From assembly GCA_017470005.1 (NCBI GenBank), contig JAFUFH010000055.1:1-42221 (forward strand): a DNA stretch of 42,221 bases, given 5' to 3'. Origin of the DNA: Bacilli bacterium. GTDB taxonomy: Bacteria; Bacillota_I; Bacilli_A; RFN20; CAG-288. Below, piece after piece: positions 1-42,221 of the stretch; the first letter of the stretch is position 1, and each line of letters begins with the position of its first letter. Position numbers and translations under genes: made by a program. Under the pieces are notes generated by a model, which made no database searches, had not been told where the DNA came from, and was given only the letters and a program-made list of their open reading frames with translations.

Positions 1-498
1 ACGGATAGATTATGTCTTTGGGGACATAGTGCAGGTGGTCATCTTGCTTTGTTATATTCCTATTTGAGCAAAGTTTCAAACAACACCTTTGGTGTTTTAT
101 CTCCTATAAATATTACTTTGGTTGTCTCTGAAGCTGGACCCACGGATCTCCATGTCTTATATAATCAGGAATTACCTCCTGAACAAGAATGGCTCCGGGA
201 ACGCCTTGTTCGCGCAGTAGGATCCAACAATTACTCGGATTTAGACTATTCTTCCCCAAAAATACACGCACCCTTTGCTTCACAATACTTAAACTCGTAT
301 TTAATTTTTGGGGGACGCGACAACTTAATTGACTTAGCAGGTAACATGCTTTATGAGGATGGTATTGGAATAAAAGTCGCCTCACAAATAGACCATTCGG
401 GCTTCACTTATGAAATAGATAATTCTCCATCTACATGCCCGCAATATGATTCGCCTGAGAGTATCAAGCAACTATTAGACAATTATAAGGAGGAATAA
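1..498 (+). CDS. alpha/beta hydrolase, 3' part (5' end outside window)
   Basis: The reading frame is open from the first base of the window, so the gene starts upstream and only its last 165 codons are here. The frame begins with a classic nucleophile elbow, G-H-S-A-G-G (window residues 8-13), with Ser as the presumed nucleophile. Further on are GGRDN, whose Asp fits the acid position, and IDHSGF near the C-terminus, whose His fits the catalytic base. The triad order Ser-Asp-His and the HSAGGHLAL context are typical of alpha/beta hydrolase fold-3 esterase/lipase-like enzymes. The substrate cannot be told. The stop is one base before the ATG of the lipoprotein at 500, whose ribosome site lies inside this gene, so the two are probably co-transcribed. 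Starting the gene at an internal TTG (base 49) would cut off the nucleophile motif and is rejected. Confidence 0.85.
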   Translation, partial: TDRLCLWGHSAGGHLALLYSYLSKVSNNTFGVLSPINITLVVSEAGPTDLHVLYNQELPPEQEWLRERLVRAVGSNNYSDLDYSSPKIHAPFASQYLNSYLIFGGRDNLIDLAGNMLYEDGIGIKVASQIDHSGFTYEIDNSPSTCPQYDSPESIKQLLDNYKEE

Positions 499-499
499 A

Positions 500-2860
500 A
501 TGAAAAAGTTAAATCTTGTTTTTCTCTTTATTTTCTTCTTGTGTTCTTGTGGCGCCCCATCATTCACAAGCGATTCTAGCATTTCTCAAAGCACAAATGT
601 TTCCGAAGAAACAACTATTTCAAATAATTTTTTAGAATCCACAAATCCTTCCTTTGATATTTCCACGGTAGAGGATGTTTCTTCTCCTGTAGATTCTACT
701 GATGAAAGCGATCAACAATCTGAAAGTCCTACTACCTCCACAGAGTATGAGCCCGATGATAATGTGATGGATAATCCAGAATTTGTCTTCCTCTATAATG
801 AATCGGAGCACACCTTCAGTATTTCCGGAGCAGAAACAAAATCAGAAAGCCTTGTTTTCCCTTCCATACATCGTTCTTGTCCTGTTGTTTCAACTGAAAA
901 ATATTTCAATATAGCTAAATGTGCTCAAGAAAACGTTAAATCCGTTTATATTCCTAATTCTATTTTAAATAATGACACGAATTTTAAATGGCTTAAGCTA
1001 ATCAAAAACTTAGAAAAAATAGAAATAGATGAAGAAAACCCTGATTTTAAATGTGTGGACGGAAACATTTATGACAAAGAAATGAAAAATCTTCTTTATA
1101 TTTTCCACAATCCTACAAATCCAGTATTACAAATTCCAGAAACCGTAGAATCCATAGACGAACATGCACTAGAAGGTTTATCCGCATATGAAGAAGTTAG
1201 AGTTGCCGATTCTAATTGTTATTTTACTTCTATAGATGGGGTCTTATTTGATAAAGAAGTAAGGAAATTAATTTTTTATCCTCAGCAAAAGAAAACACGT
1301 TATTATCGTGCCCCAAGTGGAGTGGTTGAATTAGGGGCTCCTGGTTTTCAAAACAATCCATACATTGAAAATGTTGATTTACCAAATGGTTTCACCACAT
1401 TTACAGGAACCTTTAAAAATTGTACATCATTAATTAACGTTTCCATTCCTGAAGGAGTAACAAGAATTGAGAATATATTTGATGGTTGCTTCAAGCTTGA
1501 ATCTCTGAAGTTCCCTAACAGTCTCGAATATTTACTCTACTCTAATTCAACTGGTTTTAAAAATGTATTTCTTCCCAAAAATGTTAATTTTTTTGGTTTT
1601 CATTTTTTCCCCATGTATACAGAATCCTTTATCGTTGATGAAGAAAACGAATACTATCAATCTAGAGACGGTGTTTTATATTCTAAAGACCTAACCACTT
1701 TGGTGGAATTCCCATTCTTAAAAACTGGTGAACTCGTCATTCCAAAGCAAACCACAAGAATCACCTGTAACGTAGTTGGTCACTCTATTGTCCGCAACCA
1801 CTTGGATTGGGGAGACCACCTTTCTTCAATCAAAGTAGAAGAGGGAAACGAAGTTTTCTACTCTTTAGATGATGTATTATACATGAACACTCAAAAAGGG
1901 CCTCGGGCTGCCTTTGCGCCTGGACTTAGGGAAGAATTGACCATTCATTCACCCGTAACAAACTTATATAATTACTCTAATACCATTAAAAAAATAACTC
2001 TTGGCAAAGATGTGACTTCTGTAAATATAGGCCCTTTCCTTTATAGACTGACTGCTCTTGAAGAAATCATCTGTTCCCCAGATAATCCACACCTTAGTGT
2101 GATAGATGGTTATCTTTTTGATAAAACCGGAACAATTTTATACTCAATACCCACTGCAACGAAAAATGTAGTCATTCCTAAACAAACCAAAAAAATAGAC
2201 TCCTATTGTCTTCTCCCGGTTGATATGGAAACGTTAACTGTTGAATCCCCACTTCCTGATTTGGATTTAAATTATTATTTACCATTTCCAAATCTTAAAA
2301 AAATAATTGTTGGGAAAGAAGGCCATTTTGATAAGAATCTCAAAAGTGATGAGTTAGAAGACATTGTGGTCGATCCACAAAACCCTTATTATTATTCAGA
2401 AAACCAAGTGTTATACAACAAAGAAAAAGATTCGCTCCTCTGGTATTCGCCTAAGAAAAAAGGGCCGTTTTCTATCCTATCAAGTGTTCACACTCTCACA
2501 TCTGATTCCCTTACTCTCAATTCTACTTCAGAAATAAAGGAACTTATAATTCCTTCTCACGTCAAAACAATTTCATCTTTCGCTATCAGCGGATCAAGTT
2601 TATCGCTAGAGAAAATAGTCATTCCAGATACCGTAACATCATTTGCAAAGGATGCTCTTTATTGCTACGCAACTCATATTTATTTTGGAAAAAATGTAAC
2701 TGAATTCAAAACAAGAGATTGCGATTATCTTTCTTATGTTTCATTTTGGCATTTTGCTAACAAAGAAGAAGATGTCAATATCCAAGATAAACCATTGGAT
2801 CCTTACGCAATGAATTTTTTCCACCCTAGGCTCATCTTTGGCAGCCTATATAATGCATAA
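500..2860 (+). CDS. BspA-like leucine-rich-repeat surface lipoprotein
   Basis: 786-residue protein with a lipoprotein signal peptide: basic N-terminus (MKK), hydrophobic stretch and lipobox LCSC with the modified Cys at residue 17. A Ser/Thr-rich linker (about residues 22-85) follows. The rest is built of irregular repeats of the type 'hydrophobic-x-IP-x-x-V-x-x-I-x-x-x-A/F', which identify BspA-type (LRR_5) leucine-rich repeats. Family members are cell-surface proteins, some of which bind host matrix proteins or other cells; the ligand here is unknown. The sequence is clearly related to the protein at 3109-5430: similar length, the same linker type, a shared P-D-D-N motif after the linker and matching repeats such as the DGVL(F/Y) segments. 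An AAGGAGGA ribosome site at 487-494 fixes the start. Anchoring would require Lgt, encoded at 13500-14555. Confidence 0.85.
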   Translation: MKKLNLVFLFIFFLCSCGAPSFTSDSSISQSTNVSEETTISNNFLESTNPSFDISTVEDVSSPVDSTDESDQQSESPTTSTEYEPDDNVMDNPEFVFLYNESEHTFSISGAETKSESLVFPSIHRSCPVVSTEKYFNIAKCAQENVKSVYIPNSILNNDTNFKWLKLIKNLEKIEIDEENPDFKCVDGNIYDKEMKNLLYIFHNPTNPVLQIPETVESIDEHALEGLSAYEEVRVADSNCYFTSIDGVLFDKEVRKLIFYPQQKKTRYYRAPSGVVELGAPGFQNNPYIENVDLPNGFTTFTGTFKNCTSLINVSIPEGVTRIENIFDGCFKLESLKFPNSLEYLLYSNSTGFKNVFLPKNVNFFGFHFFPMYTESFIVDEENEYYQSRDGVLYSKDLTTLVEFPFLKTGELVIPKQTTRITCNVVGHSIVRNHLDWGDHLSSIKVEEGNEVFYSLDDVLYMNTQKGPRAAFAPGLREELTIHSPVTNLYNYSNTIKKITLGKDVTSVNIGPFLYRLTALEEIICSPDNPHLSVIDGYLFDKTGTILYSIPTATKNVVIPKQTKKIDSYCLLPVDMETLTVESPLPDLDLNYYLPFPNLKKIIVGKEGHFDKNLKSDELEDIVVDPQNPYYYSENQVLYNKEKDSLLWYSPKKKGPFSILSSVHTLTSDSLTLNSTSEIKELIIPSHVKTISSFAISGSSLSLEKIVIPDTVTSFAKDALYCYATHIYFGKNVTEFKTRDCDYLSYVSFWHFANKEEDVNIQDKPLDPYAMNFFHPRLIFGSLYNA

Positions 2861-2946
2861 TTAAACATTTTCATAACGGCCCTCATAAGTTTCTATATTA
2901 ATTAATAAAATATGTTATATTAGTCTAAAATAAAGGATAGTGTTGT

Positions 2947-3099
2947 ATGACCGCCATATCATTGTTCAACCGTCTCACTTTCAAAGAGAGATGGTTAAAC
3001 GGAACTATCACGGAGTCTATAACCTCAGGTAGAGTAGGTATGTTTTACAATGATCCTGCCATCTGTATTCTTTCTCTTGATTTATTAGCGATAGAATGA
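2947..3099 (+). CDS. possible 50-residue ORF between the LRR lipoproteins
   Basis: A short frame opens at an ATG preceded by AAAGGA with about nine bases of spacing and closes at TGA 3097-3099, ten bases before the next lipoprotein start. The product would be mixed, with a hydrophobic C-terminal third, and has no motif I recognise. It contains an imperfect inverted repeat at the DNA level (GTTCAACC near 2965 against GGTTAAAC near 2993), so the region could equally be a structured untranslated leader or a gene remnant. Low confidence. Confidence 0.3.
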   Translation: MTAISLFNRLTFKERWLNGTITESITSGRVGMFYNDPAICILSLDLLAIE

Positions 3100-3108
3100 G
3101 GTGTAAAA

Positions 3109-5430
3109 ATGAAATATAAGTTATTACTTCTTATTTCGTTGCTCGGAATGATGATTTCCTCTTGTGGAACATCAACCACCGAAATTTCATCTAAAGATAG
3201 CCCCGTTTTGCCAGAGACAACACTTTCAGAAACAACAGCCGAAGATACAACCAAAAGTGTTTTTTCTAAAGAAACCGATTCTGAAACCACATTAGAAACA
3301 AGCGTGAAAACTCCATCTGAAAATCCCCTCACACCTGATGATAACATAAAAGACAATCCGTATTTTTTGTTTCGTTATTCTCAAGATTTGAATGTTTTTT
3401 TGGTAACCAATTATTTTGGAGAAGATGAACGTCTCTCTCTTCCTAAAACTCATCGTTCGCTTCCCGTAATTCTTTCTGAAAGCTTTACGATAGCAGAAAA
3501 ATCAAGAGAACAAATAAAAGAGCTTTACCTTCCTGACATAATCGCACAAACCACCCAATCTTACTCGTGGATTGATACATTAGAAAACCTTGAAAACATA
3601 GAGATAGAAAGCAATCATTCTTCTCTTAGTATGTATCAACATTGCTTATATGATAAAGATCAAAAAACTCTCTTGGCCATTCCTAGATTATTTAAAGACT
3701 CCACTTTTAAGTTACCTTCCTCCGTAGAAAATATAAACTATAGTTTATTATCATCGTTAAAGCACGTGAAAGAAGTAGAGGTTCCTAGTGGAAATCCTTT
3801 CTTTTATTCAGAAGATGGTGTTTTGTTTAACAAGGATAAAAGCGAATTAATTTATTATCCAAGAATGAAAACAGATAGTGATTATTGTGTGCCTAATGGT
3901 GTGACAGAAATCGCTAGTCCAGGTTTTTCCGGGAATACATTCGTTACAAACATAGTTCTCCCAGAAACATTGCTTTCTTTTTCTGGCCGACTTCCAAATC
4001 CGTTTTCTTCTTGTTCTTCTCTCAATAAGATCAACATTCCAAAAAACATTAAGTCTCTCCCTGGTGTGTTTGACTCTTGTTTTTCTTTGGAAACTCTTGT
4101 TCTTCCTGAAAATTTGGAACAACTTACCCTCGTTCCAAGTTCAGGGTTCCAACATATTCATATTCCAAAAAACGTTTCTGTTTTAACTTTTGGTTCTGGG
4201 AGCTGTGATTATTTAGAAGACTTGACCATTGATGATGCTAACACCTCCTTTGCTATGCATAATGGAGCAATTTTTTCTAAAGATTTCTCTCGCCTTCTCT
4301 ATCTACCACAAAATAGACAAGGAGACTTTACAGTACCCAAACAAACAAAAAGCATTATGTTGCCATATGAAAACAACAGAAATTTATTTGAGAACTTTTT
4401 TGTTGAAGATGGAAATGAATCTTTCTTTTCCCTAGATGGTATTCTTTATAAGAAATCTAATAATGAAATCATTAATATTCCTGGAGCAAAGGAAGAGCTA
4501 CATCTTCATTCTTCTCTATCAAATCATAACTTGGCCCCTTTGGAAAATGTTAAAACTGTTTATTTAGACAAAAATATCAACACGTTTATTTCTGGCACTC
4601 TCTTCTTAATGCCCAATTTAGCCAAAATTATCGTAGCAGAAGAAAATGAATCACTTTTAGAAGAAAATGGCTATTTATTTAATCAAAATAAAGAAAATCT
4701 TATTGCTATAATAGGTGCCAAAACAGAAGTGACCATCCCAGAATACATTAAAGAAATCAATCTCCTTGCATTACCAAAGAATGTGGAAAAAGTTACTTTC
4801 CTAGGACCAGTACAAGAGGAATTTAAAACTATTGGCCTGAATAACTCTCCCAACCTAAAAGAAATCCATCTCGGGAAAAATTATTCTGGGAGATTTTTTA
4901 CCACCACCAATTGTCCAAATTTAAAAGAAATAACAGTTCATCCTGATAACCCAAATTTTTATGCTGAAGATGGGGCTATATATGATTTTCAACGAGAATC
5001 TTTACTGTGGTATAGTCCAGAAAAACATGGCGCTATATCTATCCTGCCCTCAGTTAAAACAATCGCTTCTTACGCAATCCAAGGATATAAGCAAAACGAG
5101 ATAATCTTCCCAGAAGGAATTACCAAAATCGACCCTAGAGCAATCTCTTATTGCCCGTTTCTTAGAAAAGTAGTCATTCCTGACAGTGTTACACAAATCG
5201 GAGCGGCCCAATTGTGGCAGTGTAACCCCACTTGGATATATTTTGGAAGAGGAATTAAATCCTTATCAAAAGGAACTCTTCAGCTCGCATCAACTTATTC
5301 TATAATTTGTTTTGCTAACTCTGAATCACAAATGGACTTAGCCAAGGATTGGTATTTATTTACCCCATTTTTAGAACCCGTTCCAGGATTCGGAAGAATC
5401 TTTTTCGATACACCATACGGCAGTCTATAA
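3109..5430 (+). CDS. BspA-like leucine-rich-repeat surface lipoprotein (paralog)
   Basis: 773 residues. The signal peptide ends in lipobox ISSC with the lipidated Cys at residue 19. A Ser/Thr/Glu-rich linker of about 65 residues follows, then the P-D-D-N junction and BspA-type leucine-rich repeats (segments such as VVIPDSVTQIG and IIFPEGITKI). The whole architecture mirrors the gene at 500-2860, so the two look like a tandem duplication that has diverged considerably. The start is set by a GAGGTG ribosome site directly upstream of ATG 3109. A symmetrical terminator hairpin follows the gene. The role is probably adhesion or surface interaction; the ligand is unknown. The copies differ most in the linker and in individual repeats, as expected for surface-exposed proteins. 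Confidence 0.85.
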   Translation: MKYKLLLLISLLGMMISSCGTSTTEISSKDSPVLPETTLSETTAEDTTKSVFSKETDSETTLETSVKTPSENPLTPDDNIKDNPYFLFRYSQDLNVFLVTNYFGEDERLSLPKTHRSLPVILSESFTIAEKSREQIKELYLPDIIAQTTQSYSWIDTLENLENIEIESNHSSLSMYQHCLYDKDQKTLLAIPRLFKDSTFKLPSSVENINYSLLSSLKHVKEVEVPSGNPFFYSEDGVLFNKDKSELIYYPRMKTDSDYCVPNGVTEIASPGFSGNTFVTNIVLPETLLSFSGRLPNPFSSCSSLNKINIPKNIKSLPGVFDSCFSLETLVLPENLEQLTLVPSSGFQHIHIPKNVSVLTFGSGSCDYLEDLTIDDANTSFAMHNGAIFSKDFSRLLYLPQNRQGDFTVPKQTKSIMLPYENNRNLFENFFVEDGNESFFSLDGILYKKSNNEIINIPGAKEELHLHSSLSNHNLAPLENVKTVYLDKNINTFISGTLFLMPNLAKIIVAEENESLLEENGYLFNQNKENLIAIIGAKTEVTIPEYIKEINLLALPKNVEKVTFLGPVQEEFKTIGLNNSPNLKEIHLGKNYSGRFFTTTNCPNLKEITVHPDNPNFYAEDGAIYDFQRESLLWYSPEKHGAISILPSVKTIASYAIQGYKQNEIIFPEGITKIDPRAISYCPFLRKVVIPDSVTQIGAAQLWQCNPTWIYFGRGIKSLSKGTLQLASTYSIICFANSESQMDLAKDWYLFTPFLEPVPGFGRIFFDTPYGSL

Positions 5431-5461
5431 GAACATAAGCATAATCACATGATTTTTAAAA

Positions 5462-5497
5462 AGGTTGTAACCCTCCTTTTATAGAGAGTTGCAACCT
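5462..5497. terminator. bidirectional terminator hairpin between convergent genes
   Basis: Inverted repeat with arms AGGTTGTAACCCTC and GAGAGTTGCAACCT, 14 positions with one wobble and one mismatch. T-rich sequence lies on both outer sides. It separates the convergent lipoprotein gene (ends 5430) and BI-1-like gene (ends 5502) and fits both directions. Confidence 0.75.
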
Positions 5498-5501
5498 AAT
5501 T

Positions 5502-6254
5502 TTAATTTCTTTTGGAAGCCAATAAATAAATGAGAATACGGACAAAGATAGCGATGAAATCGGTGTAAAGCGTGAAAGCGCACCAGAGAGCAATATTCGG
5601 GCAATCATCGACGGCTCCAGATTCTACCATCACTCTCAATCTCCAGATATCCACAGCGGTAATCAATAAGAGAGCGCCGAAGACAACAAAGGAGATAATC
5701 CAAGAAATCTGACTAGAGCCAATAAAGATGTTAACAAGAGAAATAATAAGACTTCCAACCAATAATACAAAGATAATAGGAATGAGAGCAGGGATAGTTT
5801 TCTTAAAAATAGAAGCAAAGATACCCATGACTAAGAAGCATCCCGCTGTCGCTAAGAAGGCTAAACCAATGGTGATATAATACCCTGTCATCTCTGCTGC
5901 GCTACTAGGAGCAAGCACAAACAAGAGGGCAGAAAGTAAGATTCCTTGTCCGACAGCATAGATAAGATAAGCAACTGTCATCAATTTTGTGTTTTTTCTA
6001 AAGGATTGGACAATCAATATGATATAAGAAGGTAACATCATGATAGCGGAGACCACAATCATACCGATATAAATACGGGATAAAACGGTGGCGTCTTTTG
6101 AAATCAAAGGTAGCAGATAAGGAATCCCTAATGCTAAGCCTCCTGTGGTCAATAATGCCAAAGAAAACCACAAGAAGACTTTAAAATATGCGATTGTTCT
6201 TGGATTGTTTGTTTTTTCTTGAACTTGTCTTTGATGTTGAGAATAAATATCCAT
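5502..6254 (-). CDS. Bax inhibitor-1 / YccA-like integral membrane protein
   Basis: 250 residues with about seven hydrophobic segments after a 25-residue polar N-terminus. The C-terminal segments carry the family hallmarks: an AVDIWRL motif after the sixth segment, corresponding to the A-x-D-(T/I) signature of BI-1 proteins, and LYTDFIAIFVRIL in the last segment, corresponding to the family's SLYLDFINLF-like motif. BI-1/TMBIM proteins in bacteria are pH-dependent calcium-leak channels or relatives (the B. subtilis example is YetJ). The ribosome site is GGAGG, 11 bases before the ATG. The gene stands alone, with its own promoter (6278-6306) that contains a perfect palindrome, and ends at the shared terminator. 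Confidence 0.8.
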   Translation of the reverse strand: MDIYSQHQRQVQEKTNNPRTIAYFKVFLWFSLALLTTGGLALGIPYLLPLISKDATVLSRIYIGMIVVSAIMMLPSYIILIVQSFRKNTKLMTVAYLIYAVGQGILLSALLFVLAPSSAAEMTGYYITIGLAFLATAGCFLVMGIFASIFKKTIPALIPIIFVLLVGSLIISLVNIFIGSSQISWIISFVVFGALLLITAVDIWRLRVMVESGAVDDCPNIALWCAFTLYTDFIAIFVRILIYLLASKRN

Positions 6255-6277
6255 AAAACAAATACCTCCGGTTCATT

Positions 6278-6306
6278 ATTATAATGAAACAAGTTTCATT
6301 CTCCAA
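6278..6306 (-). promoter_or_regulatory. promoter of the BI-1-like gene with palindrome in the spacer
   Basis: On the minus strand: -35 TTGGAG (6301-6306), 17-base spacer, -10 TATAAT (6278-6283). The spacer is filled by an 18-bp perfect palindrome at 6283-6300, AATGAAAC - two bases - GTTTCATT, which looks like an operator. The regulator is not identified. Confidence 0.65.
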
Positions 6307-6395
6307 GAAATATACTTTTCCCTAGTCATTACTCATAAATCTTCTGATCTAAATATATGATTTTGTGACATTTTTGGCAACCACCTTGTTTTTTT

Positions 6396-6518
6396 TCAAT
6401 TGGCTTTTTCAAATACTTTCTCGTTCTTGTAGTCTGTGTTACTCTCCACTTCATTGTCATAGGAAAAGAGGAACGACAAACAGGTCAACATAACAGCGAT
6501 AGATATTTGCTTTTTCAT
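6396..6518 (-). CDS. 40-residue ORF with signal peptide, possible decayed lipoprotein
   Basis: The ORF lies in the 347-base gap between the BI-1-like gene and the ATPase. It has a GGGGG ribosome site eight bases upstream, a basic start (MKKQ), a hydrophobic stretch and then SFLFSYDNE, followed by a short acidic/polar tail and TGA. The four residues LFSY sit exactly where a lipobox (LFSC) would be, one base from a Cys codon (TAT for TGT). It may be a secreted peptide, or the remnant of a small lipoprotein gene whose lipid-acceptor Cys was lost. No other gene is seen in 6255-6601. Confidence 0.4.
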   Translation of the reverse strand: MKKQISIAVMLTCLSFLFSYDNEVESNTDYKNEKVFEKAN

Positions 6519-6601
6519 TAAGGCCCCCTTCGGTTTGGGACTCACCTACAAACACTTATATAATTTTTGCGAGGTTTTATGTCTAGAATCTCCCAATTCC
6601 A

Positions 6602-7921
6602 TTAGAGGAACATAACCATATAATGAGGCATTGTTATCTTAATCTCATTCTTTCCTTGGTTGCCGTTGACAAGCTTATAAGCCAAGGAAGGCTTGAAATC
6701 CTCTATAAAGCGATTAAGAGAAGGGGTGACGTTATTTCCCGTCTTTACCTCAAGCGGAACCACTTCTCCATCTTTCTCCAAGAGAAATTCAATTTCGTGT
6801 TGATTGTCTGGCTTATAGTAATACAAACCAAATCCCTTTTTTACTAAAGATTCAGCAATAACATTCTCATATATGCCGCCTTTCACATTACCTTTTAGGG
6901 TATTGTTAAGAATTGCTCTTTTTGTTTCAAATCCGAACATAGCGGACAAAAGCCCTGTATCATTGATATATAGTTTGAACTGATCATCATTGGAATTTCC
7001 TAATAATGGCAAATAAGGTTCAATGACATTGTAGCAGATATGTGTTAGTCCAGAGTCGACAAGCCATGTGATGGAACTTCCGTACTTCTTTCTAGTCTGA
7101 CCTTTTTCTACTAAAGAGTATTGAAATTTTTTAAGTTCTTTTGCCAATTGTTTGGGAATAGAGTCATAGCAAGCTTTAATTTTAATTTTTCCCACACCAC
7201 GGGCATGTTTAGCAATATCGAATTGATAGTCTGTAATAATTCTTCGCTGAATGGAATCAACGCTCCCGAAATCTTTATTCTTCGCAAACTCCGCAACAAC
7301 TTCTGGCATTCCCCCAACAACAATATATTCACGAAATAGCTCTTCATATTTCTCGTGGATGAAATCGGGTATCTTTTCTCCAGAATGAAAGTACTCCTTC
7401 AATATCTTTAACTGTTGTTCATCATATCCAATTGCCCATAAAAATTCTTCGAAATCCAATGAGTACATCGTGAGAAAGTCTTCATACCCCGTAGGATTAG
7501 ATTCCGGTTCTTCCACCTCTGGGTCATCATCCTGTCCATAAGTCAAACCTAAGAGACTGCCAGAGGAAATCACATCAAAACGGCCATCTTCCACTAAGAA
7601 CTTCAATGCGGTGCGTGCTTTTCCACACACCTGAATCTCATCCATAAAGATGAGAGTTTTTCCTGGAATTAGCTTTATTCCCTGAATATAGGCAGTCATT
7701 CTCTTGTATATGGATTCTACATCCAAGTCACCGGAGAAGATACTCTTCAAAGATGGATTCTTGATAAAATTCATTTCCACATATGACTCATATTCTCGTT
7801 TCCCGAATTCTCGGACCAGGAAGGTTTTTCCAACTTGCCTTGCGCCATTAACCATCAGCGCTTTTTTATCAGGCTTTTTCTTCCAGTTTATGAGCATAGA
7901 ATAAGCTTTTCTTTGTAACAT
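6602..7921 (-). CDS. AAA-type ATPase with C-terminal DUF4143 domain
   Basis: 439 residues. An N-terminal P-loop domain has Walker A GARQVGKT at residues 26-33 and Walker B LIFMDEIQ at 90-97. A middle region contains the EFLWAIGYD-type segment. The C-terminal DUF4143-like domain ends with a PLEVKTGN motif, which resembles the E-x-K core of PD-(D/E)XK-like folds. Such proteins (often called ATP-binding protein, AAA_14/DUF4143) are widespread and multicopy in gut bacteria; no biochemical role is established. An acidic insert (about residues 128-146, rich in D, E and P) is visible. The ATG has a well-placed AAAGAGG site and lies about 15 bases from the predicted transcription start of the promoter at 7942-7970. 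Monocistronic by context. Confidence 0.8.
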   Translation of the reverse strand: MLQRKAYSMLINWKKKPDKKALMVNGARQVGKTFLVREFGKREYESYVEMNFIKNPSLKSIFSGDLDVESIYKRMTAYIQGIKLIPGKTLIFMDEIQVCGKARTALKFLVEDGRFDVISSGSLLGLTYGQDDDPEVEEPESNPTGYEDFLTMYSLDFEEFLWAIGYDEQQLKILKEYFHSGEKIPDFIHEKYEELFREYIVVGGMPEVVAEFAKNKDFGSVDSIQRRIITDYQFDIAKHARGVGKIKIKACYDSIPKQLAKELKKFQYSLVEKGQTRKKYGSSITWLVDSGLTHICYNVIEPYLPLLGNSNDDQFKLYINDTGLLSAMFGFETKRAILNNTLKGNVKGGIYENVIAESLVKKGFGLYYYKPDNQHEIEFLLEKDGEVVPLEVKTGNNVTPSLNRFIEDFKPSLAYKLVNGNQGKNEIKITMPHYMVMFL

Positions 7922-7941
7922 ATTATGTCCTCTTTAGAAGA

Positions 7942-7970
7942 ATTATATCCATCACAAGTGCTGTTTTCAA
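7942..7970 (-). promoter_or_regulatory. sigma-A promoter of the DUF4143 ATPase
   Basis: Minus strand: -35 TTGAAA (7965-7970), spacer of exactly 17, -10 TATAAT (7942-7947). The 5' leader is only about 15 bases. The 33-bp tandem repeats begin two bases upstream of the -35 box. Confidence 0.8.
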
Positions 7971-7972
7971 TC

Positions 7973-8061
7973 AAAAAGGAATATTTTTAAAGTATCATTT
8001 TGCTAAAAAAGGAATATTTTTAAAGTATCATTTTGCTAAAAAAGGAATATTTTTAAAGTAT
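7973..8061. repeat. 33-bp tandem repeat, about 2.7 copies
   Basis: The segment GGAATATTTTTAAAGTATCA recurs exactly at 7978, 8011 and 8044, a period of 33 bp. The unit runs from an A-run through GGAATATTTTTAAAGTATC to ATTTTGCT. The copies are essentially identical, so the array is recent or actively homogenised. It lies in the upstream-element position of the ATPase promoter (minus strand) and about 30 bases beyond the tpiA terminator. Confidence 0.9.
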
Positions 8062-8091
8062 ACCCTCACATTTATGCAGTGTTTTTGCCCA

Positions 8092-8127
8092 CAAAAAAAG
8101 TCACAGAAGAGGTTTTCTCCTGTGACT
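8092..8127 (-). terminator. rho-independent terminator of the gap-pgk-tpiA operon
   Basis: Read on the minus strand: stem AGTCACAG ... CTGTGACT followed by a run of seven T. It lies 12 bases after the tpiA stop codon. Confidence 0.9.
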
Positions 8128-8139
8128 ATTTTCTTTTGA

Positions 8140-8901
8140 TTAGATGTTTTCAAGCAAAGCCTGGAAGGAATCAGACTTTAAGGAAGCCCCACCAACTAAG
8201 GCACCATCGACATCTTCGGCTTGAAGATAATCGTGGATATTTTCGGGTTTGACACTTCCACCATAGAGAATTTGAATCTTAGAAGCGGCAACTTTGCCAA
8301 AGATTTCATTGATCAATTCTCTGATGTAAGAGCAGATGTCTTGTGCAATTTCCACAGAAGCGTTCTTGCCAGTACCGATAGACCAGACAGGTTCATAAGC
8401 GATGACGATATAAGGCATATCTTCTTTGCTTAATCCCATCAAACCGGTCACGACTTGTTCACGGATGACATCTTTGGTCAATCCAGCAACATATTCTTTT
8501 TCGGTTTCACCGACACAGTAGACCACATGGAATTCATTCTTAACTAAGGCTTTGATCTTTTGGTTACAAGTGAAGGAAGTTTCTCCTTCATAAGTTCTCT
8601 TTTCAGAGTGACCGATCAAAGACCAATCCACACCGATATCTTGTAACATCGGAATAGAGATAGAAGAAGTGTATGCACCCTTAGGAGCATAGTGGGCATC
8701 TTGAGCGGAGACAATCAAACCGTGAGCGTGTTTCTTAACAGCAGAAAGAGCGATATAGCTAGGTGCGACACCGAGCATGACGCCTTTCTTACGAGCGAGA
8801 CGAACAAGGCCAGCGGCTTTGACATCTTCACAGAATTTGTTGGCTTCGGAGATGGTATGATTCATCTTCCAGTTGCCCATCAATAATTTTTTACGAGACA
8901 T
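8140..8901 (-). CDS. tpiA: triosephosphate isomerase
   Basis: 253 residues. It interconverts dihydroxyacetone phosphate and glyceraldehyde 3-phosphate in cytoplasmic glycolysis. Visible motifs are GNWKMN near the N-terminus (catalytic Lys12), IGHSEKR (electrophilic His near residue 96), AYEPVWSIGTG (catalytic Glu) and a C-terminal YGGSV phosphate-binding loop followed by GALVGGASL. The length matches the family. I take the ATG at 8901 (MSRKK) rather than an upstream TTG, because AAGGA lies at normal spacing before it and the conserved N-terminus starts there. It is the last gene of the gap-pgk-tpiA run, 23 bases after pgk, and is followed by a strong terminator. Confidence 0.97.
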   Translation of the reverse strand: MSRKKLLMGNWKMNHTISEANKFCEDVKAAGLVRLARKKGVMLGVAPSYIALSAVKKHAHGLIVSAQDAHYAPKGAYTSSISIPMLQDIGVDWSLIGHSEKRTYEGETSFTCNQKIKALVKNEFHVVYCVGETEKEYVAGLTKDVIREQVVTGLMGLSKEDMPYIVIAYEPVWSIGTGKNASVEIAQDICSYIRELINEIFGKVAASKIQILYGGSVKPENIHDYLQAEDVDGALVGGASLKSDSFQALLENI

Positions 8902-8924
8902 ACTTGTTTCCTTACCTAACAAAA

Positions 8925-10208
8925 TTACTTTTCTTCGATGTCATCGATTCCAGGGAGATGACCATCGTATTGGATGAGTTCCAAGGAAGCTCCGCCACCA
9001 GTAGAGACGTGAGAGAATTCCTTGTTGAAGCCAAACTTCTTAGCAGCAGCGGCGCTATCGCCACCACCGATGACAGTGAAAGCACCCTTCTTAGTGGCTT
9101 CGGCACAAGCGACACAAACGGCCTTAGTACCAGCTTGGAAAGCTTCGTTTTCAAAGACGCCCATAGGTCCGTTCCAGAAGATGGTCTTAGCCTTAGCGAT
9201 TTCAGAAGCGTAAAGTTCTCTAGTCTTAGGACCGATATCTAAACCCTCATAATCTTCGGGGAAGTCTTCGTTGAGGCCATCCACGAGTTTGACATCTTCG
9301 ACAGGTCCTTCTAAATCATCGAAGTTGAGGCCTTTGCCAACCACGGTGTCGACAGGTAAGACAATCTTACCAGTCTCATAGCACTTCTTGGCATATTCAA
9401 CCTGATCTGCTTCGAATAAGGATTTGCCAATCTTACCGCCACCGATAGCGACACGGAAGGTATAAGACATACCACCACCGATAAGAATCTTGTCGCACTT
9501 CTTGAGTAAGGAGTCGATGACTTCAATCTTGGTGGAGACTTTAGAACCACCTAAGATAGCGATATAAGGTCTTTCATCTGCTTTAGGAGCGACACAACGT
9601 CCTAAACCATTGATTTCTTTTTCCATGAGGAAGCCAACTGCGGTTTCTTTTCCTTCTTCCTTTAAGAGAGTAGGAACACCGACAGTGGAAGCGTGAGCTC
9701 TGTGAGCACTTCCGAAGGCATCCATGACATAGGCATCCGCTAAAGAAGCCCATTCTTTGGAAAGTTCAGGATCATTCTTTTCTTCGCCAGCTTCATAACG
9801 AGTGTTCTGAACTAAGAGAACATCACCATCCTTTAAAGCGGCGACAGCATCCGCGAGTTCTTGACCTCTAGTGGCTTTGCAGAAAGAAACTTTGACATCT
9901 CTTCCCACAGCGGCAGAAAGGTGTTCCTTCAAAGGATCGACAGCGATGCAGAGGCAGTTCTTTTGTTTCTGCTTTTCGATATCTTCCATGGTAGCTTCAC
10001 CCTTCTTGAGCTTCTTCCAAGCGATTTTGCCAAGGTGAGACATCAAAATGACTCTAGCACCCTTGTTGACAAGTTCAGCAATGGTAGGGACAGCAGCACG
10101 GATACGGTTATCATCAGTGATTTCACTTCCCTTATGGGGAACGTTGAAATCGACTCTAACCAAAACTCTCTTTCCTTGAACGGAGAGATCGGTAACTACT
10201 TTTTTCAT
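8925..10208 (-). CDS. pgk: phosphoglycerate kinase
   Basis: 427 residues, about 30 longer than the usual ~395. It transfers phosphate from 1,3-bisphosphoglycerate to ADP. Motifs are VRVDFNVP, DDNRIRAAVPTI, SHLG, QNTRYEAGEEKNDP, AHRAHAS, GGSKVSTK, WNGPMGVFE and the nucleotide loop GGGDSAAAA. Two oddities stand out: the substrate-binding Arg of the usual S-H-L-G-R motif is Lys here, and a Lys-rich insert of roughly 15-20 residues follows it. The segment after GGGMSYTF is also altered. Most ligand residues remain, so activity is likely. It lies between gap and tpiA in one transcription direction. A GC-rich hairpin separates it from gap. Confidence 0.97.
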   Translation of the reverse strand: MKKVVTDLSVQGKRVLVRVDFNVPHKGSEITDDNRIRAAVPTIAELVNKGARVILMSHLGKIAWKKLKKGEATMEDIEKQKQKNCLCIAVDPLKEHLSAAVGRDVKVSFCKATRGQELADAVAALKDGDVLLVQNTRYEAGEEKNDPELSKEWASLADAYVMDAFGSAHRAHASTVGVPTLLKEEGKETAVGFLMEKEINGLGRCVAPKADERPYIAILGGSKVSTKIEVIDSLLKKCDKILIGGGMSYTFRVAIGGGKIGKSLFEADQVEYAKKCYETGKIVLPVDTVVGKGLNFDDLEGPVEDVKLVDGLNEDFPEDYEGLDIGPKTRELYASEIAKAKTIFWNGPMGVFENEAFQAGTKAVCVACAEATKKGAFTVIGGGDSAAAAKKFGFNKEFSHVSTGGGASLELIQYDGHLPGIDDIEEK

Positions 10209-10237
10209 ATTAAAAACTTTTCTCCTTTTTTATAAAG

Positions 10238-10258
10238 AAGCGCCCAAAAAGGGCGCTT
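10238..10258 (-). promoter_or_regulatory. intercistronic hairpin between gap and pgk
   Basis: Perfect 8-bp GC-rich stem AAGCGCCC / GGGCGCTT with a five-base loop. On the minus strand it is followed by CTTTATAAAAAAGG, not by a T-run, so it is not a clear terminator. An mRNA-processing, stability or partial attenuation role that separates gap from pgk-tpiA expression is inferred. Confidence 0.65.
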
Positions 10259-10281
10259 TATCTTCAGAGTTTACAAACAGA

Positions 10282-11358
10282 TTAGGCTAATTCAGCGAAA
10301 TACTTGATGGTTCTGACCATTTGAGAAGTGTAGGAGTTCTCATTGTCATACCAAGAGACGACTTGGACCTGATAGAGGTCATCAGCGATCTTAGCGACCA
10401 TGGTCTGAGTGGCATCGAAGAGGGAACCGAATCTCATACCGATGACATCGGAAGAGACGATCTGATCTTCGTTGTAGCCGAAGGATTCAGAAGCCTGAGC
10501 CTTCATAGCAGCGTTGACAGCATCAACAGTGACTTCCTTGCCATTGCCTTTGACAACAGCGACCAAGATGGTGGTAGAACCAGTGGTGACAGGAACTCTC
10601 TGAGCGGAACCGATGAGTTTGCCGTTGAGTTCAGGGATGACAAGACCGATAGCCTTGGCAGCACCAGTGCTGTTAGGAACGATGTTGGCAGCACCAGCTC
10701 TAGCTCTTCTTAAGTCACCCTTTCTGTGAGGACCATCTAAGATCATTTGATCGCCAGTGTAGGCGTGAACAGTGGTCATGATACCAGATTGGATGGGGAA
10801 GACATCGTTGAGAGCCTTAGTCATAGGGGCTAAGCAGTTGGTGGTACAAGAAGCGGCAGAGATAACCTGATCTTCTTTGGTGAGGGTCTTTTCGTTGACG
10901 GAGAAGACGATGGTCTTAAGATCCTTGCCAGCAGGAGCGGAGATGACGACTTTCTTAGCACCTGCTTCGATATGAGCCATGGATTTTTCCTTAGAGCAGT
11001 AGAAACCAGTGCACTCTAAGACAACATCAACACCGATTTTACCCCAAGGGAGATTGGCGGCCTTAGGTTCAGCATAGATGGTGATTTCCTTGCCATCAAC
11101 AGTGATGGAACCAGGAACCTTGACGGTCTTTCCATCTTCTTCGAATTCGGGTTCCTTAGAAGAGATGGTGTGAAGGTTTTCACCGATGACACCACAATAA
11201 CCCTTTTGGGCAGTGTCATACTTGAGAAGGTTGGCCAACATCTTAGGGCTGGTCAAATCGTTGATAGCAACGATTTCATAACCTTCGGCGCCGAACATTT
11301 GACGGAATGCCAAACGGCCGATACGTCCAAATCCATTAATTGCGACTTTAACTGACAT
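10282..11358 (-). CDS. gap: glyceraldehyde-3-phosphate dehydrogenase, type I
   Basis: 358 residues, around 20 longer than the usual ~335. It oxidises glyceraldehyde 3-phosphate with NAD+ and phosphate. The Rossmann motif NGFGRIGR is at residues 8-15, with NDL after the second strand. The catalytic Cys171 lies in [10 protein letters not shown], and the family's conserved HAYTGDQ and WYDNE segments are present. Residues of about 55-100 carry an enlarged, charged surface segment that accounts for the extra length. An AGGAGG site precedes the ATG. It is first in gap-pgk-tpiA, with a promoter at 11389-11416. No cggR-type repressor gene is adjacent. Confidence 0.97.
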
Positions 11359-11388
11359 TTATTTTTTTCCTCCTAAATATCGTCTCTT

Positions 11389-11416
11389 ATTATACTCATA
11401 AACTATAAAAAATAAA
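11389..11416 (-). promoter_or_regulatory. promoter of the gap operon
   Basis: Minus strand: -10 TATAAT (11389-11394) and a weak -35 (TTTATT, 11411-11416, 16-base spacer). The sequence around the -10, TATAGTTTATGAGTATAAT, is nearly identical to the hprK promoter (one base inserted). Confidence 0.55.
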
Positions 11417-11481
11417 GTAATATGAACAGTTTTTTTAAAAAAAGTTTTAAAAATCGTAGAAAATGGCGTTTCCCGTTCAAA

Positions 11482-11538
11482 CAAAAAAAGAAAGTGAGCA
11501 TTTTGCGCGCTTATCGCGCATTTTTTATCACTCACTTC
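11482..11538 (-). terminator. two-tier terminator after whiA
   Basis: Minus strand: an outer stem (GGAAGTGAG against CTCACTTTC) encloses an inner stem TGCGCG / CGCGCA, followed by TTTCTTTTTTTG. It lies nine bases after the whiA stop. Confidence 0.75.
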
Positions 11539-11546
11539 CTATATTT

Positions 11547-12515
11547 TTATGGGTTACCGCGTAATTTTTTCGCTTTATCTCGCATATTTTGCATGATATG
11601 CACAACGCCAGATTTAGAGATAGGGATTCCTTGTTCTGTCACATTCTCCGCGATTTCACGATAATTCATATCATCGTTTTCTAAACGGCAACGAATGACC
11701 GCTTGTTCTTTCTCGCTGAGAGACTCTAAGGGAGTCACTTTCAATACCAATTGAATATCTTCGATATCTCTCTTTGCTGTCTCTGTTGTCTTCACATAGT
11801 TTGCGCTGTCACAGATTGCCCATCGATTATTGGTATTGATATCATCTTTTAAGATACGAGCATTTTCAAAAGCAAACATCGCAGAGGTTGCTTGAACATA
11901 AGAGAGGAAAACAGAGATTTGATCAGATTTCTTTAGATAAAGAACGTGTTGTTCTCTTCTCTTGATATATTTGAAGTTCATCGTCTTCTCATCTTTGAAT
12001 GTATCCAGCTTCTTTTTGATGGCCATGGCATCATTTTTATCCGAGAAGGCCATCTCTAAAAAGTAAGAGGTTTTGGAAGAAGAAGGATTATTGATAGAAC
12101 CGTTAGCTAAAAAGCAACCGATGAGAAGTCCTTTTAAATTGCGGCGATGTAAACCTTCCTTAGGAATCATACGAATGAATCCGTCTTCTAACACTTCTAA
12201 ATCTTGTAACACCTCTTCTAATTTAGGAGAGGTGATCTTTAAAACATAGACGAGACCTCTTCCAAATCTTGCAACATGTTGGTATTGAAGTTCTCCTTCA
12301 ATCCCATAACATTCTTTAAAAGCAGAGAAGAGAAGCTTAGCCACAGCGGCAATCTCTGTGTGAAGCTCTACGTAAGAGTTTTTACCAAAAGAAAAGATTC
12401 CGCCATTGCGGACAAAACCGGAAAGAATATATTTCTTTTCTTCTTCGCTATATTCGTTTCCCGCCAATTCTGTCTTTACTTCTCTCGCAAAGGGAATCTT
12501 CTTCTTTTCTTCCAT
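11547..12515 (-). CDS. whiA: DNA-binding protein WhiA
   Basis: 322 residues, the normal length. The N-terminal two-thirds match the degenerate LAGLIDADG homing-endonuclease-like fold (for example FVRNGGIFSFGKNSYVE and LLIGCFLANGSINNP). The C-terminal ~80 residues form a helix-turn-helix (SLSEKEQAVIRCR ... MNYREIAENV ... SKSGVVHIMQNM). In Gram-positive bacteria WhiA influences cell division and chromosome segregation. The usual upstream partners yvcJ (rapZ-like) and yvcK are absent; trxB sits directly upstream, with its stop two bases before this ATG. No strong ribosome site is visible, so translational coupling to trxB is likely. Confidence 0.93.
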   Translation of the reverse strand: MEEKKKIPFAREVKTELAGNEYSEEEKKYILSGFVRNGGIFSFGKNSYVELHTEIAAVAKLLFSAFKECYGIEGELQYQHVARFGRGLVYVLKITSPKLEEVLQDLEVLEDGFIRMIPKEGLHRRNLKGLLIGCFLANGSINNPSSSKTSYFLEMAFSDKNDAMAIKKKLDTFKDEKTMNFKYIKRREQHVLYLKKSDQISVFLSYVQATSAMFAFENARILKDDINTNNRWAICDSANYVKTTETAKRDIEDIQLVLKVTPLESLSEKEQAVIRCRLENDDMNYREIAENVTEQGIPISKSGVVHIMQNMRDKAKKLRGNP

Positions 12516-12517
12516 AA

Positions 12518-13438
12518 TTAACGGCTTTGATAATCCTTATGAATCATAGTCGCGGCCAACGAACCATCCGCAACCGCCATGGTAACTTGTCTTAAAGCAG
12601 TGTTTCTACAATCGCCGATAGCGTATAAATTTTTGACAGGAGTTTGCATCAGCTCATTGGTGACAAAGAAGCCTTTTCCATCTTTGACTCCTTCGATATC
12701 TACAAATTGAGTCTGAGGAGCATCTCCGATATAAACAAAGCAACCAGAGACGGGAAGAGTCACTCTCTCTTTGGTTTCATTGTTTTCAATGGTCAAAGAA
12801 GATAAGGAAGTTTCCCCATCGCATTCCACCGTATCATAAGGGGCATATAAAGTGACATTATCTAAAGCGTTAAATTTATCCAAGACACCCTTCATGACTT
12901 TCAGATTGGAATGATGAGCTACCACAGAAACATGAGAGCAGATAGAAGCAAGATAAATCGCTTCTTGGAAAGCGCTGTTTCCTCCACCGATGACTGCAAC
13001 ATCTTTTCCTTTATAGAAAGGACCATCACAAATAGCGCAACCAGAAAATCCTCTCTTGTGGAATTTCTCTTGCCCAGGAACATCGAAAGGTTTCTCCGCA
13101 ACGCCATTGGCTAAAATCACATATTTAAAATCTTTCTCTTCTTTTCCATAAAAGACTTTGAATGTGCCATCTTCGTTGAGAGCGACTTTCTTCACTTCTT
13201 TATAATTCACTTTGATTTGGAATGCGGATAATTGATCCTCTAAAGCCATAGCAAGTTCAGGTCCCTTGCCATTGACAAAACCGGGATAGTTTTCTATGCG
13301 ATCTGTTTTATTGGTCTTTCCACCAACATTCTCTCTTTCAAAAGCGATCGGGGTCATACCATATCTTTTTAAATAAATGCTTGCAGCAACGCCACCAGGA
13401 CCTAAGCCGATGACAGCAACTTCTTTTTCATCTACCAT
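12518..13438 (-). CDS. trxB: thioredoxin-disulfide reductase (NAD(P)/FAD enzyme)
   Basis: 306 residues. The FAD-binding GLGPGG motif lies near the N-terminus, followed by the redox-active CAICDG (C-x-x-C), a second dinucleotide motif GGGNSA and the C-terminal FAD motif YAIGDCR. This order (CxxC between the two nucleotide domains) is that of low-molecular-weight thioredoxin reductases, which reduce thioredoxin. The start is chosen at the ATG (13438) that lies eight bases after GGAGG; two upstream in-frame start codons overlap or nearly touch that site. It lies between lgt and whiA, all in one direction. Ferredoxin/flavodoxin-type relatives are an alternative, but the CxxC supports TrxB. Confidence 0.9.
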   Translation of the reverse strand: MVDEKEVAVIGLGPGGVAASIYLKRYGMTPIAFERENVGGKTNKTDRIENYPGFVNGKGPELAMALEDQLSAFQIKVNYKEVKKVALNEDGTFKVFYGKEEKDFKYVILANGVAEKPFDVPGQEKFHKRGFSGCAICDGPFYKGKDVAVIGGGNSAFQEAIYLASICSHVSVVAHHSNLKVMKGVLDKFNALDNVTLYAPYDTVECDGETSLSSLTIENNETKERVTLPVSGCFVYIGDAPQTQFVDIEGVKDGKGFFVTNELMQTPVKNLYAIGDCRNTALRQVTMAVADGSLAATMIHKDYQSR

Positions 13439-13499
13439 TGTCATTACCTCCAAGGAAAACTATCTTATAACAAAATCACATATCGTTGGGAAAATGTGC

Positions 13500-14555
13500 T
13501 CATTTCTTCATCTGCTCTTCCATCTCTCTCAATTTATCTAAATCAATAGAAGTATCTGTTTGTTTCTCTTTTTCTTTACCAAATAGATGAGAGCTCTCCT
13601 CATCGATAGGAGCAGAGGCCATCTCTACCACTGCCATGCCCTCTTCCTCAATAAAGTGAGATTTGAAGGCAGGAACTTTATCGAAAGCACCTTTTTTAGC
13701 AAGATAGTGTAAGACATGATTCAACGCGATGAGTAACACACCGATTCCAATAAAAACGATAGCCATAATCAAAGATTTGTAATCTTTTTGATTTCCAACT
13801 TCCGATGTACCCATGATGAAAGAAGGATTTCTTAAAGGTTCTAAAATCAAACGAACAATGCCATAAGCAATGAAGTAAGAGAACGCTTGATCACCATCAC
13901 AATATCTCTTTCCTAATACAGCTTTGATTCCATATCTCATAAGGAAATAGAACATCAAATTCACACCACCTTCTACCAAGAATAATGGTGCAGCTATAGC
14001 GCCCTCCGGCAATGTGACACCAGATAACATCGCCAAAGATCCGTTCTGCATATTGTTTACGATAAAAGGAGGAAGAAAATTCCAAGCCTCATAAGAAACT
14101 GCATGTCCGAAGACTTCTTGGTTAAAGAAGTTACCCCATCTTCCGATAGCTTGAGCAATCAATATGGTAGGGATTGCCCAATCCATAGGTTTTAATAGAG
14201 AGGTTCCCCTTCTTCTTAACAAAACAAAAGTACAGCCCGCAACAATACCCAAAATTGCGCCACCTTGAATTGCTAATCCTCCCTTCCACACTTCAAACAC
14301 ATGCCAGAAAGATTGATTAGCAAATTCGGCTTCCCAGGAAGCAATCACATACCAAATTCGAGCTCCGACAATTCCACTCGGGAAAGCCACATAAAAGATG
14401 GTATTAAAAAAGTTTCCATCATATCCTTCTTTTTTTGCTTGTTGGTTGGATAAGAATAGCGCTAAAAGTGCGCCAGAAATAATGATGAGGGCATAGAAAG
14501 TGATGGTGAAAGAACCAATCGGTATGCCGTTGATATATGCACCTGTTTTAATCAT
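13500..14555 (-). CDS. lgt: prolipoprotein diacylglyceryl transferase
   Basis: 351 residues, about seven membrane segments. The enzyme transfers diacylglycerol from phosphatidylglycerol to the lipobox Cys of prolipoproteins at the membrane, so it would serve the lipoproteins in this window. The signature GRWGNFFNQEVFG corresponds to the family's G-R-x-G-N-F-x-N-x-E-x-x-G. The ATG at 14555 (MIKTG) is chosen: GAGGA sits six bases upstream, and longer versions add only a non-hydrophobic leader. The start overlaps the hprK stop by eight bases (ATGATTAA). A hydrophilic C-terminal tail of about 60 residues, rich in E and K, is beyond the normal family end. It stops at TGA. Confidence 0.95.
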   Translation of the reverse strand: MIKTGAYINGIPIGSFTITFYALIIISGALLALFLSNQQAKKEGYDGNFFNTIFYVAFPSGIVGARIWYVIASWEAEFANQSFWHVFEVWKGGLAIQGGAILGIVAGCTFVLLRRRGTSLLKPMDWAIPTILIAQAIGRWGNFFNQEVFGHAVSYEAWNFLPPFIVNNMQNGSLAMLSGVTLPEGAIAAPLFLVEGGVNLMFYFLMRYGIKAVLGKRYCDGDQAFSYFIAYGIVRLILEPLRNPSFIMGTSEVGNQKDYKSLIMAIVFIGIGVLLIALNHVLHYLAKKGAFDKVPAFKSHFIEEEGMAVVEMASAPIDEESSHLFGKEKEKQTDTSIDLDKLREMEEQMKK

Positions 14556-15591
14556 GAGAATCCTCGTTGATACCATAAGCGCCTGTCTCCATCTTAGGAT
14601 AAGGTTCATCCGCTTCATTCAAAGGAGCTTCAGGAGAACGTTGTGTGACGCTTCCTTCTTTTAAATTGCCTTCTCTACGAGAGTTTTGGTGTAGCTCAAC
14701 CAATCTCTTTTGGAATTCATAACCAGTATCATAACCAGCATCTTTCAATTTGAAATTTGTGACAGCCGTCTCTACAATCTCAGCCATATCTCTAGCGGCA
14801 GAAACCGGTAATTTTACAAGGGGAACTGTCTCCCCTAATAATTCATAGCGATCGGTTTTCATACCGATTCTTTCCATGACTTCTTCTTTCTTAAACGGAA
14901 CCAAAGAGATGACCAATTTGATAGAAGAACGTTTCGAAAGTGCGTTGATACCAAACATACGAGAGACATTGATGATACCGATACCTCTCACTTCCATCAT
15001 ATCCCAAATAGATTCGGGACAAGTACCAATCAGTTTTCCTCTCACGTTTGCCACGTTAACTCTATCATCCGCAACAAGACGATGGCCATTGCGAATCAAT
15101 TCCAAAGAGATTTCGCTCTTACCGATACCCGATTCGCCTAATAAAACCACACCGATACCATAAATTTCCATCAAACAAGCATGAATCGCCGTTCTAGGAG
15201 CCAACTCTTCAGAAAGATATACATAAATATCTGACATGAGAGTAGAAGTATCTTGACTAGAAGAAAAGAGAGGTACGTTTGTATATTTTGCTGCTCTTAA
15301 AATGGGTTCAGGAACAGGATTATCTTGAGTGACAATGACTGCAGGGCATTCTTTGGCAAAGATTCGAAGGCAGTTATGATAAATGAATTCTGGGTCAGAA
15401 TCTCCAATCAATGCGACTTCTTTATTACCGATCAGCATGATTCTTTGTTTTTCATGGAAATGGAAAATCCCTAAAAGTTCCACACCAGGTCGATCCAGTT
15501 TGGCAACTTTGACCTCTCTGTGTAAAGCTTCAACATCTCCTGATATGACTTTTAAGCCAAAGTAATTGGCTAACATTAAACTTGTGAGCAT
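14548..15591 (-). CDS. hprK: HPr(Ser) kinase/phosphorylase
   Basis: 347 residues, against about 310 in the family. It phosphorylates and dephosphorylates Ser46 of HPr, linking glycolytic state to sugar uptake and carbon control. Walker A GESGIGKS is at residues 152-159, the conserved His137 in AIHACL, acidic LVADD near 172-176 and the family signature VRGIGIINV near 201-209. The ATG at 15591 follows AGAGGG at six bases; a longer upstream frame is not conserved. The last ~45 residues form a polar tail that is unusual for the family. It overlaps lgt by eight bases, consistent with the classic hprK-lgt pair. The promoter is at 15616. Confidence 0.95.
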   Translation of the reverse strand: MLTSLMLANYFGLKVISGDVEALHREVKVAKLDRPGVELLGIFHFHEKQRIMLIGNKEVALIGDSDPEFIYHNCLRIFAKECPAVIVTQDNPVPEPILRAAKYTNVPLFSSSQDTSTLMSDIYVYLSEELAPRTAIHACLMEIYGIGVVLLGESGIGKSEISLELIRNGHRLVADDRVNVANVRGKLIGTCPESIWDMMEVRGIGIINVSRMFGINALSKRSSIKLVISLVPFKKEEVMERIGMKTDRYELLGETVPLVKLPVSAARDMAEIVETAVTNFKLKDAGYDTGYEFQKRLVELHQNSRREGNLKEGSVTQRSPEAPLNEADEPYPKMETGAYGINEDSHD

Positions 15592-15615
15592 AAGAAACCC
15601 TCTTAAGATAAAAAT

Positions 15616-15634
15616 ATTATACTCTAAACTATAA
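15616..15634 (-). promoter_or_regulatory. promoter region of hprK-lgt
   Basis: Minus strand: TATAAT (15616-15621), preceded by TATAGTTTAGAG. The -35 box is poor. The same sequence with one extra base lies over the gap -10 box at 11389-11408, suggesting a common promoter type or regulator site. Confidence 0.5.
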
Positions 15635-15695
15635 GTTTTTAAAACAAGGTTCTCACTTGATGGATAAAGACAAAAATATACCGATTTAAACTTCG

Positions 15696-15720
15696 TAAAA
15701 GCCAAAGAAACTTCTGGCTT
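15696..15720 (-). terminator. weak terminator after uvrA
   Basis: Minus strand: AAGCCA, ten-base loop, TGGCTT, then TTTTAC. The six-base stem and short T-run make this a modest candidate 12 bases past the uvrA stop. Confidence 0.4.
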
Positions 15721-15732
15721 GGATGCCCAAAT

Positions 15733-18576
15733 TTATTTTTGAGCTTGATACTTTTCTTTTTCTAATTCTTTCTTCAAGTAAGCGCCAGTATAAGATTCTT
15801 TACATTCCAAAAGTCCACTAACAGGCCCTTGATAAACCAAAGTACCACCTCGATCTCCCCCTTCGGGACCTAAGTCAATGATATAATCCGCACATTTGAT
15901 AACATCTAAATTGTGTTCGATTACTACTACGGTATTTCCTGAATCTGCGAGTCGATTTAAAACCGTGATTAATTTCTCAATATCGTAAGGATGTAATCCA
16001 GTAGTGGGTTCATCCAAAATATAGAGAGTAGAACCATCGCTAGGTCTCTCTAATTCAAAAGCGAGTTTGACACGTTGTGCTTCTCCACCAGATAGAGTGG
16101 TGGAAGATTGACCTAACTTAATATAGCCTAGACCGACATCTACGAGGGTTTGAAGTTTGCGTTTAATGGAAGGAACCGCACCAAAGAAAGTTAACGCTTC
16201 TTCCGCTCTCATATCTAAAACATCTGAGATGCTCTTTCCGTGATATCGAATCGAGAGAACATCATCGGAATATCTCTCCCCATGGCACACATCACAGGTG
16301 ACATAAACATCGGGTAAGAAATTCATGCTGATACGTTTGACACCTGCACCTTGGCAAGCCTCACATCTTCCTCCTTTCATATTAAAGGAGAACATAGATT
16401 TATCCATGCCTTTGATTTTGGCTTCTTTTGTTTGTGCAAACAATTCTCTAATATCATCAAAAACCTTGATATAAGTGGCGGGGTTGCTTCTTGGAGTTCT
16501 ACCAATTGGTTCCTGGGAAACATTAATAACTTTTGAAATCGCTTTGACGTTTTCAATAGAATCGCATTCCCCTTTGTCCGTCTTAAATCCTAGCTCACTT
16601 CTCACCGTCTTATAAAGGCATTCATCAATCAAGGAGGATTTGCCTGATCCAGATACCCCCGTAACACAAGTGAACACGCCTAAAGGAATAGAGACATCAA
16701 AGTTCTTCAAATTATGACAATGCGCTCTCTTGATAGTGAGCTTTTTCTTATATTTTCTTCCCATAGGGGGTGCGGGAATCATTCTTCTACCAGAGAGATA
16801 ATCGCCAGTTAAAGAATGGGTATCTTTTAACAAATCTTGGGGTTTTCCTGCAAAAATCACTTCTCCACCATGATCTCCAGCCCCAGGACCAATATCAACA
16901 ACATAATCTGCAGCAAGGATCGTGTCTTCGTCGTGTTCTACCACAATCAAAGAGTTTCCTAAATCTCTCATCTCTTTTAAAGTGTTGATTAATTTATCAT
17001 TGTCTCTTTGATGCAAACCAATGCTAGGCTCATCTAGGACATACAAAACACCCGTAAGTTTGCTACCGATTTGAGTAGCCAAACGAATACGTTGAGATTC
17101 TCCGCCAGAAAGAGTAGAAGCAGTTCTAGAAAGAGTTAAATAATCTAGTCCAACATCAATCAAGAACTTTAATCTATTCTTAATTTCGGTGATGATTAAA
17201 TCTGCGATTTGATGTTGCATATCGCTCAATTGAAGATGAACGAAAAATTCATAAATATTCACCAAAGACATGCAACAAAGCTCGTGAATATTTAATCCAC
17301 CCACTTGAATAGATAAAACCATTTCATTCAGTCTAGCACCATGACATGAGGAACATTCATGTTCCGACATAAATGTGGCATACCATTCCTTCATCCATTC
17401 ACTCTTAGTAGAAACATAAAGGCGATCGATTCTAGCCTTTAAGCCTTCCGTGACATTCTTAACAATCTTAGATCCCGAAGAGGATTCATAGACATATTTC
17501 ACAGGTTCAGATGGACCAAACAAGACGATATTCTTTTGTTTTTGAGTTAGAGTTTTGAAAGGGACATTGGTGGGGACTTTATACTTTTCAAGAACAGCGT
17601 AAAAATCATTCCATTCTATGGTGTCATGATTGTGCTTAGGTAAACAAGCGATAGCCCCTTCATCAATCGTCTTTTCAGGATCAGCAACCATCAAGAGCGG
17701 ATCTGCTTCAATAGTAACACCTAAACCGTTACAATTAGAGCAACATCCTAAAGGATTATTGAAAGAGAACAATCTTGGTTCAAGAGGAGGAACCGAGAAT
17801 CCACAAATAGGACAACTTTGATGTTCGGAATAAAGTGTCTCTTTTCCGTTCACATCAACAGTGACATAACCATTGGCAAAATCTAATGCGGTTCTCAAAG
17901 AATCAAACATACGAGAATCATTGTCTGGTTTTAATAAAATACGATCGATAGCAAAAGATATTGTGTGCTTTAAATTCTTGTCTAAAACAGGAGGTTCTTC
18001 ATATTTCTGCAAATCTAAATCATCGATTTTAGCTCTGGTAAAACCCGCAGAAAAGAATTTTTCCATGGTTGCAATATGGGTTCCTTTTTCATTTTGAACC
18101 ACAGGAGCATAAATGGTTACTTTGCTTCCTTCTTCATTTTCTTTAATGGCATTAAAAATCTGCTGAATGGAAGATGCTTGAATCGGAATGTGATGGTGGG
18201 GACAATAGGACACGCCGATACGAGCATATAAAAGTCTTAAATAATCATATATTTCTGTGACAGTACCCACCGTAGATCTAGGATTGTGAGATGTGGTTTT
18301 TTGATCGATAGAGATCGCAGGAGAAAGTCCGTCGATAGAGTCTACATCCGGTTTGGAGAAGTCACCTAAAAACATTCTGGCATAGGAAGAGAGAGACTCG
18401 ACATATCTTCTTTGTCCTTCAGCAAATATGGTGTCAAAAGCAAGGGTAGATTTACCAGAGCCAGAAACTCCAGAAAAGACCACCAAAGAATTCTTTGGAA
18501 TGGTAACATTTACATTTTTTAAATTATTTTCTCTTGCACCTTTTACGACAATCTTATCCCTATAATTCTCATCCAT
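15733..18576 (-). CDS. uvrA: excinuclease ABC subunit A
   Basis: 947 residues, the normal length. It is the damage-recognition ATPase of nucleotide excision repair, acting with UvrB. Two ABC modules are visible: Walker A GVSGSGKS near residue 36 and again in the C-terminal half, LSGGESQRIRLA and LSGGEAQRVKLA signatures, and Walker B segments LYVLDEPSIGLH and LYILDEPTTGLH. Zinc-finger Cys pairs are seen in CPICG ... CSNCNG and CEACQG ... CDVCHG. The start at ATG 18576 is chosen because the family's conserved IVVKGARENNLKN follows at once; in-frame codons further upstream overlap the GGAG site. uvrB is not in the window. The promoter is overlaid by a perfect palindrome. Confidence 0.97.
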   Translation of the reverse strand: MDENYRDKIVVKGARENNLKNVNVTIPKNSLVVFSGVSGSGKSTLAFDTIFAEGQRRYVESLSSYARMFLGDFSKPDVDSIDGLSPAISIDQKTTSHNPRSTVGTVTEIYDYLRLLYARIGVSYCPHHHIPIQASSIQQIFNAIKENEEGSKVTIYAPVVQNEKGTHIATMEKFFSAGFTRAKIDDLDLQKYEEPPVLDKNLKHTISFAIDRILLKPDNDSRMFDSLRTALDFANGYVTVDVNGKETLYSEHQSCPICGFSVPPLEPRLFSFNNPLGCCSNCNGLGVTIEADPLLMVADPEKTIDEGAIACLPKHNHDTIEWNDFYAVLEKYKVPTNVPFKTLTQKQKNIVLFGPSEPVKYVYESSSGSKIVKNVTEGLKARIDRLYVSTKSEWMKEWYATFMSEHECSSCHGARLNEMVLSIQVGGLNIHELCCMSLVNIYEFFVHLQLSDMQHQIADLIITEIKNRLKFLIDVGLDYLTLSRTASTLSGGESQRIRLATQIGSKLTGVLYVLDEPSIGLHQRDNDKLINTLKEMRDLGNSLIVVEHDEDTILAADYVVDIGPGAGDHGGEVIFAGKPQDLLKDTHSLTGDYLSGRRMIPAPPMGRKYKKKLTIKRAHCHNLKNFDVSIPLGVFTCVTGVSGSGKSSLIDECLYKTVRSELGFKTDKGECDSIENVKAISKVINVSQEPIGRTPRSNPATYIKVFDDIRELFAQTKEAKIKGMDKSMFSFNMKGGRCEACQGAGVKRISMNFLPDVYVTCDVCHGERYSDDVLSIRYHGKSISDVLDMRAEEALTFFGAVPSIKRKLQTLVDVGLGYIKLGQSSTTLSGGEAQRVKLAFELERPSDGSTLYILDEPTTGLHPYDIEKLITVLNRLADSGNTVVVIEHNLDVIKCADYIIDLGPEGGDRGGTLVYQGPVSGLLECKESYTGAYLKKELEKEKYQAQK

Positions 18577-18600
18577 ATATATTTTCATCTCCAATGCAAC

Positions 18601-18629
18601 ATTATACCTTAAAGGTATAATTTTATAAA
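18601..18629 (-). promoter_or_regulatory. uvrA promoter covered by a 21-bp perfect palindrome
   Basis: Palindrome 18601-18621: ATTATACCTT, one central base, AAGGTATAAT. Each end is a TATAAT hexamer, one per strand; the minus-strand copy (18601-18606) is the uvrA -10, with TTTATA (18624-18629) 17 bases upstream as a weak -35. It does not match the Bacillus LexA box (CGAAC-N4-GTTCG). Confidence 0.7.
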
Positions 18630-18652
18630 CAAATACGCTTTTTGCTTCCTCA

Positions 18653-18696
18653 TGATAAAAAACACAATGTTAGGACTTAACCCTCCATTGTGTTTT
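18653..18696 (-). terminator. terminator after the phosphofructokinase gene
   Basis: Perfect 11-bp stem AAAACACAATG / CATTGTGTTTT (18659-18669 and 18686-18696), T-rich afterwards on the minus strand. It separates pfk from the uvrA promoter. Confidence 0.8.
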
Positions 18697-18715
18697 GCTC
18701 TTTTTGCACTATTTT

Positions 18716-19924
18716 TTAATACTTTAGCAAGCCATCTTTATCCAAAGCGTTAGCATTGCCTTTAATCAATGGTAAGACAAAATCAATGTAGTTTTCATTG
18801 ATATTATCCCCAGTACTATTGATGTATTTCTTAGGAAGGTAGACTACTTCATCAGCGACTTGATTCAAAGGAACCATGGTGAAATAAGGGTGGTATTGTT
18901 TTCCTTCTTTTCTTTGAATCGCGATCATATATCCCGTCTTCCCTTTCATCGCTTTTTGATAAGCGAGAGCGGCGACCCTCTTCGCTTCTCTCACATCGGT
19001 AAGAGAGGGAATAAATCCGGAAGCTCTTTGAATGACAGAAAGCTCAATGCCACGATTCTTGATTCCTTGTTCATCTAATAATGCTGCTAAATATTTACAA
19101 ACACCACCCACTTGGCGATGGTTGAAGGAATCTTTAGCGACAGAATCCGAGGCGATAAGTTCACCTTCTTTATTCTTGATACCTTCGGAAACAACAACAA
19201 GACATCTCCCTTTTTCTTCAAAAGTCTTTTTCACTTTCGAAATAAACTCATCACAATCAAAAGGAACTTCAGGTACAAAGATATAATCCGGTTTTTCGCC
19301 TCTTAAGGATGTTAAAACCGCAGCCGCAGTTAAGAAACCAGAATCTCTTCCCATGCATTCCACAATATTTACTCTTCCTTTTTCATATGTCTTATCATCT
19401 AAGGCGATAGAAAGAACAGCGTTAGCAACATATTTTGCTGCGGAGCCAAAACCAGGAGTGTGATCACATCCATAAAGATCATTATCTACCGTTTTAGGAA
19501 CACCCATGACTTGAATATCCATCGCATATTCTTTGGCATATTGCCAGAGGCGATAAGCGGTATTCATAGAGTCGTTTCCACCATTGACAAAAACGTAGTG
19601 AATATTTCTTTTTTTCAACACTTCCATGATTTTTACAACGATAGGATCTTTGCTATCTTTAGGAAGTTTCATTCTCAAAGATCCCCAATAGGATCCCGGA
19701 CGATAAGAAAGGGCAGGGAAGGAGTCTTTCTTTACCAAAGTGAGCTTATCCTCCATCAAAGAGGAGATTCCATATCGAGAGACATAGAACTTTTCTCCAT
19801 TATTCTTTTTCAAATAAGCCTCAAACAATCCTAAAAAGGTCGCGTTGATAACCGTAGTAGGGCCACCAGATTGGAAATAAAGAATATTTCCTTTGTTCTT
19901 ATCTAAGGAAGTTGTCATATTCAT
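18716..19924 (-). CDS. 6-phosphofructokinase, pyrophosphate-dependent type
   Basis: 402 residues, longer than the ~320 of bacterial ATP enzymes. It phosphorylates fructose 6-phosphate. YFQSGGPTTVIN begins the fold, NGGNDSMNT replaces the ATP-enzyme GGDGS loop, and GVPKTVDND carries the Lys that is diagnostic of pyrophosphate users. ECMGRDSGFLTA is the M-G-R substrate motif. By this pattern (GGNDS plus PKTVDND) it should use PPi rather than ATP, making the step reversible; this is family knowledge, not tested here. Most relatives that I recall read GGNDSMDT, so the Asn at the Asp position is worth noting. The start lies 26 bases inside the upstream yfhO-like gene, with AAAGGAG just before it, implying coupling. 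A terminator follows. Confidence 0.88.
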   Translation of the reverse strand: MNMTTSLDKNKGNILYFQSGGPTTVINATFLGLFEAYLKKNNGEKFYVSRYGISSLMEDKLTLVKKDSFPALSYRPGSYWGSLRMKLPKDSKDPIVVKIMEVLKKRNIHYVFVNGGNDSMNTAYRLWQYAKEYAMDIQVMGVPKTVDNDLYGCDHTPGFGSAAKYVANAVLSIALDDKTYEKGRVNIVECMGRDSGFLTAAAVLTSLRGEKPDYIFVPEVPFDCDEFISKVKKTFEEKGRCLVVVSEGIKNKEGELIASDSVAKDSFNHRQVGGVCKYLAALLDEQGIKNRGIELSVIQRASGFIPSLTDVREAKRVAALAYQKAMKGKTGYMIAIQRKEGKQYHPYFTMVPLNQVADEVVYLPKKYINSTGDNINENYIDFVLPLIKGNANALDKDGLLKY

Positions 19925-22900
19925 ATTGCTCCTTTATCTTTTCTTTCTCGTTTACAAAATGAAGCGAAACCGTATCTTCATAGAGATGTTCTTTCTTATT
20001 TTTTCTACCGAAGAAGATGAAACACAAGAAGCTGATGAATAACCCGAGCAATGTTGCCATGCATCCCAGTTTTAATCTAGGAGACTCATATTCCATGATA
20101 TAGCTATGTTCTCCCTTCTTTCCCTCAAATCCAACAAAACCGCCTTGTGCTTTATAGATATCTACTTCTTCGTAAACCGTTTCTTCTTTTTCATCCGTCA
20201 GTTTTTGTTTCACTTCTTTCACTTTCCAACCCGCAGCCTTAGGATAATTAGTAACAACAAATTTATCTGTGGTGAAATGCGTAGTGAATTCAATCTTAGT
20301 CTCACTTCTCTTGGTAATTTCTACTGGCTCTTTCTTGAGATTATCAATCGCTTGTTGATAATCGCTATTTCTTTGAACAAAGAGCATCGGGCTCTTAATT
20401 CTTACAGGAGTAGTCTTATTCCCGGCTTTGACAATACCTAAGATTTTAGAAACAGGGCGATCCACATAATATCCATGAGCTTGCTTGTATTCTGAGAAGG
20501 AATGTCTTGCAAAAGAAATCAAAACATCATTCTGATCGAAGAATCTCCATTCGATATTATTGTTCTCAAAAATAGAGATATAAGCACCAGTGCTAGGATC
20601 ATTAGGGTTTGCATCTGGACAAATCAATGTCTTTTCTCCAGCGGAATTATACGCTTCAATGAGAATCTTAGAATTATAAAGGACAGACTCAGAGAAGGAA
20701 TCTCCATTGATGGGTTCATACACCTTCACTTCATCAGCGGGACGAATGCCGTTAACATATTCCCATTTGTGTTCTTTATAATACTCATCTAAACAAGACT
20801 TATCATTTGGATCATCTACACTGCAAGCGGCGTAAGCGCCAGTAGGAGCTTCTTTTGTGTCGGGCCACTGTGCACGATACACCGTCAACTTCAATTTGTT
20901 ATCCACGCCACTGCGAGTGTATTGATATAACTCAATCGGAGCAGAAACGCCTTTGACATATTTTCCCGAAGTCAACATAGAGGAACGGAACGAAGAGGAT
21001 TGGGAGGCAAGAGTCGTTTGGTTATAAAGCACGGTCTTATCATTCATGGTGAAAGAACCGGTTTGATATTTCTTGTCCTTGAAGAATTTCTGATAATCTT
21101 CATCATCTAACATGGCAGCACGAAGCAACGGATATTCGTTTTGATCCTCATAAGCGTTGTAATAAGGCTCGTCATCTTCGTCTTTGCTTGTCAGATTTGT
21201 AGCAAGCCATGTTGCATTGATCATTTGATCAAAGGGGAAGAAGGTATCGATGAAATTGGTGTTGACATAAACCGATTTGGTGCAGTTGTCACTCGCTAAG
21301 TAATCTAATGTCTTTTGAGTATAAGAAACACCTAATTTTTCTCTTTGTTCTTCATTGAGGTCTAAGATATCTACATATCCGTACGGGATATCATAATCGC
21401 TAGCATAGACGGTGTATCCATTTTCCTTACGATAAGGATATGCTTTAGGAGTAGATAATGTATTCAAATCTTCTTTCTTGATTCTTCCGACAATGTAATA
21501 CTTCGTTCCAATGAAGGTTTCCATATTGTAACGACGATTGTGAACACCCATAGACCAATTGTGATAAGAATAAGGGATACGACTTCTATCTAAGAAATCT
21601 TGAGCATCAAAAGCATAAACCGAATGGAATGCACCTAATCCCGCATACCCTTCACGGAAAGAAATGTTGATATTATTTCTATCTGCGGTTGGATTATAAA
21701 TTCGATAATAGTCTTCGTTATTTTCGCTCTCTTTTAATAGTTCAACAATCTTAGTTTCTTCTCCAATACTAGAGACTTGAGAGATTTTAGAAAGACCGTG
21801 GTTATAAATGGTGACATTTGCCATCGTAATAATATCAATAGAGCAGAGAATCAACATCACTTTGGTAAAAGGTTTCTTGTGGAAGAATGGTCTCATCACA
21901 AAATAACAGATGGCAAGCCAAGCGAGACATCCGACAATCAAAACCATTCGAATATCCCAATAGGTATTCGCGTTGAAGTGAGTGGGTTGCAATTTTACTT
22001 CATAGACCATCAATAAAGTTGCGGCGATTTGTAATCCAGCAGTGATGGCAAAAGAAATATCTAAATCGGTTCGAGGAATCTCTCTTCTATGCTCTAAAGC
22101 TTGGCAATCAAACACAATCATCCAAGAGATAGGGAGAATGAAATATCTTGCATACCCTACGGTAAAACCAGAGAAAAGATAGAATCCAACTGGGGTAAAG
22201 ACTAAGAATAAGACAAAGGCCATACCTAAAAGATAAGACCATTTCTTACGACGAATCGCGTCAATGAAGGAAACAAAGAATAAGAGTAGCATCGGTGTAG
22301 TGGCATAAAGGCCCGCCGCCATATTATCGTACCAATACACATTGAGAAGGTTAGAAGAGTAACAGTCATCCGCCATGAATAAGAAATTCAATAAAGGGGT
22401 GACTTGGTTGTGTAAGGTGTTGGTGGTAAAGGAAAGCATGGCATCTAATTTGGCTTGTAATCCTTGGGCATCTAAGATGGATTGCAAATAAGAGGTGTTA
22501 GTGACACGAGGCATACTTGTTGCTGTTGTCATACCCGGTAAGAGAGTGAAGGCTCCTAATAATACAGCAACAACAAAGGAAAAGATGCCAAGTCCTAAAA
22601 CAGCCCAGTTCTCATCGAAATTTCTTTCTTTAATCGTTTGTAAGAAGCGGAAGACAGCGTAGAAGAAAGCACCGAACATATAAACAACAAAGAAGAAATA
22701 GGAAGTCATAGCTGTCAAGAAAAATCCCACAAAGAAAATGCGCGGATCTTTTCTTTGAATGATTCTTTCAAGACCTAAGAAGATCAAAGGTAAAAATGCG
22801 ACAGATGATAAGAAATGGAACCACAAATAAGTGAAAGAGTAGCCAGAAAAGGCAAAAGCGAGGGCACCGACTCTTCTTACTTTAGGAGAGAAAACCTTAA

Positions 22901-23372
22901 TATCTCCTAAATACCAATAGAAGAACATGCCAGCCATCACCATCTTGAGAATGAATTCTAAACCTTGAATCGGTAATAACCATTCCCTTGGGAAAGGTAA
23001 CATGATTAAAACAAAGGGATCAAAGAGGTAATAGAAGGAGTTTCCACCAACATTATCGATACCTAAGAATGTAGAACGATCCCAGGTTGGGAAATTGCTT
23101 GTTTTAAAATATGTGTGCCAATCATCATAGCCATTGAATAAGAAAGTCATCTCTTGAATAGAATAATCTCCGCCAAGAGGGATGGTGCATTGCTGAGTTA
23201 CAAAAGTATAAATAAAACAGGCAAAAGCGACAGCAAAAAGAACATAGAACGTCTTCTTTGCTTCACTTGGCTTTAAAAAAGTTTTCTTCAAATACTGGCC
23301 TAATTTCTCTAATTGATCTAAGGCGAAGTCTTTTATTTGATAAGCTTTCTTTATTAATAAATCTTTATTCAT
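19899..23372 (-). CDS. YfhO-family polytopic membrane protein (probable GT-C glycosyltransferase)
   Basis: 1157 residues. After a short charged N-terminus, about a dozen hydrophobic segments fill residues 40-520. A large soluble region of about 500 residues follows, then a last membrane segment and a charged tail near the C-terminus. The first extracellular loop has GGDYSIQEMTF and the NVGGNSFYYLFDP segment, characteristic of YfhO proteins; the B. subtilis member adds sugars to lipoteichoic acid. The acceptor here is unknown. The ATG at 23372 is preferred over an upstream TTG, although no good ribosome site is present, so translation may be leaderless or weak. It overlaps the phosphofructokinase start, an odd partnership. 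A 21-bp perfect palindrome lies 39 bases upstream. Confidence 0.85.
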   Translation of the reverse strand: MNKDLLIKKAYQIKDFALDQLEKLGQYLKKTFLKPSEAKKTFYVLFAVAFACFIYTFVTQQCTIPLGGDYSIQEMTFLFNGYDDWHTYFKTSNFPTWDRSTFLGIDNVGGNSFYYLFDPFVLIMLPFPREWLLPIQGLEFILKMVMAGMFFYWYLGDIKVFSPKVRRVGALAFAFSGYSFTYLWFHFLSSVAFLPLIFLGLERIIQRKDPRIFFVGFFLTAMTSYFFFVVYMFGAFFYAVFRFLQTIKERNFDENWAVLGLGIFSFVVAVLLGAFTLLPGMTTATSMPRVTNTSYLQSILDAQGLQAKLDAMLSFTTNTLHNQVTPLLNFLFMADDCYSSNLLNVYWYDNMAAGLYATTPMLLLFFVSFIDAIRRKKWSYLLGMAFVLFLVFTPVGFYLFSGFTVGYARYFILPISWMIVFDCQALEHRREIPRTDLDISFAITAGLQIAATLLMVYEVKLQPTHFNANTYWDIRMVLIVGCLAWLAICYFVMRPFFHKKPFTKVMLILCSIDIITMANVTIYNHGLSKISQVSSIGEETKIVELLKESENNEDYYRIYNPTADRNNINISFREGYAGLGAFHSVYAFDAQDFLDRSRIPYSYHNWSMGVHNRRYNMETFIGTKYYIVGRIKKEDLNTLSTPKAYPYRKENGYTVYASDYDIPYGYVDILDLNEEQREKLGVSYTQKTLDYLASDNCTKSVYVNTNFIDTFFPFDQMINATWLATNLTSKDEDDEPYYNAYEDQNEYPLLRAAMLDDEDYQKFFKDKKYQTGSFTMNDKTVLYNQTTLASQSSSFRSSMLTSGKYVKGVSAPIELYQYTRSGVDNKLKLTVYRAQWPDTKEAPTGAYAACSVDDPNDKSCLDEYYKEHKWEYVNGIRPADEVKVYEPINGDSFSESVLYNSKILIEAYNSAGEKTLICPDANPNDPSTGAYISIFENNNIEWRFFDQNDVLISFARHSFSEYKQAHGYYVDRPVSKILGIVKAGNKTTPVRIKSPMLFVQRNSDYQQAIDNLKKEPVEITKRSETKIEFTTHFTTDKFVVTNYPKAAGWKVKEVKQKLTDEKEETVYEEVDIYKAQGGFVGFEGKKGEHSYIMEYESPRLKLGCMATLLGLFISFLCFIFFGRKNKKEHLYEDTVSLHFVNEKEKIKEQYEYDNFLR

Positions 23373-23410
23373 ATACAAGATATGTATATTTAACCACTTC
23401 AAAGAATAGA

Positions 23411-23431
23411 TTTCTACTTTTAAAGTAGAAA
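23411..23431. promoter_or_regulatory. 21-bp perfect palindrome upstream of the yfhO-like gene
   Basis: TTTCTACTTT, one central base, AAAGTAGAAA. It has the same dimensions as the uvrA palindrome and shares 14 of 21 positions with it, including the TAC-N-TT ... AA-N-GTA core. A candidate operator; no clear -35/-10 pair is recognised nearby. Confidence 0.6.
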
Positions 23432-23524
23432 CTTGTTCTTTTCATCTTTCATTTACAGTCGGATAGTAAATGACAAATTGGCTTTTTTTGCTCGCTATTT
23501 TCGTTGTGAGAGAAAAAGAGAAAC

Positions 23525-23553
23525 CAAAAATGCCCGCAGAGATTTGTGGGCAT
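23525..23553 (-). terminator. terminator after xpt
   Basis: Minus strand: ATGCCCAC, eight-base loop, GCGGGCAT (one wobble), then TTTTTGG. It lies 57 bases past the xpt stop. Confidence 0.85.
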
Positions 23554-23609
23554 CCATCCATTCGTTTTAGATTTTGAAAGAAAAATTGCTTAAATCTATT
23601 TACCTTATT

Positions 23610-24179
23610 TTATTCGTCAAAACGAATACTCTTATCGTCCATAAAGGCAATCTTTGCTAAAGAGAAAACATCATATCCTTCGGTACGAAGTTCATTCCCA
23701 CCATTTTGATATTCTTTTTCAATAGAAACCGCGGCACCGACAACAACAGCTCCTGCTTGTCTAACAAGATCCATCAAAGCTTTGATTGCGTTTCCATAAG
23801 CTAAAAAATCATCAACAATTAAAACTCTATCCCCAGGATTAAAGTATTCTTTGTTCGTGATAATTTCTACGGTGTTATGATGAGTATAAGAAGCTACTTG
23901 AGCAGATATGATATTTCCAGATGTATTTGCTGTTTTTGCTTTCTTAGCAAAAACCATGTCTTTTTGATACTCTAAAGAAACCGCTGTGGCTAAAGGAAGG
24001 CCAGATGCTTCAATCGTTAAAATTTTATCTACAGGTTGAGTGAAATGATTTTTCACCTCTTTTGCCATAGAACGAAGTAATCCTACATCAATTCTTTGGT
24101 TGAGAAAACTACCCACTTTTAAAATGTCGCCCGGAAGAATTTCGCCACACTGCAATATCTTATCTTCAAGCTCTTTCAT
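23610..24179 (-). CDS. xpt: xanthine phosphoribosyltransferase
   Basis: 189 residues, family length. It converts xanthine and PRPP to XMP in purine salvage. N-terminal GDILKVGSFLNQRIDVGLL matches the Xpt pattern. The PRPP-binding loop is VLIVDDFLAYGNAIKAL (two Asp), and the preceding TIEASGLPLATAVS contributes phosphate contacts. The ATG has a perfect AAGGAGGAG site. It stands alone, without the permease gene (pbuX) that follows xpt in Bacillus. The leader carries a guanine-class purine riboswitch (24243-24311), so expression should fall when guanine or hypoxanthine is plentiful. Confidence 0.95.
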   Translation of the reverse strand: MKELEDKILQCGEILPGDILKVGSFLNQRIDVGLLRSMAKEVKNHFTQPVDKILTIEASGLPLATAVSLEYQKDMVFAKKAKTANTSGNIISAQVASYTHHNTVEIITNKEYFNPGDRVLIVDDFLAYGNAIKALMDLVRQAGAVVVGAAVSIEKEYQNGGNELRTEGYDVFSLAKIAFMDDKSIRFDE

Positions 24180-24242
24180 AGCTCCTCCTTGATAGAAAGC
24201 AATAAAGACACTTCTTACCAGTAAAAAAGATAAATTACATTT

Positions 24243-24311
24243 TCCAATAGTCGTGTTTTACGGTAACACGGTAGAGACACCTTCACCACTGGCTCAAAGG
24301 CATATATTGGA
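24243..24311 (-). promoter_or_regulatory. purine (guanine-class) riboswitch aptamer in the xpt leader
   Basis: On the minus strand the 69-base element has P1 TCCAATA/TATTGGA, a P2 stem CCTTTG/TGAAGG, J2/3 GTCTCTACC, P3 GTGTT/AACAC with loop ACCGTAA, and J3/1 GACTAT. The ligand-contact bases of purine riboswitches are all present (U22, U47, C50, U51, A52, C74 in xpt numbering). C at 74 indicates guanine rather than adenine. The GG ending loop 2 can pair with CC of loop 3. Loop 2 is nine rather than seven bases and lacks the usual GATATGG. No clear terminator follows before the ATG, so control may be translational. Confidence 0.85.
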
Positions 24312-24487
24312 TTCGTATATGAAAATGTTACTACAATTTTTCTTTTATCCGCTATGTGAGTGCTTACATCGGGTTAAAGATTAAAACTATATTTAAATCA
24401 GCTTATTTATCGAAAAAATGACTTAAATCTTATTTAAATAAAACAGGTAATTGGTCCCTTCCTCCTTCTTCGATTAAATTATTTTTG

Positions 24488-24528
24488 TGATGACAAAAAG
24501 GTAGAGGTGAAGACATTTTTTGTCATCA
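24488..24528. repeat. 12-bp perfect inverted repeat in the long intergenic region
   Basis: TGATGACAAAAA (24488-24499) and TTTTTGTCATCA (24517-24528) around a 17-base purine-rich loop (GGTAGAGGTGAAGACAT on the plus strand). No T-run follows on either strand. It lies 177 bases upstream of the riboswitch on the xpt side; role unknown. Confidence 0.6.
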
Positions 24529-24906
24529 ATTCTTCTCCTTTAATTTTCTAATGGAAACTTTTCACAAATAAATGATCGCAATCTCCTTTTCTTATGAATC
24601 ACACCTCTTGCTCCTTTTATCTTTGTCTCTTGGAACAATGTTAAGAACAATCCTTTATCTTCTGTCCACTTCTTCTTTTAGCTATTTGTTAGATTTTTAA
24701 TAATCTTCTATTTGTTCATACTTTTTATATGAAAATAATTCAATTAATTACCTTTTCCTTACTATAAAGCTAAAAAGAAAGATTCCCTGATAATCTCTTT
24801 AAAACTTCTTTATTATTTCTTTTAACCTTTCTTCGATTATCGAAATAAATTTCCCTATCTTTTTCCATAAAAAAAATTTATGAAAGCTCTTTTATAAAAA
24901 TGTTTG
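24529..24906. other. AT-rich intergenic stretch without recognisable gene
   Basis: Pyrimidine-rich, very AT-rich sequence on the plus strand. I see no reading frame with a ribosome site, no RNA gene and no repeat that I can support. It may hold the distant xpt promoter or be decayed sequence. Confidence 0.5.
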
Positions 24907-24935
24907 TTGACACCATCAAAATAATTGTATATATT
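24907..24935 (+). promoter_or_regulatory. consensus sigma-A promoter ahead of a small RNA
   Basis: TTGACA (24907-24912), spacer of 17, TATATT (24930-24935). The predicted start is near 24942. It is one of the best promoters in the window, yet no ORF begins before the strong terminator at 25013-25047. Confidence 0.85.
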
Positions 24936-24941
24936 GTTGTC

Positions 24942-25047
24942 ACGTTAGAAGACGAAAGAATTCTAACCCCTGAAAAGTTAATAAATTCCAACATAAAAAT
25001 TCCTTTTGCTCTCTCCGCAACACCTTCGGGTATTGCGGAGTTTTTTT
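24942..25047 (+). ncRNA. candidate small RNA or attenuated leader upstream of the Nudix gene
   Basis: A transcript of about 105 bases is implied by the consensus promoter and the strong terminator. Near its 5' end is a perfect 7-bp hairpin GTTAGAA (24944-24950) / TTCTAAC (24961-24967) with a ten-base loop. An unpaired AT-rich middle follows, then the terminator hairpin. No start codon with a ribosome site occurs within it. It does not match the SRP, 6S, tmRNA or RNase P cores that I know. It could act as a small RNA, or as a leader controlling the Nudix gene by attenuation. Confidence 0.55.
25013..25047 (+). terminator. strong intrinsic terminator with UUCG loop
   Basis: Stem CTCCGCAACACC / GGTATTGCGGAG with one mismatch and a TTCG tetraloop, followed by seven T (25041-25047). 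It lies upstream, not downstream, of the Nudix start. Confidence 0.9.
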
Positions 25048-25055
25048 GCTATAAT
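25047..25055 (+). promoter_or_regulatory. extended -10 promoter of the Nudix gene
   Basis: TGCTATAAT begins in the terminator T-run: an extended -10 (TG, one base, TATAAT at 25050-25055) with no recognisable -35. The start would fall near 25062, at the GGAG ribosome site, giving a leader of about 13 bases. Confidence 0.6.
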
Positions 25056-25074
25056 ATTTATGGAGATAAATCCT

Positions 25075-25485
25075 ATGAAAAAAGAATATAGCTATGGTGC
25101 TGTCGTCTATCGTTATATGAACCAACAGCTTTTTGTCTTGCTTGAACATATGGCCAAAGGTCACACTTCCATACCAAAAGGTCACATTGAAGAAGGGGAA
25201 ACTCCTTTAGAATGTGCCCACAGAGAGATCAAGGAAGAAACCAATCTTGATTGTGTGATTGATGATAGTTTCTCCTATACCATAACTTATTCCCCTTTAC
25301 CCAATGTAATCAAAGATGTCACTTTCTTCTTAGCTACTCCAAAAACAGAGACCCTGCTTCCTCAATTATGTGAAGTTCTCTCTCTTGAATGGGTTAAGGA
25401 GGATAGAGCGTTAGAAATGCTTACCCATGACTCTGATAAAGAAGTCATGAAGAACGCTCTTCTTGCTATCAAAAACAAACTCTAG
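25075..25485 (+). CDS. Nudix hydrolase, diadenosine-tetraphosphatase-like
   Basis: 136 residues. The Nudix box is G-H-I-E-E-G-E, seven residues, then REIKEETNL, matching GX5EX7REUXEEXGU except that the late Gly is Asn. The N-terminus SYGAVVYR and the PKGHIEEGE form of the box are characteristic of Ap4A hydrolases (bis(5'-nucleosyl)-tetraphosphatase, asymmetrical), which clear alarmone-like dinucleotides; the substrate is inferred. The ATG at 25075 (MKKEYS) is chosen: GGAG lies nine bases upstream and the fold begins here. An upstream in-frame extension would run through the terminator hairpin. Its own extended -10 promoter and a downstream terminator make it monocistronic. Confidence 0.88.
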   Translation: MKKEYSYGAVVYRYMNQQLFVLLEHMAKGHTSIPKGHIEEGETPLECAHREIKEETNLDCVIDDSFSYTITYSPLPNVIKDVTFFLATPKTETLLPQLCEVLSLEWVKEDRALEMLTHDSDKEVMKNALLAIKNKL

Positions 25486-25515
25486 GCACCATTAGGTGCC
25501 TTTTCTCTTTTTCCT
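25484..25515 (+). terminator. terminator after the Nudix gene
   Basis: AGGCACC, three-base loop, AGGTGCCT, then TTTCTCTTTTT. The stem begins at the TAG stop codon itself. Confidence 0.85.
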
Positions 25516-25534
25516 TCTTAAAAATTTGTAGAAC

Positions 25535-25586
25535 GAAAAAAGAGCTACCGCTCGCCTAATACAAGTTAGGTTTTGCGATAGCCCTC
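25535..25586 (-). terminator. terminator after tRNA-Lys
   Basis: Minus strand: an inner perfect hairpin CCTAA/TTAGG inside an interrupted outer stem (GAGGGCTATCGC against GCGAGCGGTAGCTC), followed by TTTTTT. It lies 11 bases past the tRNA 3' end. Confidence 0.75.
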
Positions 25587-25597
25587 ATATTTTCTAG

Positions 25598-25673
25598 TGG
25601 TGGATCCTAAGGGACTCGAACCCTTGGCCCACTGATTAAGAGTCAGTTGCTCTACCAACTGAGCTAAGGATCC
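25598..25673 (-). tRNA. tRNA-Lys (anticodon CUU)
   Basis: 76 bases including an encoded CCA. Acceptor GGATCCT/AGGATCC, D-loop AGTTGGTA, anticodon stem ACTGA/TCAGT with loop CTCTTAA (anticodon CTT, codon AAG), T-arm AAGGG-TTCGAGT-CCCTT, discriminator A. It has its own promoter and terminator, so it is a single-gene unit. Confidence 0.97.
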
Positions 25674-25690
25674 ACAAAAGGTGCCTATAA

Positions 25691-25719
25691 ATTATATTAT
25701 GTGGTCCCTTTTAATGCAA
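25691..25719 (-). promoter_or_regulatory. promoter of tRNA-Lys
   Basis: Minus strand: TTGCAT (25714-25719), spacer of 17, TATAAT (25691-25696), about 18 bases from the tRNA 5' end. Confidence 0.8.
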
Positions 25720-25745
25720 GAAAAAAATTAAATATCTTTTATGGG

Positions 25746-25923
25746 TGTTACCTTTCATATTAAATGCGACAAAACCTTTACACTAAAACGATAAGACTAA
25801 GAAACACTTATATCCCAAGAGACGAAACTAGCTTATATCTGATGAAAACCTTGGAATATAGGTGTTGCTTATCCGTGTCGATGGAATCTATATTATTTGT
25901 CGCATTTATTATGAAAGATAACA
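25746..25923. repeat. 178-bp self-complementary element (long hairpin / MITE-like)
   Basis: Left arm 25746-25819 and right arm 25850-25923 are both 74 bases and align to each other in inverted orientation without a single gap, around a 30-base loop. The outer 28 positions match except two (core AAATGCGACAAA / TTTGTCGCATTT). The inner ~21 match except three (CCCAAG near 25814 against CTTGG at 25850). The middle third has diverged. No ORF is present. It fills most of the gap between tRNA-Lys and the Lrp gene. Either a miniature inverted-repeat element or a structured RNA. Confidence 0.85.
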
Positions 25924-26017
25924 AATAGAGAATTTATCAAATAAATGATACTGATTACATCCAATTCCATTACAATATTTTTAAAGCAAATACACATATA
26001 AATGATGAGGTTATCCT

Positions 26018-26500
26018 ATGAAAACAAAGATCTTAAAATTATTAGAAGAGAACTCCCGTTTATCTACATCAGATATCGCTAAACAATTAGGTGTAGATGA
26101 AGATAGTGTCATTAAAGATATCGCTGAGATGGAAGCGGATAAAATCATCTGCGGATATCACACCATCATCAACTGGGATAAGATAGTCGACGAAAAAGTC
26201 AATGCCTTAATAGAAGTCAAAGCTGTTCCTCAAAGAGGAACTGGATTTGATTCTATCGCCAATAGAATCGCTAAATATGATGAAGTAGATTCTGTTTATC
26301 TTCTCTCTGGTGGATATGACTTTATGGTCATCATCCAAGGTAAATCCATGAAAGAAGTATCTTCTTTTGTTTTTGAGAAATTATCTGCGTTAGATAGTAT
26401 TCAATCTACAGCTACTCACTTTGTTTTAAAGAAATATAAGGATCACGGTATATCGTTAGAAGATAGAATTAAAGATAAAAGAGAGAACATTGTTCTATGA
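26018..26500 (+). CDS. Lrp/AsnC-family regulator, AlaR-like
   Basis: 160 residues. The N-terminal helix-turn-helix is LLEENSRLSTSDIAKQLG followed by the recognition helix region. The RAM/ligand domain (about residues 65-140) shows the typical VYLLSGGYDFMVIIQG, where Lrp proteins bind amino acids. The ATG has a GAGG site. Its last four bases overlap the aminotransferase start (ATGA). In B. subtilis the Lrp-type AlaR (YugG) is paired in the same way with alanine transaminase AlaT (YugH) and controls it; by analogy this protein should sense an amino acid, perhaps alanine, and regulate its partner. The 178-bp hairpin element lies 94 bases upstream. Confidence 0.85.
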   Translation: MKTKILKLLEENSRLSTSDIAKQLGVDEDSVIKDIAEMEADKIICGYHTIINWDKIVDEKVNALIEVKAVPQRGTGFDSIANRIAKYDEVDSVYLLSGGYDFMVIIQGKSMKEVSSFVFEKLSALDSIQSTATHFVLKKYKDHGISLEDRIKDKRENIVL

Positions 26501-27654
26501 GAGATTTCACATCAAAGAAAATAAAAGAGATCAAACCATCGGGTATTCGTAAATTCTTTGATATCGCCTCTAGTATAGAGGATTGTGTTTCTCTTGGTGT
26601 TGGTGAACCAGATTTTGATACACCATGGCATATCACAGAGGAAGGTATTTATGCCTTAGAACAAGGTAGGACTTTCTATACTTCCAATCAAGGTATGCCA
26701 CAATTAAGAGAGGAGATCTCTAAATACAGCAAACGTAAATATAATCTAGATTATTCTAAAGAGGAGATCATCGTCACCTGTGGTGGCTCTGAAGCGATTG
26801 ACATCGCTTTAAGAGCTTGTATCAATCCTGAGGATGAAGTCATCATTTTAGAGCCTTGTTATGTCTGTTATGCACCTGATGTAGAATTGGCAGGTGGTGT
26901 AGTTAAAACCATCCGTTTAAAAAACGAGAATGAATTTAGATTAACTCCTGAAGAACTTGAAGAAGCTATCACTGCTAAAACAAAGATACTCATTTTAAAT
27001 TATCCAAATAATCCTACTGGCGCTATTATGCCCAAGGAAGATTTAGAAAAGTTAGTACCTATCATCATCAAACATGACTTATTAGTCATCTCTGATGAGA
27101 TATATTCTGAACTCACTTATGAAGGAAAACATTGTTCTATCGCCTCTCTTGAAGGTATGAGAGATAGAACATTAACAATCAATGGATTTTCAAAAGCTTT
27201 CTCTATGACAGGATGGAGACTTGGATATGTAATGGGACCAAGTGTCATTATGGAACAAGTAAAGAAAATTCATCAATTTGTCATCATGTGTGCATCTACT
27301 CCTTCTCAATATGCGGGTATTGAAGCGTTACGTAATGGAGATAAGGATGTAGAAAAGATGAGAGAGGAGTATGATAGGAGAAGACATTATCTCTTATCGG
27401 AGTTTAAGAGATTAGGTTTACCTTGTTTTGAACCTAAAGGCGCTTTTTATATCTTCCCCGATATTTCTAAATATCAGATGAGTAGCGAAGAATTCGCTAC
27501 CGATCTGTTACAGAAACAACATGTAGTTGTTGTTCCTGGTACTGCCTTTGGAGAAAGTGGAGAAGGATTTGTCCGTATCAGTTATGCGTATTCTTTTGAC
27601 GCATTAAAAGAAGCGATTAGAAGGATTGAGAAATATCTCAAAACCAATTTTTAG
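26497..27654 (+). CDS. class I PLP-dependent aminotransferase, AlaT-like
   Basis: 385 residues. Fold-type I aminotransferase: SLGVGEPDFDTP near residue 32, NYPNNPTGA at 168-176, SDEIYSELTY at 199-208 and the PLP-lysine motif FSKAFSMTGWRLGY with Lys233. FVRISYA near the C-terminus supplies the carboxylate-binding Arg. The N-terminal PSGIRKFFD and the IHQFVIMCA segment resemble B. subtilis YugH (AlaT), an alanine transaminase; other amino acids remain possible. It overlaps the Lrp-type gene by four bases, so the two are translated together. No clear intrinsic terminator follows; only an imperfect hairpin without a T-run is seen near 27665-27690. Confidence 0.88.
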   Translation: MRDFTSKKIKEIKPSGIRKFFDIASSIEDCVSLGVGEPDFDTPWHITEEGIYALEQGRTFYTSNQGMPQLREEISKYSKRKYNLDYSKEEIIVTCGGSEAIDIALRACINPEDEVIILEPCYVCYAPDVELAGGVVKTIRLKNENEFRLTPEELEEAITAKTKILILNYPNNPTGAIMPKEDLEKLVPIIIKHDLLVISDEIYSELTYEGKHCSIASLEGMRDRTLTINGFSKAFSMTGWRLGYVMGPSVIMEQVKKIHQFVIMCASTPSQYAGIEALRNGDKDVEKMREEYDRRRHYLLSEFKRLGLPCFEPKGAFYIFPDISKYQMSSEEFATDLLQKQHVVVVPGTAFGESGEGFVRISYAYSFDALKEAIRRIEKYLKTNF

Positions 27655-27759
27655 ATATTTAGAAGAATAGTTATAAAGCTATACCATTCTATAAAGAGAG
27701 AAAATAATTAGTAAATTAAAAGAACTAAAATTGTTTTCTTTCTTCATAACATCTCTTGC

Positions 27760-27778
27760 ACTTGGTTATATACCAAGT
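27760..27778. promoter_or_regulatory. palindrome upstream of the 27804 lipoprotein
   Basis: Perfect arms ACTTGGT and ACCAAGT around TATAT (19 bp). The TATAT centre could be part of a -10 box, giving an operator over the promoter; alternatively it forms an RNA hairpin just ahead of the GGGGG ribosome site. Confidence 0.5.
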
Positions 27779-27803
27779 AAAATAAAGAAAGGGGGAAAAT
27801 CTT

Positions 27804-29588
27804 ATGAATAGAAAAGCTTTGTTCTCTTTAATTCCATTCTGTCTTTCTTCTTTTTCTCTTCTTTTCTCTTGTGGAGAAAAAGATGGAGAAAAAGAAAATA
27901 GTGATATCAGTGTAAAGAAAAGCGAACATCTAGAAAAAGAACCTCTAGATGCTCTTCTTTTCGTGGAAGAAAACACTAGGAAGAGCAGAAAAGTGAATAT
28001 AGATGACCACCTTCAAAGAGAGGAATCTCCCTTTGATCGCAGTGTTGATATACACCGGTCTTATACACTCTTCCAATATCAGGGCAAAGAATGTCTGAAA
28101 AAAACGAGTGGAAACGAATGGATTTATTATTATGATTTCTTCAGATATCAAGGATCATATGAATCTTTGCGTTCCACCGTTTTCATTCTTGATTCCCAGG
28201 GAAAGCGTATTCCACAATCCACCATCCACGCTAGAATCAGCGATTGGCAAGAGGAGATTAAGAGCACTCAAATCACTCGTCAGGAAACAGAGAAAGGATA
28301 TCTCTATTCCATTGAAATGAAGGAAATATATCCTTCTATGGATTATGCACTTTTGTGTATGAGTGGAAACGAAGGTGAAACGCTCTACTCTTTCGTTGGC
28401 GGTTTAACTATGTCTGTATTAGTAGATGATGATAAAATCATCTCTGAGACATTTCACTATAAATATGAGATTCCCTATAATAACAGGGCCTACAAGATTA
28501 TCAACACTCTTTCCTTTACCTATCCAGAAGATGTTGAGATTCTTCCTGATTACATCAAAAAGGGAATAGAAGCAACAGAAGATGAACTCTCCATCTATCA
28601 ACATAAAGGCACTTCTTTGGAAAAAGCGGAAATAGGAAAAGATGAGGAAGGCATATTTAATGAACGCCGTATTGATGAAAATGGAGTAGAATACATCTCT
28701 TTAAAAAACGTATCACCAAACACCCCAGAGTTTGGAAACGGCAATATTTACATGAAGAGGATTGATTTTGAAAAAGATTCTATCGCCTTTTATAGTTTAG
28801 ATACAGGTGAAAGAATCAGAGAGTTATTCTTCAAAGAGGAAATCAATCATTTCTGTTTTTCTGAAGACAAAATCATTGTCTATCCACTAGGAAATTATAT
28901 CTATTGTCTGCCCATACAAGTCTTCTCTCTTGATGGTGGTGACCCCTTGTTTTATATCCCTGCCATCAATGTCTCTAAGATGTTTTTTATACAAGACAGA
29001 TTGTTCTTTGCAACGACAAAGAAAGATTTCACCCGTCTAGAGATGATGGATTTTAAAACAGGTAAGAGGGAAATTATCGTAGATTTAGAAACTAGCAAAC
29101 CCCTTTCTTATTATTATGACGCAGATGAAGATTTGCTTTTCCTTGCCTACAATTGTGACCCAACGGGTTTTCGTATCCATTATATTGGATATGACTTCTC
29201 CACGATGAATAAGAGATACGAATACAAGACAGATAAATTTACCTATTATGACTTCGTTGATGGCCTCTCTCAAAGAGAAACAGGCATCTCTTTTGGAAAT
29301 AATCCTAATGTTATTAACATCGCAACTGGGGAAATCACAGAAAGCCCAGAAACACTATATACACCCAAAACAGTATGGGAAGGATATGAAGTTAAAAGCT
29401 GTACGAAAGCCTTCTCCCATTATTACAGAGTCACCCTTACTGGAAATAACACCAAATTTCTTATTTATGATTCTGAACAAGAGAAGGTAGTCGTAGAGCT
29501 TCCAGAACCTTCAATGCGCTTATTACTTAAAGACGGCTATATCTACGCTTTGAGCCAAAGCCTCCTCATGAAAATCCCTGTTTCTTAA
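27804..29588 (+). CDS. lipoprotein of unknown function, possible beta-propeller
   Basis: 594 residues. The signal peptide ends in lipobox LFSC with the lipidated Cys at residue 23, followed by a charged Lys/Glu linker. I recognise no family. The N-terminal half has aromatic-rich strands. From about residue 310 there are repeated units of the form 'D-x-x-T-G-(E/K)-(R/K)-x-I-(R/I)' (FYSLDTGERIREL, MMDFKTGKREIIVDL, INIATGEI), which resemble blades of a beta-propeller. A surface sensor, binding or cell-envelope role is possible but unproven. A GGGGGA ribosome site precedes the ATG. It follows the aminotransferase by 149 bases and has a palindrome in that gap. Confidence 0.75.
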   Translation: MNRKALFSLIPFCLSSFSLLFSCGEKDGEKENSDISVKKSEHLEKEPLDALLFVEENTRKSRKVNIDDHLQREESPFDRSVDIHRSYTLFQYQGKECLKKTSGNEWIYYYDFFRYQGSYESLRSTVFILDSQGKRIPQSTIHARISDWQEEIKSTQITRQETEKGYLYSIEMKEIYPSMDYALLCMSGNEGETLYSFVGGLTMSVLVDDDKIISETFHYKYEIPYNNRAYKIINTLSFTYPEDVEILPDYIKKGIEATEDELSIYQHKGTSLEKAEIGKDEEGIFNERRIDENGVEYISLKNVSPNTPEFGNGNIYMKRIDFEKDSIAFYSLDTGERIRELFFKEEINHFCFSEDKIIVYPLGNYIYCLPIQVFSLDGGDPLFYIPAINVSKMFFIQDRLFFATTKKDFTRLEMMDFKTGKREIIVDLETSKPLSYYYDADEDLLFLAYNCDPTGFRIHYIGYDFSTMNKRYEYKTDKFTYYDFVDGLSQRETGISFGNNPNVINIATGEITESPETLYTPKTVWEGYEVKSCTKAFSHYYRVTLTGNNTKFLIYDSEQEKVVVELPEPSMRLLLKDGYIYALSQSLLMKIPVS

Positions 29589-29624
29589 AAACCACAATCC
29601 ACATTTCTTCGAAGTAAAGAAATA

Positions 29625-29648
29625 TAAAAAACTCCCAATAGAGGGAGT
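29625..29648 (-). terminator. terminator after the toxin-antitoxin pair
   Basis: Minus strand: ACTCCC, six-base loop, GGGAGT, then TTTTTTATA; five bases past the toxin stop codon. Confidence 0.85.
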
Positions 29649-29652
29649 AATC

Positions 29653-29928
29653 TTAGAATAAATCACTATGGGAACCAGTTCTAGTTAATGATAGAACTAG
29701 TTTGTTTTCGAGGATTTTATAAATTAAAAGCCAATCAGGCTGGATATGGCATTCTCTAAAACCTTTCCAAATTCCAGAAAGCTCGTGGTCTTTATATTTT
29801 GCGGGAAGAGGAGCATCTTCAGCCAGCAAACGAATTACATTATCCAATTCTTTGATGGGGAGACCGCGTTTAATAGCAAGTTTGTATTCTTTTTTAAAGA
29901 GACTTGTCCAAATGACTCGTTTGCTCAT
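29653..29928 (-). CDS. yafQ: YafQ-family ribosome-dependent mRNA interferase toxin
   Basis: 91 residues. RelE/ParE superfamily, YafQ branch. The active-site set of E. coli YafQ is intact in register: H48 (KDHELSG), H61, D65 and W66 (RECHIQPDW), H87 and the C-terminal Phe (TGSHSDLF). YafQ cleaves translated mRNA on the ribosome. The start overlaps the antitoxin stop (ATGA), with AAAGGA upstream, the usual antitoxin-first arrangement. All catalytic residues are present, so the toxin should be functional unless neutralised. The promoter and operators lie before the antitoxin. Confidence 0.93.
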   Translation of the reverse strand: MSKRVIWTSLFKKEYKLAIKRGLPIKELDNVIRLLAEDAPLPAKYKDHELSGIWKGFRECHIQPDWLLIYKILENKLVLSLTRTGSHSDLF

Positions 29929-30197
29929 TTTTTCAATTCCTTTAAAGCGTCTTCCACATTATAAGTTTTCGCTGTTGGATCGTTAGCCAGCTGAATTGTT
30001 TCAAGCATAGCAGCTATGGTCTCGCTATTAGGAACATTAATTGTAGCATCAAAGGGGATTCTACCCTCTCTTACGGATTGTCTAAGAAACATATTAAAAG
30101 CAGTAGTCATATTTAGACCAAGAGCGGCAAAAAGTGCATCGGCTTGATTTTTAAGGTTTGTATCGATACGAAAACTTACACTAGAAACGTTGTTCAT
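29925..30197 (-). CDS. dinJ: DinJ/RelB-family antitoxin
   Basis: 90 residues. The N-terminal VSFRIDTNLKNQADALFAALGLNMTTAFNMFLRQ is a ribbon-helix-helix of the RelB/DinJ type. The acidic/flexible C-terminal part would wrap the toxin. It neutralises YafQ and, alone or in complex, should repress its own promoter. The ATG at 30197 (MNNVSS) has an AGGAGG site eight bases upstream, so longer N-termini are rejected. Three operator-like half-sites lie just upstream (30230-30271). It stops at TGA. Confidence 0.92.
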   Translation of the reverse strand: MNNVSSVSFRIDTNLKNQADALFAALGLNMTTAFNMFLRQSVREGRIPFDATINVPNSETIAAMLETIQLANDPTAKTYNVEDALKELKK

Positions 30198-30221
30198 TTT
30201 ATTTACCTCCTTTTCAATTAT

Positions 30222-30271
30222 ATTATACAGCAATTAAAATGCAATTAAAATGTAAATAGCATTTTATTTGC
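30222..30271 (-). promoter_or_regulatory. promoter and operator repeats of the dinJ-yafQ operon
   Basis: The -10 is TATAAT on the minus strand (30222-30227). Directly upstream, two abutting 11-bp direct repeats (GCAATTAAAAT on the plus strand, 30230-30240 and 30241-30251) span the -35 area. A third copy is inverted (GCATTTTATTTGC, 30259-30271). These fit binding sites for the ribbon-helix-helix antitoxin. Confidence 0.7.
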
Positions 30272-30293
30272 GTTTATTGTCTTATTTCCTTTA

Positions 30294-30869
30294 TCAGCTC
30301 AACTTTGGTGTATAAGCGACAACAGAACTATCTCCTATCTGGATATAAGTGTGCCTCTCTAAAGAAGTGTCCTCCAAACTCTTTCTAACCACTGTAGGGG
30401 CGTTAAAGTTGAAATAAATAATGTAATATCCGCTTTTTGCGCATTGATAAGCTTTAGGGTTGTCATAGGGATCACCACCGCTTTTTTCTTCTAAGTTTTG
30501 ATATTTACACTCCACATAATTGGTTTGTAGATCAACAATTCTCTTGTCTAAATCTAAATAGATATGCTGTTCCATAGTAATAAAGCCGATAAATCCAGAG
30601 TAGTTGTATGAAACATAATCTACGCTATACCTATCTTGGTATAGATTTATGACACTGCCAGCTTCTGCATAGCTTGTGTAGATTTTGTCATTGTTGGCGC
30701 TTTTAAATTCATAAACTCTCAAGATATCCTCTGAATAATTAAAAGTGTTATTTCCATAGATACTGAGGTTTTGACATTCGATAACACCAGTATTTTTACC
30801 AGAAGTTCTACTTCCTGAACAACTCGCCAATGTCAATAAAGCAAGAAACAACAGACACCCTTTCTTCAT
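30294..30869 (-). CDS. small lipoprotein of unknown function
   Basis: 191 residues from the ATG at 30869, which lies nine bases after GGAGG; another ATG two codons earlier is only three bases from that site. The signal peptide ends in lipobox LASC (lipidated Cys at residue 17). The mature part is rich in Tyr and beta-prone, with no motif I recognise. Two further Cys pairs are possible (ECQ/ECK and YQCAK). It stops at TGA 22 bases from the operator repeats of the toxin-antitoxin operon and reads in the same direction, with no terminator between, so read-through into that operon is conceivable. Confidence 0.75.
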   Translation of the reverse strand: MKKGCLLFLALLTLASCSGSRTSGKNTGVIECQNLSIYGNNTFNYSEDILRVYEFKSANNDKIYTSYAEAGSVINLYQDRYSVDYVSYNYSGFIGFITMEQHIYLDLDKRIVDLQTNYVECKYQNLEEKSGGDPYDNPKAYQCAKSGYYIIYFNFNAPTVVRKSLEDTSLERHTYIQIGDSSVVAYTPKLS

Positions 30870-31007
30870 AATCATTTTCCTCCTTTTTTAATGAATCATT
30901 CTCAAACATATTTAATATATTTTTTATCTTATCAATGGTTAATAAAAGAGGCAAGGCTTTTACTTTATCTTTTAAACTCCTTTATAAATCTACTTTTTGG
31001 GTTTTTC

Positions 31008-31147
31008 CAAGCGAATTGACATATTAAAGGTGTATTTCGACAATGATAACAATATCAATTAAAGATACACTTTCTATTTCTCTCTCAAATCGCTTGTAAT
31101 TCTTTCTGTTAAAAAACTTTGTTACCTTTCATAATATCTTTTATGGG
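31008..31147. repeat. imperfect inverted repeat plus a sequence shared with the 25746 element
   Basis: CAAGCGAATTGA (31008-31019) pairs with TCAAATCGCTTG (31085-31096), 11 of 12. Inside are AAAGGTGTATTT / AAAGATACACTTT and an apical TGATA/TATCA, so about 90 bases can fold. At 31121-31147 lies GTTACCTTTCATA followed by AATATCTTTTATGGG, two strings that also occur, in swapped order, at the left edge of the 25746-25923 element. It lies directly after the ATPase stop codon. Confidence 0.6.
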
Positions 31148-31148
31148 A

Positions 31149-33797
31149 TCAAGCCTGCAGTTTTTGAGTGTCTTTATTTGCTCCTGTAAAAATACGGACT
31201 AAGACAGAAAGAAGAGAAGTGACACCGGTCAAATAGATGATAATAAGTAACCACATCACTTTATTCATCTTGGTGAAATCAATGCCAATCAATTGGGTCC
31301 CTAAAGAGGCAGAACCATTGGTTCCAGGAAGAGTTCCAAAGCCAAAGACCATAATACAGACAAAGAGAATTGTGATTCCATACATGATAGCTCTATATCG
31401 ATTGTTGCGGTTAGAAAGCGGGAACATAGGAGAACAACAGTTATAAGCCATACCTAAAGCGACAGCGGTCATAGAAAGAGAATTGAGCGTTTTAAAAGCT
31501 AATTCTCCTTCTTCCGTTAATAATCCTGTGGTTGTGATAGGAAGCTCTAAGAAATCACCGGAATAACGAAGAATATAATTTAAGGATATAGCAAAAACCA
31601 AACAGAGAGCAGCAGGAACAGCTCGGACAAAGGTGTTCTTTAAGAAGTGACCTTGTATTGGTGCATCGTTCTTTTGAACCGCTAGGAAAACGGATGTGAA
31701 TCCGATACAGATCATTTCCGTGACCAATAAGTTATTCGGATCAAAAGGATAAGCAATACCATGTCCTGCATTGACATAAGTGAATAAGACAATAATAGTG
31801 AAGACGATGGTAAAGATTGTTTTCATCAAATAGAGTGCGGAAGAACGTTGAACATTGTTGATTGCTCTTCTTCCTTCTTGGACGGCAACAGGCATAGAGG
31901 AGAAGTTAGAATCTAACAAGACCAAGTTTGCACAGTTTCTAGCAGCAGGAGAACCATTAGCCATAGCAACAGAACAATCCGCTTTTTTCATCGCTAAGAT
32001 ATCATTGACACCATCACCAGTCATACCAACCGTCTTACCTTGAGACTTCAGCTCATCGATAATGATAGCTTTTTGTTCGGGAGAGACACGGCCAAAGACA
32101 GTATAAGTGTTGACAATATCACGCACTTCTCTCTCATTTAACCCTTCCAAAGAAATACATTTCTCCGCATTAGGAACAGAACTCTTGATAGCGATCTCGG
32201 AAGCAGTGAGAGGACTATCACCAGAGATGATTTTAATATCTACTCCATTATGAATAAACCACTGAATGGTTTCAGGCGCTTCATCACGAATGTGGTCTTC
32301 CAAAGTGAAAATGGCGACAGGAGTGAATCTTCCTTTGACCTCTCCGTTGACAATCATAGAATCGCTGTGGCAGAACATGATAACACGATATCCGCTCGCT
32401 TGTTTTGAGGCGATATAGTCATTGATGGTCTTATCTTTTCCTTTATAAATATATTCAGGAGCTCCTAAGGCAAAAGTTCCTTGCTCATCGAACTCTACAA
32501 CAGAATATTTACGTTCAGAAGAGAAGGGAATAGAGTGAACGACACGGTAATCTTTTCTTAACGGATAACGTTGAGAAAGAGCAATGGAAGTTTGATTACT
32601 TTCAGAGAAGGCGTTAAGATAAGAACCAATCAATTTGTTCATATCGTAAGAACTATCCACCATCAAGATTTCGTCCACTCTCATCGTGCCATCTGTCAAG
32701 GTTCCTGTCTTATCTAAACATAAGACATTGACTCTCGCTAACATTTCGACAGAATACAAGTTTTGAACTAATGCGTTTTTCTTTGATAAAGTGAGAATGG
32801 ATGTTGCCAAAGCGACAGAAGTTAAGAGATACATACCAGACGGAATCATACCAACCATACTACCTGCCGTTGCTTTAACACTATCTACAGCCACTTTCCA
32901 CAAGTCCATATTTTCTGTGAGGGAGGCTAAGTTATAGAAGTTGACCCATTGCGTCCAGAATGTGAGAGCTCCTAAAGGAATGATGATAAAGCCTACGACT
33001 TTAATGACGATATTTAAAGAACGAACCAATTCTGATTTTGGCTTGCTCAGTTCTTTTGCTTTCGCTTGAATTCCAGAGACATAGTTATAATCGCCGATCA
33101 TCTCCGCTCTCACGGTGGCGTTTCCAGAAACCACGAAGGATCCAGCGTAAATTTTATCGCCAACATTTTTAACAATCGGTCTACTTTCACCTGTCAATAA
33201 GGATTCGTTGACTTCTAATCTGCCTTCTTTGATGATACTGTCCGTAGGAATTTGGTCTCCCATCTTCAATTGATAAATATCATCTAAGACCAATTCTTCT
33301 GTGCTGATCACCGAAGGGGTTCCGTCGCGAAGAACTTTGACATCGCTAGAAGTGATCAATTTCAATTTATCGATGGTCTTTTTTGCTCTCAATTCTTGCA
33401 CGATACCGATGATGGTGTTTGCTACAGCAATCACTAAGAAAGTCAACTGCATATATTGACCAAAGACAATCAATAAGATAGCGATGCTCAACAAAAGCAT
33501 GTTGAAATAAGTGAAAATATTATCCACCAAAATGCGTCCCACAGATTTGGTGTTGTTGGTATAAGACTTGTTGGTCATATACTCTTCTTGTCTCTGTTGG
33601 ACTTGTCTTAAAGAGAGACCGATTTTGATATCAGGGTTAAATCTTTGAATATCAAGAGGGATGGTTTTACTCTCATTTTCCGCTGAAATTTCTTTGGGAG
33701 TCTCTTCTGCTTCTATCACCTCTTGTTTTTCAACAGGAGCTTTTTCTTGGATAGCAGCAGGAGCGGCTTCTTGTGTTTTCTTTTTAAAAAATGCCAT
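31149..33797 (-). CDS. P-type ATPase, CtpE/Exp7-like cation exporter
   Basis: 882 residues. An Ala/Glu/Lys-rich N-terminal region of about 50 residues precedes the pump. Actuator motif TGES, phosphorylation motif DKTGTLT (near residue 365), nucleotide-domain segments and the hinge TGDGVNDILAMKKADCSVAM are intact. The transmembrane ion-site region reads GMIPSGMYLL where most relatives have a P-E-G-L motif. The segment NALVQNLYSVEMLARVNVLCLDKTGT matches the family of mycobacterial CtpE and pneumococcal Exp7, some of which move calcium. The missing Glu could change ion choice. The ATG follows AAGGA and is only eight bases past the tdk stop, so the two are co-transcribed. It stops at TGA. Confidence 0.88.
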   Translation of the reverse strand: MAFFKKKTQEAAPAAIQEKAPVEKQEVIEAEETPKEISAENESKTIPLDIQRFNPDIKIGLSLRQVQQRQEEYMTNKSYTNNTKSVGRILVDNIFTYFNMLLLSIAILLIVFGQYMQLTFLVIAVANTIIGIVQELRAKKTIDKLKLITSSDVKVLRDGTPSVISTEELVLDDIYQLKMGDQIPTDSIIKEGRLEVNESLLTGESRPIVKNVGDKIYAGSFVVSGNATVRAEMIGDYNYVSGIQAKAKELSKPKSELVRSLNIVIKVVGFIIIPLGALTFWTQWVNFYNLASLTENMDLWKVAVDSVKATAGSMVGMIPSGMYLLTSVALATSILTLSKKNALVQNLYSVEMLARVNVLCLDKTGTLTDGTMRVDEILMVDSSYDMNKLIGSYLNAFSESNQTSIALSQRYPLRKDYRVVHSIPFSSERKYSVVEFDEQGTFALGAPEYIYKGKDKTINDYIASKQASGYRVIMFCHSDSMIVNGEVKGRFTPVAIFTLEDHIRDEAPETIQWFIHNGVDIKIISGDSPLTASEIAIKSSVPNAEKCISLEGLNEREVRDIVNTYTVFGRVSPEQKAIIIDELKSQGKTVGMTGDGVNDILAMKKADCSVAMANGSPAARNCANLVLLDSNFSSMPVAVQEGRRAINNVQRSSALYLMKTIFTIVFTIIVLFTYVNAGHGIAYPFDPNNLLVTEMICIGFTSVFLAVQKNDAPIQGHFLKNTFVRAVPAALCLVFAISLNYILRYSGDFLELPITTTGLLTEEGELAFKTLNSLSMTAVALGMAYNCCSPMFPLSNRNNRYRAIMYGITILFVCIMVFGFGTLPGTNGSASLGTQLIGIDFTKMNKVMWLLIIIYLTGVTSLLSVLVRIFTGANKDTQKLQA

Positions 33798-33805
33798 GGG
33801 ATTCC

Positions 33806-34393
33806 TTATTTGATTGGTTTATTTGGAACAATGTGATGTTTTCGACATCTCGCTTCATAACTTTCTTTGGCACCGACTAATATGATGGGGTCATCATAAC
33901 GAGCTGGTTCTCCATTGACAAGGCGTTGGGTTCTAGTTGCTGCGCAGCCACAAATGGTACAAGCAGCACTCAATTTGGTGACAAATTCTGCTTTGGCAAG
34001 AAGATAAGGCATGGGCCCGAAAGGCTCTCCTCTAAAGTCAGCATCCAATCCCGCAACGATAACACGAATCCCTCTATCTGCTAAGTTTTCGCATAAAGAG
34101 ATAACCTCTAAACCAAAGAACTGAACTTCATCGATAGCGATGACTTGAGTCTTTTCATCGATAAAATTGAGTATTTCTTGGCAGTTTTTGATGGCGTGAG
34201 CTTGGTATTTTTCACCATCGTGAGAAGCGATGGCAGAATCATCATAACGATTATCAATCGAAGGTTTGAAAGCGACAATGTTTTGATGTGCGTAAGAGAG
34301 AGTTCTCACTCTTCTAATGAGTTCTTCGCTCTTTCCAGCAAACATGGGGCCACAGATAACTTCAATCCAGCCTTTTTGTAATTCTTGATACAT
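33806..34393 (-). CDS. tdk: thymidine kinase, type II
   Basis: 195 residues. It phosphorylates thymidine to dTMP with ATP in salvage. Walker A GPMFAGKS at residues 15-22, Walker [11 protein letters not shown], catalytic Glu in that strand, the zinc site formed by C-x-x-C (CTIC) and C-x-x-H (CRKH), and the thymidine-holding lasso [19 protein letters not shown]. The ribosome site is GGGGGG, nine bases before the ATG. It is first of a two-gene unit with the P-type ATPase. The promoter is an extended -10 at 34421-34429. Confidence 0.97.
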
Positions 34394-34420
34394 GAATTTG
34401 TCCCCCCCTAATCTATAAAA

Positions 34421-34429
34421 ATTATAGCA
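34421..34429 (-). promoter_or_regulatory. extended -10 promoter of tdk
   Basis: Minus strand TGCTATAAT (TG plus TATAAT at 34421-34426). No good -35. The same nonamer occurs at the Nudix promoter (25047-25055). Confidence 0.6.
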
Positions 34430-34517
34430 AAGTAAGAAACGATAATCATTGAAAAAATAGAGGAGAGATAAGAAATTATTTCGCTTAATTTGAAGTTTAC
34501 TTCAAAGGGAGGTTTTT

Positions 34518-34574
34518 ATGATTTTGAAATCGGATTTAAATCAAAGCATAAATAGAACGAACAATATAAAGTGA
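34518..34574 (+). CDS. possible 18-residue leader ORF
   Basis: ATG with a strong GGGAGG site six bases upstream, 18 codons, TGA. A perfect hairpin TTTGAAG-TTTA-CTTCAAA (34489-34506) abuts the ribosome site. It ends 40 bases before the next gene start. It could be a small regulatory ORF of the 34615-ung unit, or chance. Confidence 0.3.
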   Translation: MILKSDLNQSINRTNNIK

Positions 34575-34614
34575 AAGAGATAAAGCTCTTAACTTTATGA
34601 TATACTTTTGATGT

Positions 34615-34863
34615 ATGAAATTTAAATTGAGTGAACACCCTTCTATCTTTATGTTCTTGATTTCTTTGGTGATTTTGGGCACCACAATTTTCTTAAATGT
34701 CATGTATGAATGGAAGATCTACTCTATTGTTGGATTAGTATTATCTGGCATTGCAAGTTTGGTCTTACTGTTCTCTGTTTGTCTTGATATTTATCATTAT
34801 TTAAAAAAGAAACCAGAACAGCCCACTTATCAGGCAAAAGAGGATGAATCAGAAAGAGATTAA
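34615..34863 (+). CDS. 82-residue membrane protein
   Basis: Two hydrophobic segments (about residues 10-28 and 35-57) with a short loop, then a charged Lys/Glu tail. I do not recognise a family. A TATACT -10-like box at 34601-34606 lies only eight bases from the ATG and no ribosome site is present, so the message may be leaderless. The last 20 bases overlap ung in another frame, which ties the two genes together. Fairly sure it is real because of that overlap and the clean membrane pattern; function unknown. Confidence 0.65.
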   Translation: MKFKLSEHPSIFMFLISLVILGTTIFLNVMYEWKIYSIVGLVLSGIASLVLLFSVCLDIYHYLKKKPEQPTYQAKEDESERD

Positions 34864-35551
34864 AGAAATTTTATATTCGTTTCCTCCTTCATGGGAACCT
34901 CTTCTTTCTCAAGAAAAGAAAGAGGATTATTTTCAATGTTTAGTAAACCAGGTATCAAAAGAATATGAGAACGAAAACATTTATCCGCCCCTACCCCAAG
35001 TTTATCAAACCTTAAAAGAGACCCCTTTAGAGAAAGTAAAGGTCGTCATTATCGGGCAAGATCCTTACTTCCATCAAGGGCAAGCTAATGGTCTTGCTTT
35101 CTCTGTGAATAAAGGGATTCAGCTTCCTCCTTCCTTGGTGAATATTTATAAGGAACTCCATATAGAATTCGGGTATGATATCCCATTATCTAACGGGGAT
35201 TTATCTCCTTGGGCAAAGCAGGGTGTTTTACTTCTTAATTCTACTTTAACGGTAAAAGATGGATATCCAGAATCCCATTCGAAATACGGGTGGGAAACCT
35301 TCACCGATCATCTAATTAAAAAATTGGACCAACAGGATAGATGTATTGTTTACCTTCTCTGGGGAAATCACGCGAAAAAGAAAGCATCTATCATTCACAA
35401 TCCTAAGGCAAAAATCGTATCTTGTCCACACCCTTCTCCCTTATCGGCAAGCCGAGGGTTTTTCCATAGCGATTGCTTTAAAAAAGTGAATGAACGATTA
35501 AAAGAAGCGTCCTTAGAAGAAATCGATTTCCATATTGTGGATGATATTTAA
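34844..35551 (+). CDS. ung: uracil-DNA glycosylase, family 1
   Basis: 235 residues. It removes uracil from DNA to start base-excision repair. GQDPY (catalytic Asp) is followed by FHQGQANGLAFS, whereas most members have GQDPYH; here the His is one place later. GVLLLNSTLTV holds the uracil-contacting Asn, and CPHPSPLSASRGF holds the catalytic His and DNA-intercalating loop. WGNHAKKK matches the W-G-x-x-A-x-x-K motif. It overlaps the preceding small membrane gene by 20 bases. AGAGG touches the ATG, so initiation probably depends on coupling. All key residues but the shifted His are present. Confidence 0.95.
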   Translation: MNQKEIKEILYSFPPSWEPLLSQEKKEDYFQCLVNQVSKEYENENIYPPLPQVYQTLKETPLEKVKVVIIGQDPYFHQGQANGLAFSVNKGIQLPPSLVNIYKELHIEFGYDIPLSNGDLSPWAKQGVLLLNSTLTVKDGYPESHSKYGWETFTDHLIKKLDQQDRCIVYLLWGNHAKKKASIIHNPKAKIVSCPHPSPLSASRGFFHSDCFKKVNERLKEASLEEIDFHIVDDI

Positions 35552-35588
35552 ATTTATTTGATTGTATTAGTGTCTTTATTTCTAGTAG

Positions 35589-35617
35589 TGGAAATCAAAA
35601 GGGAAAGACATTATAAT
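35589..35617 (+). promoter_or_regulatory. promoter of the 35662-38604 gene group
   Basis: TGGAAA (35589-35594), spacer of 17, TATAAT (35612-35617). Confidence 0.65.
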
Positions 35618-35661
35618 ATTGTCATCGTGTGCATAACTATTCAATAAAAGGAGAAATGACT

Positions 35662-36675
35662 ATGACCGAAGAAGAAATGCTTAGTAAGATTCAGGCTGCT
35701 GCGGATAAGACCGCTCAAAATTTTGCTTTTAAGAGAACCGCAAAATTAGATCTCATCTATTCTGAAACCAGAGCTGATGGTGTCATTGAATGCTATTGTT
35801 TAGGTTCTGATATGCCTTTATTGGTTTACAGAATCTTTGAAATTGATGCTGAAGGCAATGTCACAGAAAAGAGTGATGTTCAAAACGCCTCCGAGAAAAC
35901 CAGACATTACAATCAGGATGTGAGACCTGGATTGAAGTTAATCCCTCCCGCAGTTACGGAAAGCAATGAATATGAAATTTTGGTAGAAAACAAGCTCGAA
36001 ACCAACAATGCTGTGGAAGTCAAATTAAAATCTTCTATCGGTAGAGATATCACCATGGTCGAAATCTATCGTTATTTCGATTATGTTTCCAAAGTTTATT
36101 TCGTTTCTTGTGTTTCTGTCTCCTTTGGTGGACAATACCTCTTCTCTGTCGCCCCCGACAACAAACACTTGAGATTGATCGTTGGTAACAATCCTGAACT
36201 CCGTGCTCGTATCGATATGATCACAGAGTTGCTCCAAGCTAGATTGCTTCCTTCCTATCAAACTATCGCTGCTGGTGCCCAGTTATTAAGTGACAAGAAC
36301 GTCAAAGCTCACGTCACTTTAAATGGTCAGAATGGGGAAAAGATCAATTACGATTCCACCTTCTGCTATGATGATCCTGAAACTCAAACCAGATTTGCTT
36401 TCTTTGCCAAATCTGGAAATGAAAAAGAAGGTATCATCTTAGTCCAAGACATCTTCACTCAAAAGCTCACTATGTCTAACACTTGGACCGAAGAACAAAA
36501 AGCAGCTGTAGATAAATTCAAAGCTCTTATGAAAGAAAATCCGGAAGAGTTCAACAAGCACACTTGTTCCTTCTTCACGGATGATCTTGATTTCCGTTAT
36601 GCAGCTTACAAAGCTGGTAAATTAACACCTGAAGCTCAGCCTCAAGCACCCGCTGAACCTACTGAAGCAAAATAA
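35662..36675 (+). CDS. soluble protein of unknown function
   Basis: 337 residues from the ATG that lies eight bases after AAGGAG; another ATG two codons upstream is too close to the site. There is no signal peptide or membrane segment, and I recognise no family. The protein is acidic and mixed alpha/beta, with a predicted helical start, a central strand-rich part (IYRYFDYVSKVYFVSCVSV) and a disordered Pro/Ala/Glu tail. Codon use (GAA, AAG, TCT, GCT rich) resembles groEL and suggests good expression. It is first in a run with the aldose epimerase (32 bases later) and psuG, so a link to sugar or nucleoside use is possible but only by context. Confidence 0.7.
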   Translation: MTEEEMLSKIQAAADKTAQNFAFKRTAKLDLIYSETRADGVIECYCLGSDMPLLVYRIFEIDAEGNVTEKSDVQNASEKTRHYNQDVRPGLKLIPPAVTESNEYEILVENKLETNNAVEVKLKSSIGRDITMVEIYRYFDYVSKVYFVSCVSVSFGGQYLFSVAPDNKHLRLIVGNNPELRARIDMITELLQARLLPSYQTIAAGAQLLSDKNVKAHVTLNGQNGEKINYDSTFCYDDPETQTRFAFFAKSGNEKEGIILVQDIFTQKLTMSNTWTEEQKAAVDKFKALMKENPEEFNKHTCSFFTDDLDFRYAAYKAGKLTPEAQPQAPAEPTEAK

Positions 36676-36707
36676 AAAAATAAATAGAAATAAAGGGGCG
36701 GTATGAT

Positions 36708-37685
36708 ATGTCCGATCTTGAGTCGTCGTATGTTCTACTGGATAACCACCATGGATTGAAAGTCCTGCTCTCCACATTGGGAGCGGGAGTGAGATCCTTG
36801 ACGTTAAACGGGAAAAGAATGATATTAGAATTACAAGATAGCAAGGAATATTTATCCGCTCCTTTTCTATTTGGAAAAACTCTTTGCCGCTTCGGTGGAA
36901 GAGTTGCCGCAGAAGGAGAAATTGACGGGGTTCCCTATCATCTTGTTGATGAGGAAGGCCAAGGATATTGTCTCCACGGCGGATTATATTTAAGCCCAAT
37001 CTTTCAAAATTATAATGTCACACTGGAAGAAACAGAGGAAAATGTTTCCGCTGTTTTTGAACGTGTTTCTCCCGATGGTGAAGCTGGATTCCCTGGTAAT
37101 TTAAAAATTAAAGTAACGTATTTAATGCCTAAAGACCTCAATATTTTGACCATTAAATATGAATGTGTGACAGATAAACCTACTCTTCTTTCCTTAAGCA
37201 ACCACATGTATTGGAATTTCGGAGACGGAAATGTGGATGATTATTATTTATCCATTCAAGCAGACCGCGTCGCGACCTTTGCTCCCAACTCCTTGATGAT
37301 TGCAGGCAAAGCAAATGTTCCCGCTCCCTTAGATTATAGAGAAGAGAAAAGAGTCGGAGATTTAGTAGATTATGTTGTGGAAAGTTTGTTTAGAGATTAC
37401 ACGCTAGACCAAACTTATTTATTTGAAAACCCTAATACCATTCAACCACAAGTCACATTGAGAAAAGATAATGTGATCATCCAATGTTTTACGGATTTTA
37501 ACGCGGTGAATGTCTATGTGGAAAACACAAAGAAACCCATTGTCTTTGCAAACGGGGAGAATCTTACCACTTTACCTAGAAGAGGTATTGCTATCGAACC
37601 TCAAACCTTTGTTTTAAATCATGATATTCTTCGCCCTGGTGAAGTTTATCAACACTTCATCAGTTATCGTTTTGTAGAAAAGTAG
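36708..37685 (+). CDS. aldose 1-epimerase family protein (GalM-like)
   Basis: 325 residues. Galactose-mutarotase-like beta-sandwich. Family hallmarks are FGGRVAAEG early, CLHGG (first His), LSNHMYWNFGDG (catalytic His in the N-H motif), DQTYLF and GIAIEPQTF (catalytic Glu). Enzymes of this group interconvert the alpha and beta anomers of sugars. No galactokinase or galactose genes are near, so the substrate is open. It lies between the unknown protein and psuG, with a GGGGCGG region before its ATG and psuG starting ten bases after its stop. PsuG works on pseudouridine 5'-phosphate and releases ribose 5-phosphate, so a pentose-related role is conceivable. Confidence 0.85.
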   Translation: MSDLESSYVLLDNHHGLKVLLSTLGAGVRSLTLNGKRMILELQDSKEYLSAPFLFGKTLCRFGGRVAAEGEIDGVPYHLVDEEGQGYCLHGGLYLSPIFQNYNVTLEETEENVSAVFERVSPDGEAGFPGNLKIKVTYLMPKDLNILTIKYECVTDKPTLLSLSNHMYWNFGDGNVDDYYLSIQADRVATFAPNSLMIAGKANVPAPLDYREEKRVGDLVDYVVESLFRDYTLDQTYLFENPNTIQPQVTLRKDNVIIQCFTDFNAVNVYVENTKKPIVFANGENLTTLPRRGIAIEPQTFVLNHDILRPGEVYQHFISYRFVEK

Positions 37686-37695
37686 GAGAATGAAT

Positions 37696-38604
37696 ATGAC
37701 TTTAGAAGAAAACTTGAAAAGAATCCCGGATTTAAGTGATAAACCCGCCGTTGCTTTAGAGACAACGGTATTGACTCATGGTATGCCTTATCCTCAGAAT
37801 GTCGAATGCGCATTAAAATGTGAAGAAGAGATTCGAAGAGCAGGTGGTGAGCCTTACACCATCGGTATCATCAAAGGCGAAATCAAAATCGGTTTAACCA
37901 AAGATGAAATCGAAGAATTAGGTAAAAACATGCAAGCCATCAAAGTCTCAAGAAGAGATATTGGATATTGTGTCAGCAAAGGTTTAAATGGATCTACAAC
38001 TGTTGCTGCAACCATGATTTTAGCAAAATTAGCAAACATCAGGGTTTTCTCTACTGGCGGAATCGGAGGAGTTCACCGCGGTTATAATGATACGATGGAT
38101 GTCTCCGCGGATTTAGAGGAATTCTCCAAAACAGATGTGAATGTCATCTGTGCAGGACCTAAAGCCATCTTAGATATTCCTAGAACGTTAGAATATTTAG
38201 AAACCAAAGGAATTCCTGTCATCGGATATCAAACAAAGAAGATGCCTCTCTTCTATACAAGAACAAGTGATTACGATTTAGAAATCAGCGCATCTGATGC
38301 GAAAGAACTTGCTTCTATCATTTATGCCCAATCCTTGCTAGGTTTAAATCAAGGCTCCTTGATTGTTAACCCTGTCCCTGAAAAATTCTCTTTAGACGCG
38401 AATAAGATGGAAGGTTATATCCAGGAAGCTTTGCGTCAAATGGAGGAACAAAAAATAACTGGTAAAGCCGTCACCCCCTTCTTGTTAGCTAAACTATGTG
38501 AGTTAACAAAAGGCGTTTCATTAGAAACCAATATGGCTTTGATTGAAAACAACGCATACGTCGGTGGATTATTAGCAAAAGAACTCTTACAATTAAGAAA
38601 GTAG
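37696..38604 (+). CDS. psuG: pseudouridine-5'-phosphate glycosidase
   Basis: 302 residues. It splits pseudouridine 5'-phosphate to uracil and ribose 5-phosphate in RNA-base salvage. VALETTVLTHGMPYP near the N-terminus has the catalytic-site Glu; NGSTTVAATMILA and STGGIGGVHRG form the core; CAGPKAILDI carries the Lys that forms the ring-opened intermediate (Lys166 in E. coli). The C-terminal TPFLLAKLCELTKGVSLETN matches the family. The ATG at 37696 is preferred (GGAG seven bases upstream). The usual partner kinase psuK is absent here, so pseudouridine phosphate would have to come from elsewhere. A strong terminator follows. Confidence 0.95.
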   Translation: MTLEENLKRIPDLSDKPAVALETTVLTHGMPYPQNVECALKCEEEIRRAGGEPYTIGIIKGEIKIGLTKDEIEELGKNMQAIKVSRRDIGYCVSKGLNGSTTVAATMILAKLANIRVFSTGGIGGVHRGYNDTMDVSADLEEFSKTDVNVICAGPKAILDIPRTLEYLETKGIPVIGYQTKKMPLFYTRTSDYDLEISASDAKELASIIYAQSLLGLNQGSLIVNPVPEKFSLDANKMEGYIQEALRQMEEQKITGKAVTPFLLAKLCELTKGVSLETNMALIENNAYVGGLLAKELLQLRK

Positions 38605-38611
38605 TTATATC

Positions 38612-38650
38612 AAAAGCTGTTGTCTGTTTTCTTAGGCGACAGCTTTTTTT
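38612..38650 (+). terminator. terminator after psuG
   Basis: AAGCTGTTG and CGACAGCTT arms (one wobble), then a run of seven or more T. Confidence 0.9.
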
Positions 38651-38669
38651 GATGGCTATATATAGTTAA

Positions 38670-38690
38670 TCAACAAGCGTAGCTTGTTGA
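38670..38690. repeat. short perfect hairpin before the groESL promoter
   Basis: TCAACAAGC, three-base loop GTA, GCTTGTTGA. No T-run follows. It lies between the psuG terminator and CIRCE. Confidence 0.6.
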
Positions 38691-38722
38691 AAAACCCAAA
38701 ATAGACAAGAGAAACAATAATT

Positions 38723-38749
38723 TTAGCACTTCGACCTTGACATTGCTAA
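38723..38749 (+). promoter_or_regulatory. CIRCE operator of groESL (HrcA site)
   Basis: TTAGCACTT, nine bases, CATTGCTAA. Against the consensus TTAGCACTC-N9-GAGTGCTAA the left half matches 8 of 9 and the right half 7 of 9. It overlaps the -35 box, fitting HrcA repression released on heat shock. hrcA itself is outside the window. Confidence 0.88.
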
Positions 38750-38764
38750 AAATCGATTTATAAT
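38737..38764 (+). promoter_or_regulatory. groESL promoter
   Basis: TTGACA (38737-38742), spacer of 16, TATAAT (38759-38764). Confidence 0.88.
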
Positions 38765-38800
38765 AGGTGTGTTGAAAAGATTTTGGAGGTAAAAATTATT

Positions 38801-39082
38801 ATGATCAAACCTTTCAGAGATTATGTTGTTTTAGAGAAAGTTCCCGAAGAGAAACAAGTCGGCGGAATTATTCTTGCCACTAGCAAAGATAACGATTCTG
38901 CTCTCGCTACTGTTGTTGCTGTTGGTCCTGGTTATGTAACTAAGGAAGGACAAAAGGTGGAAGTAGAAGCCAAAGTTGGACAGAAAGTTATTTATAAAAA
39001 ATATTCTGTCACTGACTATGTCGAAAACGGAAACAAGTTCATGTTGATCAAGGACAGCGACATTCTTGCTGTCGTCGAATAA
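38801..39082 (+). CDS. groS: co-chaperonin GroES
   Basis: 93 residues. It caps the GroEL cavity. KPFRDYVVLEKVPEEKQVGGIILATS covers the start and the mobile loop with its GGI(I/V)L contact motif; VVAVGPG and the C-terminal DILAVVE are typical. The ATG at 38801 (MIKPF) is chosen, with GGAGG about 11 bases upstream; an upstream TTG would lie inside that site. It is followed by groL after 21 bases and preceded by CIRCE. Confidence 0.97.
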   Translation: MIKPFRDYVVLEKVPEEKQVGGIILATSKDNDSALATVVAVGPGYVTKEGQKVEVEAKVGQKVIYKKYSVTDYVENGNKFMLIKDSDILAVVE

Positions 39083-39103
39083 TTCAGAAAGAAGGATTCA
39101 ATC

Positions 39104-40729
39104 ATGTCTAAGAAAGTTACTTATGGAAAACAAGCAAGAGACAATATGTTGATCGGTGTCGACACTCTTGCTAATACTGTTAAGCTTACCTTAGGTCCTA
39201 AGGGCAGAAATGTCGCTTTAGATAGAGGTTATGGCTCTCCCATCATCGTCAACGATGGTGTCTCTATCGCTAGAGAAATCGAATTAGAGGACAAAGAACA
39301 AAACGCTGGCGCCAAATTGGTTTATGAAGTTGCTAACAAGACCAACGATGTCGCTGGTGATGGTACTACTACCGCTACCGTTTTAGCTCAAGCTATGATT
39401 CACAACGGTTTCAACGCTGTGGATAAGGGTGCTAACCCTGTCTTAGTAAGAAATGGTATTGATAAAGCTTCTAAAGCAGTCTCTGATGCTTTGCTTGCCA
39501 ATTCTAAGAAGATTTCTACCAATGCAGACATTGCTGCTGTCGCTGGAATTTCCGCTGGCGATGAAGAAATCGGTAAAACTATCGCTGAAGCCATGGATAA
39601 AGTCGGAAAAGATGGTGTCATCACTGTCGAAGAAGGAAAAGGCCTTGACACTACCTTAGATGTTGTCCAAGGTATGCAGTTTGATAAAGGTTATATCTCT
39701 CCTTATATGGTCACCGATTCTGAAAAGATGGTTGCCGAATTAGAAAACGCCTTTGTTATGGTCACTGACCAAAAGGTCAACAACATCCAAGACATCCTTC
39801 CTATGCTTCAATCTGTGGTAGAAGCCCATAGACCTCTCTTCATCATCGCTGATGATGTAGATAACGATGTCGCATCTACTTTGATTGTGAATAAGTTGAG
39901 AGGAACCTTCAACGTGGTTGCTGTCAAAGCTCCTGAATTCGGTGATAATCAGAAGAATATTCTTCAAGATATCGCCATTATGACTGGTGCTAACTTCTAC
40001 TCCAAGGATCTCTCTATGTCCTTAAAGGATATCACTGTGGCGGATTTAGGATCTGCCAAGAAGATCAAAGTTACCAAAGACAATACCACTATTGTTGATG
40101 GTGCTGGTGAAGAAGATGCCGTCGCTAATAGAGTTGCTGAATTAAAAGGCCAGGTTGCGGAAACCAAATCTGATTATGATAAGAAGAATCTCCAAAAGAG
40201 AATCGCTAAACTCTCTTCTGGTGTCGCCGTCATCCGTGTTGGTGCTACCACTGAAACAGAGATGAAAGATAAGAAGCTCAGATTAGAAGATGCAATCAAT
40301 GCTACTGCCGCCGCTGTTGCAGAAGGTGTTGTTCCTGGTGGCGGAATCGCCTTATTGAATGTCTATCGTGAACTGAAAGGTAAACTCACGGATAAGAATC
40401 CCGACATTCAAAAAGGTATCGATGTCGTTCTCAATGCTTTGACTGCTCCTTTGTATCAAATGTCTGTCAATGCTGGATTTGATGGCGATGATGTCATCGA
40501 TGCTTCTAAGATTAGAAATGATGGACTTGGATTTGATGCTAAGACCGGTGAATGGATCAACATGATGGAAAAAGGTATCATCGATCCTACAAAGGTTGCT
40601 AGAAGCGCTGTTATCAACGCCGCCTCTATCTCTGCTTTGTTCATTACAACTGAAGCCGTTGTCACTGAGTTACCAAAACCTGCCGCTCCTGCTGCCCCTA
40701 ACCCGGGTATGGGCGGAATGGATTACTAA
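39104..40729 (+). CDS. groL: chaperonin GroEL
   Basis: 541 residues. ATP-driven protein-folding chamber. [25 protein letters not shown] and the nucleotide motif [14 protein letters not shown] are near the N-terminus; the apical domain and the VPGGGIALL equatorial segment are present. The C-terminus ends in a short GMGGMDY tail, a GGM-type tail that is truncated compared with long (GGM)n repeats. The ribosome site is AGAAGGA. Codon use is strongly biased, as expected for high expression. A long hairpin terminator follows. Confidence 0.98.
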
Positions 40730-40752
40730 AAATTTAAGCTATTCGTGGAATG

Positions 40753-40803
40753 AAGGAGCTATTGCATCCCAACTTAAAAGTTAAGGGAGCGATAGCTCCT
40801 TTT
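40753..40803 (+). terminator. terminator after groEL
   Basis: Long interrupted stem AAGGAGCTAT / ATAGCTCCTT with inner TCCC/GGGA and AACTT/AAGTT pairs, then TTTC. Confidence 0.8.
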
Positions 40804-40808
40804 CACAT

Positions 40809-40834
40809 GAAAAACAAAACTAAGTTTTTAGTTT
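40809..40834 (-). terminator. candidate terminator after the HTH-membrane genes
   Basis: Minus strand: AAACTAA, four-base loop, TTAGTTT, then TTTTGTTTT. It is 84 bases past the 40918 stop; AT-rich stem, so moderate. Confidence 0.5.
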
Positions 40835-40917
40835 AGCGTTATGATTTTTTATTTATAAATGCATTTTTTGGGAGTGACCTCTTATTTCACATCACAATAG
40901 AAAAGTTTTAAATTTGT

Positions 40918-41403
40918 TTAAAAATTAACAACGTTAAAAAATATAACAAAATAAAGACTAAGGACAAAGAATATAAAAGAAACAATCATACTTATAACAA
41001 GTAAGATGGACAATTTATAATCCCTATGTTTTAAGAAAAACAATACGGAAGCAAGAAGGCAAAGAGAAGAGACGGCGAGAGTGATAAGAAGAAGTGTTTG
41101 TAAAGATATAAATCTTTGTCTTTTTAGAAGAAAGAAAGTAAGGATTGGTAAAAGAACACCAAGGACGGAAATAAGGATAATAAAAATGTTTGGATGTTTG
41201 AAAATAGAATCAACATCATTATCAAGCGAAGATGGGTGGATGTGATAAAAGGCGCTTAATTTTTGTTTTTCTTCTTCTGATAAATTGTCTTTGTTTTCTT
41301 CTGCTTTCATCAAATCAGTAGAGGGTATATTCGTTTTCTGAGATAGATTATTGATGGATATTGCTTCTCTTTCTCGGAGAGCTTTTAAATAAGATATTTT
41401 CAT
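40918..41403 (-). CDS. XRE-type HTH protein with C-terminal membrane segments
   Basis: 161 residues. The first ~55 resemble an XRE helix-turn-helix (LKALREREAISINNLSQKT ... followed by a second helix), although the usual conserved residues are weak. Four hydrophobic segments fill residues 70-160. Such proteins would hold a DNA-binding domain at the membrane and may be one-component sensors. AGGAGG precedes the ATG, 11 bases after the stop of the neighbouring, similarly built gene, so they form an operon and perhaps a hetero-complex. Function unknown. Confidence 0.65.
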   Translation of the reverse strand: MKISYLKALREREAISINNLSQKTNIPSTDLMKAEENKDNLSEEEKQKLSAFYHIHPSSLDNDVDSIFKHPNIFIILISVLGVLLPILTFFLLKRQRFISLQTLLLITLAVSSLCLLASVLFFLKHRDYKLSILLVISMIVSFIFFVLSLYFVIFFNVVNF

Positions 41404-41414
41404 GAATTAACCTC

Positions 41415-41894
41415 CTACAACTTGATGATAAAGGGGAAGAGGTTGATGGAGAAGATGATTAAAGGCAAGATTGAACTGAACAAGAATAAGTAGTTCATCT
41501 TACATTTTCTAAAGAGAAAATATAGAAGAATTGGTACGAAAAACAAAATGAAATAATAGACAAGGTAGAAATAGGTGAGAGCATCTGAAATGGTATAATC
41601 CCAAAAGAGGATTGGATAGGTTTGGGGAATACAAAGGGAAAGGATGAGGAAGAGTAAAGAAAGTAAAACAATCCAAAGATTGATATTCCAACCAAACAAA
41701 GGCTGTTTCTTTTCGGATTGCAAATCATTTTCTGGAACATTTAACGCTTTGCTCAATAAGCTTCTTTGATCTTCTGTCATAGGCTTTCCTGATTCTATTT
41801 CCGAGATTTCAGACACAGAGATAGAAGAACGAGAAGAAAGTTTTTCTTTGCTTAAATTCTTTTCGTTTCTTATCAATTCTAATGTGGTTTTCAT
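41415..41894 (-). CDS. XRE-type HTH protein with C-terminal membrane segments
   Basis: 159 residues from the ATG that follows AGGAGG; upstream in-frame codons are ignored. The XRE domain is clearer here: TLELIRNEKNLSKEKLSSRSSISVSEISEIESGKP has the L-x-x-x-R-x-x-x-x-L-S and I-S-x-I-E-x-G pattern. Four hydrophobic segments follow from residue 70 to the end. It is first in a two-gene unit with the 40918 protein, with which it shares architecture but little obvious sequence, suggesting an old duplication. No target or signal can be named. The promoter is not clear (TATGAT near 41926 with TTGATT 15 bases upstream is a weak candidate). Confidence 0.7.
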   Translation of the reverse strand: MKTTLELIRNEKNLSKEKLSSRSSISVSEISEIESGKPMTEDQRSLLSKALNVPENDLQSEKKQPLFGWNINLWIVLLSLLFLILSLCIPQTYPILFWDYTISDALTYFYLVYYFILFFVPILLYFLFRKCKMNYLFLFSSILPLIIFSINLFPFIIKL

Positions 41895-42106
41895 TTTATT
41901 CCTCCTTTTGTACTTGTTACCCCTATCATAGTCTTTTTTGGGGAAAATCAATTACAAATCGTATATGTTCTGTACAATAACCGTTTCACCCACGATAAAC
42001 CGTTATTAATTGGATGATTAAATAATCGATATGTTTATTCTAAAATTTACTAGCTTTCTCTCTATGTTTAAAAGTTAAACCGTAAGCGTTACTAAATATG
42101 CGTATA

Positions 42107-42155
42107 GCAAAAAAGGAGGCAAACCGGCATAATAATGTCAGGTTGTCTCCTTTTA
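42107..42155 (-). terminator. terminator of a gene entering from the right edge
   Basis: Minus strand: AAAAGGAGACAACC, 15-base loop, GGTTTGCCTCCTTTT, then further T. The arms pair apart from two positions. Confidence 0.8.
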
Positions 42156-42159
42156 TTCT

Positions 42160-42221
42160 TCATGGATTGGGAAGCCTCTTCCTCATGTGTTCCTCTATCC
42201 TCTTTTCGATTCCCTCTGCCC
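42160..42221 (-). CDS. C-terminal end of an unknown protein (partial)
   Basis: Minus-strand frame open from the window edge to TGA (42160-42162), about 20 codons, rich in Arg, Lys and Glu (IEKRIEEHMRKRLPNP at the end). The terminator begins five bases later, which supports this as a real gene end. The family cannot be told. Confidence 0.5.
   Translation of the reverse strand, partial: AEGIEKRIEEHMRKRLPNP

Follow-up and report, generated by a model that had tools for sequence, protein, structure and literature searches.

Between a tRNA-Lys gene and an Lrp/AsnC-type gene of a Bacilli bacterium (GTDB lineage RFN20; CAG-288) lies a long gap-free hairpin, and the question it raises is whether this DNA is the trace of a mobile element or the template of a functional RNA. 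An earlier note had left both readings standing: a MITE-like element with terminal repeats moved by a transposase in trans, for which further copies with target duplications would speak, or a large RNA hairpin, for which a single conserved copy with compensatory changes would speak. The window analysed here is the whole of contig JAFUFH010000055.1 (assembly GCA_017470005.1), 42,221 nucleotides long; it is contig C80 of the organism's own genome (G000, 92 contigs).

An inverted-repeat scan of the window returned 25746-25923 as its best gapless 74-base repeat, with 56 of the 74 arm positions complementary around a 30-base loop. The best such repeats in 12 windows simulated with an order-1 Markov model reached only 37-43 complementary positions, and the window without the element yielded 40. 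Predicted RNA folding was likewise strong, at -54.0 kcal/mol (z -7.6); shuffled sequences averaged -24.1 (sd 3.95), and none of the 200 folded as stably. The equal arms, the loop and the location between the two genes are therefore as the earlier note had described them, and its statement that no protein is encoded also holds, since no open reading frame of at least 60 aa overlaps the 178 bases; the element is short and non-coding, as expected of a MITE. No Rfam family matched it at the gathering threshold, and the same search of the whole window reported tRNA and a purine riboswitch, nothing else. The riboswitch aptamer (24228-24329, minus strand) lies just upstream of a minus-strand reading frame (23610-24179) for a putative phosphoribosyltransferase.

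Searching the genome, as the earlier note had proposed, uncovered further copies. A second full copy of 178 bases, 84% identical and aligned over query positions 1-178, is located at C46:6748-6925 between two other genes, in flanks unrelated to those of the C80 locus. On either side, homology between the two stops precisely with the terminal repeat, giving two copies at unrelated loci with exact boundaries; only these two full copies are present in the draft assembly. Partial relatives occur on C88, C31 and C89, and a repeat-only match on C40. By eye, the relatives on C31 and on contig C167 of a congener (G007) appear to be reduced units, roughly 90 and 66 bases long, with a degenerate inverted repeat at the end. 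The element was sought in 98 genomes, including its own, and matched in G000 and the congeners G002 and G007 alone.

Several of these loci have features of their own. The match on C89 (13518-13646 of the contig) is a unit of hairpin, spacer and repeat without insertion-sequence interior, and its stem carries, by eye, an A-to-T change paired with a T-to-A on the opposite side. On C31 (1-5500), the partial right-end copy sits between reading frames at 435-2570 and 3021-5249, a 711-aa reverse-transcriptase-like protein (YADD motif by eye) and a 742-aa ATPase-like protein; this pair might be a defence locus. Viral contigs contained no match to the 22-base repeat, and phage and plasmid records searched at distant sensitivity gave nothing matching. 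A single viral-contig match to the 18-base repeat core lies inside phage-like structural reading frames with no second end, and we judged it to be chance.

The terminal repeat belongs to a resident insertion sequence whose two ends differ. Its right end is seen on four contigs of G000 (C9, C43, C64 and C90), each of which stops about 140 bases into it. From the outside inwards it consists of the repeat TGTTACCTTTCATATTAAATGCGACAAA, a 25-base spacer, a 21-base stem, a 30-base loop and the second 21-base stem, followed by the interior, so that the hairpin exists already in the intact right end. The terminal repeat is identical in all four of these contig-end copies and in the G002 copies on C12, C48, C50, C99 and C122 (two copies). 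Contigs C11, C33, C36 and C41 of G000 stop in a left end, TATTAACTTTCATATTAAATG..., which has a short hairpin of its own; the terminal repeats of the left ends are of the TATTAAC type, unlike the right-end type. In G002, locus C122 (about 541-769) shows, after a right end, an 87-base tandem repeat of that end's outer part, and just inside the hairpin TGTTGCCTTTC, a terminal-repeat look-alike in direct orientation.

The transposase of this parent is of the IS30 type. On G002 contig C122, the right end comes after the stop codon of a reading frame for the C-terminal part of an IS30-family transposase. This partial fragment matched NF033563 with E 2.4e-13 and 50.4 bits, where the cut-off for whole proteins is 80; a relative of full length that is 45% identical (L131) scores 82.9 with the same model. 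The fragment is about 37-49% identical to full-length transposases from other genomes of the order. A left end precedes a transposase-like start on C40 of G000 and on C70 of G002. No complete gene is assembled in G000, where the assembly contains just the first 38 codons, on C40; the NF033563 profile had no match in that genome. From their position, these 38 residues are probably the N-terminus of the same transposase, though no family model matched them significantly, and Pfam at E 0.001 matched neither the N-terminal nor the C-terminal fragment. Other IS30 relatives of the order were scanned for hairpins behind the transposase gene: no stem reached score 12 at any of the seven plus-strand loci with the reading frame and downstream sequence (15 were given, of which seven were not scannable), and for a further IS30-relative locus, L136, the strand scanned may have been the wrong one.

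Compared segment by segment with this right end, the element matches it from both sides (Table 1). Its genome thus also contains an autonomous element with these terminal inverted repeats, whose completeness there is suggested by paired flanks. Because both arms, the stem and the loop all match the right end, the element can be read as two right ends fused tail to tail around one common hairpin, and its loop has the orientation expected when a right end is followed inwards from the left repeat. The earlier note had described the middle of the arms as drifted. It was right that the outer 28 and inner 21 positions pair better (by eye, about 26/28 and 18/21 against 12/25 in the middle), but drift describes the middle poorly: the right-arm spacer is still largely parental, and the left-arm spacer is a different sequence that both full copies have in common.

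Table 1. Features of the hairpin locus and agreement of each segment with the right end of the resident IS30-type insertion sequence; segments on the minus strand are read from the right end.
Feature	Position in window	Strand	Remark
tRNA-Lys	25598-25673	minus	flanks the hairpin element
Left terminal inverted repeat, 28 bases	25746-25773	plus	28/28 to the right-end terminal repeat
Left-arm spacer, 25 bases	25774-25798	plus	13/25 to the parental spacer; common to the second copy on C46
Inner stem, left half	25799-25819	plus	19/21
Loop, 30 bases	25820-25849	plus	27/30 to the insertion-sequence loop (counted by eye)
Inner stem, right half	25850-25870	minus	20/21
Right-arm spacer	25871-25895	minus	23/25
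Right terminal inverted repeat	25896-25923	minus	26/28
Lrp/AsnC-type gene	26018-26500	plus	flanks the hairpin element

At the left of the element, the first 60 columns of the alignment of the two full copies include 58 identical ones and one gap. A left spacer that is nearly identical in both copies yet unlike the parent must have differed before the copies separated. We compared it with the insertion-sequence interior and with 20 ends, left and right, using 300 shuffles. The best ends for the first copy were two right ends, G000:C90 (4/300 shuffles as good) and G002:C12 (13/300), the stretch compared including some terminal-repeat bases; for the second copy the same two ends were equalled by 27 and 80 of 300 shuffles. 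The left ends and most other ends were no better than shuffles, and the interior was equalled by 87 and 17 of 300. Among 59 genomes, the only matches to the 22-base core of the spacer are the two copies and one place with 3 mismatches in G012. Duplication of the right end alone does not explain the left spacer.

Flank pairing gave the parent a target duplication of exactly 14 bases in 5/5 pairs, rather than the short (2-base) duplication of IS30: C11/C9, C33/C64, C36/C43 and C41/C90 in G000, and C20/C48 in G002. In 351 comparisons of 27 end flanks, these five pairs had 0 mismatches and all remaining pairs at least 4. From the exact pairs we infer at least four complete copies of the parent in G000, their interiors being unassembled. 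No flank partner was found for the left ends on C40, C17 and C34 or for four right-end loci in G002. The C17 locus (12000-15000) carries its left end and an exact second copy of that end's 14-base flank, 1416 bases apart; between them lies a membrane-protein-like reading frame of several hundred residues, and no right end is recognisable.

Neither full copy of the element has such a duplication. At each copy, no fewer than 6 of 14 positions distinguish the two flanks, and the longest word common to their 40-base flanks is 5 bases, so the target duplications that the earlier note had looked to as support are absent and we call the element MITE-like rather than a proven MITE. Transposition in trans is for the same reason a conditional reading, although two copies with exact ends support movement as a unit. 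The duplications may possibly have been lost with age, but age alone is an uneasy excuse when the copies are still 84% alike; self-repeat targeting or later rearrangement could also lie behind their absence. End-to-end products do occur in this insertion-sequence family, as tandem right ends on G002 contig C122 and as a left-end/right-end abutment on G007 contig C167. A search for palindromic copies split at contig ends found no pairing of right-end with right-end flanks. The gene beside the C46 copy has one clear relative, in G002, at whose locus BLAST gave no match to the element; the intergenic DNA is too diverged to be aligned as an empty site.

That the hairpin is a functional RNA, such as an Lrp leader or regulator or a small RNA with base pairing under selection, now seems very improbable. 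The strong predicted fold speaks for it, as do a start codon 94-97 bases downstream of both full copies and a two-sided compensatory change between them. This is, however, the only such change: of the pairs compared between C80 and C46, 47 are unchanged, 4 are one-side variants, 5 are broken, 4 are made, 12 are bad in both and 1 falls in a gap, which gives no clear sign of paired constraint, two sequences being little to go on. The same sequence is also present at the unrelated C46 locus and matches no Rfam family, and promoter-like sites were absent from the element and, across the region, no more than chance would give. BLAST of the element against 16 congener loci, 12 with a tRNA-Lys match, found nothing, and at 11 of these 12 tRNA-Lys loci the best 40-base inverted repeat had 21-24 matches against 29 at the element; the Lrp gene itself had no match in 12 other congeners. 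Neither a conserved position nor covariation in relatives was found. Because the congener tRNA-Lys loci examined lack the hairpin and changes between the copies disrupt pairs about as often as they preserve them, the RNA reading is disfavoured and the single conserved copy that it would call for is contradicted by the second one elsewhere. The second full copy, the shorter relatives and the resident IS30-family repeat all favour the MITE-like half of the original alternative.

Two other origins keep the link to the insertion sequence. Internal deletion is the commonly assumed origin of MITEs, and a left end of a related insertion sequence might have been brought together with a right end, followed by a flip of the loop between the stem repeats. 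A left spacer unlike the right-end spacer would then have its source, yet shuffled sequence comes as close to the known left ends as that spacer does, all 28 bases of the left terminal repeat are of the right-end and not the TATTAAC type, and an additional inversion would be required to explain the orientation of the loop; we consider this origin unlikely. Local rearrangement of one old insertion-sequence copy, with the likeness to C46 arising by later recombination, would need no mobility at all and would sit well with the missing target duplications; the two copies also differ far more in the centre than at the ends, which suggests mosaicism. Against it, homology stops exactly at the terminal repeats in unrelated flanks, as for a mobilised unit, and it strikes us as distinctly unlikely.

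Taken together, the results suggest that the element is most probably a non-autonomous, MITE-like derivative of the resident IS30-family insertion sequence, made of two inverted right ends with a common subterminal hairpin, moved in trans and now a relic. The unit may have been born when two right ends were joined via the symmetrical stem. Crossover or other recombination within the stem, between two inverted, slightly different copies whose spacers differ, would be the simplest route that fits the loop orientation; fold-back copying at the hairpin and subsequent spacer replacement would be an alternative. The parental transposase would then have acted in trans, recognising the two terminal repeats, which are nearly identical, and moving the unit. 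The element now appears old and is probably an inactive relic without function for the tRNA-Lys or Lrp gene, and the reading of these neighbours is unchanged. A more speculative idea, which we hold doubtful, is that the subterminal hairpin is itself a maker of MITEs, its stem yielding tail-to-tail palindromes with two functional right ends that the transposase can move, possibly into its own repeats without a 14-base duplication.

In a bacterial lineage about which little is known, the analysis traces a palindromic miniature element to its parent, an IS30-family element whose target duplication is constant at 14 bases. It also suggests a route to palindromic MITEs besides internal deletion, the stem-mediated joining of two identical ends.

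Prokaryotic MITEs, the subject of a review, include QMITE2 of Coxiella burnetii, which is about 190 bp long and has repeats of 23-29 bp (PMC10969869). Like them, the element is short, AT-rich, intergenic and non-coding, has insertion-sequence terminal inverted repeats and a stable stem-loop over its full length, and occurs as size and sequence variants in one genome (PMC10969869). Unlike them, it lacks a target duplication, has only two full copies and is palindromic over its whole length, with two copies of one insertion-sequence end. The term IS30 does not occur in the text of that review (PMC10969869). The titles and abstract openings found in literature searches described no IS30-derived palindromic MITE, from which we do not claim its absence from print. 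IS1630 is reportedly the subject, by its title, of a 1999 paper by Calcutt. This IS30-type element of Mycoplasma fermentans has unusually long target duplications and resembles the parent in its transposase, in repeats of about 27 bases and in inverted repeats at its targets (PMC3317919), which the parent shows by eye at 2 or more of 5 sites (C36/C43 in G000, C20/C48 in G002). Its duplications vary (16, 23, 25 and 26 bases in strain M64), whereas the parent's are constant, and the parent's subterminal hairpin and miniature derivative have no mention for IS1630 in the source passages (PMC3317919). IS30 of Escherichia coli, of the same transposase family, duplicates 2 bases where the parent duplicates 14 and targets its own inverted repeats (PMC9333248); by analogy, such targeting would suit the tandem right ends and the end-to-end abutment described above. 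In kind the element is ordinary, and two copies of one end, together with the parent's 14-base duplication, make it somewhat unusual.
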